DNA of 64,000 nucleotides from Candidatus Melainabacteria bacterium (lineage in GTDB: Bacteria > Cyanobacteriota > Vampirovibrionia > Obscuribacterales > Obscuribacteraceae): assembly GCA_003153555.1 (NCBI GenBank), contig PLZS01000206.1, forward strand, positions 1-64,000, in the 5' to 3' direction. Below, piece by piece: positions 1 to 64,000 of this stretch (position 1 is its first letter; each line of letters starts with the position of its first letter). The notes below the pieces were generated by a model. It was not told where the DNA came from and did not search any database. It saw only the letters and a program-made list of their open reading frames with translations. Both the position numbers and the translations under genes were made by a program.

Positions 1-1
1 C

Positions 2-352
2 TTCGATGGAGAAGGCGAGGTCACCTCTGCCGATGCCACTACAAATGGTGTGGTATCAGATCCCTACGTTCAAGCCCAAGTTGAAAAACTGCTTGAGCGA
101 TTTTCAGAATTGATCTCTTTGAGCGTCGACCAGCGCGTTGAAAATTCACGAATGGCTACTCAGCTGATCGAAAATCAACGCCAATTGATCGCTACTCAAC
201 AAATTCTAATTAGGCTTATGGACAAATCAATCGAGCTGACTCGTCACATTAGCTCCATTGAAGAAAGATTGCCGGCAGTCTTCGAGCTTCCTCGAATTGT
301 TGAGTCGATGAGACAAAAACTAGCCGCAATCGAAGGCGTCGAAGTTCGCTAA
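2..352 (+). CDS. C-terminal part of a coiled-coil-like protein, cut by the window edge
   Basis: The frame is open from base 2 to the TAA at 350-352, so the gene begins before the window and only about 116 codons are visible. A GTG at 50 could start a 100-residue version, but it has no ribosome binding site and the frame runs open through it. The visible part is rich in Leu, Glu, Gln and Arg with heptad-like spacing (for example QVEKLLERFSELISL and QQILIRLMDKSIELT), which suggests a long amphipathic or coiled-coil helix. There are no membrane segments or Cys/His clusters. I do not recognise a family. A compact hairpin follows the stop codon. Confidence 0.6.
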   Translation, partial: FDGEGEVTSADATTNGVVSDPYVQAQVEKLLERFSELISLSVDQRVENSRMATQLIENQRQLIATQQILIRLMDKSIELTRHISSIEERLPAVFELPRIVESMRQKLAAIEGVEVR

Positions 353-356
353 AGAC

Positions 357-373
357 CCAGGAGAAACTCCTGG
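357..373 (+). terminator. hairpin just after the first gene
   Basis: Seven perfect base pairs (CCAGGAG / CTCCTGG) close an AAA loop, 4 bases after the stop codon at 352. No U-run follows, so this is either a weak terminator or a 3'-end stabilising hairpin. Confidence 0.4.
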
Positions 374-592
374 AGCGCTCCGGCGTAACCGATTCGCAAC
401 ATATAACCAGCTTGGAGTCCATGCCTGCCCTCTTGAAAGGCGCATGGGCTCTTGCGTTGAATCTATGAACAAAAAAATATCTCTAATTCGCCCAGCTGTG
501 CGGGAATCCCCATAGTCAGATGCCCCCACAGGCATAGAATACAGTCACTCGGTTCAGCTTTTTGGGAGCCAGTCACACATCGGAGCATCTGC

Positions 593-1522
593 ATGAGCGG
601 AACTTTCATGGATGGTGGAGGGCATGACCACGGTGGTCATCAATCCGGCCATGGCAGTGGCGGCGACGGCGGCGGCTACATGGACGGCGGTCATGATCAT
701 GGCGGTCACGGACATACGATGCACGGACATAGCGGAGACGGTGGCGGATTTCTAAACCACTTGTTGGGCTATAACAACCAGACAACTGGACACCATAGCT
801 TTCTTTCACATTTACTAGGCCTCGATCACAACGCTCACCATGGCGGCGGCGCTGATGGCGGGCATCATGGCGGAGAGGGGCAGCCCGTTTCGCAGACTCC
901 CATATGGACAAGCGCACTGCAAGGACTGAAGCTCTCGCATGCACTGGAAGGCATCAGCATCAGTATCAACGCCTGGTTTTTCATGTTTTTCATGGCCCTG
1001 ATTGGTTGGCTCTTTGTCGTTTATTGGATCAGGCATCACGAGCCGTTCTCAGACGCTGTACTAGGCAAAGGAGCGGCTAAATATCAGACCGCGGCTGCTG
1101 ATCGCCGCATCATCGACAATTGTCGAGATGCTACACCATTGCGCACTTCACTCACACAAGGGATGTTCGCACCAATGCCACAGCAGTTCCATGACCCTGC
1201 CGCGGCCGACGCCATTGCCAACACTGATGCTGCCGGGCAGCAGCCAGCAGCGATCCAACTGGCACCCTCGACGACGAGTTGGGTGCCACCAGGCATGCTA
1301 CCTCAATCAGGAACAGCGACAAGTGGTTCTGCCAGCTCTGCTCCAATACCTGTGCCGACAAACGATATGGCTTCGTACTACAGTCAATCTTCTCCTTTCG
1401 GTTCACCGGGCTTCGCGCCTCAAGCCATACAAAATCCATCTGGACCGGGACAATTAGTAGCTACGCCAATGCCGATGGCGTCCCCAGGCGCCCAAAGACT
1501 GAAGATGATCATAAATAGGTAA
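593..1522 (+). CDS. His/Gly-rich single-pass membrane protein, unknown function
   Basis: This is a 309-residue protein whose ATG lies 7 bases after a GGAG ribosome binding site. The first 97 residues hold 19 histidines in Gly/Asp-rich HDHGGH and HGH runs, and a FLNHLLG / FLSHLLG motif is repeated at 53-59 and 70-76. One strong membrane segment spans about 127-146 (AWFFMFFMALIGWLFVVYWI). The remaining ~160 residues are Pro/Ser/Ala/Gln-rich and probably disordered. No signal peptide precedes the His-rich part, so the topology is open. The composition suggests binding of Zn, Ni, Cu or Co, which is inference; no enzyme domain is recognised. The gene stands alone, convergent with the aldo/keto reductase 10 bp downstream. 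Confidence 0.8.
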   Translation: MSGTFMDGGGHDHGGHQSGHGSGGDGGGYMDGGHDHGGHGHTMHGHSGDGGGFLNHLLGYNNQTTGHHSFLSHLLGLDHNAHHGGGADGGHHGGEGQPVSQTPIWTSALQGLKLSHALEGISISINAWFFMFFMALIGWLFVVYWIRHHEPFSDAVLGKGAAKYQTAAADRRIIDNCRDATPLRTSLTQGMFAPMPQQFHDPAAADAIANTDAAGQQPAAIQLAPSTTSWVPPGMLPQSGTATSGSASSAPIPVPTNDMASYYSQSSPFGSPGFAPQAIQNPSGPGQLVATPMPMASPGAQRLKMIINR

Positions 1523-1532
1523 AACTTAGGGA

Positions 1533-2519
1533 CTATAAAGACCGAAAACCTTTTTGTTGCAACGTCAAGATCTCTTGCAACTCCTCCGAGGTCAGCGCCG
1601 GCGCATCAGAGGCACCCAAATTTTCTTCAACTTGTTCCACTGTTTTTGCACCAGCTATGACCACCGACACATACTCGTTGTGAAGCACAAAACGAAGTGC
1701 AGATTGAGTCATGGTGCGCGTATTCTTTGGAATGAATTTCAATTTCTGAGTCGCTAAAGTGCGGGCAAGAATATAATCCTTCGGCCAGTTGTGCCTAATG
1801 TCACCATGTTCAAACGATGCGCCAGGCTCATATTTACCAGTCAGAAAACCGTTGGCCAACGCTTCGCGTACTACAATTGCGCAACCAACTTCGTTTGATT
1901 TTGGAAACAGCTCTTCTCCAGGCTTTACATTGAAGAGACTGAAAGAAACCTGAATACTGTCAGGCTGTCCTATTTTTAAGGCGGTCAATCCTTCAATCGG
2001 ATCAAAGATCGAGACTCCCCAAGCGCGAATCTTTCCTTCTTTTTTAAGTTCTTGAAGAACTTCATAGGTCTCTGGCTTGTTGAGTATCCGAAGCGGCGGA
2101 TTGTGGAGTTGATAGACATCAATGTAATCAGTCTTCAATCGCTGCAAGCTTTTTTCAAATCCAAAACGGATGTAGTCGGCAGTGAAAGTCTGGAAGCCGG
2201 CACCTTGATAAAAGTCTCCGCCTACTTTCGTGGCGATTATCAAGTGATCACGTTTGCCCTTCAGCGCTTTCCCCAGCAGTTCTTCGCTATGCCCCCAGCC
2301 ATAAACATCAGCCGTGTCAAAAAAATTGCAACCCAAGTCTATGGCTTTATGTATGGCATCAATGGATGCTTTGTCGTCAGTGGGTCCGTAACTGTTGCCG
2401 TGCTCATTGCCACCAATCGCCCATCCGCCGAAACCAACTTCCGACACTTTCAAGCCAGTTTTTCCAAAATCCCGATACTTCACAGGCGCTAAATTTCTCT
2501 TGAGCTTTACAAGACGCAA
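1533..2519 (-). CDS. aldo/keto reductase family oxidoreductase
   Basis: A (beta/alpha)8-barrel NADPH-dependent oxidoreductase expected to reduce aldehydes or ketones. The family signature is clear: an N-terminal RDFGKTGLKVSEVGFGGW, the catalytic Asp and Tyr in FFDTADVYGWGHSE, the Lys in LIIATKVGG and the His in DVYQLHNPP. The C-terminal NADPH-binding part is also present (SALRFVLHNEYVSVVIAGA). The longest frame starts at a TTG (2519), but a GTG at 2483 gives the usual family beginning (MKYRDFGKTG) and is the more likely start. Length fits the family at about 316-328 residues. It is divergent from the ferredoxin reductase gene across about 180 bp, which should hold both promoters. The substrate cannot be told from sequence. 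Confidence 0.92.
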   Translation of the reverse strand: MRLVKLKRNLAPVKYRDFGKTGLKVSEVGFGGWAIGGNEHGNSYGPTDDKASIDAIHKAIDLGCNFFDTADVYGWGHSEELLGKALKGKRDHLIIATKVGGDFYQGAGFQTFTADYIRFGFEKSLQRLKTDYIDVYQLHNPPLRILNKPETYEVLQELKKEGKIRAWGVSIFDPIEGLTALKIGQPDSIQVSFSLFNVKPGEELFPKSNEVGCAIVVREALANGFLTGKYEPGASFEHGDIRHNWPKDYILARTLATQKLKFIPKNTRTMTQSALRFVLHNEYVSVVIAGAKTVEQVEENLGASDAPALTSEELQEILTLQQKGFRSL

Positions 2520-2698
2520 TCACTGCTAACATCCGATGGACAAGCTAACAGCCTCGTTTGTGGGAGATCAGCCAAACAATGCTTGCAGGATGGCTGTTTT
2601 ACGACCTTCATTATTGATGAAGACTGAAACAATCGAGACTGCAGTGTATTACAATACCGTCGATTAACTGGCTGGTGACGGGGAGACTCTACTTACTC

Positions 2699-3688
2699 AT
2701 GGATGTTTATGACATTACCATCATTGGCGGTGGTCCAACAGGGTTGTTCGGGGCGTTCTATGCAGGGCTCCGTGGGCTGAAGACCAAGGTCATAGATGTT
2801 TTGCCCGAGCTGGGTGGACAACTTACCGCTCTGTACCCAGAGAAATATGTTTACGATGTGGCTGGACATCCAAAGATTCTGGCAAAAGATCTGGCGAAGA
2901 ATTTGGCCACTCAGTCAAATCTCTTTAAGCCTGCAATCTGCTCAGGCGAGAAAGTAACTTCGCTGGTGCGCGTTGATGATACGACCTGGCAAGTGATTAC
3001 TGACAAAACCGGCGAGCACTACTCCAAAGCTGTTCTATTGGCTCTCGGCGCTGGCGCATGCGTTCCAAAGAAACTGGATATTGACTACAACCACGACTTT
3101 GAAAACGACAGCATCTTTTATGCGGTCAAGAACAAAGAACGCTTCCGCGACAAAAACGTTCTCATCATCGGTGGCGGAGATTCAGCTGTCGACTGGGCAA
3201 ACGAGTTCTCGTTGCTGGCCAAGAGTGTGACTTTAATCCACCGCCGAGACCAATTCAGAGCTGTGCAAACTTCAGTCGAAGAAATGAAGCGCAACAAGAT
3301 TGATATCAAGACATTCTACGAATTGAAAGACATTCAAGGCAAAGACCATGTTGAAGGGGCAACCATTTTTGATAATCGCACCGGTAAGGAAGAAACTATT
3401 CCGCTCGATGCAATGATTATCAACATCGGTTTTGTAATCAATTTGGACTTCCTCAAGAGCTGGGGCTTAAAGATGGAAGTGAACGCGATCACCGTCAACG
3501 AGAAGATGGAAACTAACTTGCCTGGTATTTATTCAGCTGGCGACATCGCTGCTCACCCTGCCAAGTTGAAACTCATCGCTACTGGGGCTGCAGAAGCCGC
3601 TACGGCAGTTAATTTTGCTTGCACATATATCAATCCAACCGCGAAGCTTTTCCCCGGACACAGCTCGAATCTGAATTTGAGTATCTAG
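2699..3688 (+). CDS. type 2 ferredoxin--NADP(+) reductase (thioredoxin-reductase-like FAD enzyme)
   Basis: A cytosolic flavoprotein expected to move electrons between NADPH and ferredoxin. It has an FAD-binding GGGPTGLFGAFYAGLRG motif at residue ~10, the family hallmark ELGGQLTALYPEKYVYDVAG, a second dinucleotide motif for NADPH (GGGDSAVDWANE) and the C-terminal GDIAAHPAKLKLIATGAAEA segment. No CxxC redox motif is present, which separates it from thioredoxin reductase. The ATG at 2699 is preferred over an in-frame GTG at 2675 because a GGGGAG Shine-Dalgarno lies at 2680-2685. The length of about 329 residues is normal for the YumC-like class. It may help supply reduced ferredoxin or flavodoxin for radical chemistry, but nothing in the context fixes the partner. 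Confidence 0.9.
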   Translation: MDVYDITIIGGGPTGLFGAFYAGLRGLKTKVIDVLPELGGQLTALYPEKYVYDVAGHPKILAKDLAKNLATQSNLFKPAICSGEKVTSLVRVDDTTWQVITDKTGEHYSKAVLLALGAGACVPKKLDIDYNHDFENDSIFYAVKNKERFRDKNVLIIGGGDSAVDWANEFSLLAKSVTLIHRRDQFRAVQTSVEEMKRNKIDIKTFYELKDIQGKDHVEGATIFDNRTGKEETIPLDAMIINIGFVINLDFLKSWGLKMEVNAITVNEKMETNLPGIYSAGDIAAHPAKLKLIATGAAEAATAVNFACTYINPTAKLFPGHSSNLNLSI

Positions 3689-3985
3689 TCACAGGCTGCA
3701 GCAGAAAACGGTAGCGATCTGTGGCATGTTAAGCAAGCCCAGTCTGTCGCACGATGGCGCATTATCTGCAAGAAGGCAGGATCTTCAGGCAATGAAACTG
3801 CGGATTGCCTTCTGCAAAATTTCAAAGCTTTGTACAGGGACTCTAAACAAAATGCTGGCAGCACAGTCGGTGCCTTCGTTACATTGGACCTTTTGTCTGT
3901 ACGCCTGAACTGTTGACGACTAGCGACGATTCAGAGTCCTTTTCATCGCTCGCAGTTGCAATATAGAAGCCAAAACTAAGGCAAA

Positions 3986-4032
3986 ATACTACATGTTGCG
4001 TCTAAAATCTCGAGCACCGCTATATCTAGTAC
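3986..4032 (+). promoter_or_regulatory. pair of candidate NrdR boxes
   Basis: Two 16-bp sites, ATACTACATGTTGCGT at 3986-4001 and CCGCTATATCTAGTAC at 4017-4032, both match the conserved core of the NrdR box (C-W-A-n-A-T-n-T-W-G). They are 31 bp apart start to start, leaving 15 bp between them. That is the arrangement known for this ATP/dATP-sensing repressor of ribonucleotide reductase genes. The second box covers the expected -35 region of the promoter below. The match is by eye. Confidence 0.65.
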
Positions 4033-4045
4033 CATACAAATGTAG

Positions 4046-4051
4046 TATACT
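4046..4051 (+). promoter_or_regulatory. candidate -10 element of nrdJ
   Basis: TATACT, five of six matches to the sigma-70 -10 consensus, lies 14 bp after the second NrdR box. No good -35 is visible, so the promoter may depend on the -10 alone or on an activator. Confidence 0.35.
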
Positions 4052-4094
4052 GATAAGAGAAGATCCAAAAGCGGATTGAACAGGCGAAACAAAA

Positions 4095-6125
4095 ATGGGG
4101 TTTCCAGCCATGTTTTCACAAAATGCCTTAAAGGTATTAGACAAACGCTACTTCATGCGCGATGAACAAGGCACGGTCGTTGAAGGACCGGAGCAGCTTT
4201 TTCGCCGCGTTGCCACAGCTGTCGCTCAGGCCGAAAAACGTTGGGGTGACGAGGCTTCAACGGCGGCAATGTCGGAAAAATTCTATCAAGCGATGATCAA
4301 CCAGGAGTTCATGCCGAACTCACCTACATTAATGAATGCAGGAAAATCCAATGGTCAATTATCGGCTTGCTTCGTGTTGCCAGTTCCAGACTCACTGGAA
4401 GGCATTTTCGAAACTTGTAAAAATGCCGCCTTGATTCACAAAACAGGTGGCGGCACAGGATTTTCATTCAGTCGACTGCGTCCGGCAAATGATCGAGTTG
4501 CCACATCTGTGGGCGTCGCCTCAGGTCCAGTCAGTTTTATGGTCGTCTACGACGCTGCCACAGAAGCAATTCGCCAAGGTGGCACCAGGCGCGGTGCCAA
4601 TATGGGCATGCTGCGAGTTGACCATCCAGATGTCGAAGAGTTTATCGGATGCAAAAGAGATACGTCTCGTCTAAACAATTTCAATATTTCTGTTGCCGCG
4701 ACTGACGCGTTTATGAAGGCTGTCGAAGAAGACTCTGATTATGACTTGATTCATCCACGCTCAAAAGAGCCTGTGCGCAAAGTGCGGGCCCGGGAAATTT
4801 TTGAGAAGCTAGTCGACAACGCCCACGCCACAGGCGAACCAGGGCTAATCTTCATCGATCGAATCAACAGTTCCGATCCGATTACGAGCGCAGTCGACGA
4901 AACCGGGGCAGTAATTCCCGGAACAGAAGACATCGAAGCGACCAATCCATGCGGTGAACAACCACTCGGACCTGGTGATGCCTGCAACCTCGGCTCGATC
5001 AACGTAGCCCGCTTTATCAAGGAAGGAGATTTTGATTGGACGCTCTTAGGAGAAATGGTCAGTACTGGAGTACGTTTCCTCGATAACGTCGTCGACGTGA
5101 ATCACTATCCATTGCCGTTCATTTCACACGCCACACTCAACAATCGCAGAATCGGTTTAGGAATTATGGGCTGGGCTGAGGCTTTGATTGCCCTGGGCAT
5201 TCCGTACAATACAGAAGAAGCCGTGGCTAAAGCCGAACAACTAATGGCCTTTATCCAAAAGACAGCACACCAGTCCTCGCAGCAACTTGCTGCCGAGCGA
5301 GGCACGTTCCCGAACTGGCGCTTTAGTTCATGGGGCGATCAAGGCATCCCAATGCGCAACGCGACAGTGACAACAATCGCACCAACCGGCACGATATCTA
5401 TAATTGCCGGCACCAGTTCCGGTATCGAACCACTCTTTGCGATTTCCTTTATCCGACGAGTGATGGGTGGTATGGAACTTTTGGATATCAATCCGGTGTT
5501 TGAAAGTACGGCGCGTCAGCGCGGTTTCTACAACGAAGAATTGATGAGCCGTGTAGCTCATGAAGGCACCCTAGCGCACGTTGAAGACATTCCTGATGAC
5601 GTGAAAAAAGTCTGGGTATGCTCTCACGACATTCCTTACATATGGCATGTGCGCATGCAAGTTGCTTTCCAAAAGCACGTTGATAACGCGGTCTCCAAAA
5701 CGATCAATTTTCCGCAAAACGCGACTTTGGACGATGTTCGCAATGCATATATGGCGGCATGGCAACAGGGACTTAAAGGCATCACTGTATATAGAGATGC
5801 ATCTCGCACGTCGCAAGTTTTGAATATTGGTAAATCTGATCCGCTTAAAAAAATGGTGGTTACCCCCATAAAAAAAGCACAGTCTGTGGACCGCTCGGGG
5901 ACTGCGACTAGTCCCCGAACCGCGCATGATCACAATTTCAACAAACAAAAACGTCAAAATTTGCGTGCAGGCAACAAGCTTGTAGAGCTAGCGCGCAGAG
6001 AGTTTCAACCGAAAGTCAATTATATATACAATAATCCTTGCCCTGAATGCAGCTCCAGCAGCGGGGTTTCAGCGAAGTACGAGTCTTGCTCGATGTGTGT
6101 GTCATGCGGTTATACTAAATGCTAA
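4095..6125 (+). CDS. nrdJ: class II (adenosylcobalamin-dependent) ribonucleoside-diphosphate reductase
   Basis: Makes deoxyribonucleotides from ribonucleotides using B12 to start the thiyl radical, so it needs no oxygen and no small subunit. Family motifs are all present: MPNSPTLMNAG, the first redox Cys in LSACFVLPVPDS, the loop KTGGGTGFSFSRLRP, the active-site NPCGEQPL, then DACNLGSINVARF, and APTGTISIIAGTSSGIEP. The C-terminus ends in a zinc-ribbon-like tail (CPECSSSS...CSMCVSCGY), typical of this class. It has 676 residues, with no N-terminal ATP cone and no intein. An alternative ATG at 4110 removes five residues and has a GGGG upstream; the choice is open. dcd follows 73 bp downstream. 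NrdR boxes upstream imply repression when dATP is high. Confidence 0.95.
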   Translation: MGFPAMFSQNALKVLDKRYFMRDEQGTVVEGPEQLFRRVATAVAQAEKRWGDEASTAAMSEKFYQAMINQEFMPNSPTLMNAGKSNGQLSACFVLPVPDSLEGIFETCKNAALIHKTGGGTGFSFSRLRPANDRVATSVGVASGPVSFMVVYDAATEAIRQGGTRRGANMGMLRVDHPDVEEFIGCKRDTSRLNNFNISVAATDAFMKAVEEDSDYDLIHPRSKEPVRKVRAREIFEKLVDNAHATGEPGLIFIDRINSSDPITSAVDETGAVIPGTEDIEATNPCGEQPLGPGDACNLGSINVARFIKEGDFDWTLLGEMVSTGVRFLDNVVDVNHYPLPFISHATLNNRRIGLGIMGWAEALIALGIPYNTEEAVAKAEQLMAFIQKTAHQSSQQLAAERGTFPNWRFSSWGDQGIPMRNATVTTIAPTGTISIIAGTSSGIEPLFAISFIRRVMGGMELLDINPVFESTARQRGFYNEELMSRVAHEGTLAHVEDIPDDVKKVWVCSHDIPYIWHVRMQVAFQKHVDNAVSKTINFPQNATLDDVRNAYMAAWQQGLKGITVYRDASRTSQVLNIGKSDPLKKMVVTPIKKAQSVDRSGTATSPRTAHDHNFNKQKRQNLRAGNKLVELARREFQPKVNYIYNNPCPECSSSSGVSAKYESCSMCVSCGYTKC

Positions 6126-6146
6126 AAGCAGTTTGAGCTGGCATTT

Positions 6147-6176
6147 GCGACCCTGATACATATCTGTCAGGATCGC
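6147..6176 (+). other. hairpin between nrdJ and dcd
   Basis: GCGACCCTGA (6147-6156) and TCAGGATCGC (6167-6176) form a 10-bp stem with one mismatch around a 10-base loop. No U-run follows. It may be an attenuator or mRNA-stability element that uncouples dcd from nrdJ. Confidence 0.4.
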
Positions 6177-6198
6177 CGCATCATATGAGGTCTAAAAA

Positions 6199-6780
6199 AT
6201 GTCTATTCTTGTAGATTTCGAAATACGCAAAGAGATTGCAGAAGGCAAGCTAATCCTTGAACCTTTTGATGATGCGCTGATCCAACCGAACTCATATGAT
6301 GTGCGACTGTCTGATCGCTTTTCCTGGCATGAGAAAGGCGAGTGGTCAAACAAAGTGATCGACCCTTACGAATCAGAAAGTATTCTCAACGGACTTGTAC
6401 ATGTTGTCGACGAAAGTCTCGTGATCCAGCCTGGGCAGTTCGTTCTTGGCGCTACTTTAGAGCGCATATGCTTGCCAAAAAACATTGTTGGACAGCTCAC
6501 AGGCAAATCCAGCTTGGCTCGTCTGGGCATTATGGTGCACGTAACAGCTGGATTCATCGACGCCGGATTCAGTCACCCCCCAGCACAAATCACGCTCGAA
6601 ATCGTCAATGTTGGGAATCGTCCAGTGCGCCTGCACGCCGGCATGTCGATTGCTCAAATGGTGTTCACTCGTACCGCTGAGTGCTTGGTTCCCTACAACG
6701 AAAAACCAAATGCGAAATACAACGGTCAGCCAGCGGCTGCTCACAGTCGCTATTACATGAACCCGGTTCACACGGTCTAA
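6199..6780 (+). CDS. dcd: dCTP deaminase
   Basis: Converts dCTP to dUTP, the precursor of dTMP. A 193-residue trimeric dUTPase-fold protein with the signature GKSSLARLGIMVHVTAGFID (residues 102-121), the catalytic Glu in QITLEI (E134), the N-terminal IQPNSYDVRLSDRF and the C-terminal HAGMSIAQMVF. A GAGG Shine-Dalgarno lies 7-8 bases before the ATG. The Ala-Gly after VHVT differs from the E. coli His-Arg and resembles versions that also have dUTPase activity, but sequence alone cannot settle mono- versus bifunctional. Position just after nrdJ fits a two-gene dNTP-supply unit. Confidence 0.93.
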   Translation: MSILVDFEIRKEIAEGKLILEPFDDALIQPNSYDVRLSDRFSWHEKGEWSNKVIDPYESESILNGLVHVVDESLVIQPGQFVLGATLERICLPKNIVGQLTGKSSLARLGIMVHVTAGFIDAGFSHPPAQITLEIVNVGNRPVRLHAGMSIAQMVFTRTAECLVPYNEKPNAKYNGQPAAAHSRYYMNPVHTV

Positions 6781-7108
6781 TTAGGTAGATGGTGCGGGGG
6801 TTTCCAGACCCACCTCGAATCGACAAGAAGACGAAATTACTCCGCCATGTGGTTATTGGCGGCTAGAATAGCCGCGCTCATCGGTGAAGGATTAGCAATT
6901 CCGTCGCCGAAAGAACGCGTCCTGATAGCATGGGATGAGAAGGCTCAAAGGACGTCTCGGGCAAGAATTTATGCAAACAGGGGTAAATATCCCATGCCAT
7001 ACGTAATAACACGAGTTTACCCAGCCCTGAACGAAGTCTAATATATCCTCACGGATCGATGCAGGCCCAAACTCAGATCCATAGTTTCTTTTGTTGGAGG
7101 TTGCTCAA
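6781..7108 (+). other. gene-free stretch between dcd and the repeat protein
   Basis: 328 bp. A 64-codon frame at 6847-7041 begins with an ATG but lacks a ribosome binding site and resembles no family, so it is not called as a gene. The last 20 bases carry the TTGGAGG ribosome binding site for the next gene. Confidence 0.4.
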
Positions 7109-9865
7109 ATGGGTGCCGGGCTAGATAATTCAGGCGATATAAGACCTTTAACGCCGCAGCAAACGGACGAGACGACAAAAGCTCTTCTGGCGGATGGGTC
7201 TCAAAAGCAGCCTTGGCGGCCAACCACTGAGCTAGCCGCGAATACAACGCCAACAACGGATACAACTATCGGCGCTCTTCTTCAGGGTTCCGCTACGCAA
7301 GATGTTTATCAAAGAACCGATCAGCCATGGCGTGCTACTTACGGTCAGGTCGCCCCCGCATACACTGGTGGCGATCAACAGCAGCAACCTCAGACAACAA
7401 CCAGTAATCAACCTTGGCGAGCTGGATACGGTCAGGTCGCCCCCGCATACACTGGTAGCGATCAACAACAACAACAGCAGCAACAACAACCGCAAACTGG
7501 CGGACAGGTTTGGCGCCCGGGTTATAACCAAGTCGCGCCTAGCGCAAACAACAATCAAGATCCAAATCGCAACGGCGATCAATCAACTGGACCAAAGTGG
7601 CAACCGAATCAGAGTCAACCAACCTGGAGTTCGCCAGGTCCTGCCCAAAATCCTCAAATCGCTCAACCGGGTCAACCTGGTCAGCCTGGACAGCAAGGCT
7701 CTGGCAATAATTTGTATGATCCTAATCGCACAGACATCAATCTTGGTCTGCAGAAACAAATTGGTTTCCCCGGACAGATGATCATTGGTGGACTGAGTGG
7801 TGTCGCATTTGGTGGACCTGTTCCGTGGATCTTGAACCGTACCGCTGATACCATCTTGCTATCACCAGAGGCCCGTGCCACTGCGCGCAACGGCGCACCG
7901 ATAGTTGCTGAGAATGGTCTGGGCGGAAAAGTGTTGCCCGAAACATGGCGCAACGGTATAAATTCAGCAGGTGAGCGCGTCACTGAATTTCGCGACCGCA
8001 TCACACCTTCGCCCGATGGCTTGTTGGGCAAAGGAGCGAAGTTGTATCAAGATAACTTTGACTCGAGACACTTCCGCAGCAACGACCTCGTATTGCAGCG
8101 AAACCAATTCACGACGTTAGATGAGCAAGTTAACAAGCTACTAACTCAAACGACAGAGAAAGTCGCCGCCCTCACACCGGCAAGTGCTGAGGCGCTGTCT
8201 AATTTGACTGACGCTCAAAGAACAGAGTTGCGCCAGGTCCAAGCGCGCCAAACCTGGTTGAGCAGTGAACAATGGACACAAAATGGTGCCAAGCAATTAG
8301 AGAATCTCCAAGGTGAGTTGAACCTGAACAAGGGTCTCTTCACTCCCGCGGAAATGAAGTTGCTCGCAGATCGTCAAACAGCCAGAGCAAGTGTCGTTGA
8401 TCTGACTGCCAGTCAAGCTCAAGGTCAAAAATTCTTGGGCGATAGCCCCGGCGGCAATTTCGTCAAAGGTGCAGCTTTTGTCGGGTTGACGATGGTTGCA
8501 GATCACTATCTCGACAAAATCTTCACTGGCAAAGACCACCAAGATGGTCTGACTAACAGCAGCATGACCGAACCTATACCGCTGGTTGGCGGAATGACCA
8601 AGTCATGGAACACAAATTCGCTACTTGTGCCGTTGGCATTCACGGCTGGCGGATTCAGTAGACAAGGACTGCTCACAAAAGCAGCTTACACTGGCGCCGC
8701 TCTGATCGGCGGCAAGGTGTTAGATCAACTCCTACCGGCAAGCGATCATCAGTCATACAGCAACTGGCTTAGACCAACTGGTTTGGACTCTGTTTTGATG
8801 GGTGCTGCATTCTTGATGCCAGCCGCTGAAAACAAGACACGGCTAGCTATGATTGGCGGTGCCTGGGTGGCCGGAAGAATCTATAACATGTTCGAAGGTC
8901 CTTCCAAGGGCGACATAAAAGATGAAGGCTTTGCTCGCATGAAGACTGACATGAAAGACCGCACCAGCGGTTCAATGAACGCAGCGATCGACAGCTTCAA
9001 AAACCTTGGTGAACAAGACAATTACGCATTGAGACTCTATACATCTGATTGGTTAAGACCAAATCGTCAGTACGACGGTATGCTTAGCGCCTACAGAGGT
9101 GCAGTCATTCTCACTGACGCGTTTGGTGAAAGCAGATTAGATAAAGGTACATTGCTGCCGGGATCGCAGAAGGACTTCATCCTTCCTGGCAAAGACTTGG
9201 ATATCGGGGGACAAGCTCTGCGAGCCCTGCTGATCGCCAAAGTAAATGTGGATCGCGCTAAGCAACAGACGACAAACGAAATGGGTAAAGACGAGAAGGG
9301 AAGCAAAGTTTCCGCCTCTGAACTCACAGATCTGGATCAAATCGGCAATCGTGTTAACTCTGTCATACAAAACAAAATCTATGGCAAGCACGACATCCAG
9401 GGCGCAGTCAATGACTTAGCTGACTTCTATAAAGGCAATGAAAAAGACACCCTCTTGATGAAGATGGATCTCGACAACAGCCTCGCCTTAAATCGCGGCA
9501 GCACGAACACTCAATTCACTGCTAAGCTGTTCCGCGACGAAGCCTGTATCTTACTTGCAATCGCTCAATTGAAGGCAAGCGGTCCAGACGCTCTCGGTGC
9601 ACAAGATGTTCTATATGGAACAGCCGCTGGACGTCAAACACCGTACAACAACGGACAGCCTCGAGGCTACGACGGCGCACTCGACGCAATTGCGTTAGCC
9701 AAACAGATGGATCCGAATAATCCAGACAACGCTCAACTCGAACAGATCGCTCAAGGTCTGAAAGCGAAGTTACCGCAAGCTGTTCAAAATCAGCAGTCCA
9801 ATCCACACTTCAACCCATTGAACGTAAACGATCAAGTCAACAACCCTGGAAGCACCAAACGCTAA
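7109..9865 (+). CDS. large Gln/Pro-rich repeat protein with hydrophobic middle, unknown function
   Basis: A 918-residue protein; the ATG at 7109 follows a TTGGAGG site at 7094-7100 and is preferred over an in-frame TTG at 7091. The N-terminal ~210 residues are low-complexity with two near-identical 29-codon units (QPWRA.YGQVAPAYTG followed by poly-Gln) and a diverged third (VWRPGYNQVAPS), then a PGQPGQPGQ run. The middle contains several Gly/Ala-rich hydrophobic stretches (about 225-245, 455-470, 500-600), perhaps membrane-embedded or amyloid-like. The C-terminal third is soluble-looking and helical, ending Asn/Gln-rich. It lacks a classical signal peptide. The methyltransferase-like gene follows 10 bp later. 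I recognise no family. Confidence 0.85.
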   Translation: MGAGLDNSGDIRPLTPQQTDETTKALLADGSQKQPWRPTTELAANTTPTTDTTIGALLQGSATQDVYQRTDQPWRATYGQVAPAYTGGDQQQQPQTTTSNQPWRAGYGQVAPAYTGSDQQQQQQQQQPQTGGQVWRPGYNQVAPSANNNQDPNRNGDQSTGPKWQPNQSQPTWSSPGPAQNPQIAQPGQPGQPGQQGSGNNLYDPNRTDINLGLQKQIGFPGQMIIGGLSGVAFGGPVPWILNRTADTILLSPEARATARNGAPIVAENGLGGKVLPETWRNGINSAGERVTEFRDRITPSPDGLLGKGAKLYQDNFDSRHFRSNDLVLQRNQFTTLDEQVNKLLTQTTEKVAALTPASAEALSNLTDAQRTELRQVQARQTWLSSEQWTQNGAKQLENLQGELNLNKGLFTPAEMKLLADRQTARASVVDLTASQAQGQKFLGDSPGGNFVKGAAFVGLTMVADHYLDKIFTGKDHQDGLTNSSMTEPIPLVGGMTKSWNTNSLLVPLAFTAGGFSRQGLLTKAAYTGAALIGGKVLDQLLPASDHQSYSNWLRPTGLDSVLMGAAFLMPAAENKTRLAMIGGAWVAGRIYNMFEGPSKGDIKDEGFARMKTDMKDRTSGSMNAAIDSFKNLGEQDNYALRLYTSDWLRPNRQYDGMLSAYRGAVILTDAFGESRLDKGTLLPGSQKDFILPGKDLDIGGQALRALLIAKVNVDRAKQQTTNEMGKDEKGSKVSASELTDLDQIGNRVNSVIQNKIYGKHDIQGAVNDLADFYKGNEKDTLLMKMDLDNSLALNRGSTNTQFTAKLFRDEACILLAIAQLKASGPDALGAQDVLYGTAAGRQTPYNNGQPRGYDGALDAIALAKQMDPNNPDNAQLEQIAQGLKAKLPQAVQNQQSNPHFNPLNVNDQVNNPGSTKR
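7341..7467 (+). repeat. two copies of a ~40-bp coding repeat, 87 bp apart
   Basis: Positions 7341-7380 and 7428-7467 match at all but one base. The 87-bp period is exactly 29 codons, so copies can be gained or lost without breaking the frame. CAA/CAG runs follow each copy. Confidence 0.85.
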
Positions 9866-9875
9866 CAAGTCACTT

Positions 9876-10541
9876 ATGTTCGTCAAGCTAGCAGGTGTAT
9901 GTGCGGGAGTATTACTCTACGCAGCGCTAGGCTACGGAGTTTTCTTGTTAGCCGGCAGGCGCGATCTGCCATTCTTCTGGGCTGTGCTGATCAGTCAGCT
10001 TCTGATTGGCATTGTCGGATCGCTCATGCTTTCACCCGAGCTGATTGCCGAACGGGCTCGACCAAAGGGTAAAGACAAAGATCCATTTGGTGTATTAGTT
10101 TTGAGCGCGCTGTGCCTTGCTCAATTGGTGGTTGCGGCCCTCGATCTAGGCAGGTGGCATATGACAGACAATGTTCCTTTCATGCTTCAATGTGCTGCTT
10201 TTGTTCTTCAAACACTGGGCTGGATTGCGTTCTATTGGTCCATGTTCGCTAACAAGTTTTTTTCCTCGGCGATCAGAATCCAAGAAGACCGTGGTCAAGT
10301 AGTTGTCAGTTCTGGACCTTATCGATATATCCGCCACCCAGGCTACGCTTTTGGATCGTTTGCTTTTATCACTGAATCAATTGCCCTTGGTTCTTGGTTA
10401 TCGGTATTGCCGGCTCTTCTGATCGCCGCCTATCTTTTTTACCGAACAATTCTGGAAGAAAGAATGTTGCATACTCGCTTGGCGGGATACTCAGAATATT
10501 CCCAAAGGGTCCGCTATCGCTGGATTCCAGGGGTGTGGTGA
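9876..10541 (+). CDS. isoprenylcysteine carboxyl methyltransferase (ICMT/PEMT-like) family membrane protein
   Basis: A 221-residue integral membrane protein with about five hydrophobic segments. The C-terminal half carries the family signature: GPYRYIRHPGYAF for cofactor binding, then EERMLHTRLAGYSEYSQRVRYRWIPGVW. Such proteins transfer a methyl group from S-adenosylmethionine to a lipid or a lipid-linked acceptor; the bacterial substrates are mostly unknown. The start at 9876 has no clear ribosome binding site, and the gene lies 10 bp after the large repeat protein, so the two are probably cotranscribed. A 26-bp palindrome begins at the last base of its stop codon. Confidence 0.88.
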   Translation: MFVKLAGVCAGVLLYAALGYGVFLLAGRRDLPFFWAVLISQLLIGIVGSLMLSPELIAERARPKGKDKDPFGVLVLSALCLAQLVVAALDLGRWHMTDNVPFMLQCAAFVLQTLGWIAFYWSMFANKFFSSAIRIQEDRGQVVVSSGPYRYIRHPGYAFGSFAFITESIALGSWLSVLPALLIAAYLFYRTILEERMLHTRLAGYSEYSQRVRYRWIPGVW

Positions 10542-10566
10542 ATTTAAACCGATATCGGTATAAATT
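10541..10566. repeat. 26-bp palindrome, copy 1
   Basis: AATTTAAACC-GATATC-GGTATAAATT, a 26-bp palindrome with one mismatched pair. The same sequence, perfectly palindromic, recurs at 21550-21575. It starts inside the TGA of the preceding gene and is flanked by direct repeats of ATTCCAGGGG at 10524-10533 and 10564-10573. It could be an operator, a small dispersed repeat or a transcription-end element. Confidence 0.7.
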
Positions 10567-10781
10567 CCAGGGGCTCTAATTGGCAGCTCAAATTCCTGAT
10601 CGAATTTATTTTTTGAATTGAACTAATTTTCCTCTGCCGACGTTTACTTATATAGAACCGACGAAATTATCAAACACGCCTGATCTAGCGTCCATCGCTG
10701 AGCAGCTTGCGGAGTCGGGCAGCTTCGCTGCATAGCCTCCACTAGTGTGCCTAGTTATCCGCGGATTCACGAAGAGTTTCC

Positions 10782-12929
10782 ATGTCAGCCAAAGTCATTT
10801 CCAATGCGAAATTGACTGTACTGGCGGCTGTCCTCGCAGCCACTGGTGCAATCTTGAATAGCACCGGCGCGCCGTTGATTGTCGCAGCACTATGCTCGGT
10901 GGCATTCTTTGCAGGACTGTATTACCTCTCCGCAAGCAAACATTTCACCAGTTTACTGCTTATGGCAATGCTCTCCTGCCTGCCTATGGCTTACTTTGAA
11001 TATGCGCAGCAACGGCAAAGCAAGCCCGCTTCAAACGACCTTGTGAACTTCGCGGGCAGGGAGGTGATCTTTATAGGCACGGCAAATAGAGAAGAGTGCA
11101 TCGCCTCAGGTCGTGAACTTGTCCTCTGGGCAAACGAATTGGTGTTTCCCCAAAAGCAGTTGCTCAGCGGCAAGACGCTGCTGACACTGCGAAATCCCCA
11201 AGTTGCCTTAGCGCAAGTTTCCAAATCAGACTCTAAATTGATCCACTTACGCGTCAGAGGTTCAATCTACGCTCCTCGTGTGAATCCCCAGCCGTGGGAG
11301 TACGACAAACGAAAGAAACTTGCTGCCGCTGGTATTTGCAGCATTTGCTATTTAGGAAGAAACGACCCTAGTTCTCCTACTATTCAAATAATTGAGGGTG
11401 CTCCAGAACAACCGACCAAAGCCAATCAGCGCGAATCAATGATAGTTCAGTGCGAACTATTAGCCACTCAGTACGAAAACCTGATGAATAGCGGACGCAA
11501 ATTGATTGTTGAAACTCACCGCAAGTATCTGCCCACCAAGCTGGCGGATCTTTTGTCTTCCATGGTCTTGGGCAATCGCGCCGTTCAATTGCATGAAGAA
11601 GTGACTTATAAGTTTAGAGATGTCGGACTGTCACACATTCTAGCGGCCTCCGGATTCAATCTAACTATAGTCACGGCAATGTCATTCGCCTTGTGCCGAC
11701 TGGCATCTCCTTCTGTGGTGCTGGCAAATATGATCTGTTTCTTGTCCATGTTGGGATTCGTCTCTTTGGCTGGACCCTCTCCATCCGTGCTGCGCGCTGC
11801 GTTGATGTGCAGCATCATGCTCGTCACAAGATCCGGGCAGAGAAGAATGTTGGTTTCTTCAGCGCTTGCTGCTGCTTTTTTAGTAACTGTTACGGTAGAT
11901 CCACTTTGCACAAACGATCTTGGTTTGCAACTTTCATATGCTGCTACGGTCGGCATCGTCATTGGCACAAACGCGCTAAGTGCCTATCTTTATCCAGGTT
12001 TGTCCAAGTGGAAACGGTCGATTACCGACGCCTTCTCTGTGGTGGTAGTAGCACAAGTAAGCGTTATGCCCATTCAACTCTACTTTTTCTGGAAGACAGG
12101 CACCATGTTTATTCCGGCAAATTTGCTGGTCACTCCGCTCGTCACACCGATGACGGTGATCGGATTTGCCAGCTCCACTCTCGCTTTGCTCAACGCCTCA
12201 CAATCTGCGGTTCAAGCATTTATTCAGGGCATCATTGCCTTGGCAGACGCGGTGGCTTTTGTTCCACTAACGATCATGCTTTTAATGGTCAATACATTTT
12301 CTTCTTGGGAAGCGGCCAAGTTTTCACTAGGACCACCAACAGTTGCTTGCGTCGTCTTTTACTATTTGACTTTGATCTTGTTTTTCATTTCTCTGCGTAT
12401 ACGCAAGCGAGTGTGCTGGGCAACGGCGCTGTTTTCATTGGCAATTTGCCTGCTGCTCTGGCGGCCAGCGCCGCCACTTTTGACAGTTGCCAGCCTGCAC
12501 AAACAACTGATTTTAATCAATGCGGATCATCAGGCGATCAACATTACTTCGGATAAGATTTCCGACAAAATGATCGATCGATTTCTGGCCTTCAATGGTG
12601 CCAAGCTTGTGCCGAATGTCTTTAGATATGGGCAATTGCCTTCTACACTGTGCTACGTCCAATCAGCGACGTGGCTCCTGATACTGTCCAATCCCAAAAG
12701 CGGTATAGCAATCCCGGAACAGTACAATAAATTTGAGATTGAATCATTGGTAGCGCAATTAAAATGCAATCGAGTCATCTTTTTCACCGCAAAATATTCA
12801 GGACTGACAGGTCTTCCTCATCTGCCTGGCTTCGAGCCATGTGACCAGAACAGAGAATCACAAGTCAAAATTATTGGGCTGCGAAACGTTGACTGGGTAA
12901 TGCTTTGCCGAATTCCAAACAATCCCTGA
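10782..12929 (+). CDS. comEC: ComEC/Rec2-like DNA-uptake channel lacking the C-terminal metallo-beta-lactamase domain
   Basis: A 715-residue polytopic inner-membrane protein. The N-terminal part has two or three membrane helices and the soluble OB-like domain ending VNPQPWEYDKRKKLAAAGI. The middle is the Competence domain: LADLLSSMVLGNR, then VGLSHILAASGFNLTIVTAM, followed by about eight helices. ComEC pulls one DNA strand across the membrane during transformation. In the standard form a hydrolase domain with an HxHxDH zinc motif follows. Here the last ~125 residues have no such motif, so the protein is a channel without a recognisable nuclease. It stands alone, with no comEA nearby. The promoter region (10567-10781) shows no clear element. 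Confidence 0.88.
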   Translation: MSAKVISNAKLTVLAAVLAATGAILNSTGAPLIVAALCSVAFFAGLYYLSASKHFTSLLLMAMLSCLPMAYFEYAQQRQSKPASNDLVNFAGREVIFIGTANREECIASGRELVLWANELVFPQKQLLSGKTLLTLRNPQVALAQVSKSDSKLIHLRVRGSIYAPRVNPQPWEYDKRKKLAAAGICSICYLGRNDPSSPTIQIIEGAPEQPTKANQRESMIVQCELLATQYENLMNSGRKLIVETHRKYLPTKLADLLSSMVLGNRAVQLHEEVTYKFRDVGLSHILAASGFNLTIVTAMSFALCRLASPSVVLANMICFLSMLGFVSLAGPSPSVLRAALMCSIMLVTRSGQRRMLVSSALAAAFLVTVTVDPLCTNDLGLQLSYAATVGIVIGTNALSAYLYPGLSKWKRSITDAFSVVVVAQVSVMPIQLYFFWKTGTMFIPANLLVTPLVTPMTVIGFASSTLALLNASQSAVQAFIQGIIALADAVAFVPLTIMLLMVNTFSSWEAAKFSLGPPTVACVVFYYLTLILFFISLRIRKRVCWATALFSLAICLLLWRPAPPLLTVASLHKQLILINADHQAINITSDKISDKMIDRFLAFNGAKLVPNVFRYGQLPSTLCYVQSATWLLILSNPKSGIAIPEQYNKFEIESLVAQLKCNRVIFFTAKYSGLTGLPHLPGFEPCDQNRESQVKIIGLRNVDWVMLCRIPNNP

Positions 12930-12939
12930 GCAAAAGTAA

Positions 12940-12960
12940 GCTTAGAACTCACTTCTAAGC
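12940..12960 (+). terminator. hairpin after comEC
   Basis: GCTTAGAA (12940-12947) and TTCTAAGC (12953-12960) pair perfectly over a 5-base loop, 10 bp after the comEC stop. No U-run follows, so termination is plausible but not assured. Confidence 0.45.
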
Positions 12961-13080
12961 GAGCAGCGCTCAAATTTTCCATTGACGGACTGACCCAACT
13001 AAACAGCTCCGTGCCTCAATTCAAAGAGAAATTAGCCCAGGCACAGAAGTCCCTGAGCGCCATGGGAGGGACTGAAAGCT

Positions 13081-14277
13081 CTACTCGGTCGGAGCAGCAT
13101 TAACCTCAGATAGCTGATCAACTTTATAGTTGAAGGTATAGAGCAGGTCCAAATAATCAGCGGTAAATTCAGGCGGCAAAGCTTTGAAAGGAGATGACGC
13201 AGTAATAGCATGCATGGCTGACTCGTCGGTATCTGCCTCACCTGAGCTACGGATCAACTTGAGCGAGACAAGTCGACCGTTCTTTCGAATACGGAACATG
13301 ATTTGAGCACTGCCTGTGATGTCATCTACTCCTGGTGACCAAGCGTGCTTGATACGTCTGTGTAAATCTCGCAGATATGTAACGAGCAAAGTCTGTGATC
13401 CAGAGCCACCTGTCGAGTGTCCTCCAGACTGGGATACTTCGCTTGCTTTTTCGGTTTGCGAATCGGTTACTTCCAATATTTGCGGTGGTGCAACTTCTTC
13501 TAAAACAGGCTGCGCAGATTCAACCTTAGGCTGTATTACTTTAGCCAACTTTTTACCGACCGATGTCGGCACAGCGGTTGGTTGTTGCCTGACGACGAAA
13601 GACGGTTCAGCCGTCGTATCTTTTGCCTGATTGGATTTAGCCCCTTCGTTGTTGAAATTTTTAGCACCAGATGCGGTGGTAGTCGATTTCATCACAGGAT
13701 GGTCAAGAGTTGGTGCAGCTTTTATTGAAGGTACAATAACGACTGGTTTTCCTTGCACTGTTACGTCTCGTGCCGGTAGCTCAGTCGGCTTGGTGCTTGG
13801 CAGGATATCATGCCTGTCTTCATAATCGCTTGGTGAAACGAGCACGATATCTATTACTTGTCTTTTCACTTCCATCCGTTCAAGCGCGGGCATCCCATGC
13901 GTAAGAATCCAAGCTCCGAGCAAACCTGAGAAAATCGCCAACGTAGACGCGAGAGAACCAGCCAGAGTTGCCCAACGGTTCTCCCCTATTTTGAAAAGAT
14001 TGAGCGGATGGGCTGAGCGCGATGAAAACGACCAGGCAATTGTTATGGCAGCCAGTGCAAAAAATGAGCCGGCCCAGGCGAGCGTGTCTTTAATTTGTCC
14101 ACTGATAAAGAAGACGCCAATCCAAGCCAGGCTCAAGGAGATGAGCGCAATCGAAGCGACGATCTGACGACTTGGTTTGAGTTGATCCGGACGCTTCAAT
14201 TGGGCGCGTAAAATTGCACCATATTTGGTGTCAGGGAGAAGCTCTTGTTTTTCCGCTAGCTGCGCGCAGTCAACCAT
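13081..14277 (-). CDS. membrane protein with C-terminal TonB-type domain
   Basis: A 398-residue protein. Residues ~38-130 hold three hydrophobic helices (IVASIALISLSLAWIGVFFI; TLAWAGSFFALAAITIAW; LAGSLASTLAIFSGLLGAWI). A Pro/Lys/Thr/Ser-rich periplasmic spacer follows (about 150-295). The C-terminal ~95 residues match the TonB/TolA family fold: TYLRDLHRRIKHAWSP, AQIMFRIRKNGRLVSLKLI, SSGEADTDESAMHAI. Proteins of this type couple inner-membrane energy to outer-membrane partners, or link periplasmic complexes. The three-helix N-terminus is unlike classic TonB, which has one, and no exbB/exbD is nearby. The partner and exact function are unknown. Confidence 0.82.
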   Translation of the reverse strand: MVDCAQLAEKQELLPDTKYGAILRAQLKRPDQLKPSRQIVASIALISLSLAWIGVFFISGQIKDTLAWAGSFFALAAITIAWSFSSRSAHPLNLFKIGENRWATLAGSLASTLAIFSGLLGAWILTHGMPALERMEVKRQVIDIVLVSPSDYEDRHDILPSTKPTELPARDVTVQGKPVVIVPSIKAAPTLDHPVMKSTTTASGAKNFNNEGAKSNQAKDTTAEPSFVVRQQPTAVPTSVGKKLAKVIQPKVESAQPVLEEVAPPQILEVTDSQTEKASEVSQSGGHSTGGSGSQTLLVTYLRDLHRRIKHAWSPGVDDITGSAQIMFRIRKNGRLVSLKLIRSSGEADTDESAMHAITASSPFKALPPEFTADYLDLLYTFNYKVDQLSEVNAAPTE

Positions 14278-14634
14278 GAATTATCCGGACGGATCTTAGC
14301 CGCTAAAAGCAGCCCACCCATGTTAACACGGCATCCTGACAGCTTAAAATAAGGCGGATTTCATATCCGCCAAGTATAGACGTACCTCCCGCAAGAGCAC
14401 CGCGGCGCAGGCGGTTCGGGCTTCGCACGTAAGTTGGACACAAAGGAATTATTTGATCGTGCTCATAATCAGGATTATAAAGTCAGGACTGACAAAAAAC
14501 CACCGAGCGAAGGGCTCAGTGGTTTGTATGATTTCGTTCGGGAATTGGAGCGCGATTTTTGCACGATTTTGTTGACTACGTTTGCGTAGTTTTGCTTCGC
14601 GTTAGATGCCGGCAGGGATGCCGGCGCTCCCAGG
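14278..14634. other. intergenic stretch with several small hairpins
   Basis: 357 bp between two minus-strand genes. It holds the terminator at 14494-14525, a small ACTACG-TTTG-CGTAGT hairpin (14575-14590) followed by TTTGC, and GCCGGC repeated at 14608-14613 and 14620-14625, which pairs with itself around AGGGAT and looks like a REP-type palindromic unit. No coding content is seen. Confidence 0.5.
14494..14525 (-). terminator. rho-independent terminator of the AAA ATPase gene
   Basis: Read on the minus strand, AAACCACTGAGC pairs with GCTCGGTGGTTT around a short CCTTC loop and runs straight into TTTTTT. It lies about 110 bp after the stop codon of the upstream minus-strand ATPase gene. Confidence 0.8.
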
Positions 14635-15921
14635 TTACTTGCCCATCGCTGCGAAGTAAACGGCGCAGGCGTGGTCGATGTATTCACGCGACAGCCTTGG
14701 ATCTGTCTGCAAGAATGCACAGAGGTTGATCACCTGGTCCACAACGTCACGAGGGTGGCAACAACGCATGTTGCGTCGACCGCTGCGATATTGTGACTCG
14801 ATCAGATAATTGACCGCTTCTTCGTTGTATGGCACACCAGTGCGCTGACAATATTGCAAGAAGATCCATTTGAATTCGTCTTCAGTTGGATTGGTGATGT
14901 TGATCTTGTACGGAATCCGTCTCAAGAATGCTTCGTCAACCAAGTCTGATGGATTCAAGTTTGTCGAGAAAACGAGCAACTGTTCGAATGGCACTTCCAG
15001 TTTTTTACCGGTGTGCAACGTCAAATAGTCCACCCGTTTTTCCAACGGCACAATCCATCTGTTCAAAAGTGACTTGTGGTCAATTCGCTGTCTACCAAAG
15101 TCATCGATGAGGAGCAGACCACAATTGGATTTCAATTGAATCGGCGCTTCATACAACTTCGTACCATAGTCGAATTGCAGTTCAAGCATGTCGATTGTCA
15201 GTTCACCACCGACAACCACGCATGGTCGTTGAATACGCACCCAGCGATGGTCGTAGTCTCTTGGGTAGTTAGCGGCTGAGACTTGTTCGTGGTTATGCGA
15301 GTCGAAGATCCGCACAATTTGTCCATCGATTTCAACAGCATATGGAATGAAGATGTGACCCTTGAAACTGCGCACGATCCGCTCAGCAATGGATGTTTTA
15401 CCGTTGCCTGCTTCACCAAACAAGAACATCCCTCTGCCAGAATTGATCGCTGGTCCGACCGAGTTGATCGTTCTGCGATTAACCATGATGTCTGAGAAGG
15501 CGACTTCCAAGTCGCGCGGCGTGACCGATTCACGGCGGATTGTCTGATACTTCAAAGAATCGATGTAGCGATTCCAAGGAACCGGACATGCACCTACGTA
15601 AGAGTTGTGGTCGAAATAAGTTCTCGCTCTATCTCTTCCTTTTTCTGTCGGCGTGTATTCATAGTCGGCAAGACCGCCTGAACTGCGGACTTCAACGAGC
15701 AGTTGTTTCTTCAGCACTTCCAAAACTTCTTCGATGATCTTAAATGGCAACTGAGTGCGAGCTGCAATTTCTCGACCGAGAGCGAAGTTGACGAGATAAA
15801 TGTCCTTAAGGACCAATTCCTCGAGGAAGCCTTCTTTTAAGCCAGTATCCTGGATAGTGGCTGGATATGGAGGAACGAATTCCTGCTGTTGCTGCGTACC
15901 GGTTTTAACCTGTTGAACCAT
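14635..15921 (-). CDS. AAA-type ATPase with N-terminal winged-helix-like region
   Basis: A 428-residue cytosolic protein. Residues ~30-100 look like a winged-helix module (LPFKIIEEVLEVLKKQLLVEV...YTPTEKGRDRARTYF). The ATPase core has Walker A GEAGNGKT at 169-176, Walker B LLLIDDFGR at 269-277, a sensor-1 FSTN near 320 and an RRIPYKI arginine-finger-like segment. The tail contains a CCHPRDVVDQVINLC stretch. A ~60-residue insertion between the Walker motifs reads as a beta-rich loop. It resembles orphan P-loop ATPases annotated only as AAA family; the client is unknown. It is monocistronic, with its own terminator downstream. Upstream is a 170-bp spacer separating it from the transglutaminase operon. 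Confidence 0.82.
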   Translation of the reverse strand: MVQQVKTGTQQQQEFVPPYPATIQDTGLKEGFLEELVLKDIYLVNFALGREIAARTQLPFKIIEEVLEVLKKQLLVEVRSSGGLADYEYTPTEKGRDRARTYFDHNSYVGACPVPWNRYIDSLKYQTIRRESVTPRDLEVAFSDIMVNRRTINSVGPAINSGRGMFLFGEAGNGKTSIAERIVRSFKGHIFIPYAVEIDGQIVRIFDSHNHEQVSAANYPRDYDHRWVRIQRPCVVVGGELTIDMLELQFDYGTKLYEAPIQLKSNCGLLLIDDFGRQRIDHKSLLNRWIVPLEKRVDYLTLHTGKKLEVPFEQLLVFSTNLNPSDLVDEAFLRRIPYKINITNPTEDEFKWIFLQYCQRTGVPYNEEAVNYLIESQYRSGRRNMRCCHPRDVVDQVINLCAFLQTDPRLSREYIDHACAVYFAAMGK

Positions 15922-16092
15922 ATGCTTTCTCTCTTTTGGTTACTCGCGAATTATCGGTAAAATCCTTCACCGCGGCTTAGATTGGATACAATCTTACTCA
16001 ACTTGACCTGAAAGGTTCAATGCAAGCTGCCCGACTTACATCCACTCTATCGCGTAGCACGCGTTATTACTAGCTTTATGCCCAAGAAAAGC

Positions 16093-18885
16093 TCAATTGT
16101 CATGGTGGCGTGTACGAACAAGCGTGTGAATTTGCTCGCTCATCTTCTTCAATTGACTGGCGCGAAGCTCGGTGGCGTCATCACAACCGAAGCGATCGGC
16201 AATATAAAGTTCCATGAAACGCTTGCACAGCGGCTCTAGATCGGGATGGAATGTGATTCCCGGGTCGTATGTTTCGTCGTCAGAAAATCTAGCCATCAAA
16301 TCTTGTGGTGTATCAGTTGGCAACCGGTGAATTTTCACACGCGCGAGATCGTCTACAACCTTCAAATAGAGAAGTGTTGAAGGCTTTGGCTTTTCCATGT
16401 TCCGCTTCGTTTTAGCTTGCCTGGCTTGCTGCACAGCGGCGCGGATGGCCTGGAAAAGCAGCATGATTGCCGGAATGACGATGACAAGGAGAATAACTTC
16501 GTGCCAATCAACTGGTTTTACAGGCTCCTTTGGTGCCTCTGGTTTAACTGGCGGTTTTGCCGTTTCCCCTGGTGTTGAACCAGATTTATCAGTCGTTGCC
16601 TTGCCGCTTTTGGTCTCCTTGGTGGTGGCGCCTGGCTTGGTGGCTGATTTGCCGCCGGTAGGAGTGGTAACTGGCTGGGAACTCTTATCCGAGGATAGTC
16701 TAGGCAGCAAGCTGCTCGACTTATCATGCGACGAAATCGGCGGAGGTGGTGGCGGTGCTGGCGTCTGATTCGCGAACTTGTCTTGAAGTTGCTCCATACT
16801 CTTTTTTATGGTGCCGATAAAAGAGTTATCTTCAGGTGTTGGTTTCGGCAACAGACCAGTTGGAGTCGAATCAAACGGCACCCAGTCATAACCTGGAATG
16901 TAGACCTCTCCCCAGGCATGTCCATGTTTATTTTTGATCTCGTGCATACCGGTTCCACTGTTGAAATCACCGGGACCGAAGCCGCCAATGCATCGAGCCG
17001 GTAAACCAATAGCGCGACACATGACGACGAAAGAGGTGGAGAAAGGACCACAGGCACCCTGTTTCGTTCGAAAAAGAAAATGCGACGAAATCTCTTCCTT
17101 GTTGTTCGCATCGCTCAAATCGGAACTGTATTTAAAATTGCGGCGCAGGTAATTGCAAATGCGCTCGGCTTTGCTAAACCAATTCCCATCCGTGCCTGCT
17201 ACAGACTTGGCTAGCGCTGCCACTTGAGGAGGAAGATCGGCTGGCAGTTGGAGATAGTTATCGAGTTCCTTCGCTAAATTAGCCCCCTGTTTTGGGTCAA
17301 AGGAAGCTTTGCGCATCTCATCAAGGTCATAATCTGGAACTTGCGAAACGACACGATAATGTGTTCCAGACTTAATCGGCTTGGTGGTGCGTATAGCCCC
17401 AAACTGATCGACCGATATTGGGTCATCAGGGTAACTCATTTGCTGAGGGATTGAAGCGACCGGAATGAGGTGTCCTATAGGCGCCTCAATAGTCACTTCT
17501 TGAGTAAGTTGAGCAGAGTGCATGCCCGGCTCCACAAAGAGTGAGGGAACACCTGCCAACTCCTGGTAGGCGGCCTTCTGTTTAGAACATTTGGAAACTT
17601 TGCCCAGACTGCTGATTGTCCACTTTTGTCCGTCATATCTGTCAAAACATAGACGCCTATAGTAAGTATCTCTGCTGGTCACAACGCGCATAATCAGCTC
17701 TTCTTCATGCTCAACGGTATCCTTGTTGCGGAAGACCATTGATTTGTCTTCTTCCTCTCCTGTTTTTTCTTCGGGTGGTTTGGCAATCTTGCCCGGTTTT
17801 GCGCCCTTGCCGGGCGCGCCAACGGGCTTGTCGCCTTTGGATCCTTTATCTGCCTTACCTGGCTTACCGGTCCCAATGCCACCTGGCATGGTCACTGATT
17901 CACCATTCGGTCCTAACTGTCCATCGGCTGTCAGCAAGGTACCACTCGGATCAGACGACGTTCCTATGCCTGATGCGCCACCAGCCTTAGTGCCTCCCGC
18001 ACCACCCGTGCCACTCGTTCCACCAGTGCCACCCATGCTCTTGGGTAGCCCAGAAAGACCGGGTATCGTACCTAGCATACCGATTCCATTAGAAGATTTA
18101 ACCCAAGTCAAGTTCAAATTTTCGCCGTTTTGAGCCCGCCTCATGTTGTTCATAATCAAGTCGAACAGTGACTCGACTCGGGGCAAGGCCAGAAAAACAA
18201 GGACGCTGACCAGCGGCAAAAGGGCAAGCGGTATAAATGGATTGCCCACGGAGACACGCTTTTTGACGGCAGTTTCGCGCAATGCATTGATCTCTTCTCT
18301 TTCTGAAGAGGTACCGAACGCGCCCGCTGCTTGTGTACGAGAAACAGCTTCGTAATACAGCAGGCTCGCTATCAAGCTTATGTATCCGAGCGTGATATAG
18401 GCGAACAGGACGTCTTTAGCCAGCACCGCAGTGCAGGCGAAAAGTCCCAAACCGATCAAAGCGGAAACATTGATATCTGACTTGGCTCGCAAATCAAAAG
18501 TATGTAGTGCCTGCAATCCTGTCAAAACGTGAATAAAAGGAACCAGAGCTTGGATCTTGCCCGAGGAGAATTGAAAAATTATCTCCTCAATGAAATTGCC
18601 CAGAACAATTAAAAGACCAGCCGAGGTAATGAACGTCAACCAAAATGTTTTCTGGTGCCGGAATTGATAGCTAACATAGCTGCCCGTGAGAGCGCCCCAA
18701 AGATAAAAGAAGGTCAAAAGGGCAGAACTGTTTACATAGAGACAGGCTGTAACAATACATAGTACGGCGATGCCACAAGCGACGATGCGTAACCCGATTG
18801 AATCTTCGGGGACCTCAATCTTGACCAATTTAACGGCTTTAGGCGTCCTGACTGGCTTGGGAAGGGTAGGCAGCTCGGGCATCAT
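16093..18885 (-). CDS. TgpA-like membrane transglutaminase with two low-complexity linkers
   Basis: A 930-residue membrane protein. The N-terminal ~230 residues hold about six helices (DUF3488-like). A Gly/Thr/Ser-rich linker follows at about 252-375. The periplasmic transglutaminase-like core carries the triad: Cys near 610 in QGACGPFSTSFVVMCRAIG, His near 655 in HGHAWGEVY, Asp near 673 in WVPFDSTP. A second Pro/Thr/Lys-rich linker at about 705-790 leads to a last membrane helix and a cytosolic DUF4129-like tail. The gene overlaps the stop of the DUF58 gene by an ATGA. Typical family members have about 650-750 residues; the excess here is the linkers. It probably acts on periplasmic proteins; its substrate is unknown. 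Confidence 0.9.
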   Translation of the reverse strand: MMPELPTLPKPVRTPKAVKLVKIEVPEDSIGLRIVACGIAVLCIVTACLYVNSSALLTFFYLWGALTGSYVSYQFRHQKTFWLTFITSAGLLIVLGNFIEEIIFQFSSGKIQALVPFIHVLTGLQALHTFDLRAKSDINVSALIGLGLFACTAVLAKDVLFAYITLGYISLIASLLYYEAVSRTQAAGAFGTSSEREEINALRETAVKKRVSVGNPFIPLALLPLVSVLVFLALPRVESLFDLIMNNMRRAQNGENLNLTWVKSSNGIGMLGTIPGLSGLPKSMGGTGGTSGTGGAGGTKAGGASGIGTSSDPSGTLLTADGQLGPNGESVTMPGGIGTGKPGKADKGSKGDKPVGAPGKGAKPGKIAKPPEEKTGEEEDKSMVFRNKDTVEHEEELIMRVVTSRDTYYRRLCFDRYDGQKWTISSLGKVSKCSKQKAAYQELAGVPSLFVEPGMHSAQLTQEVTIEAPIGHLIPVASIPQQMSYPDDPISVDQFGAIRTTKPIKSGTHYRVVSQVPDYDLDEMRKASFDPKQGANLAKELDNYLQLPADLPPQVAALAKSVAGTDGNWFSKAERICNYLRRNFKYSSDLSDANNKEEISSHFLFRTKQGACGPFSTSFVVMCRAIGLPARCIGGFGPGDFNSGTGMHEIKNKHGHAWGEVYIPGYDWVPFDSTPTGLLPKPTPEDNSFIGTIKKSMEQLQDKFANQTPAPPPPPPISSHDKSSSLLPRLSSDKSSQPVTTPTGGKSATKPGATTKETKSGKATTDKSGSTPGETAKPPVKPEAPKEPVKPVDWHEVILLVIVIPAIMLLFQAIRAAVQQARQAKTKRNMEKPKPSTLLYLKVVDDLARVKIHRLPTDTPQDLMARFSDDETYDPGITFHPDLEPLCKRFMELYIADRFGCDDATELRASQLKKMSEQIHTLVRTRHHDN

Positions 18886-20303
18886 AGACGGACCACTTCC
18901 TCCAACCGCTCGATTACCGTTATAACACGGCCGGTGGATTTGCCTGAGCCGCGTCGGTTGACGATCCCCCCTTCGTGCACCGGCATATGCGCTTCTTTGC
19001 TCTGCGCTTCTTGAGCCAACGCTGCCTCCCAGGTTCTGGGAATTACAGCCAGATCGACAGTTTCGATAATTAAGTTGGAATCCTCAGAATCAGAAGTTGT
19101 TGGTCGGATCGTTAACAGCGCTGCGTGTGTACTTTCGCCCAAATTTGTCGATTGATTAGCTGAGGCCTTGCCCTGCTTGAGAGGCTCAACACGAGCAAGC
19201 AGATGTCCAGCTCGAGCCAACCCATGTGGCAATGCAGGCATATCTTGCATAAAGTAAGGCAAGTACTTATTCTCACCATCAAGGCTCGGCACCACGAGCA
19301 AATCCGGCGCGCCACCAATTTTGAAGCCTAAGTTGAGCAGAGAGTGCACGATTGACACAGCTAATTCGAATTGATCTCGATTGACCCAATTGGCGCGCAA
19401 GTTTAAAAGAATATCGAATCCCGGCAGACCTTCAGCTTCGAACTCACGCACAAGCAACCTTCCCACCCGGGCGCTCGAGGCCCAGTGGATTAGCCGGGGA
19501 CTGTCTCCATGCACGAACTCGCGCACCCCCCGCACCGAGGACGATACCACGTTGGTGGACTTGCGGCTGGCGATCAAGCCCATGGGAGAATCAGTGGCAG
19601 ACCTGATTTTGTAAAGAAAATTACCCTCGATTTGAACCATCTTTGGATAGACGACAATCGTCGGTCTGTCTTGCTCAGTTTCACTTTGCAATTCAAATGT
19701 TCGAGACCACCAGGACAATCCCAGTGGAAAGCACGAGTAAATCTCGATCCCGCGCAATTTATAGACGCCCCGGCGCAGAGGCGATGTGGCAGCAAAGACC
19801 CACGATTCGACGCCAACATGCTCGACGAGCATCGGTTTAAGTATGCTGCTTTGTCCGTTGTTAGCAACAAGGTTGGCACGAACAAGCAACCATTTGACAG
19901 GAAAAATCAAGGCGAACAACTTGCTTTGGGAGTGACGTTCAAGGGTTATTTTTAACAGCACGCTGTCACCGGCCATCGAGTTTGATGGCAACGAACAAAA
20001 TGCCTTGACGTCCATAACCTGGAGCAAAGGCATGATCAAACCAAGAAAAATAGCCGAAATGACGCCAGCGCAAATCAAGTAGAACCATTGATTTGTGGTT
20101 TCGCCAGCGAACAGATATAGAAGAGGAACAAGGAGCGCAGCAATAAAAATACGTAGTTCGAGATACAACGCAAGCGTTGTCTCTGGACTATCTCTAAATG
20201 CGATTCTAAGAGCTTTTAAGCCCCATTCTTCGCCTTCGGGAGTGGCAACAAATTTAGACCGGAACTGGTACTTGCTCCAGAACTCTTTCAATAAGGTCCG
20301 CAT
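18882..20303 (-). CDS. DUF58 domain membrane protein
   Basis: A 473-residue protein with two N-terminal membrane helices (about residues 48-95), then a beta-rich middle, then the DUF58 signature: REFVHGDSPRLIHWASSARVGRLLVREFE, which leads into a vWA-like fold. DUF58 proteins regularly sit between MoxR ATPases and TgpA-like transglutaminases, as here. The ATG at 20303 lies 50 bases inside the end of the MoxR gene, so translation is probably coupled, though a later start is possible. It most likely acts as the membrane partner of the MoxR chaperone. Confidence 0.9.
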   Translation of the reverse strand: MRTLLKEFWSKYQFRSKFVATPEGEEWGLKALRIAFRDSPETTLALYLELRIFIAALLVPLLYLFAGETTNQWFYLICAGVISAIFLGLIMPLLQVMDVKAFCSLPSNSMAGDSVLLKITLERHSQSKLFALIFPVKWLLVRANLVANNGQSSILKPMLVEHVGVESWVFAATSPLRRGVYKLRGIEIYSCFPLGLSWWSRTFELQSETEQDRPTIVVYPKMVQIEGNFLYKIRSATDSPMGLIASRKSTNVVSSSVRGVREFVHGDSPRLIHWASSARVGRLLVREFEAEGLPGFDILLNLRANWVNRDQFELAVSIVHSLLNLGFKIGGAPDLLVVPSLDGENKYLPYFMQDMPALPHGLARAGHLLARVEPLKQGKASANQSTNLGESTHAALLTIRPTTSDSEDSNLIIETVDLAVIPRTWEAALAQEAQSKEAHMPVHEGGIVNRRGSGKSTGRVITVIERLEEVVRL

Positions 20304-21291
20304 GACTAACCCGATTATCTCTCACCTTAGGAATAATTCTATGCCCGAGTACAAATGGACTGAGAGCCTTCACGTCTTCGGGTCTGACGAAATTTCTTCC
20401 GTCAATGAACGCAGCCGCTTGAGCGGCGCGCATCAATAATTGACTGCCGCGGGGACTTACCCCGAGAACAATCTGAGGATACTTTCGAGTGGCACTGACG
20501 ATGTTCACAATATATCGCTTGATAGAAGGTTCAACAAATATATTGCGCACAGCGTGTCGGGCAGCCAATACTTCTTCCTCAGTAAGCACTGGCTGAACTT
20601 GGAAAGCATGTTCATCCAATGTCTTGTCCAAAATTTCGACTTCCTGTTCAAATTTTGGGTAACCGAGAGAAAGTGAGAGCATGAATCGGTCCAGCTGCGC
20701 TTCGGGCAATGGGAAGGTACCGTGATATTCAATCGGATTTTCTGTGGCGATGACAAAAAACAGTTCAGGTAACTTTCGTGTGGAACCATCTGTGGTGACT
20801 TGATTTTCTTCCATAGCTTCGAGCAAACTTGACTGGGTACGAGGTGTTGCTCTATTGATTTCATCAGCCAGCAGTATGTTAGTAAAAATCGGTCCTGGAA
20901 TAAATTTGAAGGTGCCTTCTTTCTGTTCGAATATGCTTACACCGCAAACGTCTGAGGGTAACAAGTCGGGTGTGCACTGAACACGCTTGAAGGTTGCCTG
21001 CACTGACATAGCCAGAGTTTTTGCCATCAGCGTTTTGCCAACACCGGGAACGTCTTCGATCAAAACGTGACCACCAGACAAGAATGCTATGACGGCCAAC
21101 CTGACTGCTTGCTGTTGCCCTACCAAAACACTGTTTATGTTGTTGAGAAGAGATTGCGCTTTGCCACTGAGTTCGGCTAATTTTGCCGGAGTGATTGCTG
21201 CCTGTCCTTGCGCCGCAGGTGTCGCGATCGGTTCGTCTAGACCTGTGTCTAACTCCGCCGAAGCCTCGGCCTTAGTCTCTGCTTGCGTCAC
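20254..21291 (-). CDS. MoxR-family AAA+ ATPase
   Basis: A 345-residue cytosolic ATPase thought to act as a chaperone that inserts metal or assembles vWA-domain partners. Walker A is GVGKT at 83-87 (EDVPGVGKTLMAK), Walker B is LLADEIN, and the family motifs NRATPRTQSSLLEAMEE, ATENPIEYHGTFPLPEAQLDRF and GVSPRGSQLLMRAAQA follow. The start is GTG at 21291 with AAGGAG five bases before it. The first ~40 residues are an Ala/Glu/Thr-rich extension absent from most relatives. It is the first gene of a three-gene operon with DUF58 and TgpA-like genes. Confidence 0.95.
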   Translation of the reverse strand: MTQAETKAEASAELDTGLDEPIATPAAQGQAAITPAKLAELSGKAQSLLNNINSVLVGQQQAVRLAVIAFLSGGHVLIEDVPGVGKTLMAKTLAMSVQATFKRVQCTPDLLPSDVCGVSIFEQKEGTFKFIPGPIFTNILLADEINRATPRTQSSLLEAMEENQVTTDGSTRKLPELFFVIATENPIEYHGTFPLPEAQLDRFMLSLSLGYPKFEQEVEILDKTLDEHAFQVQPVLTEEEVLAARHAVRNIFVEPSIKRYIVNIVSATRKYPQIVLGVSPRGSQLLMRAAQAAAFIDGRNFVRPEDVKALSPFVLGHRIIPKVRDNRVSHADLIERVLEQVPVPV

Positions 21292-21625
21292 TTTTTCTCC
21301 TTGTACACGTCCCTGTTATCCGAGGATAGTTATCAGACTCACCCAAGGCGAGTCAGAAAGGGGCGACACGTGCGTTATGCCCGGCAATTTCACTTTCTAG
21401 ACATGCGCCCATGTGAATAGTAACCCGTCCGACCTGCTCTCAGTAGAGCAGACGGCTGCCATGAGCAAAATTGCGGCAACTGATTGCAACGAGTTACTGA
21501 CCGCGCGCAATCAGCCCTGGAGCTCATGTTAAACTTGGAGCCCGATCGGAATTTAAACCGATATCGGTTTAAATTCTGGGGATTGCGATGCACGAAGCGT
21601 TGCTCTTGCAGGCGGAGGATGTGCC
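21292..21625. other. intergenic stretch between the divergent MoxR operon and glyQ
   Basis: 334 bp. It holds a 7-bp hairpin (CTGCTCT at 21434-21440 with AGAGCAG at 21445-21451), copy 2 of the 26-bp palindrome (21550-21575) and the glyQ ribosome binding site. There is no T-box sequence (AGGGTGG...ACC) of the kind that controls glyQS in Gram-positives. Confidence 0.5.
21550..21575. repeat. 26-bp palindrome, copy 2 (perfect)
   Basis: AATTTAAACC-GATATC-GGTTTAAATT, perfect over 26 bp, 50 bp upstream of the glyQ start. It differs from copy 1 (10541-10566) at one base. The flanks of the two copies are not otherwise alike apart from a G-rich right side. Confidence 0.75.
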
Positions 21626-22570
21626 GTGGCGGACCAATTTCTAACTTTCCAGCAAGTCATTCACAAGCTGAATGACTTCTGGGGCGAACGCGGATGCGCT
21701 GTCATGCAGACTTTCGACCTAGAAAAAGGGGCATCGACCATGAGTCCCGGCACCTTCTTGCGAGTGCTCGGGCCCGAACCCTGGAACATGGCTTGTGCCG
21801 ACGCTTGCCGACGTCCCACCGATGGCCGCTACGGTGAAAATCCCAACCGCCTTCAGCATTACTATCAATATCAAGTCATCCTCAAGCCATCGCCAGACGA
21901 CGTACAAGATGTGTATTTGGACAGCTTACGTGCGCTGGGCATCAATCCACTGAAGCATGACATCCGCTTCGTCGAAGACAATTGGGCCTCACCGACCCTT
22001 GGCGCCTGGGGCGTAGGTTGGGAGGTGTGGCTGGACGGTCTTGAAGTGACACAATTCACCTATTTCCAGCAGGCTGGGGGCTTGGAAGTGAAACCAGTGG
22101 CGGCCGAAATCACATATGGCTTGGAACGCCTGTCTATGTATCTGCAAAATGTCGATAATGTATATGACTTAAAATGGAACAACACGATCAAGTATGGCGA
22201 GCTCTACCACAAAAACGAAGTGGAACAGTCAACGTACAACTTTGAAGAAAGCAATCCCGACTTGCTCAAACAACTCTTCAATCTCCACCAGGAAGAAGCG
22301 CAGCGCTTGATCGGGAAGAAGCTGATTATGCCTGGCTATGAACAAATTTTGAAGTGTTCTCACTATTTCAACTTGTTGGATGCGCGTGGCGTTTTGGGAC
22401 GCGATGAGCGTATGGCGAACATCTACAAAATCAGTAAGCTTTCCGAAAAAATTGCTCGCGGTTACTTGGAACAGCGAATCGAGATGGGCTTCCCTTTGCT
22501 CGAAGAATCGCACCGAGAAGAAGCAACTAAGGCATATCGCGAGAAATATTTGGCCGCTGCGGACAAGTAA
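21626..22570 (+). CDS. glyQ: glycyl-tRNA synthetase alpha subunit
   Basis: The catalytic subunit of the alpha2beta2 glycyl-tRNA synthetase, which binds ATP and glycine and forms glycyl-adenylate. The 314 residues match the family along the whole length: [54 protein letters not shown], and [21 protein letters not shown] with [13 protein letters not shown]. The start is GTG at 21626, seven bases after GGAGG. glyS, the beta subunit needed for tRNA binding, is not in the window, so the two genes are separated in this genome, as is common in Cyanobacteria. Confidence 0.97.
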
Positions 22571-22832
22571 CAGCGCGACGCTTTCAGGTTCCATGGCGAC
22601 GCTAAACACTTCACGCTCACTTCACGCCGGGCGAGAACGGCTCTCCATGCAGATTTCGGACGCTCCAGGTGTATCCGAGCTCTGCCGATACGCAAAAAAA
22701 CGTCGGGCATTCCACCACCTGAAAACCCGGAGTATATGCCGGTTGAACGCTCTGTTTCAATTTGTCAATACTGTTTATTAGTGACCAAAGTGGGTATAAA
22801 CATAAAGAGGAAGTTGTAATCACAAGGAATCT

Positions 22833-24422
22833 TTGATGATAGATGAAGTTCGAAATGACTTAATTCGGCCGATTCAGAAGTTCGCCGGATTATTGACGCT
22901 ATCAGCCATATTCGCTGCGTCGTTCGGACTGAAGGCAGAATCATTTGGCATGCTCACGCCTCACGTTTTCAGAAGTGTGAGCCCGCACTTTGTCCAATAT
23001 CGTCACGTGCCAGCCAAAGCGCCAGCACGCAAGTCTACAGCGTCACCAACGCGAGCTTCTTACAAAGCTGCGCAGCGTAAAACATCGGCCAAAGTGACTG
23101 CGAAATCGAAACAAATAGCAGCCCAAAAGAAAGTGGTGGCAAAGGTCGCGGCTAAGGCAATCCAGCCTCAACGCTTCACCGATAGTATGTCATCGGAAAC
23201 TCTGGCTCCAGGCGTGGTACATCGTTTTGTCCGTGGTCCGCTTTCGATACATTTGCTCGACATAGACATGAAGACAGCGCCTGTAAAAGTGCAACCAAAT
23301 ATGGCAGGTGATTCATTCGATCGGCTGAAAGATGTTGCCGCTCATGCGCGAGAAAGTAATGCGATCGCGGCGATCAATGCAAACTATTTCAAGTCAAATG
23401 GCACGCCTTTAGGCACTTTGATCATCAACGGTGAGTGGATCGCCGGTCCGCTCTACGACCGTGTTTCGATGGGTATCACGGAGAACGGCACAGTCAAGAT
23501 CGATCGTGTCAGCTTGAGAGGCACACTGACTTCCGACAATCCAGAAATCCCATCTCTATTTCTCAATACGATCAACCAACCGAGACGACACGGTTCAAGG
23601 TTAGTTGTCTACACACGACGTTGGGGAAGTTTTGTACGCATGCCTTATGCGGGCTGTCTTGTAGCGATCAATGCCCAAGGTGAAGTTCAAGACAAATCAA
23701 CCACCGATATGGGCATTCCATACGGCGGCTATGTTTTGAGCGATTCCAAAACTGGCGACATTGCCAAATTGAACGTCGGCGACAAAGTGCAACTCTCTTG
23801 GCACACCGGGCCAAGCGACTGGCATGACGTCGTTCAAGCAGTAAGTGGCGGACCGATGTTGATCAAAGATGGACACCTTTTTCTCGATCTAAAGGCCGAA
23901 AATTTCCGCAAAGGCTGGACTGGTTCTCAAATCAGAGCGCGCACCGCGGCTGGTGTCACTGCGGACAATCACCTTTTGCTAGCGACAATTGAAGGACCGC
24001 ATACTCTGTGGGACGTAGCAAAGTTCCTCCATAAACTAGGCGCAGTCGACGCCATGAATCTAGATGGTGGCGGTTCCACTACCATGGTGGTGCACGGCTA
24101 CACAGTTACTCGCAACGCAAATGCCCATCAACGACATGTCGCCAGTTCAATTGTTGTCTTAGATATGCGCACAGCAATGCGTAACAACAGTCAGCAAGCT
24201 ATCCAATCGACTTCTTCTGCCTCTGAGTCAGGACTGACGATCGAAGCAGCACCAGGGCAAGGCGAATTCCCAGTTCAGATACCGCTAACAGAAGCGAGCC
24301 TTAATCCGCAACCAGAAGCGATTCTGAATCCCGCTGAGGCCCCAGTCGATCTGATGCGCCCTGCTGCCCAAGAAGTAATCCGGCCACCGAAGAACCATCA
24401 TTTGTTTGGACTATTTCATTAA
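22833..24422 (+). CDS. secreted phosphodiester-glycosidase (NAGPA domain) family protein
   Basis: A 529-residue protein. An N-terminal hydrophobic segment (about 14-32) acts as a signal peptide or anchor. A Lys/Ala/Thr-rich basic linker follows at about 60-115. The NAGPA/DUF2233 domain spans about 120-455 and shows the conserved IAAINANYFKSNGTPLG, VSGGPMLIKDG, IRARTAAGVTADNHLLLATIEG and AMNLDGGGSTTMVV motifs. The tail is Pro/Ala/Glu-rich. Relatives remove phosphodiester-linked sugars or take part in exopolysaccharide and cell-wall metabolism. The ATG follows an AAGGA at 22822-22826. No operon partner is evident; the ROK kinase is 90 bp downstream. Confidence 0.88.
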   Translation: MMIDEVRNDLIRPIQKFAGLLTLSAIFAASFGLKAESFGMLTPHVFRSVSPHFVQYRHVPAKAPARKSTASPTRASYKAAQRKTSAKVTAKSKQIAAQKKVVAKVAAKAIQPQRFTDSMSSETLAPGVVHRFVRGPLSIHLLDIDMKTAPVKVQPNMAGDSFDRLKDVAAHARESNAIAAINANYFKSNGTPLGTLIINGEWIAGPLYDRVSMGITENGTVKIDRVSLRGTLTSDNPEIPSLFLNTINQPRRHGSRLVVYTRRWGSFVRMPYAGCLVAINAQGEVQDKSTTDMGIPYGGYVLSDSKTGDIAKLNVGDKVQLSWHTGPSDWHDVVQAVSGGPMLIKDGHLFLDLKAENFRKGWTGSQIRARTAAGVTADNHLLLATIEGPHTLWDVAKFLHKLGAVDAMNLDGGGSTTMVVHGYTVTRNANAHQRHVASSIVVLDMRTAMRNNSQQAIQSTSSASESGLTIEAAPGQGEFPVQIPLTEASLNPQPEAILNPAEAPVDLMRPAAQEVIRPPKNHHLFGLFH

Positions 24423-24513
24423 GCGCTAATATTGCCACTCTCTATTTCTCGTTTTTCCTGGCATTCTGTAATAGAATTGCGGGGTCTTACTAGCTAGATG
24501 TACTTAAAAACAA

Positions 24514-25473
24514 ATGCCAGACAAATTCGCTGTTGGAGTCGACTTTGGCGGAACTAAAATTTCAGCCGGTGTGGTCAATTTAGAGACCGGCCGACTGGTT
24601 AGTGCCGCCAAGAAAAAAACGCGTCAAGTTCAAGACGAGCAAGATGTGGTCAAGAGAATCATTTCAGTTGTCGACGAAAGTCTGAATGAAGCGTCCGTTG
24701 ATCTCAAGAAAGTCGTTGGCATCGGCATCGGTGCCGCCGGTATGGTTAACCGCCAGAAGGGCATTTTACTCGCCGCTGTTAACATAGGGGCTAATGATCT
24801 ACCGCTTACAGAGCCACTTTCGAAACACTACAACTTGCCTAGTAAGCTCGGCAATGACGTAGAGGTTGCCACCTATGGCGAACTAGTATTCGGAGCTGGT
24901 AGAGATTGCGACGACTTTATCTGCGTTTTTGTGGGAACCGGTATCGGTTCTGGTATCGTGCGAGACGGCATAATTGTTCGAGGAGCTACCGGTACGGCTG
25001 GTGAAATCGGACATATGGTATTGTTTCCGGACGGCAAACAATGTGGCTGTGGAGCGTTTGGTTGTCTAGAAGCATACGCTTCGCGCACTGCCGTCGCCAA
25101 AAATATTCTCGTTGACCTGCAGCGTGGCTTAGATTCAGTAATCCGCGACAAAGTAGACATGCAAAAAGGAATACTTCGCTCCAAAGCAATCGCCCAAGCA
25201 ATTCAATCCGGCGATGAGTTGGTAACGCGTGCGGTGGTTGACAGCGCCCAGTTCATGGGCATCGGACTAGCGAGCGTGATCAACTTCTACAATCCTCAAC
25301 GGATCATTCTAGGTGGCGGATTAGTGGAAGCTGTCGATCTGTATTTGAAAGTGGCAGAAAAAGAAGCCAAACGTCGATGTTTGAAAATTCCATCGCGAAA
25401 AATCGAAGTAGTCAAAGCAGAGCTTGGTGATTACGCTGGTATCATCGGCGCAGCATTATTGTGCGCGAACTAA
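24514..25473 (+). CDS. ROK-family sugar kinase (glucokinase-like)
   Basis: A 319-residue cytosolic kinase. The N-terminal phosphate loop is VGVDFGGTKISAGVV, the catalytic region is KLGNDVEVATYGELVFGAG, and the family zinc site is complete (GEIGHMVLFPDGKQCGCGAFGCLEAYASR: His then three Cys). The second phosphate motif is VFVGTGIGSGIV. It has no DNA-binding domain, so it is a kinase rather than a ROK repressor. The substrate is probably glucose or a related hexose. It is convergent with the radical SAM gene across 23 bp. Confidence 0.93.
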   Translation: MPDKFAVGVDFGGTKISAGVVNLETGRLVSAAKKKTRQVQDEQDVVKRIISVVDESLNEASVDLKKVVGIGIGAAGMVNRQKGILLAAVNIGANDLPLTEPLSKHYNLPSKLGNDVEVATYGELVFGAGRDCDDFICVFVGTGIGSGIVRDGIIVRGATGTAGEIGHMVLFPDGKQCGCGAFGCLEAYASRTAVAKNILVDLQRGLDSVIRDKVDMQKGILRSKAIAQAIQSGDELVTRAVVDSAQFMGIGLASVINFYNPQRIILGGGLVEAVDLYLKVAEKEAKRRCLKIPSRKIEVVKAELGDYAGIIGAALLCAN

Positions 25474-25496
25474 GCATTGTTTCGTGTGCATGTGCG

Positions 25497-26453
25497 CTAA
25501 ACTACTGACGAAAATCGGCTACCCTGGCTGGTTCCACGCCGAGCCATCTCGTTGTCGATGGCGTCCATTACGTGCCTTTTGTCAAAGCACCATTCAGGAC
25601 CGACAACATCATTTCGTGAACCTTCAGCGACAAGACGCATGATGATTTGATGTGGTGGCAACATCTCTAAAGAATCGCAGACCATTTGCACGTATTTTGC
25701 CTCGCTCAAGAAAGTGATATTGCCATTTTGCAAATCACGTTCCATTGGCGTGCCTTTGTAAACGCAGAGCTGATGAATCTTCACTCCGTCTACGGACGAA
25801 TTGGCAACTTTGCGTACTGTTTCGAACATCTCTTCTTCTGTTTCGCCGGGCAATCCAAAAATGAGATGCGTGGCAACTTTCAGGCGACGAGCTTTGGCTC
25901 TTTCTAGGGCATCGAAAAACTCTTCCGCTGAATGACCGCGGTTGATCAGGTCAAGTGTCCGATTGTGAATAGTCTGAAGACCAACTTCCAGCCAAACAAA
26001 GGTCTTTTCATCGTATTCAGCTAGCAAATCGAGCACGTTGTCTGGCATACAATCCGGCCTGGTGCCGATGCACAGGCCGACCACATCCTCAAATTCAAAG
26101 CAGACATCGTACAGGCTTCGCAAAACGGCCTGCGGCGCATACGTATTAGTGAATGCCTGAAAGTAGCCGAGAAATTTCTTCGCTTTATATCTGCCGGTTA
26201 TTCGCTCAATGCCTGTGCTTAACTGCTCTCTCACGTTGAGAGTATTGTCGATAGTGGGCGCACCGGACCCTTTTTCGTCACAAAAAGTACAACCACCGAA
26301 GGCGCGAACGCCGTCGCGGTTCGGACAAGTAAATCCAGCGTCAATTGGCACTCGATAAACTCGAGTTCCGAAATATTCCTTCAAGTAATTATTGAAAGTA
26401 CGATATCTTGGCGAGCCAGTCTCGACTGTTTTAACATCAAGTTGCGTGTTCAT
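25497..26453 (-). CDS. TIGR01212-family (YhcC-like) radical SAM protein
   Basis: A 318-residue protein with an atypically spaced 4Fe-4S cluster motif: Cys43, then Cys55 and Cys58 (FTCPNRDGVRAFGGCTFC). Other family motifs are YFQAFTNTYA, CIGTRPDCMPD, WLEVGLQTIHNRTLDLINRGH and HLIFGLPGETEEEM. The family is widely conserved but its reaction is not firmly established; the fold relates to tRNA-modifying and oxygen-independent oxidases. It has only the radical SAM core, with no extra domain. Read on its own strand, it is preceded by a spacer holding the tRNA-Glu on the other strand. Confidence 0.93.
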   Translation of the reverse strand: MNTQLDVKTVETGSPRYRTFNNYLKEYFGTRVYRVPIDAGFTCPNRDGVRAFGGCTFCDEKGSGAPTIDNTLNVREQLSTGIERITGRYKAKKFLGYFQAFTNTYAPQAVLRSLYDVCFEFEDVVGLCIGTRPDCMPDNVLDLLAEYDEKTFVWLEVGLQTIHNRTLDLINRGHSAEEFFDALERAKARRLKVATHLIFGLPGETEEEMFETVRKVANSSVDGVKIHQLCVYKGTPMERDLQNGNITFLSEAKYVQMVCDSLEMLPPHQIIMRLVAEGSRNDVVGPEWCFDKRHVMDAIDNEMARRGTSQGSRFSSVV

Positions 26454-26545
26454 AGGCGCAAGGAGCTTCGTTATGCGGAGATTGGGGAGTGCGAAAGGTC
26501 AATACTACTACGAGTTGCCAGTAATAAGTAATGAAGCGCATTGAG

Positions 26546-26575
26546 TTGACACTGTTTGGTGCGTTTTGTTATTCT
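26546..26575 (+). promoter_or_regulatory. candidate sigma-70 promoter of tRNA-Glu
   Basis: A perfect -35 TTGACA at 26546-26551 and a -10-like TATTCT at 26570-26575, 18 bp apart. Transcription would start near 26582, about 26 bases before the tRNA. Confidence 0.55.
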
Positions 26576-26607
26576 GACTTCCTGATGCTGTCTGCGTCTT
26601 AGACTAT

Positions 26608-26680
26608 GCCCCCATCGTCTAGAGGCCCAGGACACCTCCCTTTCACGGAGGTAACGGGGATTCGAATTCCCCTGGGGGTA
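26608..26680 (+). tRNA. tRNA-Glu (anticodon UUC)
   Basis: A complete cloverleaf of 73 bases. The acceptor stem is GCCCCCA with TGGGGGT (one G-U pair at position 1-72), then discriminator A. The anticodon stem is CCTCC/GGAGG with loop CTTTCAC, giving anticodon TTC at 26642-26644. The T arm is GGGGATTCGAATTCCCC. The 3' CCA is not encoded. The D-arm TCGTCTAGAGGCCCAGGACA is as in other bacterial tRNA-Glu. A T-run (GATTTTTTAT) begins 1-2 bases after the gene. Confidence 0.97.
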
Positions 26681-26925
26681 GATTTTTTATAGGCGCTCTG
26701 TCGCCTTCGGCTCCGCCGCGCAAACCCGTTCGCTGCCCGCGTTCATGCCGCGCTTGTCATGTGCTCGGACTGATTGGTTCGTTGCACAGTTCCTGATATC
26801 ACTCGCCTGAAAGCGGTACTGCGACTCGGAATAATCCACTGTTCGAACTTATCAGCTTTGTCCATAAGAAGCACCGAACACAACAGTGTCAAAAATCGTC
26901 GTACAATTTAGATGTAACGACACAG

Positions 26926-28167
26926 GTGCGACAAATGGAAACAGAGAGCAAGCCGATCAGACTTGGCGAATTGCTCACCCGAGTTGGCTTACTGCGCGCG
27001 CACGAGTTGACTGAGGCTATTCAAATCGCCGGAGAAACGGGGTTACCGATAGGTCGCGTCTTGATTATGTCTGGATATCTGACCGATCAGGAATTACAAG
27101 CTGCTGTTCAGGCTCAGTCATTTTTGAAAGACAAAGTGATCGACATGGACATGGCAGTGAATGCACTGCACAAGGTTTCGCAGGAAGAAGTCACGTTCGA
27201 TCAAGCTTTGCGGCAACTGGGCTGGGTTACTAAATCAACTCACCAGACTGCCAAATTGGGCGAATTAGTTCTAGGCGCCGAACTTGTCACTCAAGATCAA
27301 TTAAACGAAGCCTTGCGCACTAGTCAAGAAACAGGGTTACCGCTTGGTCGAGTCCTGGTGCTAACGCAAGCAATGTCGGACGAATTGTTGTCCGCTGCGC
27401 TGACGGCGCAAGTTCTTGTTCGGGACGGGAAAATCGCTAGAGATCAAGCCATCCAGGGGCTCAAATCGGCGAGACGCCGACGTGTAACCATTGAAGTTTC
27501 GCTCATGGATCACGGCTTTTATCGCCCACCCCAGCGCCAATCAGTCAAACTCGGCGAACTCCTCGTTCTTTCGGGTCTAGTCAACGAAGGCGATTTGATG
27601 AACGCCTTGGAATTAGGATTGACGAAAGAAATGCCTATTGGTCAAGTTCTCGTTGAGTCTGGATACATATCGAAAGACATTTTGCTGGCATCTTTGAAGT
27701 TGCAAGAGATGGTAACAAACGGCACGCTCAATGCGCTCCAAGCGTCAGAAGCAATTCGCCAAGTTGCCACACGTGGATTTTCGATCGCACAAGCTGTTGC
27801 AGAATTGGGCTTACTCAAATTTGACGCCAATGAAACTATCCGATTAGGCGAGATCCTCAAGGCGTCCGGCGTTATAACAGATGACGACATAAAAAAGGCG
27901 ATCGAATTGAGTTCGCGCAATTCGGCTTTGGTAGGCAAGATGCTCTTGGTGACAGGAATGATCGACGAAGCTACATTGCATGCATCTCTGCGCTGTCAAT
28001 TTCTTTTGCGGGAAGGTTTTTTGAAAATGGAACAAGCAATCGTTGCATTGAGCCATTGCCAACGCAATCGCTGCAGTTTTGATGATGCGCTTCAAGAATT
28101 GGGCTGGACAATCAACACGCGCATGCAAGATGTTGTCGACATCGCCGACGAGCCGCACGAGTTTTGA
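26926..28167 (+). CDS. protein of four tandem MshEN-like (c-di-GMP-binding-type) domains
   Basis: A 413-residue soluble protein built of four repeats beginning at residues 12, 110, 208 and 306, an exact 98-residue period. Each repeat opens with two ~24-residue motifs, [RK]LGE[LI]L..G.(V/L)....L..A and (I/L/V)G..L...G.........A..Q, joined by a five-residue linker, then a helical half ending in a QELGW/RQLGW-like turn. That layout matches the MshEN domain at the N-terminus of type II secretion and pilus ATPases, some of which bind cyclic di-GMP. No ATPase is attached here. The start may be GTG 26926 or ATG 26935. The stop TGA abuts the ATG of the response regulator, so the two are cotranslated. 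c-di-GMP binding is inferred. Confidence 0.85.
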   Translation: MRQMETESKPIRLGELLTRVGLLRAHELTEAIQIAGETGLPIGRVLIMSGYLTDQELQAAVQAQSFLKDKVIDMDMAVNALHKVSQEEVTFDQALRQLGWVTKSTHQTAKLGELVLGAELVTQDQLNEALRTSQETGLPLGRVLVLTQAMSDELLSAALTAQVLVRDGKIARDQAIQGLKSARRRRVTIEVSLMDHGFYRPPQRQSVKLGELLVLSGLVNEGDLMNALELGLTKEMPIGQVLVESGYISKDILLASLKLQEMVTNGTLNALQASEAIRQVATRGFSIAQAVAELGLLKFDANETIRLGEILKASGVITDDDIKKAIELSSRNSALVGKMLLVTGMIDEATLHASLRCQFLLREGFLKMEQAIVALSHCQRNRCSFDDALQELGWTINTRMQDVVDIADEPHEF

Positions 28168-28851
28168 ATGGCTAAAATTTTGCACGTTGAAGACGACGCC
28201 GAGTTAGCAGCGCGTGTTTCCCACTGGTTTAGTCTAGAAGGACATGTCTGCGAAACCGCTTACACCGGAAGCGACGCTTTGCAGTTGCTTAAGAACTTTC
28301 ATTATGACGTGATATTGCTGGATTGGAGTCTGCCGGACATATCAGGAATTGAAGTCTGCAATCAATATCGAAAGTCTGGCGGTATGTCCAGGATTATCTT
28401 TTTGACCGGAAGAGAAGACGTGGCTGATAAGGAAGCTGCTCTTGATATGGGAGGCGACGACTTTGTCGTCAAACCGTTTCACATACGCGAACTTTCAGCT
28501 AGAGTGCGAAGCGCGTTGAGAAGACCGGCTGATTCTTTTCAAGCTGCTCTAAAAATAAATGATGTAACCTTGGACGTAACTCGGAGGACCATGATTGTCA
28601 ACGAAACGGATTGCCGATTGATGCCAAAAGAGGTCGCGTTACTGGAATATTTGATGCGGCATACCAATCAAGTTTTCGGTACGAAAAAATTGCTGTCTGC
28701 CGTCTGGCCCAGTGACAGTGGAGCTTCTGAAGGTTCGGTTAGAACATCCATGCATACTCTTCGTAAGAAACTAGAAACAGCTGGCAAGCCTGACTTCATT
28801 TCTACTGTGCTCGGTGAAGGTTACACTATTAAAAGCACTGAAGAATGCTAG
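28168..28851 (+). CDS. OmpR/PhoB-family response regulator
   Basis: A 227-residue two-domain regulator. The receiver has the acidic pair E8/D9/D10, phospho-acceptor Asp52 (VILLDWSLPD), switch Thr in IIFLTGRE and Lys in FVVKPF. The C-terminal half is a winged-helix DNA-binding domain (LMPKEVALLEYLMRHTNQVFGTKKLL...GSVRTSMHTLRKKLETAG...VLGEGYTI). It begins directly at the stop of the MshEN-repeat gene. The two histidine kinases at 30.0-33.7 kb are candidates for its partner, though the THEP1/SWIM gene on the opposite strand lies between. Confidence 0.95.
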   Translation: MAKILHVEDDAELAARVSHWFSLEGHVCETAYTGSDALQLLKNFHYDVILLDWSLPDISGIEVCNQYRKSGGMSRIIFLTGREDVADKEAALDMGGDDFVVKPFHIRELSARVRSALRRPADSFQAALKINDVTLDVTRRTMIVNETDCRLMPKEVALLEYLMRHTNQVFGTKKLLSAVWPSDSGASEGSVRTSMHTLRKKLETAGKPDFISTVLGEGYTIKSTEEC

Positions 28852-28967
28852 CATTTGCTGAATGCAGGGTCATTAATATATCTGGTCGCAATGTATCAAT
28901 GCCGTGACTCAACTAGCCTGCACAGCTCTTGGTGATGATACCAGATATGATACTACCTGAGGAATCC

Positions 28968-29882
28968 TCAGCAAACTGGAAGCGCAGATGATGTTGCTAT
29001 CCCAGGGAACGGTTCAGAAGCTGCGGCCAATGAAATTAAGATACTAATTTCATGAGAACACGTTTGAGGGTACCCTGTATACTTGCCCACACCATGGTGC
29101 AGATCGCAATCACAATTGAAGGTGCCGTTTCTCCAAGTGATTAGATGGTCGCGTTCCTTGCCACCGACGCGATACTCTGAGGTGAGTCCATTCTGCTTAA
29201 CTTGACGCACTTTTTTTTGCGCTACAGATCCGATCGAATCTGAAAATAATTTCTCGGCGGAGATGTATTCCGTTTGACAAAGATAGCGATTAAGCAGCGC
29301 GAATACTGTGCGTTGTTGCTGCGAATCTAGCCCCTCAAAGAAATGCGAATTGTTAAATGCGCTAGTCAAGATCGGAGGCAATGCATTTCGATTTTCTTTG
29401 GTTATTTCCACAACGCAAACATTCGGGTACCGTTTCAATTCGACTATTTCTGGCAGGTTGTCACTGACAGCAGAAGCCAAAACATGACTCTGGGTCCTAA
29501 ACAACAAGCGCACGGTCTCAAAAAATTTTCGCGACTGCAGTTGCGGGGCCCCAATATCGTCAATGTAGACTAGCGAATTTTCGACGGAGGTTAGTGCTCT
29601 CTGCAACTCATCAACTATAAAGTGATCAATCACAGGAATATTGACCAAGCATTGAGCGGGCAATCTCCCTAATGAAGATGAATCACTCTGGATCATGAAT
29701 GTTCGCGAGTCACCATCGCTGTTTTGAGCTGAAAGACCAATGAGTCCACCAGCCTCATTCAAGATTGCTTTGGACACTATGCCGCGGCAACTGATCGATT
29801 GGGTCCACTGTAATCGCTCGACTACGGTCTCTACAAGTGTGCTTTTGCCCATTCCAGGTGGTGCGATCAACAGAAATTTCAT
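28968..29882 (-). CDS. THEP1-like P-loop NTPase fused to a C-terminal SWIM zinc finger
   Basis: A 304-residue protein. The N-terminal ~170 residues resemble small NTPases of the THEP1 (DUF265) type: Walker A APPGMGKST at 7-15, CRGIVSKAILNEAGGLIGLSA in the place of the conserved Cys-Gly-strand, and a Walker B-like SLVYIDDIG. The C-terminal ~60 residues hold a SWIM motif, C257-D-C259, then C275-S-H277 (CxC-x15-CxH), in the usual beta-strand setting (LITWRNGTFNCDC). SWIM fingers bind DNA or proteins. I do not know this combination as a described family. It is divergent from the sensor kinase genes and convergent with the response regulator. Confidence 0.75.
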   Translation of the reverse strand: MKFLLIAPPGMGKSTLVETVVERLQWTQSISCRGIVSKAILNEAGGLIGLSAQNSDGDSRTFMIQSDSSSLGRLPAQCLVNIPVIDHFIVDELQRALTSVENSLVYIDDIGAPQLQSRKFFETVRLLFRTQSHVLASAVSDNLPEIVELKRYPNVCVVEITKENRNALPPILTSAFNNSHFFEGLDSQQQRTVFALLNRYLCQTEYISAEKLFSDSIGSVAQKKVRQVKQNGLTSEYRVGGKERDHLITWRNGTFNCDCDLHHGVGKYTGYPQTCSHEISILISLAAASEPFPGIATSSALPVC

Positions 29883-30036
29883 GCATTTTCATCCTATAGT
29901 GAATGTGGTTGATGCACAATTAGACATCGGTTGTCGTCAAAATCTCGTCAAAGTGATCGACAAAAATTTGTTGAGATGGCGGTCAAATCAAGGCCAAAAG
30001 TCTTGCTGATACAATGAGGCAATCGCGCACTGGAGA

Positions 30037-31866
30037 TTGACTAGCTTGTTTCGTAGAATGTCGGTCTGGCATAAATTGCTTTTGCTGGTTCTAATTCCAC
30101 TCGTATTCGAAATCTTTTTTGCCTCATCCCTGGCTTTGCTTCTTAGTTACGCAGAAGAGCAGACCGATCGGTATGAGAAATCCAAAGAAGTAGTTTTGCG
30201 CATTAACATGGCTGAGAGTGGTCTTGCCCACACTATGCTCGCCATTTTCTTAGGTTTTATTTCCCATTCAGAGCACTTCGGCGTTGAGCTTGATCGTGCC
30301 ACCGAGACGATGCGCGAAAGCAGAAATATGATTGCCAGCACCGAGCATATCAGACCCGAATTAGCATATGCCATTGCGCCTGTTCCCAAAGCGCTCGACC
30401 GTGCCATGGACATCCTAACTGAGTTGAAGAGACTTCAAGCTGACCCCAATGTGCCTATAAGCAAAGAACTTAGCTACATTTACCGAGACGTGTTCCCTTT
30501 TATCCATGAGCTTCGGCAAATTACAGAGAACTTGATTCGAGCTGAAAACGACATGCGTGCGGTTGCTCCGCGTGAGCTTGAGGTTTTTCGTAACGCCGTA
30601 TTTGTCATTTTGGGTTTCGGATTATTATTCAGCACAATTATTTCAGTTACCGCCTCTATTGTTTTTTCGAAAAATATTGTTAGACGGTTACAGCAGATCG
30701 AAAAGAATGCACAGCTTCTGGCAATACGAGCACCATTTACCGCTGAGGCGATTGGCGCAGATGAGATTGACAAACTAGCAATCTCATTGGAAGAGGCGAG
30801 CCATGTTCTTACCGAGACTAGACAAAGAGAGTTAACGATCCTGGACGTAGCAACCGACGTCATTTGCTCTTTTGATAAACGATTTCGATTCACCGCAGTT
30901 GGTGCAGCGGCTTTGCCCTCTTGGGGTTATGAGCCCGATGATCTGCTTGGTGAGTCGCTCATCTCATTGCAGGTAAAGGAAGACGAACCGTCTTTTCGCG
31001 CCGCTCTCGCATCAATAACAGGATCTGATGCCTGTGGAGAATTCAATAGTCAATTGATTTGCAAAGATGGCAACTTGAAGGACATTCTCTGGAAAGTAAA
31101 ATGGGTCGGAGCAACTCAGTCCTTTTACTGTGTCGCGCACGATATCAGTGAACGACGAGCTGCGGAAAGAATGAAACAGCGCTTCATTGCGATAGCCAGC
31201 CACGATTTAAGAACTCCGCTTTCATCTATCTCGGTGACACTTTCTATTTTAATCGCAGGAGGAGTCGGGGAAGTACCTGCCAAAGCTCAGAAAATATTGC
31301 AAAAGGCTGACGAGAATCTAGAAAGATTGATGGATTTAATCAGAGATTTGCTCGATCTGGAAAAATTGGAAGCCGGTAAGATCGTCATGAGCATGAGTGT
31401 TGTCAGCGCTATGGACGTCTGTTTGACTGCTTGCGATTCACTGGAGTTCCTTGCTGACTCTCTTGATGTGATCATCGCCAAACCATTCATTGATGCCACT
31501 TTGCGTGCTGACGAAAGAAGCCTGGTACGCGTTGTGACCAACTTGCTGGCTAACGCAATTAAATTTTCACCGCGTGGTTCGACAGTTAGTGTGATGATTA
31601 AGAACTTGCCCGGCATGACTGAAATCAGTGTCACCGATCAAGGTCCGGGCATTCCCGTGCAAGATCGAGAAATCATCTTTGAAAAGTTCAGGCAATCCAA
31701 ATCGAAGGCGAACACAGCCATTAAAGGAACAGGATTAGGATTGGCCATATCCAAATTAATTACAGAGGCGCATGGCGGAACAATCGGCGTCGACAGTGTT
31801 GAGGGGCAGGGTAGCTGTTTTTACATTCGCATCCCGAGCTTTGAAGATGGGGAAGGCGAAGAATGA
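30037..31866 (+). CDS. membrane sensor histidine kinase (HAMP-PAS-HisKA-HATPase)
   Basis: About 609 residues. A first membrane helix (LLLLVLIPLVFEIFFASSLALLL), a ~140-residue external sensor domain of helical character and a second helix (about 183-207) are followed by a HAMP region, a PAS domain (about 265-375), the dimerisation/phospho-acceptor domain with His near 388 (ASHDLRTPLSSIS) and an HATPase with N, G1 and G2 boxes (NLLANAIKFS, DQGPGIP, GTGLGLAISKL). The start is unclear: TTG 30037, TTG 30046 (ten bases after GGAG) or ATG 30058. It overlaps the next kinase gene by ATGA. The paired arrangement suggests gene duplication. Confidence 0.93.
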   Translation: MTSLFRRMSVWHKLLLLVLIPLVFEIFFASSLALLLSYAEEQTDRYEKSKEVVLRINMAESGLAHTMLAIFLGFISHSEHFGVELDRATETMRESRNMIASTEHIRPELAYAIAPVPKALDRAMDILTELKRLQADPNVPISKELSYIYRDVFPFIHELRQITENLIRAENDMRAVAPRELEVFRNAVFVILGFGLLFSTIISVTASIVFSKNIVRRLQQIEKNAQLLAIRAPFTAEAIGADEIDKLAISLEEASHVLTETRQRELTILDVATDVICSFDKRFRFTAVGAAALPSWGYEPDDLLGESLISLQVKEDEPSFRAALASITGSDACGEFNSQLICKDGNLKDILWKVKWVGATQSFYCVAHDISERRAAERMKQRFIAIASHDLRTPLSSISVTLSILIAGGVGEVPAKAQKILQKADENLERLMDLIRDLLDLEKLEAGKIVMSMSVVSAMDVCLTACDSLEFLADSLDVIIAKPFIDATLRADERSLVRVVTNLLANAIKFSPRGSTVSVMIKNLPGMTEISVTDQGPGIPVQDREIIFEKFRQSKSKANTAIKGTGLGLAISKLITEAHGGTIGVDSVEGQGSCFYIRIPSFEDGEGEE

Positions 31867-33659
31867 AGCTGGCGACAAAAGGATTGCTGGTCGTAAGCTT
31901 GCCTCTTATTTTTCAAGCGTTGATCGTGTCGGTCTTGGTGGGGCTGCTGCTTCAGACCCAAGAGCTGGCTTATAAAGAAGCTAGAGTGAACGACATTATT
32001 TCAGAGTGTAATCAGCTCTCCATCAACATAGCAGCGGCGATTCAATCAGCATTTTTCGATAACAAAAAAACCGCTATTTTGGCGTCTCCATCGATACCAG
32101 GTGATTTGGATTTCATCAGACCAAGCGTGCGGAGTTTGCAAGAGCGCCTAGCCGAGCAGCCGGAAGAAGCTGAAAATATCAAGCGTCTTTCTCAGTTTAC
32201 AGAAAGATTTATTCGCCAGTTTAAGACGGCAAAAGAAGCGGATACTTCCCCTAAAAATGTTGGGTTTCAACTGCGAAATCTTCCCACAATAAAATTGCTG
32301 GTTACTAACGATCACTTATACAACATCTTCACAGATACGATTGCAGTTGAAAATCAAGCGCATACCGAACTGCCTCAAAAAAGAGAAAAAGCGCGATCTT
32401 TGATCCGCATATGGCTACTGTTAGCAGTCGGGGCCAATATCCTTTCCGCTCTCGGGCTTGCTTACTTCAGCTCGAAAACGATCAGCAAACCTCTAGAGCG
32501 GATGGTCAAAAATGCGATAAACATTTCTAGGCGTCAGCCGCTAGAGCCTGAACTAATAGGCGGCAACGAGCTTGCACATCTCGATCAGGTTTTGCATTCG
32601 GTTGATTCGGCTATCGAGGAAGCTCTCACCAAAGAAAGAGATTTGATTGCTTATGCTGCCGACTTGGTTTTTTCAGTTGATAGGCATGGCATATTTCAAA
32701 GCGTCAATCCATTTGCAGAATCGATGCTTGGATTCGAACCTGAAAAGTTGATTGGAACCTCAATTTTGTCAGTAATTGCCGAGGCAGATCGGGAGAAGAC
32801 AATCCAGTTCCTGAGTAACCAATATCGAGACGGTGAAGCAATTGCAATTGAAATCATGATGCAACCGAGAAACCAAAATGTGATTGACACCGCTTGGTCA
32901 GCCATTTGGTCGCAACGGCAAGAAAGCATTTTTTGTGTTGCTCACGACATCACCGAACGTAAACATGTCGAGCGTTTGAAACAAGATTTCATTGCCATGT
33001 TGAGCCACGATTTAAGAACTCCATTGATGTCAGTGCTCAGCTCCATCAATCTTGTGCAAGCTGGCGCCGCAGGCGAGGTCAGCGCCCGTACTGAAAGTGA
33101 ATTGAACAAAGTCGAACGAAGTATCGATCATTTGATTGAACTCGTCAATGATTTGCTCGATTTCGAAAAATTGGAAGCGGGCAGAATGGACTTTGACATT
33201 TTGCCAATCAGTTTTAACGAAGTGTTGGACGAATCTCTGCGCCTAGTTCAAGCACTTACCGAGCAAAAACGAGTTAAGATTGGCTCTCCGACGAAAGATT
33301 TCACAGTGGCAGGAGATCAGCGCAAATTGATTCAAGTTATCGTGAATCTACTTTCTAATGCGCTCAAGCATTCACCTGAAGATGGGTTAGTGCAAATCCA
33401 AACGCAATCAACAGGCAACATGGTAGAAATATCCATTCATGATCAAGGTCCTGGTGTGCCCGATCAGTATGCCGAAATAATCTTTACACCCTTTGAACAA
33501 ATTTCGACACGATCTACTGCCGCATTGGGCACAGGGTTGGGACTTACGATCTGCAAATTATTGGTCGAAGGGCACGGTGGCAAAATCGGTGTGAGGAATT
33601 CAGATTTATTGCAAGGCAGCGCTTTTTGGTTCACGGTTCCAACTCCTGATTCTACGTAG
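31863..33659 (+). CDS. second membrane sensor histidine kinase, paralogue of the first
   Basis: A 598-residue kinase with the same order as its neighbour: membrane helix, ~140-residue external domain, membrane helix (LIRIWLLLAVGANILSALGLAY), HAMP, PAS, HisKA with His near 381 (LSHDLRTPLMSVLSS) and HATPase (NLLSNALKHSP, DQGPGVP, GTGLGLTICKL). The ATG lies in the ATGA of the previous stop. The sensor domains differ more than the kinase cores, so the two probably read different signals, or act as a heteromeric pair. The nearest DNA-binding response regulator is at 28168. Confidence 0.94.
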   Translation: MKLATKGLLVVSLPLIFQALIVSVLVGLLLQTQELAYKEARVNDIISECNQLSINIAAAIQSAFFDNKKTAILASPSIPGDLDFIRPSVRSLQERLAEQPEEAENIKRLSQFTERFIRQFKTAKEADTSPKNVGFQLRNLPTIKLLVTNDHLYNIFTDTIAVENQAHTELPQKREKARSLIRIWLLLAVGANILSALGLAYFSSKTISKPLERMVKNAINISRRQPLEPELIGGNELAHLDQVLHSVDSAIEEALTKERDLIAYAADLVFSVDRHGIFQSVNPFAESMLGFEPEKLIGTSILSVIAEADREKTIQFLSNQYRDGEAIAIEIMMQPRNQNVIDTAWSAIWSQRQESIFCVAHDITERKHVERLKQDFIAMLSHDLRTPLMSVLSSINLVQAGAAGEVSARTESELNKVERSIDHLIELVNDLLDFEKLEAGRMDFDILPISFNEVLDESLRLVQALTEQKRVKIGSPTKDFTVAGDQRKLIQVIVNLLSNALKHSPEDGLVQIQTQSTGNMVEISIHDQGPGVPDQYAEIIFTPFEQISTRSTAALGTGLGLTICKLLVEGHGGKIGVRNSDLLQGSAFWFTVPTPDST

Positions 33660-33779
33660 GCGCAGTTTGCTTTGGACGAACAAACGAATGGACGTCAAAG
33701 TCTTGTCTAGGCGTGCTCTCCAGATGCAGCTTTCAATGTTTAGCGGCCGGGGAGTACAGATTACGTTGTCCCTGTTAAG

Positions 33780-35741
33780 CTAGCGCAGTCGTTCCAGCAG
33801 GCGCTGCTTCACGCTCTCACTGGTATCAACATTCGATACCTGGCAAGTTGGATGCGCCCGCCGAAACTTATCGATACCAGATGCGGTGATGTTGGCACAG
33901 TTCTGAATTTCCAATATTTGCAGATTCTTTAGCGATGCAAGTCGCATCAATCCTGCGTCAGACAAGTTGGTTCTACTGAGCGACAGTTGTCCTAGCTTCT
34001 TGTGCCTCAAAATCGACTTCAGATCCAGTTCATTCAAGTGCAACTCATTAGCTGAAAGGCGCCTTAGATCAGGCGCATCTAGTTCTGACAAGCTCACCTT
34101 AGTACCATCTACAAAGAGCAATTGCAGACTGCTAATTTTTGAAATCGCCTTCAAAGCCTTGGATGTAATTTGTGTGAATTTCAAATCAACTAAATTTAAG
34201 TGCTTGAGCGTCGTTAGAAAATTCACGCCACTGTCGCCAATCCCAGTTTGCTGAACGACGAGACTTTCTAAATTCGGAAAGTGCTCAGCGACGCCTTTGA
34301 GAGCGTCATTTGAAATTCCTGTGTCCTTTAAATTCAGACTCTTAAGCGGCAAGTGCCAGGCATTTTCTACCCCTGAATCCTTTACGTTTTCACAACTGTT
34401 CAGACTCAAATTTTCGATCGAACGAGCCCCCTGTAACGCAGACAAATCTTTGTTGGTGATACTGGTATCTTCAACGATAAGCTCTTTTCGTTGCCGATCT
34501 CGTTGGAGTTGACTTTCAATACCGCCAGTTAGGACTTTCGAAAGATCGATGCCACCCAACAAGTGCTCCGAAAACATTGGATCTACATGGTTTACTGGCG
34601 CGGGAGCAGGTGTTTGGATATTAGCCACCAAAAAGATTGCCGCGCATACCGCACCCAGCAGCATAAATGCCGACGCGCCAACAGCTAATCCAGACCAGAA
34701 CGGTAAACTAGAGGGAGTGTGATCTAGCGATGACTGAATTTGCGCTGGCAAGTTAACAAACGAAGTTCTGCCGTTAATTGGAACAACACAGAGATCGGAC
34801 TTCGTTTCCGCCTGATCGGTGATCAAATTCGAGTAGACTTCAGTCATTGATCCGAATCGTTCGTCGGCGCTCTTTGCCAACATTTTCTCGATTACAGGCT
34901 GAAGTTGCCTTGGGAATTCGCGACAACCGAATGTTGTTTCCGTCAAGGAAGGTGCCTCAAGTTGAACGTGTTGCATCATCACGCTCAGCTTACCGCTGCC
35001 CACAAATGGTGGCGTGCCAGTCAGGCATTCGAACAAGACGCAACCGAGTGAGTATTGGTCCGTTCGCGCGTCTACCATTTTCCCAAGGGCTTGCTCCGGG
35101 CTCATGTAGGCCGGAGTTCCGAACAATTCACCTGTTGCAGTTGCACCGGGGGCAGTATCGTCAATCATTTTAACGATACCAAAATCCAAGATCTTTGCTT
35201 GCAAGCGGGATGCATCTAAATGCTCGACAATGATATTGCTCGGTTTCAGATCCCGATGTATGACCCCGTTCTCGTGGGCGTATTGCAAAGCGCTGCAAAG
35301 TTGTTCGGCTAGTCTGAACACCTGTTCGACCGATAAAGGTCCATTTTTTTCAATCAAACTTGCCAGGGTGCGTCCTTCCACACTTTCCATAACAATGTAT
35401 GGTGCCGACAGATCAAAGTTAAACGAGTGCAGTCGAACAATATTTGGATGGTCTAGCTTGGCGATTGCTCTGGCTTCGCGACGAAAACGACTCAGCGCTT
35501 TTGGATTAGTGACCTGATCCTCAAAGAGCATTTTCACTGCCACTGTGCGATCAACAAACAAGTCTATGCAGCGATAAACGCTACTCATCCCGCCAGAGCC
35601 AAGTTTAGCCAGCACTTCAAACTGGCCGGCGATAACATCACCTGGAGCGAGTTCAGACAAGCAAACATACGGTGCTGAATCTTCTGCCAAAGAAAGGCTG
35701 ATTTTGGGTTCCACGTTAAACACGTTAGTAAGTCCGATCAT
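33780..35741 (-). CDS. membrane Ser/Thr protein kinase with C-terminal leucine-rich repeats
   Basis: A 653-residue protein. The N-terminal kinase domain (about 33-300) has LGSGGMSSVYRC, the ATP-anchoring Lys in AVKML, the catalytic HRDLKPSN near 161, the DFGIVK and the activation-loop GTPAYMSPEQ. One membrane helix lies at about 347-373. The part outside the membrane (about 420-647) is a run of leucine-rich repeats (LKSLNLKDTGISNDALKGV; LVDLKFTQITSKALKAISK), a typical ligand-binding or protein-binding surface. This is a receptor-like kinase architecture. It is alone on the minus strand, next to the histidine kinase cluster. The substrate is unknown. Confidence 0.93.
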   Translation of the reverse strand: MIGLTNVFNVEPKISLSLAEDSAPYVCLSELAPGDVIAGQFEVLAKLGSGGMSSVYRCIDLFVDRTVAVKMLFEDQVTNPKALSRFRREARAIAKLDHPNIVRLHSFNFDLSAPYIVMESVEGRTLASLIEKNGPLSVEQVFRLAEQLCSALQYAHENGVIHRDLKPSNIIVEHLDASRLQAKILDFGIVKMIDDTAPGATATGELFGTPAYMSPEQALGKMVDARTDQYSLGCVLFECLTGTPPFVGSGKLSVMMQHVQLEAPSLTETTFGCREFPRQLQPVIEKMLAKSADERFGSMTEVYSNLITDQAETKSDLCVVPINGRTSFVNLPAQIQSSLDHTPSSLPFWSGLAVGASAFMLLGAVCAAIFLVANIQTPAPAPVNHVDPMFSEHLLGGIDLSKVLTGGIESQLQRDRQRKELIVEDTSITNKDLSALQGARSIENLSLNSCENVKDSGVENAWHLPLKSLNLKDTGISNDALKGVAEHFPNLESLVVQQTGIGDSGVNFLTTLKHLNLVDLKFTQITSKALKAISKISSLQLLFVDGTKVSLSELDAPDLRRLSANELHLNELDLKSILRHKKLGQLSLSRTNLSDAGLMRLASLKNLQILEIQNCANITASGIDKFRRAHPTCQVSNVDTSESVKQRLLERLR

Positions 35742-35939
35742 CTTTTTGCCATATAGAGGTTATACATCCGCAGGTATTACCAAGAACGAACCAAAATCAT
35801 GAAAAAGCGATTTCATGCCTGCGTATTTCGCCACATTTCGGACATCTATTCGACGTAGATTAAATGGGTGGAACCGTGTCCTGGGTGGGATTTCCACGCT
35901 TTGAAGTGTCACTACATTGTCACACTGAGGGGTTCTTGC

Positions 35940-38537
35940 CTAATCCAACTTCTCCAGCGTTGACTTTTCGCGTTCCTTGAAGGCAACTGCAACTTGCAGT
36001 TTCTCCTGATGCTGGGCCACTGTCTTCTGACCTTGCTTGACTGGATGAGATTGCAAGAACTCTGTGGTTTTCGACACATAATCCTTTTCCACAAGTCCAG
36101 TTATTCCCTCAAACATTCTCGTCAAAGAAACCTCAGGGAAAGTCTTGGTGATCGTCTCCCAATTCTCTGTGATGAACTGCCACGAGACCTTGCGTCCGAA
36201 TGGATTCATCATTACCTGGCGCACCAAGTATGGTGCGTTCTGTGTGCGCACCTCACCGTTGAGAGTTTTATCCAGTGTTTGCTTGAGAAGTTTCTCGTGC
36301 CGGAACATCGACAGCGCGTACATAAACCGGTCTTCTTCCTGAGGAGTGGACGCGGTTTTGAATTCATGAACGAAGCTGCTGTATCTGTCGTCACTACCCG
36401 TGTGGGCAAGAATGGTGACCAGGGCGGGGGCGATGTCAGTGGAGACCGAAGAGCGATCCTTCATGTATCGATCAAAGAGCTCCTTCGCTTTTTGCTGCAC
36501 TTCCTCGTCTTCACCCAGTGTGCCCAAGGCACCGATGATCAGTCCTCGCAATTGCTTGGTCAGCTCGTCTTCGTGAGGCTTGTTCTCCCAACCGAAACGT
36601 TTGTACGCTTTCGCGAAAAGAGTTCGGGTCAGTTTTTGCAATGGTTCAAACGTCTTGGAAGACTTGCCGTCAGCGGTCAACCTATCCAAATAATTCAACG
36701 AACCCAGAATCACGGTCCAAACATTTTTATCGCGCTCTTCGGTGAACAACTTGATCATGTCGATGTATTGCTTCAACGGCATCAAGCCAGCGAGCACCGC
36801 GGCCCAGCTGTCGTTGACCAGATTGAATCTTTCAATCGGCGCGAACTGGTTGATGTTGGTTGTAATAGTTTTCAGTAAATCAGCGCCGTACTGAACTCTG
36901 TAGAACCCGTGACCGCCTTCATTTACTACAACCCACTCAAGTTTCGATGGCAAATCAATTGTGGTTGCCTTCTCCGTAAGAAGAATTTTCTTCTCGATTA
37001 GACCTTCTGCGGTCCTAGCTTTCAGCATTATCGGCACATGAAAAAGTGTGTCCTTTCCGGGTGCGTTTTCACCGAAATACATGAATCGCTGTTGGCTCAA
37101 ACGCAATGTTTTGCCGTCATTGATTGCCTCGACGGTGATCAGTGGGTGTCCTTCCTGATAGATCCACGAATCCATCATTTGTCGAACCGGTTCTTTAGTT
37201 GACTCTTCAATGGCATCCCAAAGATCGGTCGTCTCAGTATTAGCGTATTTGTGCTTGCTCAGATACAAACTGATGCCTCGGCGGAACGGCTCTGTGCCAA
37301 GATATTGCTCCAGCATGCGCAGAACTGAAGCGCCCTTTTCGTACGTCAGCACATCGAACATTCCCTGTGCTTCTTCTGGCCGCTTAACAGGAAACTCGAT
37401 TGTGCGCGTGGCTCTCAGTCCATCGGTAGCAAAGGCTGAAGCGCGAGACACACCAAATGATTCCCATCGTTTCCAATTCGGTTTCCAGGAATCAACAGCC
37501 AGCATTTCCATAAATGTTGCAAAGGCTTCATTCAACCAAATACCATTCCACCAGCTCATCGTCGCCAGGTCGCCAAACCACATGTGAGCGATCTCGTGAG
37601 CGATGACATCCGCTACGCGTTCAAGTTCGGCATGTGATGCCGTTTTTTCATCGACGAGTAGAGCTGTTTCGCGGAAGGTGACTGCTCCCAAATTTTCCAT
37701 CGCCCCGAAGGCGAAGTCAGGTATAGCAATCAATTCCAGCTTATCGCCTGGATATTTGAGTCCGTAATAGCTGTTGAAAAACTTCAGCGAATGAGCGGCG
37801 ATGCCCTCCGCAAATTTGGCCAAGTTCAATTTCCCTGGTCGAGCCCAAACGCGGATCGGCGTGCCATCAGCATCAATTATTTCGGTCGCCTCAAATTCAC
37901 CGACAATAAAAGCGACAAGATATGTCGACATCTTCATCGTGTCGTTAAATCGCACAACTTTCTTTCCGCTCGGTAACAGCTTTTCGGCGCGGATGTTGGC
38001 GTTCGAAATCGCCGTCAAGTGTCGATCGACGATCAACGTGACTCTGAAAACAGCTTTGAAATCCGGTTCATCAAAGCACGGAAAAGCGCGACGAGCATCC
38101 GTTGCTTGCAGTTGAGTGCTGGCAATTACTTTGGTTTGCCCCTCGGAGTCCTTGTAAGTACTCCGGTAGAAGCCGTGCAACTTGTCATTCAAAATGCCCT
38201 TGAATTTGATATTCAGTTTCCATGAACCGGCTTGCAACATCTCAGGGAAAGTAAGGATGGCGCGCTCGTTTGCTTCATCCATACGAATCTGAGCAGGGAT
38301 ATTTTTCTGCTGATTGTTAACTACAAAAGCGCCGTGTAGCTCAAGTTCAATGGAGTTCAAGACAATTTCGCGCACGGGCTCGGCGACAGTGAGGTGAATG
38401 AGTTCCTCTCCATCGAACCTGAAATTGACCAGATCCGGCTCGATTTTAATCTCGTATCTTTCAGGAACCACGTTGCGTGGCAGCCTGTACGATAAGGTTT
38501 CCGGATCCATCACAGCGGTTGTGTCCTTTGACATCAA
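35940..38537 (-). CDS. M1-family zinc aminopeptidase (puromycin-sensitive type)
   Basis: An 865-residue aminopeptidase that removes N-terminal residues from peptides. The substrate-anchoring GAMEN lies at 278-282, the zinc ligands are His314, His318 (HEIAH) and Glu337 (WLNEAFA), and the C-terminal half is the helical ERAP1-like domain found in the eukaryote-type and archaeal-type enzymes. No signal peptide is present, so it is cytosolic. The gene is divergent from transketolase with 165 bp between. Its length and domain order are normal for the family. Confidence 0.95.
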   Translation of the reverse strand: MMSKDTTAVMDPETLSYRLPRNVVPERYEIKIEPDLVNFRFDGEELIHLTVAEPVREIVLNSIELELHGAFVVNNQQKNIPAQIRMDEANERAILTFPEMLQAGSWKLNIKFKGILNDKLHGFYRSTYKDSEGQTKVIASTQLQATDARRAFPCFDEPDFKAVFRVTLIVDRHLTAISNANIRAEKLLPSGKKVVRFNDTMKMSTYLVAFIVGEFEATEIIDADGTPIRVWARPGKLNLAKFAEGIAAHSLKFFNSYYGLKYPGDKLELIAIPDFAFGAMENLGAVTFRETALLVDEKTASHAELERVADVIAHEIAHMWFGDLATMSWWNGIWLNEAFATFMEMLAVDSWKPNWKRWESFGVSRASAFATDGLRATRTIEFPVKRPEEAQGMFDVLTYEKGASVLRMLEQYLGTEPFRRGISLYLSKHKYANTETTDLWDAIEESTKEPVRQMMDSWIYQEGHPLITVEAINDGKTLRLSQQRFMYFGENAPGKDTLFHVPIMLKARTAEGLIEKKILLTEKATTIDLPSKLEWVVVNEGGHGFYRVQYGADLLKTITTNINQFAPIERFNLVNDSWAAVLAGLMPLKQYIDMIKLFTEERDKNVWTVILGSLNYLDRLTADGKSSKTFEPLQKLTRTLFAKAYKRFGWENKPHEDELTKQLRGLIIGALGTLGEDEEVQQKAKELFDRYMKDRSSVSTDIAPALVTILAHTGSDDRYSSFVHEFKTASTPQEEDRFMYALSMFRHEKLLKQTLDKTLNGEVRTQNAPYLVRQVMMNPFGRKVSWQFITENWETITKTFPEVSLTRMFEGITGLVEKDYVSKTTEFLQSHPVKQGQKTVAQHQEKLQVAVAFKEREKSTLEKLD

Positions 38538-38702
38538 TGCTTCCGACCCTCACTTTTTCAGCAGGTAGCAAATAAATGAGAGAGAGGTTAGCATATTAGG
38601 CAATCGTTTTGATCTAAGTCAGTTTTGCTCAGTTCGCCACAATGAGCCAAAGCTGCAAGGGTTCTCATGGCGGCAATCCCTTAAGAAAAAAGGAACAGGC
38701 AG

Positions 38703-40595
38703 ATGGTAGAAGTGCAATTCGCGAAGACGCAAACAATTCAGCAGCTCGGTCAGCAACTGCGTGTGGACAGTATCCGCGCCACGACGCAAGCGGGCTCTGG
38801 TCACCCTACTTCTTCAATGTCAGCCGCTGACTTGATGGCTGTTTTGATGGTCAAATATCTGAAATACGATTTTGACAAGCCTGAAAACCCAAACAACGAC
38901 CGGCTCATATTCTCCAAAGGACACGCGGCGCCGCTTCTGTATGCGATGTACAAAGCCGCTGGCGCAATCAGCGACGAAGAGCTGCTCACCTTGCGCAAGT
39001 TCGGCAGCCGCCTGGAGGGTCACCCAGTTCCCCAGATTTTGCCTTGGGTTGATGTCGCTACCGGTTCGCTCGGCCAGGGGCTGCCAATGGGTCTGGGAAT
39101 GGCTCTGAACGGAAAATACTTAGATAAGCTCAAGTATCGAGTCTGGGTTCTTCTGGGCGACAGCGAGATGGCGGAAGGTTCTGTTTGGGAAGCTTTGATG
39201 TCAGCGTCTTATTATAAATTGGATAATATCACGGCAATTCTGGATATGAATCGCCTTGGTCAGCGAGGTGAAACCGAGTTGGGTTGGGATTCTCGCACCT
39301 ACGCAGAAAGAGCCCGCGCCTTCGGTTGGAACGTCATAGAAATCGACGGACATGACTACGACCAGATCGATCAAGCGCTTGGTCAATCTCAATCTTGCAC
39401 AGGTCAGCCGACATTCATCGTTGCCAAGACCGAGAAGGGTCATGGCTTCCCTGAGATTGCCAACAAGGACGGTTGGCACGGTAAACCATTAAGTCCTGAG
39501 CAAGCTGTACAAGCGATCGAAATCTTGGGCGGCATCCAAAATTCTGTCATCAAAGTTCAGAAGCCAGAAGCCGTGACAACCAAGTTGCCCAGCACGACGC
39601 GTACTGAAAAGTTCGTAGTACCTAAATATGACAAACCAATCGCCACCCGTGAAGCCTATGGAGATGCTCTCAAAGCTCTCGGGTCCTGCATGGAAAACGT
39701 TGTTGCGCTCGATGCTGAAGTTGGTAATTCCACCTACTCCGAAAAGTTCGGCAAGACTTACATGGATCGTTTCTTTGAAATGTTCATTGCCGAGCAGCTC
39801 ATGATCGGCGCAGCCGTAGGATTGTCGACTCGCAACAAAGTGCCATTCGCTTCAACTTTCGCCGCGTTCCTAAGTCGCGCCTTTGATTTCATCCGCATGG
39901 CTGCTGTCAGCCGCGCCAGAATTTGTCTAGCTGGCTCACACGCTGGAGTGTCAATCGGACAAGATGGACCGTCCCAAATGGCCTTAGAAGACCTCTCCAT
40001 GATGCGCTCGGTTTTTGAGAGCGTTGTCTTCTATCCATCTGATGGAACATCAACCGCTCACCTGCTTGACCTAATGTCTGAATACAACGGTATCTCATAC
40101 ATGAGAACGACCCGTGAGAAAACGCCAATTCTCTATAAGGTTGATGATAAATTTGAGATTGGCGGCAGCAAAGTCTTGAAGAGCTCCAAAGACGACAAGG
40201 CAACTTTGATCGCTGCCGGCATCACTCTTCATGAGAGCCTTAAAGCTTATGAAGAACTGCAGAAAGAAGGCATTAACGTCAGAGTAATTGACTTGTACTC
40301 GGTCAAACCAGTTGACGCTAAAACAATCAAAGCAGCTGGCAACGAAACTGGCACGCTCATCGTAGTTGAGGATCACTGGCCAGAAGGTGGTCTCGGCGAT
40401 GCAGTGCTGGAAGTATTTGCTGCTCAAGGCACATGGAAATCTGATGGTAGCGCCAATGGTGCCTCCGGCAGTCCACGTGTGATCAAGGTTGCGGTCAGAT
40501 CTATGCCTGGATCTGGCACGCCTGAAGAACTGATGGACGCAGCGGGGATCTCGGCTAAGCACATTATTGCCGCGGTGAAGTCGCTTAAGGTGTAA
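38703..40595 (+). CDS. tkt: transketolase
   Basis: Thiamine-diphosphate enzyme of the pentose phosphate pathway. Both halves of the two-domain enzyme are present in one 630-residue chain: substrate His34 (GSGHPTSS) and His74 (FSKGHAAP), then the ThDP motif GDSEMAEG with Asp153, the pyrimidine domain with Glu in FEMFIAEQLMIGAA, and the C-terminal domain with DLYSVKPVDAKTI. The shorter, ~630-residue form resembles transketolases of animals and some bacteria rather than the 660-residue E. coli type. Tandem hairpins follow the stop. The next gene, a phosphatase, starts 177 bp later. Confidence 0.95.
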   Translation: MVEVQFAKTQTIQQLGQQLRVDSIRATTQAGSGHPTSSMSAADLMAVLMVKYLKYDFDKPENPNNDRLIFSKGHAAPLLYAMYKAAGAISDEELLTLRKFGSRLEGHPVPQILPWVDVATGSLGQGLPMGLGMALNGKYLDKLKYRVWVLLGDSEMAEGSVWEALMSASYYKLDNITAILDMNRLGQRGETELGWDSRTYAERARAFGWNVIEIDGHDYDQIDQALGQSQSCTGQPTFIVAKTEKGHGFPEIANKDGWHGKPLSPEQAVQAIEILGGIQNSVIKVQKPEAVTTKLPSTTRTEKFVVPKYDKPIATREAYGDALKALGSCMENVVALDAEVGNSTYSEKFGKTYMDRFFEMFIAEQLMIGAAVGLSTRNKVPFASTFAAFLSRAFDFIRMAAVSRARICLAGSHAGVSIGQDGPSQMALEDLSMMRSVFESVVFYPSDGTSTAHLLDLMSEYNGISYMRTTREKTPILYKVDDKFEIGGSKVLKSSKDDKATLIAAGITLHESLKAYEELQKEGINVRVIDLYSVKPVDAKTIKAAGNETGTLIVVEDHWPEGGLGDAVLEVFAAQGTWKSDGSANGASGSPRVIKVAVRSMPGSGTPEELMDAAGISAKHIIAAVKSLKV

Positions 40596-40597
40596 AA

Positions 40598-40628
40598 ACA
40601 GATTTGAGTGCACCGCACTCAAGTCTGT
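40598..40628 (+). terminator. hairpin 1 after transketolase
   Basis: A 13-bp stem (one G-U pair) with a five-base CACCG loop, starting two bases after the stop codon's neighbourhood at 40598. No U-run follows directly. Confidence 0.6.
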
Positions 40629-40633
40629 GAATC

Positions 40634-40664
40634 AGGGCTGGATCTAATCAGGATCTAGCCCTTT
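40634..40664. terminator. hairpin 2 after transketolase
   Basis: AGGGCTGGATC pairs with GATCTAGCCCT over 11 bp with one wobble, followed by TTTGATTTAGGTTT. Together with hairpin 1 it forms a tandem transcription end. Confidence 0.6.
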
Positions 40665-40771
40665 GATTTAGGTTTATCTTTTTTGCAAGCAAAGTGTTCA
40701 GCCCAAGGCATAGGTCGTGTACTAAAGAGGTGTAAAATCTAACGGTTTGCTCGGAAATTGCATGGTGTTGA

Positions 40772-41497
40772 ATGACTGTAGATAGGCATCTCGAGTGGGA
40801 AGGTGGTTTCAATATCAGAGATTTGGGCGCTATTACAACCCATGATGGTCGAAAGACCAGACGTGGCGCAGTTGTTCGTTCAGGAAGTCTGCACCACCTC
40901 ACAGAATCCGGCTGGCGAGCGCTGGCAACTTACGGTGTTCGCACTATCATCGATCTGCGCAATACCAACGAACGCGAGGCGGAAAATTACATCGCGCCAA
41001 GTTCTGAGATCACCTGCGTACACCTGCCTATAGAGGAAGAACGCGACCCTCCGGATGCCGAGTTTTGGAAACAATGGCGTGCTTTCAACTGTTCTCCACT
41101 TTATTACATCGCCTTCCTAACTCAATATCCAGATCGCACGTCCGCCGTGATCGCGCACATCGCCAACGCTCGTCCAGGTGGCGTACTATTCCATTGCGGA
41201 ATCGGCCGCGACCGGACCGGACTCATATCCCTTTTGCTCCTCAAACTTATCGGTGCGACGCACGAGGAGATCGTTTCAGACTTCCTGCTAAGCACAGAGC
41301 GCTTGCGACCACACTGGGCACGGCTGGGACGCAGAAACGATGAAGACGACATCGCCAAGCTGTTCGAAAGAGAGAAAAGTTCAGCTGCCTCAGCCATTAT
41401 TGCGACGATCACGGAAATTGACGGAGCCGCTCGATTTCGCGCAACCGGCATTGGCGACAATGATCTTGATGTTCTTCGAGCGCGGTTTATGGAATGA
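40772..41497 (+). CDS. tyrosine-protein phosphatase (PTP-like, Y_phosphatase3 type)
   Basis: A 241-residue cytosolic phosphatase. The N-terminal FNIRDLGAITTHDGRKTRRG and RSGSLHHLTESGW are the family signature. The P-loop HCGIGRDRTG gives catalytic Cys142 and Arg148 (C-x5-R), with a preceding acidic DLRNTNERE segment. Relatives dephosphorylate phosphotyrosine or phosphoinositides. It could counter a tyrosine kinase of exopolysaccharide synthesis, but none is nearby. It is convergent with the 540-residue unknown gene, only 4 bp apart. Confidence 0.93.
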   Translation: MTVDRHLEWEGGFNIRDLGAITTHDGRKTRRGAVVRSGSLHHLTESGWRALATYGVRTIIDLRNTNEREAENYIAPSSEITCVHLPIEEERDPPDAEFWKQWRAFNCSPLYYIAFLTQYPDRTSAVIAHIANARPGGVLFHCGIGRDRTGLISLLLLKLIGATHEEIVSDFLLSTERLRPHWARLGRRNDEDDIAKLFEREKSSAASAIIATITEIDGAARFRATGIGDNDLDVLRARFME

Positions 41498-41501
41498 TGA
41501 C

Positions 41502-43124
41502 TTAAAAGATCCACTGCTCAGCGCGTAAAAGCTCCACGGCAATTTCGCGGATTTTTTCAGCAAAGGCGAACTGTCGGCGTTCAAGATCATTCAGAGTCTT
41601 GAGGTTCACCTGACCGTTGTCATCGCGGTCCGGATACTTCAATGATGTGTTCCAGTAAGGTAATTTGCCTGCACCCGGTTCAATCGTGTCTTTGGGATTG
41701 AACGGTATACTGCCGTGGGCGTCAAACCAATCCTGCAGGAGATTGCCGACATGCTCCACAGCCTTATCGGTGTAATTACGACCAGCATCGGAAATGCGTT
41801 TGTGTTCGATCGTAAATAGATCGGGATCCTTGTCGTGCGCCTTTTCGATCGCCTGCAAAACTTTATCGATACCCGTAGTGGGAGTTTCTCTGGGTCCAAT
41901 AATAATGCCGGAGAATAGTTCGCGCATAATCGCCGTCACTCTTTCTACAGCCGTCTTGGTTCTCCTCAGTCCGGAAATCGCCAAGGAGTGAACTTCTGGA
42001 CGAATGACGCGGAAAGAATCGGCGAAACTATTTACCGCTGAATCCAATGAATGCAATACAGTTGGATCCTCGAAAATGGCTTCTGTATCTGGGCCTCGGA
42101 TGAGCGCTATCTTTGCGAAGCCCTCGGGATGGTTATAGTTGATCGAATGATCACCAGCGATTAAGGCGTGAGCAATCATCGAGTCCGGATTGTCTGGATG
42201 AGGCACATACCACTCCTCGATTTCAATCAAGGCAAGCAACTTATGCTCCTCATCGTCAAAAGCAATGCGTGTTAATTCTGGATTCAGATGCTCTTTGTTG
42301 AATGGGTCCGAAATCTTAGTGTAGATTCGACCGACCGAACCATTTTGGCCGGAACCACATACGGTATCGGTTTTAACTTCACCCTTGCCTTGCAATTTCT
42401 TGCTGATCAAAATCGAGACGACCCGAGCCATAAATTCTGGTGGAGCAATTTGGTGCTCCCTGACGGCTCGCACAATGCGTTCAATGCTCGCTAAATTATC
42501 TGCATCTCGGGTATCGAGGAAATAAGAAAGCGCCTGAGCCGCTCCTTGTGCACCATGGATGTTATGGACAATAAAATTCCCTTTGGTCTTGATCGAGTCC
42601 GAAAAAATAGAGGCAATTATTGCATCACGTGTTTCTGTCGCATCCAGACCGAGCAATTTGGCTGCTTCCAGGACCTGATCGATTTCGGCCCGAATGTGCT
42701 TCCAGTTCATGTTCCACTGGTAGCCACCTCGACGTGGTGCCTGGCTGATCGTAGGATCGATATTTTCCAGGCGGAGAAAAGCTTCACGAACCAAGGCCAG
42801 GCACTTCCAAATCAGTTCTTTATCTTCTGCGGAAAGCTTTTTATCAGCCTCAAATTTGGCATACACGTCTGTGACTTTCCCGTCGATACCAAGCACAGGC
42901 ACATCCGACAGGTCTTTGCGCATCGCTTTCAAGGATGCGGCAATATCAACCGGCGGTTCAAAAAAGGATTCGAATCGATGATTATCAGTCAGTGACAGCA
43001 TCTTTTGCTCAGCCGCCTGCTCGCTCAGCATCGCCTTGAGAGGCTCTTTGCTGGGCACGACAGACTTGCGGTCGTTGACCACAGGGAGGGGTTTTGGGCG
43101 CGGACGCTTGCTACTGCTGGACAT
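41502..43124 (-). CDS. unrecognised 540-residue protein with a degenerate HD-like region
   Basis: I do not recognise this protein. The N-terminal ~60 residues are basic and Pro/Ser-rich, then helical. Residues ~165-235 contain IASIFSDSIKTKGNFIVHNIHGAQGAAQAL and IVRAVREHQIAPPEFM, reminiscent of an HD phosphohydrolase (scattered His with the spacing HNIHGAQ ... REHQ), but the metal-binding HD pair is replaced (SDS). Further on AGDHSINYNHPEGFAKIAL is rich in His/Asp, and the C-terminus is helical. There are no membrane segments. It is long enough and even enough in codon use to be a real gene, and is monocistronic. An enzyme role is possible but unproved. Confidence 0.7.
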   Translation of the reverse strand: MSSSSKRPRPKPLPVVNDRKSVVPSKEPLKAMLSEQAAEQKMLSLTDNHRFESFFEPPVDIAASLKAMRKDLSDVPVLGIDGKVTDVYAKFEADKKLSAEDKELIWKCLALVREAFLRLENIDPTISQAPRRGGYQWNMNWKHIRAEIDQVLEAAKLLGLDATETRDAIIASIFSDSIKTKGNFIVHNIHGAQGAAQALSYFLDTRDADNLASIERIVRAVREHQIAPPEFMARVVSILISKKLQGKGEVKTDTVCGSGQNGSVGRIYTKISDPFNKEHLNPELTRIAFDDEEHKLLALIEIEEWYVPHPDNPDSMIAHALIAGDHSINYNHPEGFAKIALIRGPDTEAIFEDPTVLHSLDSAVNSFADSFRVIRPEVHSLAISGLRRTKTAVERVTAIMRELFSGIIIGPRETPTTGIDKVLQAIEKAHDKDPDLFTIEHKRISDAGRNYTDKAVEHVGNLLQDWFDAHGSIPFNPKDTIEPGAGKLPYWNTSLKYPDRDDNGQVNLKTLNDLERRQFAFAEKIREIAVELLRAEQWIF

Positions 43125-43348
43125 TACCGGACTTTCTGAGAATGGAGACAGAGCCCTCGATTGTTTCGAATATGCCCGGTCATCAGTGTAATCAACCTTG
43201 ATGTGTTACGGGTGTTTTTAAAGAAAAGTACCCAAACGCCAATAGATTCAAATCGATTGAAAAACTGCGTAAGAAAATTCCGGAGGGGAAGACTCTTTCG
43301 GAGCAAAACGGTTTCAGCATCACAGATGCAAACAATTAGAGTTTCACG

Positions 43349-43840
43349 ATGACACGCCTTGGCGCGGCTGCATCTACTCTTTCCGTGAATACGAAAGAAG
43401 ACTCTCTAGTGCTGCTTTCATATCTTGAAGATAACGACCCCAAAATTCAATACATTGCCGCCACCGCCTAGAACCAGAAGTTAAAATCGTATCCGAACGG
43501 ATTATCCATGGGCGACATTACGGGAACAGACCCGAGCCGACACAAAAAATTGGTGACGACGTTTCGGGAGCAGATTGGTACAAGCAAAGCCTTTCTGCCG
43601 GATTGTTTGCAGCAGCCGCTGACCGCAGACAGCTTTGAAGATAGCGTCCGAGGAGAAAGCCCCGACCTGCCAAAGAATTACGCAACGTATTTAGCGGCCG
43701 CCAAACTGATACCAAATTTGGTGACAGAAAATCTACTACCGTTACGGATTCTCCAAAGAAAACATGGTGGCAGGGGAATAATGCAGTCGAGTCATCACCG
43801 GCCTCGCCTACGCTCCAGTATAGCGGCTTCGTTGATCTAG
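43349..43840 (+). pseudogene. possible broken HEAT-like gene (in-frame stop)
   Basis: From the ATG at 43349 the frame reads MTRLGAAASTLSVNTKEDSL then VLLSYLEDNDPKIQYIAATA, a HEAT-repeat-like helix pair, and meets TAG at 43469-43471. The same frame then continues without further stops through NQKLKSYPNGLSMGDITGTD to a TGA/TAG region near 43840. Joined across the stop, the two halves make a natural-looking ~160-residue chain, which suggests a gene killed by a nonsense change, or a downstream part reinitiated at ATG 43508. No ribosome binding site is clear. Confidence 0.4.
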
Positions 43841-44320
43841 AGCGAGGTCCGAGCGAGCGCGGAGCACAAGCCTCTGGCAGTTGTTCAGGTGACCGATAAA
43901 TCATCGATCGAGGCGAGATCACCGTATATGGTACTTCATGTTGTTTACATGGATCCACTGCTAGCTGCGCCACGCTTAAGAGCGGCTCACAATCGCAGTC
44001 TTCAGCTTCCATTTAGATTCTTGTTTTTGGTAGCCCAGCAAGACCTGACAAGCTTGATTCTCGCTTCCTGCAAGAAAAGCTCGCACTCAAAATCTTCGAA
44101 AGCCTGGATTCAAGAACATCTTCGTTTGTAGTATGCGGTGTCTTCTTTCTCCCCTTACCTGAACTACCCCTGCACTAAAACACGCTTCCTTTTTACGCAA
44201 TTTCCAATTCACCATCGCAACAGCGCTGGTGAGTCAGTCTTTGCGTCGGGCGAATAGAAGATAGAACAGAAAATCAACCAACCAAGGAAACCAAATGAAA
44301 CAACCAAACAGGAGAAATCC
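43841..44320. other. gene-free stretch before the secreted protein
   Basis: 480 bp with no convincing gene. Short frames on both strands (an 80-codon one at 43889-44131 and the end of a 164-codon minus frame at 43518-44012) lack starts with ribosome binding sites and have no protein-like composition. One copy of the ACCGTATATGGT motif lies at 43921-43932. An AGGAGAAA ribosome binding site for the next gene is at the right end. Confidence 0.4.
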
Positions 44321-45019
44321 ATGAAGAAGCGAAATCTTCTCTCAGGCTTCGCGCTAGCAGCGATAATGACGCTGGGCATAACCGGAGTCGCACATTATGG
44401 GACAGCTCGCGCTGAGCCCAGTGAGCACTCACAAATACAAACGATTGCAGAAAGCACCACAGGAAATCTTGTCATTCCTGAAGGAGTAACTGCAACTTAT
44501 GATGCCTCAAAAGGACCACTGCGGGTCCAAGGGCGTCTCGAAAACCACGGCACCCTGCAAATCACCGGCGCCGTCAAACAGGCTCAAATTGAGACAAGCG
44601 AACTTCAAAACAGTGGCATCATTGTTTCAGCGGTTCAAAATCTCACTCTCAAAAACAGCACCGACGGCGCCTTTGCGCTCGATCTGAAAGCTGGGCAAAT
44701 CAAGTCTCCCGGTAGCCTCGGCTTTATCTCCAAGGGAGACATCAAACTCTCAGGTGGTGACCTCGCTTCGGAGCGTGTCTCTTTCACTTCTGATAAAAAG
44801 GTGCTGGTACACGCCAACCGCATTGATGGCAAGATTGTCGTTGCAGGAGAGATTTCAACAATCGGCGTTAATGCAGGCAATCTGAACGTCGAAAGAAACG
44901 ATACTGCTGCCGACCCGCTCTATTACAACTTTTCTGGAGATGTGTCGGCACCAGGTTTCACCGGTGGCACGGGCGGCTTTCGACAAGACTTGTCCCTCTT
45001 TTCTTTTCTATTCGACTAA
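44321..45019 (+). CDS. secreted beta-rich repeat protein, unknown function
   Basis: A 232-residue exported protein. The signal peptide is MKKRNLLSGFALAAIMTLGI to about residue 31 with a TARA|E-type cleavage site. The mature part is a series of short beta-strand repeats (LRVQGRLENHGTLQITGAV; SGIIVSAVQNLTLKNSTDGA; SLGFISKGDIKLSGGDLASE) with the rhythm of a right-handed beta-helix, like filamentous-haemagglutinin fragments. It ends with GFRQDLSLFSFLFD. AGGAG precedes the ATG. Such proteins are often adhesins or surface proteins; this is inference. It overlaps the 3' end of the next, convergent gene by 12 bp. Confidence 0.78.
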   Translation: MKKRNLLSGFALAAIMTLGITGVAHYGTARAEPSEHSQIQTIAESTTGNLVIPEGVTATYDASKGPLRVQGRLENHGTLQITGAVKQAQIETSELQNSGIIVSAVQNLTLKNSTDGAFALDLKAGQIKSPGSLGFISKGDIKLSGGDLASERVSFTSDKKVLVHANRIDGKIVVAGEISTIGVNAGNLNVERNDTAADPLYYNFSGDVSAPGFTGGTGGFRQDLSLFSFLFD

Positions 45020-45529
45020 CTGCCATTGCGGGTTTGCGATCCGGTAACCGCGCACCCTATATTCTTTCCAGCGTTGCTCGGCATCAGCAAACTGAACATC
45101 GATGTGATAAATGTTCAGTTCCAATGGATCTATCGTCAAAACATGGAATGTCCAGTAGTGCGGTTTATTCTCATCTTCACCCTGCGGCCCAGCGGGGACT
45201 CCAAGTATTTCTTTAGCTAGATTTTTATCCAGTTCTTTCATTGATGAGACTTTCGAATTCAAAATGTAGAGTTTTGCATTGCCTTTCACGTCGATTTTAA
45301 GACGTCCAGCGTCTGCCCCAATACACGGTTTTTCGTTCAGGTCAAACCGATGGATTTGTAAAATTTTTGGCAGCATGTATGCAGGTCCATCAGGGGTTGC
45401 TGACCTCGATTTGTACATTCCACTGTGATCAAACGAATCTCCGGCCGTTGCTGTCAAGAACAGAGCAGCGCTAAGAAATACCATTTTTGTGAGAGCTGCC
45501 ATGCCCAAATTGGTCCGTGGATGTTTCAT
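45008..45529 (-). CDS. small secreted protein, unknown function
   Basis: A 173-residue protein with an N-terminal signal peptide (KMVFLSAALFLTATAGDS). The mature part is mixed alpha/beta with a conserved-looking LELNIYHIDVQFADAEQRWKEYRVRGYRIANPQW end and one isolated Cys. No family is recognised. It is convergent with, and overlaps by 12 bp, the beta-rich secreted protein gene. No operon partner is seen. Confidence 0.7.
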   Translation of the reverse strand: MKHPRTNLGMAALTKMVFLSAALFLTATAGDSFDHSGMYKSRSATPDGPAYMLPKILQIHRFDLNEKPCIGADAGRLKIDVKGNAKLYILNSKVSSMKELDKNLAKEILGVPAGPQGEDENKPHYWTFHVLTIDPLELNIYHIDVQFADAEQRWKEYRVRGYRIANPQWQLVE

Positions 45530-45812
45530 ACAGGATAAATCTCCTTTATTGCAAATTACATGAACCTCGTACTGACTGCTAGCTAAGGTCGTCCATTATA
45601 GCTAGTGGATCTGTCGCTTTTTTAAATTCCGAAAACGCTTAAGATTCATCTTGTATTATCTTGCTATTTGACTATCCACGACAAGCGGCACACAGCCCGC
45701 GGCTCTCATAAAAAAATTTGCCCTCCATGGCACCATATACGGTGCCTTTGCTCTCGCAAGCTCAGATAAAAGGAGCGGCAGACAAACATGCCCACCGCTC
45801 CTTTACCAATAA
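45530..45812. other. intergenic region with terminator and a near-palindromic motif
   Basis: About 280 bp. It holds the promoter side of the secreted-protein gene, a GCACCATATACGGTG near-palindrome at 45730-45744 and the terminator at 45769-45804. Confidence 0.45.
45769..45804 (-). terminator. terminator of the small accessory genes left of the transposon
   Basis: AAAGGAGCGG (45769-45778) and CCGCTCCTTT (45795-45804) form a perfect 10-bp stem. Read on the minus strand it ends CCTTTTATCT. It lies 9 bp after the stop of the 46-codon gene. Confidence 0.65.
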
Positions 45813-45953
45813 TTATTCTTCGGGCGTCTCAATCTCGGATTCCAGGGCGTCATTAATCACACCCTCCGACCACACCACAGATGCTACCACATCACTTCCA
45901 ATTTCGCACCACCAGAAATTTTTCGCGCTTTTTTGACCTTTAATTTGCACCAC
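45813..45953 (-). CDS. 46-residue small protein, unknown
   Basis: A short frame from GTG GTG (45953 or 45950) to TAA at 45813-45815, with GAAGGAG just before. It encodes VVQIKGQKSAKNFWWCEIGS, then DVVASVVWSEGVINDALESE and IETPEE, an acidic, Trp-containing, protein-like sequence. It starts 18 bp after the stop of the 45972-46322 gene in the same orientation, and is followed directly by a terminator. Those two facts support a real last gene of a short transcript. Function unknown. Confidence 0.5.
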   Translation of the reverse strand: MVQIKGQKSAKNFWWCEIGSDVVASVVWSEGVINDALESEIETPEE

Positions 45954-45971
45954 TCCTTCAGTGCAATAGTT

Positions 45972-46322
45972 CTATTCTTCTGGCTTCAATTCGATCTTCT
46001 CTTTCCACGCCTCCGAAAATGCCAAGCACCTTTCTTTCAACCGCTCATCCCGGTCTTGCCGCTGCTCTGAATCTTCCATTTCCTCAATTTCTCTCCTGAA
46101 ATATACCGCTAGGTCGCCCGCATCATATGCCGCATCTCTGGCATAGAACGCCGCTTCCACCGCCATTTGCATGTTGTTCAACAAGTGCTCTGTTAGACGT
46201 TTCTCCAATCCCTCCAGAAGCCCTTTGTCGATCGCGGGTGGTGCCACCATCACGAACTTCTTCTGACCGCTCACAGCTCTTTCTAAAACCTCCTGTAGAC
46301 CGTCGGTAAGGATCCTGGTCAA
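45972..46322 (-). CDS. helical acidic protein whose start lies in the transposon inverted repeat
   Basis: A 116-codon frame on the minus strand. The first nine codons, from TTG 46322, are formed by the left inverted repeat of the Tn3-like element (MTRILTDGL). From about LQEVLERAVSGQKKFVMVAP onward the sequence is a helical, Glu/Lys/Arg-rich protein (LEKRLTEHLLNNMQMAVEAA; FRREIEEMEDSEQ). An AGGAGG at 46289-46294 stands 14 bp before a GTG at 46274, which is too far for comfort. It may be a chromosomal gene whose 5' end was replaced by the transposon, or an accessory gene. It shares a strand with the 46-residue gene. No family is recognised. Confidence 0.5.
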   Translation of the reverse strand: MTRILTDGLQEVLERAVSGQKKFVMVAPPAIDKGLLEGLEKRLTEHLLNNMQMAVEAAFYARDAAYDAGDLAVYFRREIEEMEDSEQRQDRDERLKERCLAFSEAWKEKIELKPEE

Positions 46323-46323
46323 A
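46298..46323. repeat. left inverted repeat of the transposon
   Basis: 26 bp, GACCGTCGGTAAGGATCC followed by TGGTCAAA, the exact reverse complement of 50103-50128. The minus strand inward of it (to ~46343) still resembles the tnpA end (ATGAGCCCATCGG against ATGGTGCCATCGG). Confidence 0.85.
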
Positions 46324-46390
46324 CCCCGATGGGCTCATGGCATCCAGTCTGTATCGTCGATTTGCCACGCCCGTTCTCTTGACTAGCATT

Positions 46391-46954
46391 TCATCGGGCA
46401 AGTGATGCCGCTCCTGGAATCCAGCGATAAAGAGTAGCTAAAGAAATACCTAAATCCTCCGCCACCTCTCGTGGCACCATGCCACTTTTAAGTAGCTTCT
46501 TAGCCGACCTGATTTTACCATCGGTCATTACTCGCCGGCGTCCCCCCAACCGTCCCAGTCTCTTCCCTGCTGCCAGACCCGCTTTGGTTCGTTCGGATAT
46601 TAGGTCACGCTCCATTTGCGCAAGGCTCGCCATGATATGAAAGAAAAACCTGCCCTCACTGGTGGTGGTATCAATGCTGTCGGTCTGGCTTCTGAAGTTG
46701 ATCTTTTTTGAATTCAATTCACTAACCAAGTCAACGAGTTGCTTGACGGTCCTTCCTAAGCGATCCAATTTCCAGACAACCAATGTATCACCGGGTCGCA
46801 AGTGAGATAGCGCGTCTTCCAATCCTTTACGTGCTGTTTGAGATCCGCTCTTCTTATCCGAAAAAATCCGGTCGCATTTTGCATCAGTCAGTGCTTGTAA
46901 TTGCAACTCCAGATTCTGATCTTCTGTTGATACTCGCGCATATCCAATCAGCAT
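46391..46954 (-). CDS. tnpR: Tn3-type serine resolvase
   Basis: A 187-residue site-specific recombinase that resolves cointegrates at res. The N-terminal catalytic domain has the nucleophile Ser9 in YARVSTEDQ, the conserved Arg pair in WKLDRLGRT and the motif MASLAQMERDLISERTKAGL. The C-terminal helix-turn-helix (KIRSAKKLLKSGMVPREVAE ... LATLYRWIP) binds res. Its length is typical. It is divergent from tnpA with the probable res between. Confidence 0.96.
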   Translation of the reverse strand: MLIGYARVSTEDQNLELQLQALTDAKCDRIFSDKKSGSQTARKGLEDALSHLRPGDTLVVWKLDRLGRTVKQLVDLVSELNSKKINFRSQTDSIDTTTSEGRFFFHIMASLAQMERDLISERTKAGLAAGKRLGRLGGRRRVMTDGKIRSAKKLLKSGMVPREVAEDLGISLATLYRWIPGAASLAR

Positions 46955-47110
46955 TTAAATTTCTCTCGAATTTCTCAAATCCCACCTCGATTATGCGATA
47001 TTGGGCAATGGTATTCAAGATGGGATTTGAGAAGCCCAGAAGCTGCATTCTACGGGCGGCAGCTTTTTGCCGCGCCCATCTTCCAAAAAACGAGCGTTTG
47101 TGAGAATCGT
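46955..47110. promoter_or_regulatory. tnpR-tnpA spacer with probable res site
   Basis: 156 bp between the divergent genes. A perfect 13-bp inverted repeat, TTCTCAAATCCCA at 46972-46984 and TGGGATTTGAGAA at 47021-47033, is centred here, with AT-rich GCGATATTGG in the middle. In Tn3 elements this position holds the res recombination sites and both promoters. Confidence 0.6.
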
Positions 47111-50107
47111 ATGCCAAACATTAGCGATACTGTTTATCCTCGACTAAAGACGAACCCGAGCTCAAAAGAACTCGATAAGATCTTTACTCCGTCACCAGAA
47201 GAAAAGCAATTTGCCTGGCACTGTACTGCTGACGACTCCCAGACTTCGAGACTTCTTGTCTGGCTGAAAGTGTTTCAACGACTCGGTTATTTCCCCGCAC
47301 TCGATGAAATCTCCGAGAGAATATTTGAGCATATCTTAGAGTCAATTGGCGCCGTCCATGATCCAGAAAAGCTCTATGACTACAATCGCAGTTCGCAGAA
47401 GTGGGTTCATCATGGATATGTCCGCGAATATCTCGGAGTCACCGCATATGGTGAAAGCGCCAGGAAAGTAGCTGCTGCAGCAAGCGTTGAGGCGGCAACT
47501 ACGCGCGACGATCTAGTCGACATTATAAACGTCGCAATCGAAGAACTGGTCCGGCAGCGCTATGAGTTGCCCGGCTACAGTAGCCTCGTGAAATTTGCTC
47601 GAGCAGCGCGGACCCGTGTCAATGGTGGTTATCATCAACAGGTCTACCAGGCACTTTCAGATGAAAGCAAAAATAGTCTCAGAGTACTATTTGAGCGATC
47701 GGCACGCTATACCAAGACTTCCTGGGATACCCTAAAACGTGAGCCGAAGAAGGTTAGTGTCAGACAATTACAAGATTTCTTAAAGCATCTGCATATTTTG
47801 CTCCAGCATGATTTGCGGACAGAAGCGTTCACTGGAATTCCGGACGTGAAGATAAACCAGTTCGCGGCAGAAGCACGCTCTCTTGATGTCGCTTCGATGA
47901 GAGATTTCGCAGAGCCAAAGAGGCTAACGCTCGCCGCCGCACTGGTCTTATCGCAAGTGGGCCGCGCCTTTGATGATGTTACTGATATGTACATCCGCCT
48001 TGTTCAGCGGATGCATTCTCGTGCGCGAGAAGCATTGAATAAGCACCGTCTTGATAAAGCTGCCGAGACAGATGCCCTCGTCCAAACCTTGCACAATGTC
48101 ACACTTGCATACAAGGCCGACGGTGATGCCAACGATCGTTTGGAGGCTATTGGAGCTGTGATTGGTGACCAGGTTGATTCAATTATAGAGAAGTGCGAGA
48201 AGCATTCTTTGCTTGCCGGCAATAACTACTTGCCTTTGTTATCGAAGTTCTACAAAAGCCAAAGGTCCGTGTTCCAGAGTTTCTTTGAGAGCGTTGAGCT
48301 GGAATCTACATCACAAGATCAAGCCTTGATCGGCGCAATGAAATTTGTTGCCGAGCACAGGAATAATCGCAGTGAATGGTTACCAGCGCCTGAGGAACTG
48401 AATTTGTCGTTCATTTCCGACACATGGAAGCCTCTGATCACTGGCAAGAAAAATCCCAACGCCTTGTTCGACAAAGTTCATCGCCGCAACTTTGAACTAT
48501 GCGTCTTCACGCAGGTTATGAATGAACTCAAGTCCGGCGACCTATGTATCCCGCTGAGCGACAAGTATAGAGACTATCGCGATCAGCTCATATCTTGGGA
48601 TGAATATGAAAAGGGCATTGGCCTGTTTGCCGAACAGGCGGGCATAGAGCTTGACGCCAAGCTCTTTACTGAGAACCTGCGTAAGGAGCTGAATGCAGCA
48701 GCGCATAAGGCAGATCGAGGCTTCTTGAGCAATGAATACCTGGCAATCGAGAACGGAGAACCAACACTAAAACGCTTAACAGCAAGTCCGAAACCACCGG
48801 GGCTGGAATCTTTTGAGGCAACTCTCAAGCAATACATGCAGGAGAACGATGTCTTGAACATCCTCTGGGAGACTGACCAGTGGCTCAATTGGACAAAGCA
48901 CTTCGGGCCGATCTCCGGGCTTGACACGAAGATTGAGAATCCACAGCAGCGATACGTCATAACAAACTTTTGTTATGGCTGTAACCTTGGACCTACTCAA
49001 ACAGCGCGCTCAGTGAAGATTCTAGATCGCCGTCAGATATCGTTCATCAACCAGAGACATGTGACCGAACAAAAACTGAACGAGGCGATAGTCACTGTCA
49101 TCAATGCGTATCGCGATTTTCCTTTGCAGAGATTGTGGGGGCTCGGGAAATCGGCATCAGCAGATGGAACCAAATGGGATCTGTATCCGCAAAACTTGAT
49201 GTCCGAATACCATATTCGTTATGGCGGGTATGGTGGCATCGGCTATTACCTGGTCGCCGATAGCTACGTTGCCCTCTTCTCTCGGTTCAGCACATGCGGA
49301 TCATGGGAAGGTCACTACATCTTAGACTTCGTCACCGAAAATGACTCCGAAGTTCAACCAGATGTTGTGCATTCCGATACCCAAGGGCAGAGTGCTCCCA
49401 TCTTTGGACTTGCAAACTTGCTTGGGATCCAGCTTATGCCGAGAATTCGCAATTGGAAGGACTTGCGCTTTTACAGAACTGATCCGGATATTCGGTACGA
49501 ACACATCGACGAGCTGTTCACCGAACAGATCGATTGGACTTTGATCGAGACAATGTTACCGGACATGCTGCGGGTGGCCCTCTCTGTCAAAGCCGGTAAA
49601 ATCACTCCATCATCAATTCTCAGAAGACTCGCAACTTATAGTCGCAAGAACAAGCTGTACTTTGCCTTCCGTGAACTCGGCCGCGTGGTTCGCACAAAAT
49701 TTCTCTTGCAGTACATGTCAGACATCGACATCAGGCGCATGATCTCTGTCGCTACCAACAAAAGTGAACGTTTCAATCAGTTCGCCGATTTCTTGCTTTT
49801 TGGTGGCAAGGGTATGATTGCAGAGAATGTGCGCGACGAACAACGCAAGGTCATCAAATACAACCATTTAGTATCGAATCTGGTGATTCTCCACACGTTA
49901 GTGACCATGAGCGAAGCACTCAAGAAAATGGTTGAAGATGGGCACACCATCGATCAAGAAGCGCTTGCCTGCTTCAGTCCCTATCAAACAGAGCACATCA
50001 ATCGCTTCGGAGAGTATGAGCTCAAGTCACGTCAAGAGATTACGCCGATGGAATCAGCGATGAACATTACCTTTCTAGATGATGTCATGGTGCCATCGGA
50101 TTTTTGA
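47111..50107 (+). CDS. tnpA: Tn3-family transposase
   Basis: A 998-residue DDE transposase starting at ATG 47111 (MPNISDTVYPRL); the frame is open from 47027, but that part lacks a start with a binding site. The C-terminal catalytic region is intact: YGCNLGPTQTARS, first Asp in SASADGTKWD, second Asp in VVHSDTQGQSAPIFGL, and Glu in ATNKSERFNQF, plus YSRKNKLYFAFRELGRVVRTKFL. The N-terminal DNA-binding part resembles the Tn3 DUF4158-type region. No frameshift or stop interrupts it, so the transposon could be active. The stop lies inside the right inverted repeat. Confidence 0.96.
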   Translation: MPNISDTVYPRLKTNPSSKELDKIFTPSPEEKQFAWHCTADDSQTSRLLVWLKVFQRLGYFPALDEISERIFEHILESIGAVHDPEKLYDYNRSSQKWVHHGYVREYLGVTAYGESARKVAAAASVEAATTRDDLVDIINVAIEELVRQRYELPGYSSLVKFARAARTRVNGGYHQQVYQALSDESKNSLRVLFERSARYTKTSWDTLKREPKKVSVRQLQDFLKHLHILLQHDLRTEAFTGIPDVKINQFAAEARSLDVASMRDFAEPKRLTLAAALVLSQVGRAFDDVTDMYIRLVQRMHSRAREALNKHRLDKAAETDALVQTLHNVTLAYKADGDANDRLEAIGAVIGDQVDSIIEKCEKHSLLAGNNYLPLLSKFYKSQRSVFQSFFESVELESTSQDQALIGAMKFVAEHRNNRSEWLPAPEELNLSFISDTWKPLITGKKNPNALFDKVHRRNFELCVFTQVMNELKSGDLCIPLSDKYRDYRDQLISWDEYEKGIGLFAEQAGIELDAKLFTENLRKELNAAAHKADRGFLSNEYLAIENGEPTLKRLTASPKPPGLESFEATLKQYMQENDVLNILWETDQWLNWTKHFGPISGLDTKIENPQQRYVITNFCYGCNLGPTQTARSVKILDRRQISFINQRHVTEQKLNEAIVTVINAYRDFPLQRLWGLGKSASADGTKWDLYPQNLMSEYHIRYGGYGGIGYYLVADSYVALFSRFSTCGSWEGHYILDFVTENDSEVQPDVVHSDTQGQSAPIFGLANLLGIQLMPRIRNWKDLRFYRTDPDIRYEHIDELFTEQIDWTLIETMLPDMLRVALSVKAGKITPSSILRRLATYSRKNKLYFAFRELGRVVRTKFLLQYMSDIDIRRMISVATNKSERFNQFADFLLFGGKGMIAENVRDEQRKVIKYNHLVSNLVILHTLVTMSEALKKMVEDGHTIDQEALACFSPYQTEHINRFGEYELKSRQEITPMESAMNITFLDDVMVPSDF

Positions 50108-50128
50108 CCAGGATCCTTACCGACGGTC
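50103..50128. repeat. right inverted repeat of the transposon
   Basis: Reverse complement of 46298-46323 over all 26 bp. It begins inside the last codons of tnpA (stop 50105-50107). Outward of 50128 the sequence TTTTCGATTCGCGG is not found on the left side. Confidence 0.85.
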
Positions 50129-50170
50129 TTTTCGATTCGCGGCTAAACATATAAAACCTGTCGGATTGCA

Positions 50171-50860
50171 TTAGCCAGCGTGATCTGTTGGCGGGTCTAT
50201 GATTCTAAGCACGGGCCAGAATTTCATCGTAACGCAACCTATCACACGTTCCTCGCTTACCATACCGAATACATGACTATCTTCGCTATTGTTGCGATTG
50301 TCCCCTAAGACAAAAAGCTGCCCAGGTGGCACGACAATCAGCTTCTGCTCATTACTTAAATTTCGGTATGGCTGAATAATACTTCCATCGATACTCCGCC
50401 CACCAATGTCTTGAAAGGTAGTGAGAGAGTAGTGTGGCTGCTCTTTGATATAGCTGGTTTCTTCCAATCGTTTCCCGTTCAAAAATACACCTTGTCCGCT
50501 AACTATACGAATGTTGTCGCCGGGCAGCCCAATCACCCGTTTTATGAAGGCTGGCTCGTATGGCAAGAATGGAAGTCCGGTTAGTCTACCCAAAACATGC
50601 ATTACGTCCCAGCTCAGATCTTTTCCGCCCATTTCCATAGGCGGTGGATAAAAGACAATAATTTCTCCTCGATTGTATGGCCTCTTCAGGAACGTTTTTA
50701 CTTTTTCAACCAGCACCCGATCTCCCACGTTTAGCGTTGGCTGCATGGTCTCGCTCGGAAGATAACGAGCTTCGGCAAACAGCCGCGTCGTAATGAGCAG
50801 CAACAGTACGAAAATCGGATAAAACAAGGTCATTCCTATTATCGCTAGCAAGGACCTCAT
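50171..50860 (-). CDS. lepB: signal peptidase I
   Basis: A membrane-bound Ser/Lys protease that removes signal peptides. Starting at ATG 50860 (MRSLLAIIGMTLFYPIF) it has 229 residues with one N-terminal membrane helix, catalytic Ser36 in LPSETMQPTL, catalytic Lys107 in FIKRVIGLPGD and the family box GDNRNNSEDSHVFG. The ATG overlaps the stop of the upstream membrane-protein gene as ATGA, so this start is better than the in-frame ATG at 50902. A single helix and this length fit the cyanobacterial/plastid-like class. Its stop lies 40 bp outside the transposon's right end. Confidence 0.95.
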   Translation of the reverse strand: MRSLLAIIGMTLFYPIFVLLLLITTRLFAEARYLPSETMQPTLNVGDRVLVEKVKTFLKRPYNRGEIIVFYPPPMEMGGKDLSWDVMHVLGRLTGLPFLPYEPAFIKRVIGLPGDNIRIVSGQGVFLNGKRLEETSYIKEQPHYSLTTFQDIGGRSIDGSIIQPYRNLSNEQKLIVVPPGQLFVLGDNRNNSEDSHVFGMVSEERVIGCVTMKFWPVLRIIDPPTDHAG

Positions 50861-51579
50861 GGACGTGCCTCTTGCATTCTGATGTGCCTGTACAGGGTAC
50901 AAAGTGAGATGACCATTAACGGTTCAAGTACACCAACCAACCATCCCAAAATACCAACACCTACACAGTAGATGAGCACAACCCCGGCAGCACACCAGGC
51001 AAATCCTTTAAGCATGCGGTGACTTATCACCAGAGATCTCAGCGCACTCAATTTTTGATCGACAAGAGCAAACCCATATAGTGAAAATCTGACAGCTATA
51101 AACAATCCTGGAACAACCAGGAAAACAAGCCCGAATCCAACGGCACACCATAGACAGATGGTCGCGATCAACATTTGAAAGCAGGAGGGAAAGCCAGAAA
51201 ACAGATCCTTCCACCGGACCTTGTTCTTGTCGCAAAGGTTCAGACAAAATTTCAAGTAGCCAGCCTGAAGAGCTGACCACACCAAACATCTCACGGCGAA
51301 TGCGATAATCAGATTCCAACCTCTCCAATCTACAAAAATGGCAAGTATAATGCCGGCTGCAAGAATTGAAATGAGCTCGCGCAAAAAGGCGGCCGATACC
51401 AAAGAAAACCAATGGTCTCGAACGGTTGTCCATGCCGATCCAATGCGGTTTCGGAATCCGAATTCAGAGACAGCATTTATCGCAGTGTCAACCATTTCGC
51501 GACGCGTCCTATGCGTTAGTGACAGCGTCAATTTTCTCACATACATGAGAATAGTGTTTTCAAGACTGCTGTGGGTCAT
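50857..51579 (-). CDS. DUF975-like integral membrane protein
   Basis: A 240-residue protein with five to six membrane helices. The pattern VVPGLFIAVRFSLYGFALVD ... LRSLVISHRMLKGF matches the DUF975/GDPD-membrane-domain type of multi-pass proteins (PG-hydrophobic-R-Y...A...S..L.KG). The N-terminal ~60 residues are soluble; an ATG at 51495 region (MVDTAINAVSEF) is an alternative start. It is translationally coupled to lepB by an ATGA. The role is unknown; it might assist export or be a coincident neighbour. Confidence 0.75.
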   Translation of the reverse strand: MTHSSLENTILMYVRKLTLSLTHRTRREMVDTAINAVSEFGFRNRIGSAWTTVRDHWFSLVSAAFLRELISILAAGIILAIFVDWRGWNLIIAFAVRCLVWSALQAGYLKFCLNLCDKNKVRWKDLFSGFPSCFQMLIATICLWCAVGFGLVFLVVPGLFIAVRFSLYGFALVDQKLSALRSLVISHRMLKGFAWCAAGVVLIYCVGVGILGWLVGVLEPLMVISLCTLYRHIRMQEARP

Positions 51580-51901
51580 TTCGTCCAGGATCGTTGCGGA
51601 CTACAACAGGTCAAACAATTTCCTTGTGCTGTCTCTTTGATGCTCTTTTGATATCACGCCGATGCCACTGTAATTTCAAAATGGTGGCGGATAGATTTCA
51701 AAATGGGTCTGGAAATGAAACATAAGGAAGAATATAGGACGCTTGAAAGTAATGGTACCGGGAAAAGTGGTTTTCTTTTATGGGGTGCTGTTCCACACTT
51801 TTGCTAGCTTGTCATGCTGACAAATAGCATCACAAAAACCTGCCAAATAATTCGCCGCGTAACATCTTGGTTATAGAACAAATTCATAATCCGAGAATCT
51901 T
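51580..51901. other. gene-free stretch with a short direct repeat
   Basis: 322 bp between divergent genes. ATTTCAAAATGG occurs at 51673-51684 and again at 51695-51706, 22 bp apart, about two DNA turns, which could be a regulator site. No other structure or gene is seen. Confidence 0.4.
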
Positions 51902-52597
51902 GTGTTGGAGACAATCGTATTGGGTTTAGAGAAACTTGCTTTCGCCGCAGTCAAATGCGCGCCTGAAGCCGAAAGTATTGCAGCAAAAGCGTTCGAAGAG
52001 TTGTTACCGCAAATTGCGGGGAAAGCAACGCCAACAATCGCTTCGGAGGTGGCTCCAGAGTTTCGGGCGTTGTCGCCGAAGATTATTGCCGCCATTAAGG
52101 ATCAAAGTATCGCCAGAACTCTTTTCCCTGGTGGGGCTGACCGCGAGTTTATAGTGAAAGGCAGCGGCTCGATGACCCCGCTTGAGACCGTGAATGATGC
52201 TATGAAAAGAATTGGCAGTGGTGATCCAAATGAGACTGTTAGGTTGCTCGTTCGGGAGATTCCTGACCCATCTAAACCGCTCAACCTGAACATGTTAGGT
52301 CCCGAGAAAAAAATGTACATACAGCATTTTGGCGGTCAACAGGGTGGACTCGGAATTGATTTAGAAACTGCGAGAAAAGCTGATCTATTGGTGAATTGTT
52401 ATCCTGAGCTCTTGCCGTCACTCTATAAAGACTCACAAACCTTAACCATGCTCCAGGGCAGGCACTTGTTTCCGTGGGCTCGTGGTGAGGTCAGAATGAT
52501 GCGCGGCATGGCAGGGGACAACACAGAAGTCTACGACACGCTTGTTGTCATGGGAAGCTGGAATAATTTCGGCGCGCCGCTCAAGTATTTCAAATAA
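51902..52597 (+). CDS. unrecognised soluble protein
   Basis: A 231-residue frame from GTG 51902, without a clear ribosome binding site. The N-terminal half is Ala/Glu-rich helix (LEKLAFAAVKCAPEAESIAA). The C-terminal half is mixed (KKMYIQHFGGQQGGLGIDLE; LFPWARGEVRMMRGMAGDNT). No membrane segments, signal peptide or known motif. The even codon use and length support a real gene. Divergent from the DUF975-like gene. Function unknown; it lies in the accessory zone and could be part of a mobile or defence module, but nothing shows that. Confidence 0.6.
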   Translation: MLETIVLGLEKLAFAAVKCAPEAESIAAKAFEELLPQIAGKATPTIASEVAPEFRALSPKIIAAIKDQSIARTLFPGGADREFIVKGSGSMTPLETVNDAMKRIGSGDPNETVRLLVREIPDPSKPLNLNMLGPEKKMYIQHFGGQQGGLGIDLETARKADLLVNCYPELLPSLYKDSQTLTMLQGRHLFPWARGEVRMMRGMAGDNTEVYDTLVVMGSWNNFGAPLKYFK

Positions 52598-52614
52598 TCA
52601 ATGACTCTGCTTCT

Positions 52615-52684
52615 TGGGGTCCGAGTAGTAATGGAACGGTTATCGAAAGATTTACATAATCGTTCCATTGCACCTTACACCCCA
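52615..52684. other. strong two-stem structured element
   Basis: An inner 14-bp stem (AATGGAACGGTTAT at 52630-52643 with ATAATCGTTCCATT at 52656-52669, one G-U pair) inside an outer 6-bp stem (TGGGGT at 52615-52620 with ACCCCA at 52679-52684). It lies just after the previous stop codon and 70 bp before the prenyltransferase start. It may be a terminator without U-run, an operator or a 5'-leader structure. Confidence 0.55.
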
Positions 52685-52754
52685 TAACTCGCCATTCTGG
52701 TCCAAATTGTCCATCACTACCTAATAAGAGTGCTACATTATTTTTGGAGGATCT

Positions 52755-53741
52755 ATGGACACCACGAAGGCGAGTCAAGCAGAAAAACCTGAGCCAGAAA
52801 AGATTGAACCACCTTCGTTCAATGAACTAGTGGCGCTTTTGCTGAGACAGATGCGCTGGAAACAGTGGCCAAAGAATCTGATTTGCTACGCTCCCCTCCT
52901 GTTCTCTGGAAAATTTCTCGAGCCCCAAGCACTAGTTGCGGCAAGTCTGTGTTTTGTTGCATTCTGCATGATTTCCAGTGGCATGTATGTTCTCAACGAC
53001 ATCATGGACGTCAAAGCGGACCGACTTCACCCAGTGAAAAAATTCAGGCCAATCGCCTCGGGGAAATTGAACATTCAGTTAGCTCTTGTAGTTGGCTTAT
53101 TCTCGCTATTTGGAGGCTTTGGCATCGCTTTCAGCTTGCGGCATTCACTGGTCATAATCTGTCTTGGTTATGTGACTTTAAACATCGTGTATTCACTTGG
53201 ACTGAAGCATTTTGCGATCATAGACATACTTTGCATAGCATCGGGTTTCGTTTTCAGGGCGATTGCCGGCGCGGTTGCAGTAAATGTAATGCCATCAAGC
53301 TGGTTCCTGCTCTGCACCACCCTTGGTGCCATATTTCTTGCCCTGGAGAAAAGGAGACAGGAAATCATCATCCTATCCGATGAGTCCACAAACCACCGCA
53401 AAGCCCTAACAGACTACAGCTTGACCCTGATCGCCCGTTTCGAGAGTTTGGTCGTGCCAAGTCTTTTAACCTCATATGCCGTTTACACTTTCAATTCTGT
53501 GCACGGACAATACATGATGGTGACAATTCCCGTTGTGCTGTACGGAATTATGCGCTATCAACTTTTATCCGAACGCGGCACTAGTACAAGTACACCGGAA
53601 GAAGTTCTACTACGGGATCGCCCCATTCAACTAACATTGCTGCTTTGGGTTCTGATTTGTGCCTTTGTCGTTTATCTGCATCCACGCGATCTGGTGGCGC
53701 TAGTGTCTAGAATGTTTGATGAGATGCGCGTTTATCCGTAA
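52755..53741 (+). CDS. UbiA-family prenyltransferase (decaprenyl-phosphate phosphoribosyltransferase-like)
   Basis: A 328-residue membrane enzyme with about eight helices. The prenyl-diphosphate motif NDIMDVKADRLHPVKKFRPIASG is followed by the second Asp-rich region near LEKRRQEIIIL. The opening MRWKQWPKNLICYAPLLFSG and the spacing match the DPPR-synthase branch, which makes decaprenyl-phosphoryl-5-phosphoribose, a precursor of arabinosyl donors. A TTGGAGG ribosome binding site precedes the ATG. No DprE1/DprE2-like genes are in the window. Nearby membrane glycosyltransferases (58.7-64 kb) could use a polyprenyl sugar, which is inference. Confidence 0.88.
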   Translation: MDTTKASQAEKPEPEKIEPPSFNELVALLLRQMRWKQWPKNLICYAPLLFSGKFLEPQALVAASLCFVAFCMISSGMYVLNDIMDVKADRLHPVKKFRPIASGKLNIQLALVVGLFSLFGGFGIAFSLRHSLVIICLGYVTLNIVYSLGLKHFAIIDILCIASGFVFRAIAGAVAVNVMPSSWFLLCTTLGAIFLALEKRRQEIIILSDESTNHRKALTDYSLTLIARFESLVVPSLLTSYAVYTFNSVHGQYMMVTIPVVLYGIMRYQLLSERGTSTSTPEEVLLRDRPIQLTLLLWVLICAFVVYLHPRDLVALVSRMFDEMRVYP

Positions 53742-53773
53742 TGTGTAATTAGCACAGTACATGCATGATACAA

Positions 53774-54454
53774 CTAACCTTTGAATAAGTTCGACAGTTT
53801 TTCCGCATCAATGGCGCGCAGTGCGATTATCTTTGGCACAAATTTTTTGGACGTTTTCTTTTCTTTTTCGCCAATAGTTTTGGTGATCGTCTCAATACCG
53901 TGTTCGTAATCGTAGCTTGTAGTTGTGTCTGTGTTACTGACCCTATCAGTGCTGCTGGAGACATCCGCTTTCGAGACGATGAACTGCTTTTTTGTCGGAT
54001 CATATTTAAAAACGAGTTTGTAATCGAAACTGTCGTTGCCACCGCCACCACTTTGATCGACGCTGAACGAATTTTTCCCCTTATCTAAATCGATTGAGGC
54101 ACCGAGCTGTCCACCGCAGGTAGAGCAGAGCAGAAGCTTAGTTGCATAATCCGCCAGTTCAAACTTGCCACTCCTGGCGAACACGACAATCAATGCCCGA
54201 TAGTCAGTTGCCACTCCATTTGAGTTTTTGCCTGGCTTCTTTCCGATCAATTGCAGCACTTTATCCTGAACTCCGTCTCCGTTCAAATCCGCGGCAAGTT
54301 GTGCCTCGATTTTCCAGCCAGGTGGACAGAATTCTTCTGCGGTGGCACCGGTTTTAGGGATGTTGGCGACTGAAATCTCATTGGCGAAAGCGCTACAGCT
54401 CAAAATCAAAGTAAGCAAGAACGGCGCTGATTTGTTCAGCATGGCATATTTCAT
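53774..54454 (-). CDS. secreted protein with an EF-hand-like loop, unknown function
   Basis: A 226-residue exported protein. The signal peptide is about MKYAMLNKSAPFLLTLILSC to SAFA|N. The sequence DLNGDGVQDKVLQL is a calcium-loop/FG-GAP-type segment common in extracellular bacterial proteins. The centre has a CSTCGG pair and a Gly/Ser/Asp stretch (SVDQSGGGGNDSFDYKLVF), and the end is Lys-rich. No enzyme motif is visible. Convergent with the prenyltransferase gene across 32 bp. Confidence 0.72.
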   Translation of the reverse strand: MKYAMLNKSAPFLLTLILSCSAFANEISVANIPKTGATAEEFCPPGWKIEAQLAADLNGDGVQDKVLQLIGKKPGKNSNGVATDYRALIVVFARSGKFELADYATKLLLCSTCGGQLGASIDLDKGKNSFSVDQSGGGGNDSFDYKLVFKYDPTKKQFIVSKADVSSSTDRVSNTDTTTSYDYEHGIETITKTIGEKEKKTSKKFVPKIIALRAIDAEKLSNLFKG

Positions 54455-54588
54455 TAGGACGATAATTTCCAGGTAAGTAGTTTGGGGGTGTCAGGTTCCA
54501 ACACCCTGACGCGATTATTATGGCAGGCACAACATTCGTCAGCATTAAGAGTCGCCAGAGTGCCTTTCGCCGTTAGTTGAGCACCTCT

Positions 54589-54852
54589 TTATGCCGTCTC
54601 AAATTCATGGGAAATCGCTCGCATTGTTTTTACAACGCGCCGCGGATTATTGGTGAGAGGCGCAAATCCATATTGCGCATAGAAGAGAAGCGGATCTCGG
54701 GCGCCGTTTACTATTTCTACCGCGCTTGGCAGTTCGGCGTCGATGACCATCAATGCGCTGAACACGTCTTTGGTGTTGGCAAGCGATCTGCATTGGGCGT
54801 CAATTAGCAGTAATAATATGCCCCACTCCCGATAACGGCGGAAGCAGGGCAT
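54589..54852 (-). pseudogene. remnant of a GNAT acetyltransferase
   Basis: The 87-codon minus frame ends in a typical GNAT C-terminus: ALMVIDAELPSAVEIVNGAR, then DPLLFYAQYGFAPLTNNPRR and VVKTM. The preceding LLLLIDAQCRSLANTKDVFS matches the helix after the acetyl-CoA loop. The N-terminal half, including the acetyl-CoA-binding RxxGxG/A loop, is missing or out of frame upstream, so this is a broken gene. Intact relatives include the TacT-type toxins of toxin-antitoxin pairs. Confidence 0.55.
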
Positions 54853-54872
54853 TTGAAATGTACAGTCGCTGA

Positions 54873-55259
54873 TTATTTGGTTGTCTTGCCTATGTCAATT
54901 GGTGGTGCACCAGGTCCACGGGTGATTGCGTCACCTTGGAGTGCCTGCCCATTTGAGTAGTTAGTTTCGCCCGCATCATGCTCGCTACCCTTGTTCGGCA
55001 TAACAGCACCCTTGGCGCCTGGAGCTAATAAACTCGGGTCTGTAACGCCGGAATTCGCCCTCATGTTCTCAGGACGAGTTGCGTCTCCATTGAAGTTCCA
55101 GTGCGGAATCGAAAGCGCTGCCCAAATGATGCATGCAAGAGACAACACCACTGTTAGCACCAGCGAAATGTTTATACCGTTGTTACTAGATGACTTTGAT
55201 TCATCGGGTCGTGTGATATGGGCTTCCGGAACATCCGGAGTAGAAGAGTTAATAGCCAT
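54873..55259 (-). CDS. small single-pass membrane protein, unknown function
   Basis: A 128-residue protein with a strong AAGGAGG ribosome binding site 5-6 bases before the ATG. A soluble Ser/Pro/Asp-rich N-terminus (about 1-28) is followed by one membrane helix (ISLVLTVVLSLACIIWAALSI, about 30-50). The C-terminal ~75 residues are hydrophilic and disordered-looking with several Gly, Asn and Pro. It resembles no family I know. It lies 20 bp upstream of the GNAT fragment on the same strand. Confidence 0.65.
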   Translation of the reverse strand: MAINSSTPDVPEAHITRPDESKSSSNNGINISLVLTVVLSLACIIWAALSIPHWNFNGDATRPENMRANSGVTDPSLLAPGAKGAVMPNKGSEHDAGETNYSNGQALQGDAITRGPGAPPIDIGKTTK

Positions 55260-55946
55260 GATCGCCTCCTTGCACTCGCCTTCGACACGACGGACGGCCG
55301 TGAACTATAGTTCCAAAATATTTTTTTCAAGTGAATTACTAAGGGAAAGATGCGTCAGCTTTGCTACGGACCCAGGAACAGACTTTTTGGCCGCAAAACA
55401 AACTGATTAAGGTAGTTGCGCAACCACGCTAAGCTTTGCGCTGCAAGTGTTTTGGGGATCATGCGAGCTGCGATAGGAATGAAGAGTTGGAAGCACGCGT
55501 TCGCGTCAATTTTGCGCCAGCATCGAGATTGGCTGGGACAGCCGATTTCAGCATGAATCTACGAATCGATTATGCTTTGCTAAGAGAAAAGCCTCACCGG
55601 GAGCAGTTAGAGCTCCCCAAATTGACCCTGAAAAGCACCGCCAATATACGGTAGTTCGCCACGCTCGCACTAATAGCGGCAATCAGATAGGCGCCAAAAT
55701 TCGCATCATACAGAATGGAGAGGATCATTGCATTTGAACTTCGGAAAAACGTACGCTGCCGGAGTACTTTGTTAATCCACCCATTCTTTTAAAAACTCCA
55801 AATCAACTTCTAAACCCCCAACACTAGCCACGATGAGTCTTCCCGATCATCTCCACCTCAACTTGGTGATGCTGGTTTTTGCTGGTCTCTGAAGTCTTGG
55901 AACTCACACAGGTAGCGCTGTTGCGCGACCTAGAAGGAGACTTACT
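55260..55946. other. gene-poor stretch before the M28 peptidase
   Basis: 687 bp. A 72-codon plus frame at 55436-55654 lacks a ribosome binding site and recognisable content. The left end is the promoter side of the membrane-protein gene; the right end carries AAGGAGA for the peptidase. I see no other structure. Confidence 0.4.
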
Positions 55947-57068
55947 ATGTTTGCATCAATCTTTGCTGCGATTGGTCCTGCTGGACTAACCGCTCTGTTT
56001 CTGTTGCTTGCAGCTTTGGCTGTGGCAATTTTCTTTTACCGCCGCTCGCGTAACACCGTCTTCCACTCCGTTCATCGGGGCAAGGCACACGCCGGTGGTT
56101 GCAAGTTCGATTCTGCCGAAGTCAACCGCACACGGTTCGCCAAGACTCCGGACATCGACCTCTCGAACCTTCCTGCTCCCGACCCCCGCATCGTCAAAGC
56201 CTTCGCCACCATCAAGGAAGCCGCTCTCCTCGCAAAGGTGAACATGCTTTCGGGCGAAGCTGACATGACCGTCGGTGGCAAGACCGTTCGCATCACCAGC
56301 CGCAGCACCTTCGGTCCTGGTCACCTGACCGCCATGGCTTGGCTCGAGGAGTTCTATGCGTCAATCGGTCTTCCGACCCGGCGCGAGTCTTATCGCAAGA
56401 ACGGCAAGACCTTCTACTACCTGATTGCCACTCGCAAGGGTGATACCAATCCGGAGAAGGTCGTCATCGCCGGCGCTCACCTCGACTCCACCGCTGGCAA
56501 TCAGTTCAGCGCTGAGCCTGTTGCACCTGGTGCGGATGATGACGGTTCGGGCACCATTGCTCTGACCGAACTCGCCCGCATCCTCAAGGACCTGCCCCTC
56601 GCCTGCACCGTCGAGTTCGTTCACTTCACCGGTGAAGAGCAGGGTCTCTGGGCCAGCTACGCGTACTCCGACAAGGTCGCCGCCGCGAAGGTGAACGTCG
56701 TCGCCATGGTCGAAATGGACATGATCGGCTACTGCGCCAAGCCCGGCAACCGACTCGACATCCATGACGACACGGACGCCGAGTCGCACTCGCTGGTCGT
56801 GCTGATGGTTCGCAACATCAAGCGCTACGGTCTCAACCTCAACCCGGTCGACACGCACAACCATGCTGTTCAAGACCGCAGCGACCACGCAGGCTTCCTC
56901 GACCACGGCTACAAGGCCATCCTGGTCAGCGAAGAGTTCACCGACGACGGCTTCAACCCTCGCTACCACTCGGCAGACGAACGGTCGAAGTACATGAACT
57001 TCCCCTACATGGCGGAAGTCACTCGCGCCCTGCTCGCGACGATCGCCGACCTGGCGGAACTGAAGTAA
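55947..57068 (+). CDS. M28-family zinc metallopeptidase, membrane-anchored
   Basis: A 373-residue enzyme. One membrane helix at about 13-30 precedes the catalytic domain, so it is an anchored or secreted aminopeptidase. Two-zinc ligands are in place: His178 (AGAHLDS), bridging Asp197 (GADDDGSG), catalytic Glu230 and ligand Glu231 (TGEEQG), Asp258 (EMDMIG) and a final His in RYHSADE. The start follows AAGGAGA with good spacing. The body of the gene is visibly richer in G and C than its neighbours (about 60% in sampled lines), with many third-position C/G codons, which points to acquisition from another genome or to strong codon selection. Confidence 0.92.
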   Translation: MFASIFAAIGPAGLTALFLLLAALAVAIFFYRRSRNTVFHSVHRGKAHAGGCKFDSAEVNRTRFAKTPDIDLSNLPAPDPRIVKAFATIKEAALLAKVNMLSGEADMTVGGKTVRITSRSTFGPGHLTAMAWLEEFYASIGLPTRRESYRKNGKTFYYLIATRKGDTNPEKVVIAGAHLDSTAGNQFSAEPVAPGADDDGSGTIALTELARILKDLPLACTVEFVHFTGEEQGLWASYAYSDKVAAAKVNVVAMVEMDMIGYCAKPGNRLDIHDDTDAESHSLVVLMVRNIKRYGLNLNPVDTHNHAVQDRSDHAGFLDHGYKAILVSEEFTDDGFNPRYHSADERSKYMNFPYMAEVTRALLATIADLAELK

Positions 57069-57269
57069 TCGACTGCTTCAACTGCCAGGTGTTGGTCCCT
57101 GTCGGCGGCGGTCTCGTTCAATTCTTGAATGGGATCGTTTGCCGGCAGGGTGGGGAAAGGATTGTGAGCGGTGGTTTGTTAAACCATCGTTTCTCAGTCT
57201 TTTTTCTCAAACCACTTATACTAAACAAGATAGTATATACAAACACTTATGAATGGGCGTCGGAAGCAG

Positions 57270-58547
57270 TTATCCATTGACTGAGGCAACGACTGCGCCC
57301 GCAGATTTCTGCAGTGGTTGGATGTCGCTAAATTCATGGCGCCTGGGCCAAAAATAACACATCCCAACTAGGGCAGCGGCAAAACCAGCTGCAGCGCCGA
57401 CGCACAGCGCCCATCGCGGACCGAACAAATCAGCAACCCAACCAACAATTGGTGCTCCAATCGGTGTTCCGCCTATTGCTATCGCAAGGTAAATCGCCAT
57501 TACTCGCCCGCGAACTTCGGGTTCAGTCGATAACTGCACAAGGCTGTTGGCAGTAGTGGTGAAGGTTTGAGCAGCCATGCCGATGATAATGAGGGCTATG
57601 CCAAAGAGCGCATAGTTGGGCATTATGGACGACAAGGCAAGCCCAACCCCGAACAACAAAGCGCCAGCGATTAGGAAGCTGATGCGGGGTTTCTCACGTC
57701 TGGCTGAAAGCAATGCGCCAATAACCGAGCCTATTGCCATAATTGACGTCAACAAACCGAATTGACTGGCGCCTGCATGGAAGACGGTGACAGACATAGT
57801 GGAAATGAAGATCGGGAAATTCAGTCCGAACGTTCCAATCAAGAACAGCATGAGCAGAATAGCTTTCAAATCCGTGCGTTTGGAGATGTACCGAAACCCT
57901 TCAGCCAGATTTTTATTTGTTCGGGGAGTAACATCCGTCAGATGAAGCTCGTTCGCGCGAAGCAGACTCAATGAGTACAGCACAGCGAGAAAGGAGACTG
58001 CATTGATCAGAAATACGCACCCCGAACCAACAGTGGAGATGAGAACCCCGGCGATGGCGGGACCGACCATCCGTGCAGCATTGAAGGACGTTGAATTCAA
58101 TGCCACCGCATTAGAGAGATCAGCCTCCACGACCAGCTCAGATACGAATGTTTGCCGCGCAGGTGAGTCGAAAGCTGTAACGCAACCAAGCAGAAGTGCG
58201 AACACATACACATGCCACAACTGCACTAGTCCAGTGACAGTAAGAATGCCCAGCCCCAGAGCCAAGGCGCCCATTGACGCTTGAGTTGCGAGCAGAAGTT
58301 TTCGCCGGTCCAAATGATCAGCCGCCAAGCCTGTTAAAGGCAGCAAGACTAACTGTGGTCCGAACTGAAGCGCCATCACCACACCAACCGCGGTCGCATT
58401 GTGATCGGTCAACTGGGTGAGGACAATCCAATCCTGAGCGGTACGCTGCATCCAGGTGCCCACGTTTGAAACAATCGCCCCGCCTGCCCAGACGCGGTAG
58501 TTGAAGGTATTAAGTGAACGGAAGGTGCCCTTCAGCAGACTATTCAT
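57270..58547 (-). CDS. MFS exporter (EntS/MFS_3-like)
   Basis: A 425-residue, 12-helix transporter of the major facilitator superfamily. It has the RDxxxDxxxRRxxL-type loop after helix 2 (LTGLAADHLDRRKLL), the helix-4/5 ALNSTSFNAARMVGPAIAGVL segment of the MFS_3 group, and a long central loop. These carriers mostly export small hydrophilic compounds such as siderophores or drugs. There is no regulator or siderophore gene nearby, so the substrate is unknown. Confidence 0.9.
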   Translation of the reverse strand: MNSLLKGTFRSLNTFNYRVWAGGAIVSNVGTWMQRTAQDWIVLTQLTDHNATAVGVVMALQFGPQLVLLPLTGLAADHLDRRKLLLATQASMGALALGLGILTVTGLVQLWHVYVFALLLGCVTAFDSPARQTFVSELVVEADLSNAVALNSTSFNAARMVGPAIAGVLISTVGSGCVFLINAVSFLAVLYSLSLLRANELHLTDVTPRTNKNLAEGFRYISKRTDLKAILLMLFLIGTFGLNFPIFISTMSVTVFHAGASQFGLLTSIMAIGSVIGALLSARREKPRISFLIAGALLFGVGLALSSIMPNYALFGIALIIIGMAAQTFTTTANSLVQLSTEPEVRGRVMAIYLAIAIGGTPIGAPIVGWVADLFGPRWALCVGAAAGFAAALVGMCYFWPRRHEFSDIQPLQKSAGAVVASVNG

Positions 58548-58674
58548 GACGCGCGTAATTTCACAAGCGGGGATCTCACATGTACTGCATAAGACTAAAG
58601 AGTCGAATACTTGCGGAAAAGATCCAACAATGGACCTCTATTGTCAGTTTTCGGACAAATATTTATCCTCCAGT

Positions 58675-60168
58675 CTAATTGTGTACTGGAATCGTGTCCG
58701 CTTTGCGATTTCTGCGAAAACGGATGAAGGATAAGATTAGTGGAGTTGCAGTTAGGAGCACAAAGTTGATTCCGCCTGAGTGACCGAGGTAAGTAATTGC
58801 GAACAGTTGTGTGCAACTCAAGATGATCGCTAGGCGGCGCAGTTCGCTGCGCTCGGGAAGCCAGAGTGCGACTGGGAAGAACATGAGGATATACCAGGGA
58901 TGAAATTTCGAACTGACCAGGCAGACGGCTAAAAGAGCCAGCAACAGGCAATCAGAAATCATTCGTGTCATCGAATAATTCTTGCCTTCGTTCACGGCTC
59001 GGAGGAACCGCCAGAGACACAAGATAGCAAAACCAGCGAAGGTGGCTACTTTGACGGCGGCAATAAACTTGAACAAGCCAGATTCGAACCAGGGCAGATT
59101 GTTGCTGTGGTAGGCAAGATGTTCGATGCCATGTCCAATGTTCTCGATCAATGCAGGCAACGACTTGCCATTGAACGACAAATCTTGTCGCATAATATCA
59201 AAGCGGAAATGACTGAAGTCCGCGGCATAGCCGGCAGACAAGCACGCCATCACCAACATCCCGCCGACGATGTTTGCAGCAAGTGCCTTCCAGCCGAAAC
59301 GCCGAAAGACGAAGAGCAAAACAAACGGAAACGCGACAATCCAGAGAAACTTGATTTGCGCTCCAACTACCAGAGATGGAATTGCCAGCGCGACCAGGTT
59401 TGAACCGACAAACAACATTCCTGCCATAACGAACACAGTCATCAACACATCGTTGTGTGCGTTAGAGAGCGACTGGATCAAAACAAACGGGCTCCACAGA
59501 TACAGATAAAGGCTTAAGTCAGGACGTGGCAGCCGCAGTTGCCGTGCGCCGAAGTAAATCACGGCTGCCAAAACAAAAAACGCAGCCAGATTTATGCATT
59601 TCAGCAAGTGCATAGTGAATGCCAAATCCCCGCGTCCTGCTTCACACACCATCCTTGTTAGGTGCGCGAAGGCGAATCCATACGGACACGGATTCCAAGC
59701 CCACACGCCTGTAAGCATCGGATCGGCGTGAAAGTCCGGTATCTGATCGACGGTGGTGACGTAAGGATTCAAATGGTAGTGAGACTGCAGCCAACCGATG
59801 TCGATGTAACTGAACACGTCGGATGAATGAAAGTTTGGAATGCAAACGGCAATCAGCGCGGCGATTGCACCAAAGAACACAACCGGTTTAATACCAATCG
59901 ACGGATTACTCTTAAGTGTTTGATAACCGCGCCAGTAGGCGAATAACAGAAGAATAACTCCGGGGATAGTGACAATCAGATTGCTGATGTGATGATTGAC
60001 ATACCGCGCGTCAACCAGATTCGAATTATAGTAGAGAAGAAATGCACCATATACGGTGATAGTCAGCAAGGCCCACTTGTGCAAAGTTTGACCGCTTGCA
60101 GCGACACCCTCAGTCTCTGGTTGAGACCCCTGCTCCACACGTGCATCTGCTTGGTGCATAGTGTTCAC
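58675..60168 (-). CDS. GT-C-type polyprenol-dependent glycosyltransferase-like membrane protein
   Basis: A 497-residue protein with about 12 hydrophobic helices. The first external loop, NFHSSDVFSYIDIGWLQSHYHLNPYV, is the acidic D-x-x-SY ... NPY signature of the MptB/GT87 (DUF2029-like) mannosyltransferases. Those enzymes use polyprenyl-phosphate sugars outside the inner membrane. The last gene of a three-gene minus-strand cluster; its ATG overlaps the previous stop by ATGA. The acceptor could be a lipid-linked glycan or a surface polysaccharide. Confidence 0.82.
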   Translation of the reverse strand: MNTMHQADARVEQGSQPETEGVAASGQTLHKWALLTITVYGAFLLYYNSNLVDARYVNHHISNLIVTIPGVILLLFAYWRGYQTLKSNPSIGIKPVVFFGAIAALIAVCIPNFHSSDVFSYIDIGWLQSHYHLNPYVTTVDQIPDFHADPMLTGVWAWNPCPYGFAFAHLTRMVCEAGRGDLAFTMHLLKCINLAAFFVLAAVIYFGARQLRLPRPDLSLYLYLWSPFVLIQSLSNAHNDVLMTVFVMAGMLFVGSNLVALAIPSLVVGAQIKFLWIVAFPFVLLFVFRRFGWKALAANIVGGMLVMACLSAGYAADFSHFRFDIMRQDLSFNGKSLPALIENIGHGIEHLAYHSNNLPWFESGLFKFIAAVKVATFAGFAILCLWRFLRAVNEGKNYSMTRMISDCLLLALLAVCLVSSKFHPWYILMFFPVALWLPERSELRRLAIILSCTQLFAITYLGHSGGINFVLLTATPLILSFIRFRRNRKADTIPVHN

Positions 60169-62702
60169 TTGCTGCTTGTCTTTGATTCCGGTTGCCCGAT
60201 CCTCAAAGTCAAATTATCCGAATATTCACCAACTGGCTTACCGCCGGCATCTAAGCAGCGTGCGCGTAATTCATAGAAACCAGCTGTCTTGAAGTTTGCG
60301 TCGTTAATGCGGAGATGAGGAGCTTTCAATGACGTGCGCACAGTTGTTGCGATTGGCGATGCTGCCATTGCTCTGTCAAAGTTGTTGAAGAAGTAGTTGA
60401 CCTTGCCGATTTCAATTTCAAAGGATGAGGCGCCGTCTACCTTACGCGGGTTCAGGTCGACGATTACGTCCTGAGCAGTTAGGTGAGCGACGCCAGTACC
60501 GTCAACTTTCGCGTTGGCAATACTTAGCTTGGGACAAACGAGGTCGGATGATAACAACTTGAAGTCGCGCATCACGACTTCTGAACAAGGGTACGGCTGC
60601 ACTGTTAGGGATTTGATATCGCTTTGACAGAACCATTTCCAATAGCGAGATAACCGCACTCGAGCAGTTTTGAAGACGCGAGAGTCGCTCATCGGCGCTG
60701 ACGCTTCCGACTCCGTGGGCTCAGCTCCTGCGGCGTAGACGGTGAACAAGCCAGCCGCTGGTACACCTTTTGCTTTGTAATCAAACTGCAGAAAGTCCGC
60801 GCTAGTCGGATTGATTTGCAATCCTCCGATCTGCACTGAATCGCTTTCCTGCATAGCCGTCATCTGCACTGCCGAGTCCTTGATTTGATACACTGCGTGA
60901 GCATGTGCGTGCGGCAACCATCCGTCAGCTAACCGAGGCAGCGGCAATTCAATCGTCCCAATCGGCTTTGAGTTAGCGTCTAGAACAATTCGCTTAAAGC
61001 TGCTCGTGTCCTTATTCCAGACGAACACTTCGCCTGTTGAGTTGGACAGCAGCACGGACTTGAAACGGCTTGCATTGATGAATCCAGGTGGTCCAAACAT
61101 GATTGGATCGAATGTAGCAAACCTATTTGCAAGAATCGCCGATGTGAACGGCGGATTCAGCATCGTACCAAATGTGGAGCCATTGAGAATTTGATGCGCA
61201 CCGTTGCGCTCTTTCGGTATGCCGAGAACAGGCAGCAATTCTTGTTTTTCGGACTGCGCGAGCTTCTGAGCCTGAAGCGAAACCTGGCGATTTTCCTTAC
61301 CTGCGTGCACCCACTCTAAATCAGTCAGGTAAGCGACCCGTCCCAAAATACAGATTGTCGCCGTTAGTGTCACTGCGATAGCGACGAGAAGTTTCAACTC
61401 TGCGGCTGTTCGCAAAGTTGAAGCCGGACGGAGCAACAATATCGGAGCCATCAGACACAAGGGGATAGAGAGGAAAAAGTAAAATCGAGCCCCTTCCAAA
61501 TCGAAGCCTAAACCCCACAACTGAAAAATCGGTACGGCTGCTGTAACTATCCAGGCTGAAAGAAACATGAACCAACGAACTGAAAGTTTCTTTTCAGTAA
61601 GTCGAATCAGACCCAGCGCTAACAGAGCTCCATAGCAGACAGTCAGCAGCTGGGAGTAGACCGGAGAGTTGGAGAACAACGAATGACAGAATGGAAAAAA
61701 CAACCGCTTGATCGTGTCTGGGTCAAGCCAGCGCTGGATCATGAAAGATATTTGACTGGCGCCGAAGCCTCCCACATAGCCACCACCCAAGGTGCCGAGG
61801 CACAAGTAGCGGACAATGAAATAGACAACCGTAGAAATCCAAAGAGGCGCGCTGAAATAGGCAGCATCACGCAGCTTCTGCCTGAACGTTCGTGAGTGCG
61901 ACTCTGAACCAATGCCCAGAAATTCGGTAACAGTCAGAAGCACCGGCAGCCCGATAGCCATTTCCTTCGTGCCCATGGCCAGGAAGAACGACACCACTCC
62001 AAGTATCTTGTACAAGCTGTGTTTGCTGACCTGGCGACTTTTGGATTCTTGGGATAGCTTGCGGCTCGGATTATCGGCTGACAAGTGATTCTTGGACAAA
62101 TCGGGTTGCTTGCTCTTCAAAAAGAGCAGAAAACTCAGCAAGTAAAAGAAACAACAGATGATGTCGACACGTCCGACAACCCACGAAACACTTTCGCAGC
62201 GAAGCGGATTCGCAGCGAAAAGCGCGGCGCCGAAGAAGGCGGCCACAGAACTTCTGGCGCGACTCCACCCTTTTGTGAGGTGCCGCGTGATCAAGTAAGT
62301 CAAAACAACGACACCAGTAAAATACGAGAGATTCGTGAAGTAGTAACCTGTGGCGTTCGCTTTATAGAGCAAGAAATCCATGACGAGCGAGACCAGCAGC
62401 CAAGGACGGTAAACGTTCATGCCAGGAATCTGCATGTAGTTACCAGTAAAGTTGGATAGGAATAGCTGCGATTCACCATTGAAAATGCGCGAAACATAGC
62501 TTACTTCGCCGAAATCGTCAGCGAGAAAGTAACTTGTCAAAGTTCTTCCAAAACACACAGCGACAAGCAAAGTAAGCAGCAACAGATGAAGATACGGGCT
62601 AGCTATGAGCTTTTCAATTGCCGAAGTCGGCCGACGATCTGACCCGGGATCAGCCACAATCGTGTTGTCGGTCTCTTGCTCTAGGTTTGTAGTCTCGATC
62701 AA
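60165..62702 (-). CDS. large GT-C-like membrane protein with a soluble C-terminal domain
   Basis: An 845-residue protein. The first ~440 residues hold about ten helices with the early acidic loop YFLADDFGEVSYVSRIF, a DD-x-x motif of the kind found in the first loop of GT39/GT83 glycosyltransferases, plus FAANPLRCESVSWVVGRVD near helix 4, which recurs in protein O-mannosyltransferase-like families. The remaining ~400 residues are soluble and beta-rich, and face outside. It is coupled by ATGA overlaps to the genes on both sides, so all three probably work together. The sugar and acceptor are unknown. Confidence 0.8.
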   Translation of the reverse strand: MIETTNLEQETDNTIVADPGSDRRPTSAIEKLIASPYLHLLLLTLLVAVCFGRTLTSYFLADDFGEVSYVSRIFNGESQLFLSNFTGNYMQIPGMNVYRPWLLVSLVMDFLLYKANATGYYFTNLSYFTGVVVLTYLITRHLTKGWSRARSSVAAFFGAALFAANPLRCESVSWVVGRVDIICCFFYLLSFLLFLKSKQPDLSKNHLSADNPSRKLSQESKSRQVSKHSLYKILGVVSFFLAMGTKEMAIGLPVLLTVTEFLGIGSESHSRTFRQKLRDAAYFSAPLWISTVVYFIVRYLCLGTLGGGYVGGFGASQISFMIQRWLDPDTIKRLFFPFCHSLFSNSPVYSQLLTVCYGALLALGLIRLTEKKLSVRWFMFLSAWIVTAAVPIFQLWGLGFDLEGARFYFFLSIPLCLMAPILLLRPASTLRTAAELKLLVAIAVTLTATICILGRVAYLTDLEWVHAGKENRQVSLQAQKLAQSEKQELLPVLGIPKERNGAHQILNGSTFGTMLNPPFTSAILANRFATFDPIMFGPPGFINASRFKSVLLSNSTGEVFVWNKDTSSFKRIVLDANSKPIGTIELPLPRLADGWLPHAHAHAVYQIKDSAVQMTAMQESDSVQIGGLQINPTSADFLQFDYKAKGVPAAGLFTVYAAGAEPTESEASAPMSDSRVFKTARVRLSRYWKWFCQSDIKSLTVQPYPCSEVVMRDFKLLSSDLVCPKLSIANAKVDGTGVAHLTAQDVIVDLNPRKVDGASSFEIEIGKVNYFFNNFDRAMAASPIATTVRTSLKAPHLRINDANFKTAGFYELRARCLDAGGKPVGEYSDNLTLRIGQPESKTSSK

Positions 62703-63997
62703 TGAATTGAAAACCCTCTTGCCAGTGGGTTCCCTGGAAGCTTGATGATATCAATGCGCAAATCCTTGAGTTGGACGGCATCCGTAGGCAGATAGTGCGC
62801 TGTTTTCCACTTAGGATTGTCAAAAACAAATTCCCCCTGGAGCTGCTTGATCCCACCAGGCAGTTGCCCTGGAGCAATGGGGACGGTGACTTCGAAACGC
62901 CGCCATCTTTTGCCTGTCGCCAAATGATTTGGAGTCCATGGTGATTCGTAACGACATGAAGCCTTTCCACAATTTGCCTGTAAAGTCACTGTTGGACGGG
63001 CTGTCGAATTAAGCGACTTAATCATTCCAGTTGTGCGAACGACCCATAAATCGTTTTTACTGAAAGCTGGCATCGAGTAAATCTTGAAGGGACCGGCCAC
63101 GTTCTGTGCGGTCAATTCCAAGTCTTTAAGCGGTACTCGCTTCAACAATTTCACAGTCTGTTTGTTGGCCGGTGATGCCGGAACAAGCAAGCGTATGTTC
63201 GGCTCAGCGATGGAAGAAGTCACAACTGCGGGGACACTTGCGGCGGATGCGACAGAGACTGAATCGTCGAGGCGCGGATCGCTCAAACCGTGATCATTTT
63301 CCACTCCGTAAAATGCTTTCTCCCAAGAATAAACGGTTGCACTCGGAATTTTGATTTGTTGACCGTGCTTGTAAGAACCAAATACGACACCATCCGATCC
63401 CGCTGAAGTCTTTTTCAGACTGATTTGCAGCGTCCCACCAGAAACAGCTGTGATCTGCTTGGGAACAGGAATGAAGAACCATTGCCTGAGTTCAGAGTTG
63501 CTTAAATCAGCAGGGCGAGTCATAAAATTGAATATGTTCTCGCCTTCCCATGACACGATTCCACTTACTTCATGCTGGAGAATAGAGTAATCCTGCGCCA
63601 GCGCCAGTCCAGGTATGACCGGACCAGTGAGAGTCTTGCCATTGACGGTAATTTCAGCGTCAGCGAGCGAGTGGGCACCATCCACGTCAACCATCAAGTA
63701 TGTTTGCTGTTCGCCCAAATGATCGGGCAGAGAGATTGTTTGGTTGAAGGGCTCCTGTCCCAAAGGTCTTTGCCATTCGTACCACCGTCCTGCAGCTCGT
63801 CCCGGCAAAACGACCAATGGAATAACCATCAAGAGACAGCCTAGTGACACGATTCGGGACAGCCTCCGGTAGCCGCTCATATCCCCTAAAATCGCCCATA
63901 TGGTGACTAACCAAATCAGGAGAAGACACAATTTCACAGCACTTTGAACACTCAATGCCAACGCTGCGTTATTAAGAAGACCTGAATCCAGCACCAT
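62699..63997 (-). CDS. membrane protein with beta-rich soluble domain, probably cut by the window edge
   Basis: At least 432 residues. The frame remains open to the right edge (codon CAG precedes the ATG at 63997), so the true start may lie outside the window. Two hydrophobic helices near the N-terminus (VKLCLLLIWLVTIWAILG; LGCLLMVIPLVVLPG) precede a long beta-rich domain (TYLMVDVDGAHSLADAEITVNGK) that looks like jelly-roll or carbohydrate-binding folds. It overlaps the downstream gene by ATGA. No family is recognised; the context suggests a role in the same surface-glycan process. Confidence 0.75.
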   Translation of the reverse strand: MVLDSGLLNNAALALSVQSAVKLCLLLIWLVTIWAILGDMSGYRRLSRIVSLGCLLMVIPLVVLPGRAAGRWYEWQRPLGQEPFNQTISLPDHLGEQQTYLMVDVDGAHSLADAEITVNGKTLTGPVIPGLALAQDYSILQHEVSGIVSWEGENIFNFMTRPADLSNSELRQWFFIPVPKQITAVSGGTLQISLKKTSAGSDGVVFGSYKHGQQIKIPSATVYSWEKAFYGVENDHGLSDPRLDDSVSVASAASVPAVVTSSIAEPNIRLLVPASPANKQTVKLLKRVPLKDLELTAQNVAGPFKIYSMPAFSKNDLWVVRTTGMIKSLNSTARPTVTLQANCGKASCRYESPWTPNHLATGKRWRRFEVTVPIAPGQLPGGIKQLQGEFVFDNPKWKTAHYLPTDAVQLKDLRIDIIKLPGNPLARGFSIH

Positions 63998-64000
63998 CTG

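Follow-up and report, generated by a model that had tools for sequence, protein, structure and literature searches.

The 64,000-nt window that we analysed carries a gene (26926-28167, + strand) whose product, 413 amino acids when read from a GTG codon, consists only of four 98-residue MshEN-type units; we refer to it as the array. The open reading frame lies at the coordinates given in a first-pass annotation of this DNA. An alternative start codon, the ATG at 26935, would give a protein of 410 amino acids and is the more likely start, because an orthologue with 91% identity starts there. Upstream of the array is a tRNA-Glu(TTC) gene (26607-26681, + strand), which we consider a conserved neighbour because it is present in the same position at 10 of the 13 orthologous loci scanned. 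A gene for a radical-SAM-like protein (25497-26453, - strand; name read from the sequence) is a conserved divergent neighbour. Downstream of the array are genes for an OmpR/PhoB-type response regulator (28168-28851, + strand), a protein with an NTPase_1 domain (28968-29882, on the opposite strand, between the regulator and the kinases), a sensor histidine kinase (30037-31866, + strand) and a PAS sensor histidine kinase that overlaps it (31863-33659, + strand), followed by an aminopeptidase-N-like gene, also named from its sequence (35940-38537, - strand).

The four units, all on the + strand, occupy residues 12-109 (26959-27252), 110-207 (27253-27546), 208-305 (27547-27840) and 306-399 (27841-28122). 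Each consists of two 24-residue motifs joined by a 5-residue linker (53 residues in all), followed by a two-helix cap. Motif I reads RLG...A, KLG...S, KLG...G and RLG...S in units 1 to 4, and motif II reads PIG...Q, PLG...Q, PIG...Q and LVG...Q. The arrangement of two motifs and a linker, and unit starts at residues 12, 110, 208 and 306, had been described in the first-pass annotation, and self-comparison of the protein agrees: an offset of 98 residues gives 89 identities (28%), whereas other offsets between 80 and 119 give 4-11%. The same annotation called the repeats exact, which holds for their spacing and length but not for their sequence, since any two units share just 27-33 identical residues of 98 (27-33%). 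The 98-residue register is invariant in an alignment of 11 array orthologues. In line with the first-pass annotation, a Pfam search found no ATPase domain in the protein, and the open reading frame stops after unit 4; the array protein is soluble.

The first-pass annotation proposed that the array is a c-di-GMP-controlled scaffold acting on the phosphorelay of the neighbouring response regulator and pair of sensor kinases. The arrangement that inspired this proposal is real: the ATG of the regulator (28168) directly follows the TGA of the array (28165-28167) on the same strand, with zero gap, suggesting that the two genes are co-transcribed in this genome, and the kinases lie close by. Moreover, a second array in the same genome (C137) is likewise followed by an OmpR-type regulator. 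The arrangement is, however, not shared by relatives, among which we found no conserved neighbourhood of array, regulator and kinases; the first-pass annotation itself had named such an absence as grounds for rejecting the proposal. Of the orthologous loci, 12 have sequence that can be read downstream of the array, and none of these has a regulator or a kinase next to the array. Two genomes of the same genus contain no close match to the regulator (E <= 1e-75), and nucleotide homology with both of these genomes ends at the array stop codon. A similar module of one regulator and two kinases occurs in another genome (G009) with no array beside it, and a search of 25 relatives at E <= 1e-60 gave no match to the C137 array. 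Within the host genome, regulators adjoin 2 of 27 arrays, where 1.7 would be expected, indicating no enrichment over chance. On synteny, together with this chance-level adjacency, we reject the idea that the array belongs to a conserved two-component cluster. The aminopeptidase-N-like gene is directly downstream of the array at several orthologous loci, and it marks where the two-component block is extra in this genome. The two-component genes are a lineage-specific juxtaposition rather than defining partners of the array, and we regard an action of the array on the phosphorelay as highly improbable.

The assignment of the repeats to the MshEN_N type is supported by profile matches and by predicted structure. 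The Pfam MshEN profile (PF05157), which the first-pass annotation named as the check on this identity, has no match at E <= 1 in the array protein or in any of 44 units (its own and those of ten orthologues). By contrast, the equivalent NCBIfam model (NF053729, c-di-GMP_motif, MshE-related) has a curated cutoff of 38 bits that every unit passes alone, with scores of 42.7, 48.0, 40.1 and 43.6 bits for units 1 to 4; this model describes a 53-residue domain and not the full 98-residue unit or the arrangement in fours. A profile of the array units matches PilF, PilB and MshE chains, with the receptor-domain matches falling almost only across positions 2-55. We also modelled unit 2 (pLDDT 94.9, pTM 0.84). 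The model contains the four-helix MshEN_N fold and superposes on MshE and PilF in their c-di-GMP-bound forms at 0.6-1.1 Å across ~55 residues: 0.6 Å over 56 residues for MshE with c-di-GMP (5htl), and ~1.0 Å over 54-56 residues for c-di-GMP complexes of PilF GSPII-B, including the c-di-GMP-bound Q190E mutant. In Foldseek, the unit reaches a probability of ~1.0 at low rmsd despite weak E-values of 0.2-0.5, which are to be expected when a query is short and helical. In the array units, the two-helix cap takes the place of the MshEN_C subdomain. The full-length model has a pTM of only 0.31, so its best Foldseek matches (designed toroids and fumarases, TM ~0.1) are uninformative. Two other candidate identities were rejected. 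A FumaraseC_C match is below cutoff, and a Pfam match of the whole protein to DUF4388 (28.2 bits) is above cutoff, but no single stretch passes alone and the best E-value for a single unit is 0.008; the whole-protein match is the sum of weak repeat-wise resemblances.

The predicted ligand site is altered in one half. A Gln at the end of both motifs (Gln32 and Gln61 of MshE) is a criterion for MshEN_N-type c-di-GMP receptor domains. In the array, all four units have the motif-II Gln, and the motif-I position is Ala, Ser, Gly and Ser in units 1 to 4. Gln occupies the motif-I position in none of the 44 units in the orthologue alignment, whereas the motif-II Gln is invariant in 11 orthologues. The same trend extends to the array family overall, in which the motif-I Gln is replaced by Ala, Ser or Gly and the motif-II Gln is mostly retained: among the 73 full units in the host genome, 55 have Ser, Ala or Gly at the motif-I position, where the eight most frequent residues do not include Gln. 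At the motif-II Arg position, the array has Pro or Leu. The motif Gly and the Leu/Ile clusters that hold guanine are kept in the array protein, with unit 2 lacking the turn Gly in both motifs, and its orthologues conserve the motif Gly, the Leu/Ile cluster, the motif-I Arg/Lys and the motif-II Gln. In paralogous arrays, the Gly and Leu/Ile clusters are partly lost, and further contact residues are gone from many units, above all unit 4, such that a structural role without a ligand is possible.

Helical-repeat proteins are often protein-protein adaptors. The array might have kept the MshEN_N fold and lost ligand binding, serving as a rigid or spring-like adaptor between proteins, which we consider a less probable but substantial alternative. 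Consistent with such a role, the motif-I Gln is replaced throughout, the host genome encodes other short MshEN-type proteins that retain this Gln, and several array paralogues are fused to TPR repeats or a Ser/Thr kinase; MshEN-type domains that do not bind ligand are known from XpsE (PMC5013675) and PilF GSPII-A (PMC12002112). The conservation of the other contact positions in orthologues argues against it, as do effects of substitutions in known receptors. In MshE and PilF, the motif-I Gln contacts the ribose-phosphate of the ligand (PMC5013675, PMC11731258), but changes to Gln32 of MshE reduce affinity at most ~fivefold (PMC5013675), and c-di-GMP binding persists in PilF Q190E, which is altered at the equivalent position, with a KD of 0.95 uM (PMC11731258). 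The host genome has 46 GGDEF matches above the Pfam cutoff, and hence probably makes c-di-GMP. Binding of c-di-GMP by the array is plausible.

Across arrays, the motif-I residue is unit-specific, being mostly Ala in unit 1, Ser in unit 2, Gly in unit 3 and Ser in unit 4. A half-site altered so consistently looks like constraint rather than decay, and could mean that specificity has changed, with the asymmetric site binding cGAMP, c-di-AMP or another guanine nucleotide; MshEN domains also bind cGAMP, weakly (PMC5013675). Nonetheless, the altered residue contacts the ribose-phosphate and not the base, and the units retain the Gly-x backbone donors through which guanine is read, making a change of specificity improbable.

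Arrays are a large gene family that we have so far found only in Obscuribacterales, an order of non-photosynthetic relatives of cyanobacteria. Of 53 Obscuribacterales genomes, 48 carry arrays, as many as 22 each, whereas none of 291 other sampled genomes of the phylum does; the limit to the order rests on this sample and a threshold of E <= 1e-40. A pattern-based scan of contigs, which finds only close relatives, confirmed only Melainabacteria/Obscuribacterales-type records. Each of the 59 tested units has its nearest counterpart at the same ordinal position in a different array, with the order 1-2-3-4 fixed, so the tetramer is older than the expansion of the family. One group of paralogues lies directly behind a gene encoding DUF4388 and a degenerate GGDEF domain in many genera. 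We found no description of the family in the literature on c-di-GMP in Melainabacteria or Obscuribacter, or on DUF4388 with GGDEF.

We propose, with moderate confidence, that the array is a soluble, single-chain, four-site receptor/adaptor for cyclic dinucleotides belonging to this order-specific family, and that the two-component genes beside it are incidental; the ligand, the conformational change and the adaptor role are what we infer. The chain would comprise four non-equivalent MshEN_N-type units, each forming a four-helix ligand site from its two motifs, closed by the family-specific cap. All or some of these sites are predicted to bind c-di-GMP or a closely related cyclic dinucleotide. 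The motif-II Gln would hold one phosphate-ribose, and a small residue would serve in motif I instead of Gln, such that affinity would probably be below that of a two-Gln site. Binding may then shift how the units pack against one another, with an effect on a docked partner. The tetramer arose before the family expanded. More tentatively, and with considerable doubt, we suggest that the four asymmetric one-Gln sites might read the messenger in graded steps, and that the paralogues, up to 22 in a genome and with partners such as the DUF4388 and dead-GGDEF protein, might be the main c-di-GMP effectors of Obscuribacterales.

The MshEN domain was discovered during a search for missing c-di-GMP receptors. 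Obscuribacterales add to it a new architecture, present in up to 22 four-unit copies per genome, with a conserved change in half of the predicted ligand site; the upper end given for MshEN-encoding genes is 22, in Myxococcus xanthus (PMC5013675). If the arrays bind ligand, they are a large, unread set of effectors in a lineage with hardly any cultured members, and they offer a natural way to learn what one-Gln MshEN sites do. If they do not, the MshEN fold has been re-used at scale as a scaffold.

Among known systems, secretion and pilus ATPases of the GspE/PilB/MshE type differ from the array in having an ATPase domain C-terminal to MshEN. NfrB, a c-di-GMP-activated glycosyltransferase with a C-terminal MshEN domain (NF008411), gives a weak profile match to the array repeats; its domain is attached to the glycosyltransferase, and the array is far under the NF008411 cutoff. 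MshEN_N of Vibrio cholerae MshE (5htl; PMC5013675) shares with the array units the two 24-residue motifs and 5-residue linker, the four-helix fold and the motif-II Gln. Unlike MshE, the array lacks the ATPase, MshEN_C, the motif-I Gln and a PF05157 match, and has four copies per chain, each with a two-helix cap. Thermus thermophilus PilF (PMC11731258, PMC12002112) differs in that its GSPII-A, B and C domains are ~140-170 residues each, have C-terminal subdomains, sit on a traffic ATPase and retain the Gln in B and C. Like the array, PilF has several MshEN-type domains per chain with varied motif conservation, a motif-I Lys, and Leu or Pro at the motif-II Arg position, the Leu being that of a 6 nM site and the Pro that of GSPII-C.

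The window protein is best read as a four-site MshEN_N-type receptor or adaptor belonging to a family specific to the order Obscuribacterales. Its ORF, on the forward strand at 26926-28167, encodes 413 aa counted from a GTG codon and is composed of four units; the ATG at 26935 is the likelier start, because a 91%-identical orthologue begins there. Compared with itself, the protein shows one sharp peak when shifted by 98 residues (89 identities, 28%, vs 4-11% at other shifts), and each lone 98-residue unit passes the 38-bit cutoff of NCBIfam NF053729, "cyclic di-GMP-binding domain, MshE-related" (42.7, 48.0, 40.1 and 43.6 bits; whole protein, 136.6 bits). These results bear out the four-unit, 98-residue layout described in the first-pass annotation, and put the MshEN-like identity of the repeats on a better footing than its author could have known. 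The repeats had been called exact, which is true of their length but not of their sequence, since the units are only 27-33% identical to one another. The Pfam profile proposed there as a check, PF05157, matched neither the window protein nor any of 44 units from it and ten orthologues.

Unit 2, modelled from these 44 units (pLDDT 94.9, pTM 0.84), has six helices. In Foldseek searches, the first half of the model superimposes on c-di-GMP-bound MshE at 0.6 Å (56 residues) and on PilF GSPII-B complexes at about 1.0 Å; E-values for the unit are weak (0.2-0.5), yet the probability is about 1.0 and the MshEN family dominates the match list. The unit profile likewise matches PilF, PilB and MshE sequences, with receptor-domain matches spanning positions 2-55 only. 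Because structural and profile likeness are both confined to the first half, the unit is predicted to consist of MshEN_N and a 45-residue part distinct from MshEN_C, which forms two helices in the model. The full-length four-unit model has a pTM of 0.31, too low for packing between units to be read.

At E <= 1e-45, 48 of 53 Obscuribacterales genomes contain four-unit matches, with a maximum of 22 per genome, and none of 291 other sampled cyanobacteriotal genomes has a match at E <= 1e-40; named relatives are Obscuribacterales or "Candidatus Melainabacteria" assemblies. The window's own genome (7.84 Mb, 208 contigs, completeness 86.6%, contamination 7.0%) has 51 matches to the array (E <= 1) and 91 to NF053729. 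Across 18 arrays with 59 full units between them, every unit has its nearest match in another array at the same ordinal position (59 of 59), so the four positions were already distinct before the family spread. Family members also include fusions of arrays to TPR repeats (L070, L073 and L078; up to 1866 aa) and, on contig C101 of the same genome, a Ser/Thr protein kinase with one C-terminal array-type unit (L090, 4207-5898). The tRNA-Glu gene upstream of the array (26607-26681) is retained at 10 of 13 loci. At locus L036 (4424-5608) it is missing and a phage-integrase-like gene takes its place, suggesting an island at this tRNA.

The first-pass annotation proposed that the array acts on an adjacent phosphorelay. 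Downstream lie a response regulator gene (28168-28851), an opposite-strand gene for an NTPase_1-domain protein with a Cys/His-rich C-terminus (28968-29882), two overlapping histidine kinase genes (30037-33659), and a gene for a Ser/Thr kinase with C-terminal leucine-rich repeats (33780-35741); genes like the last recur near further loci of the family. Given the zero-gap junction, the array and response regulator may be co-transcribed in this one genome. Downstream sequence is available for 12 orthologous loci, and at none of them is a response regulator or histidine kinase next to the array. Several orthologous loci share the window's upstream glyQ-like, ROK-like and radical-SAM-like genes and its downstream PepN-like and transketolase genes, and have none of the two-component block between the array and PepN. 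Nucleotide homology to both same-genus genomes stops at the array's stop codon, and neither has a match to the response regulator at E <= 1e-75; elsewhere in the family its identity reaches 57% at best. One relative (G009) has a related regulator near two tandem kinases resembling the first (36%) and second (30%) window kinases, without an array, and its own array has no such neighbours. Receiver domains lie within 1.5 kb of 2 of 27 own-genome arrays, vs 1.7 expected (P = 0.52). A second array-regulator case occurs on contig C137 (172863-174541; L084), where a 392-aa array precedes a same-strand OmpR-type response regulator; at E <= 1e-60, none of 25 relatives carries an orthologue of that array. 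Adjacency to two-component genes is thus not conserved, and phosphorelay coupling is not supported.

One group of paralogous arrays has a conserved neighbour of another kind. Of 27 own-genome arrays, 4 have a GGDEF match within 1.5 kb, vs 0.7 expected (P = 0.004, under a null that takes no account of contig ends). What underlies this is a DUF4388 gene with a GGDEF-like C-terminus lacking the GGDEF signature, directly upstream of a paralogous array, stop and start often overlapping. This pair, for which we found no name in the literature searched, occurs at 14 loci (L094-L103, L113, L118, L119 and L121) in 13 genomes, which span many genera and represent each of the order's two families; in the own genome it lies at C58:82656-85000 and C159:15284-18732. 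The window array falls outside this paired subgroup.

MshE grips each half of c-di-GMP through Arg, Gly-x backbone amides, a Leu cluster and a motif-end Gln (PMC5013675). The motif-I Gln is missing from the window protein, where Ala, Ser or Gly always takes its place; across the 59 compared units the replacement is position-specific (mostly Ala, Ser, Gly and Ser, from the first unit to the fourth). The Gln of motif II, in contrast, never varies across the four units in 11 orthologues. The own genome has 73 full units, of which 55 have Ser, Ala or Gly at the motif-I position and 51 retain the motif-II Gln. Four short MshEN-type proteins of this genome retain the motif-I Gln, so its loss is a property of arrays. 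PilF Q190E, altered at the equivalent position, binds c-di-GMP at 0.95 uM (PMC11731258), and its ligand-bound structure (PDB 9gl5) is among the Foldseek matches of the unit model; changes to MshE Gln32 reduce affinity at most about fivefold (PMC5013675). By analogy with these variants, c-di-GMP binding by array units is plausible. The own genome has 46 GGDEF matches above the Pfam cutoff, and c-di-GMP is the most likely candidate ligand. At the first residue, the array has Arg or Lys in motif I and Pro or Leu in motif II, changes of a sort tolerated in PilF, where the high-affinity GSPII-B (6 nM) has Lys and Leu and GSPII-C has Pro (PMC11731258).
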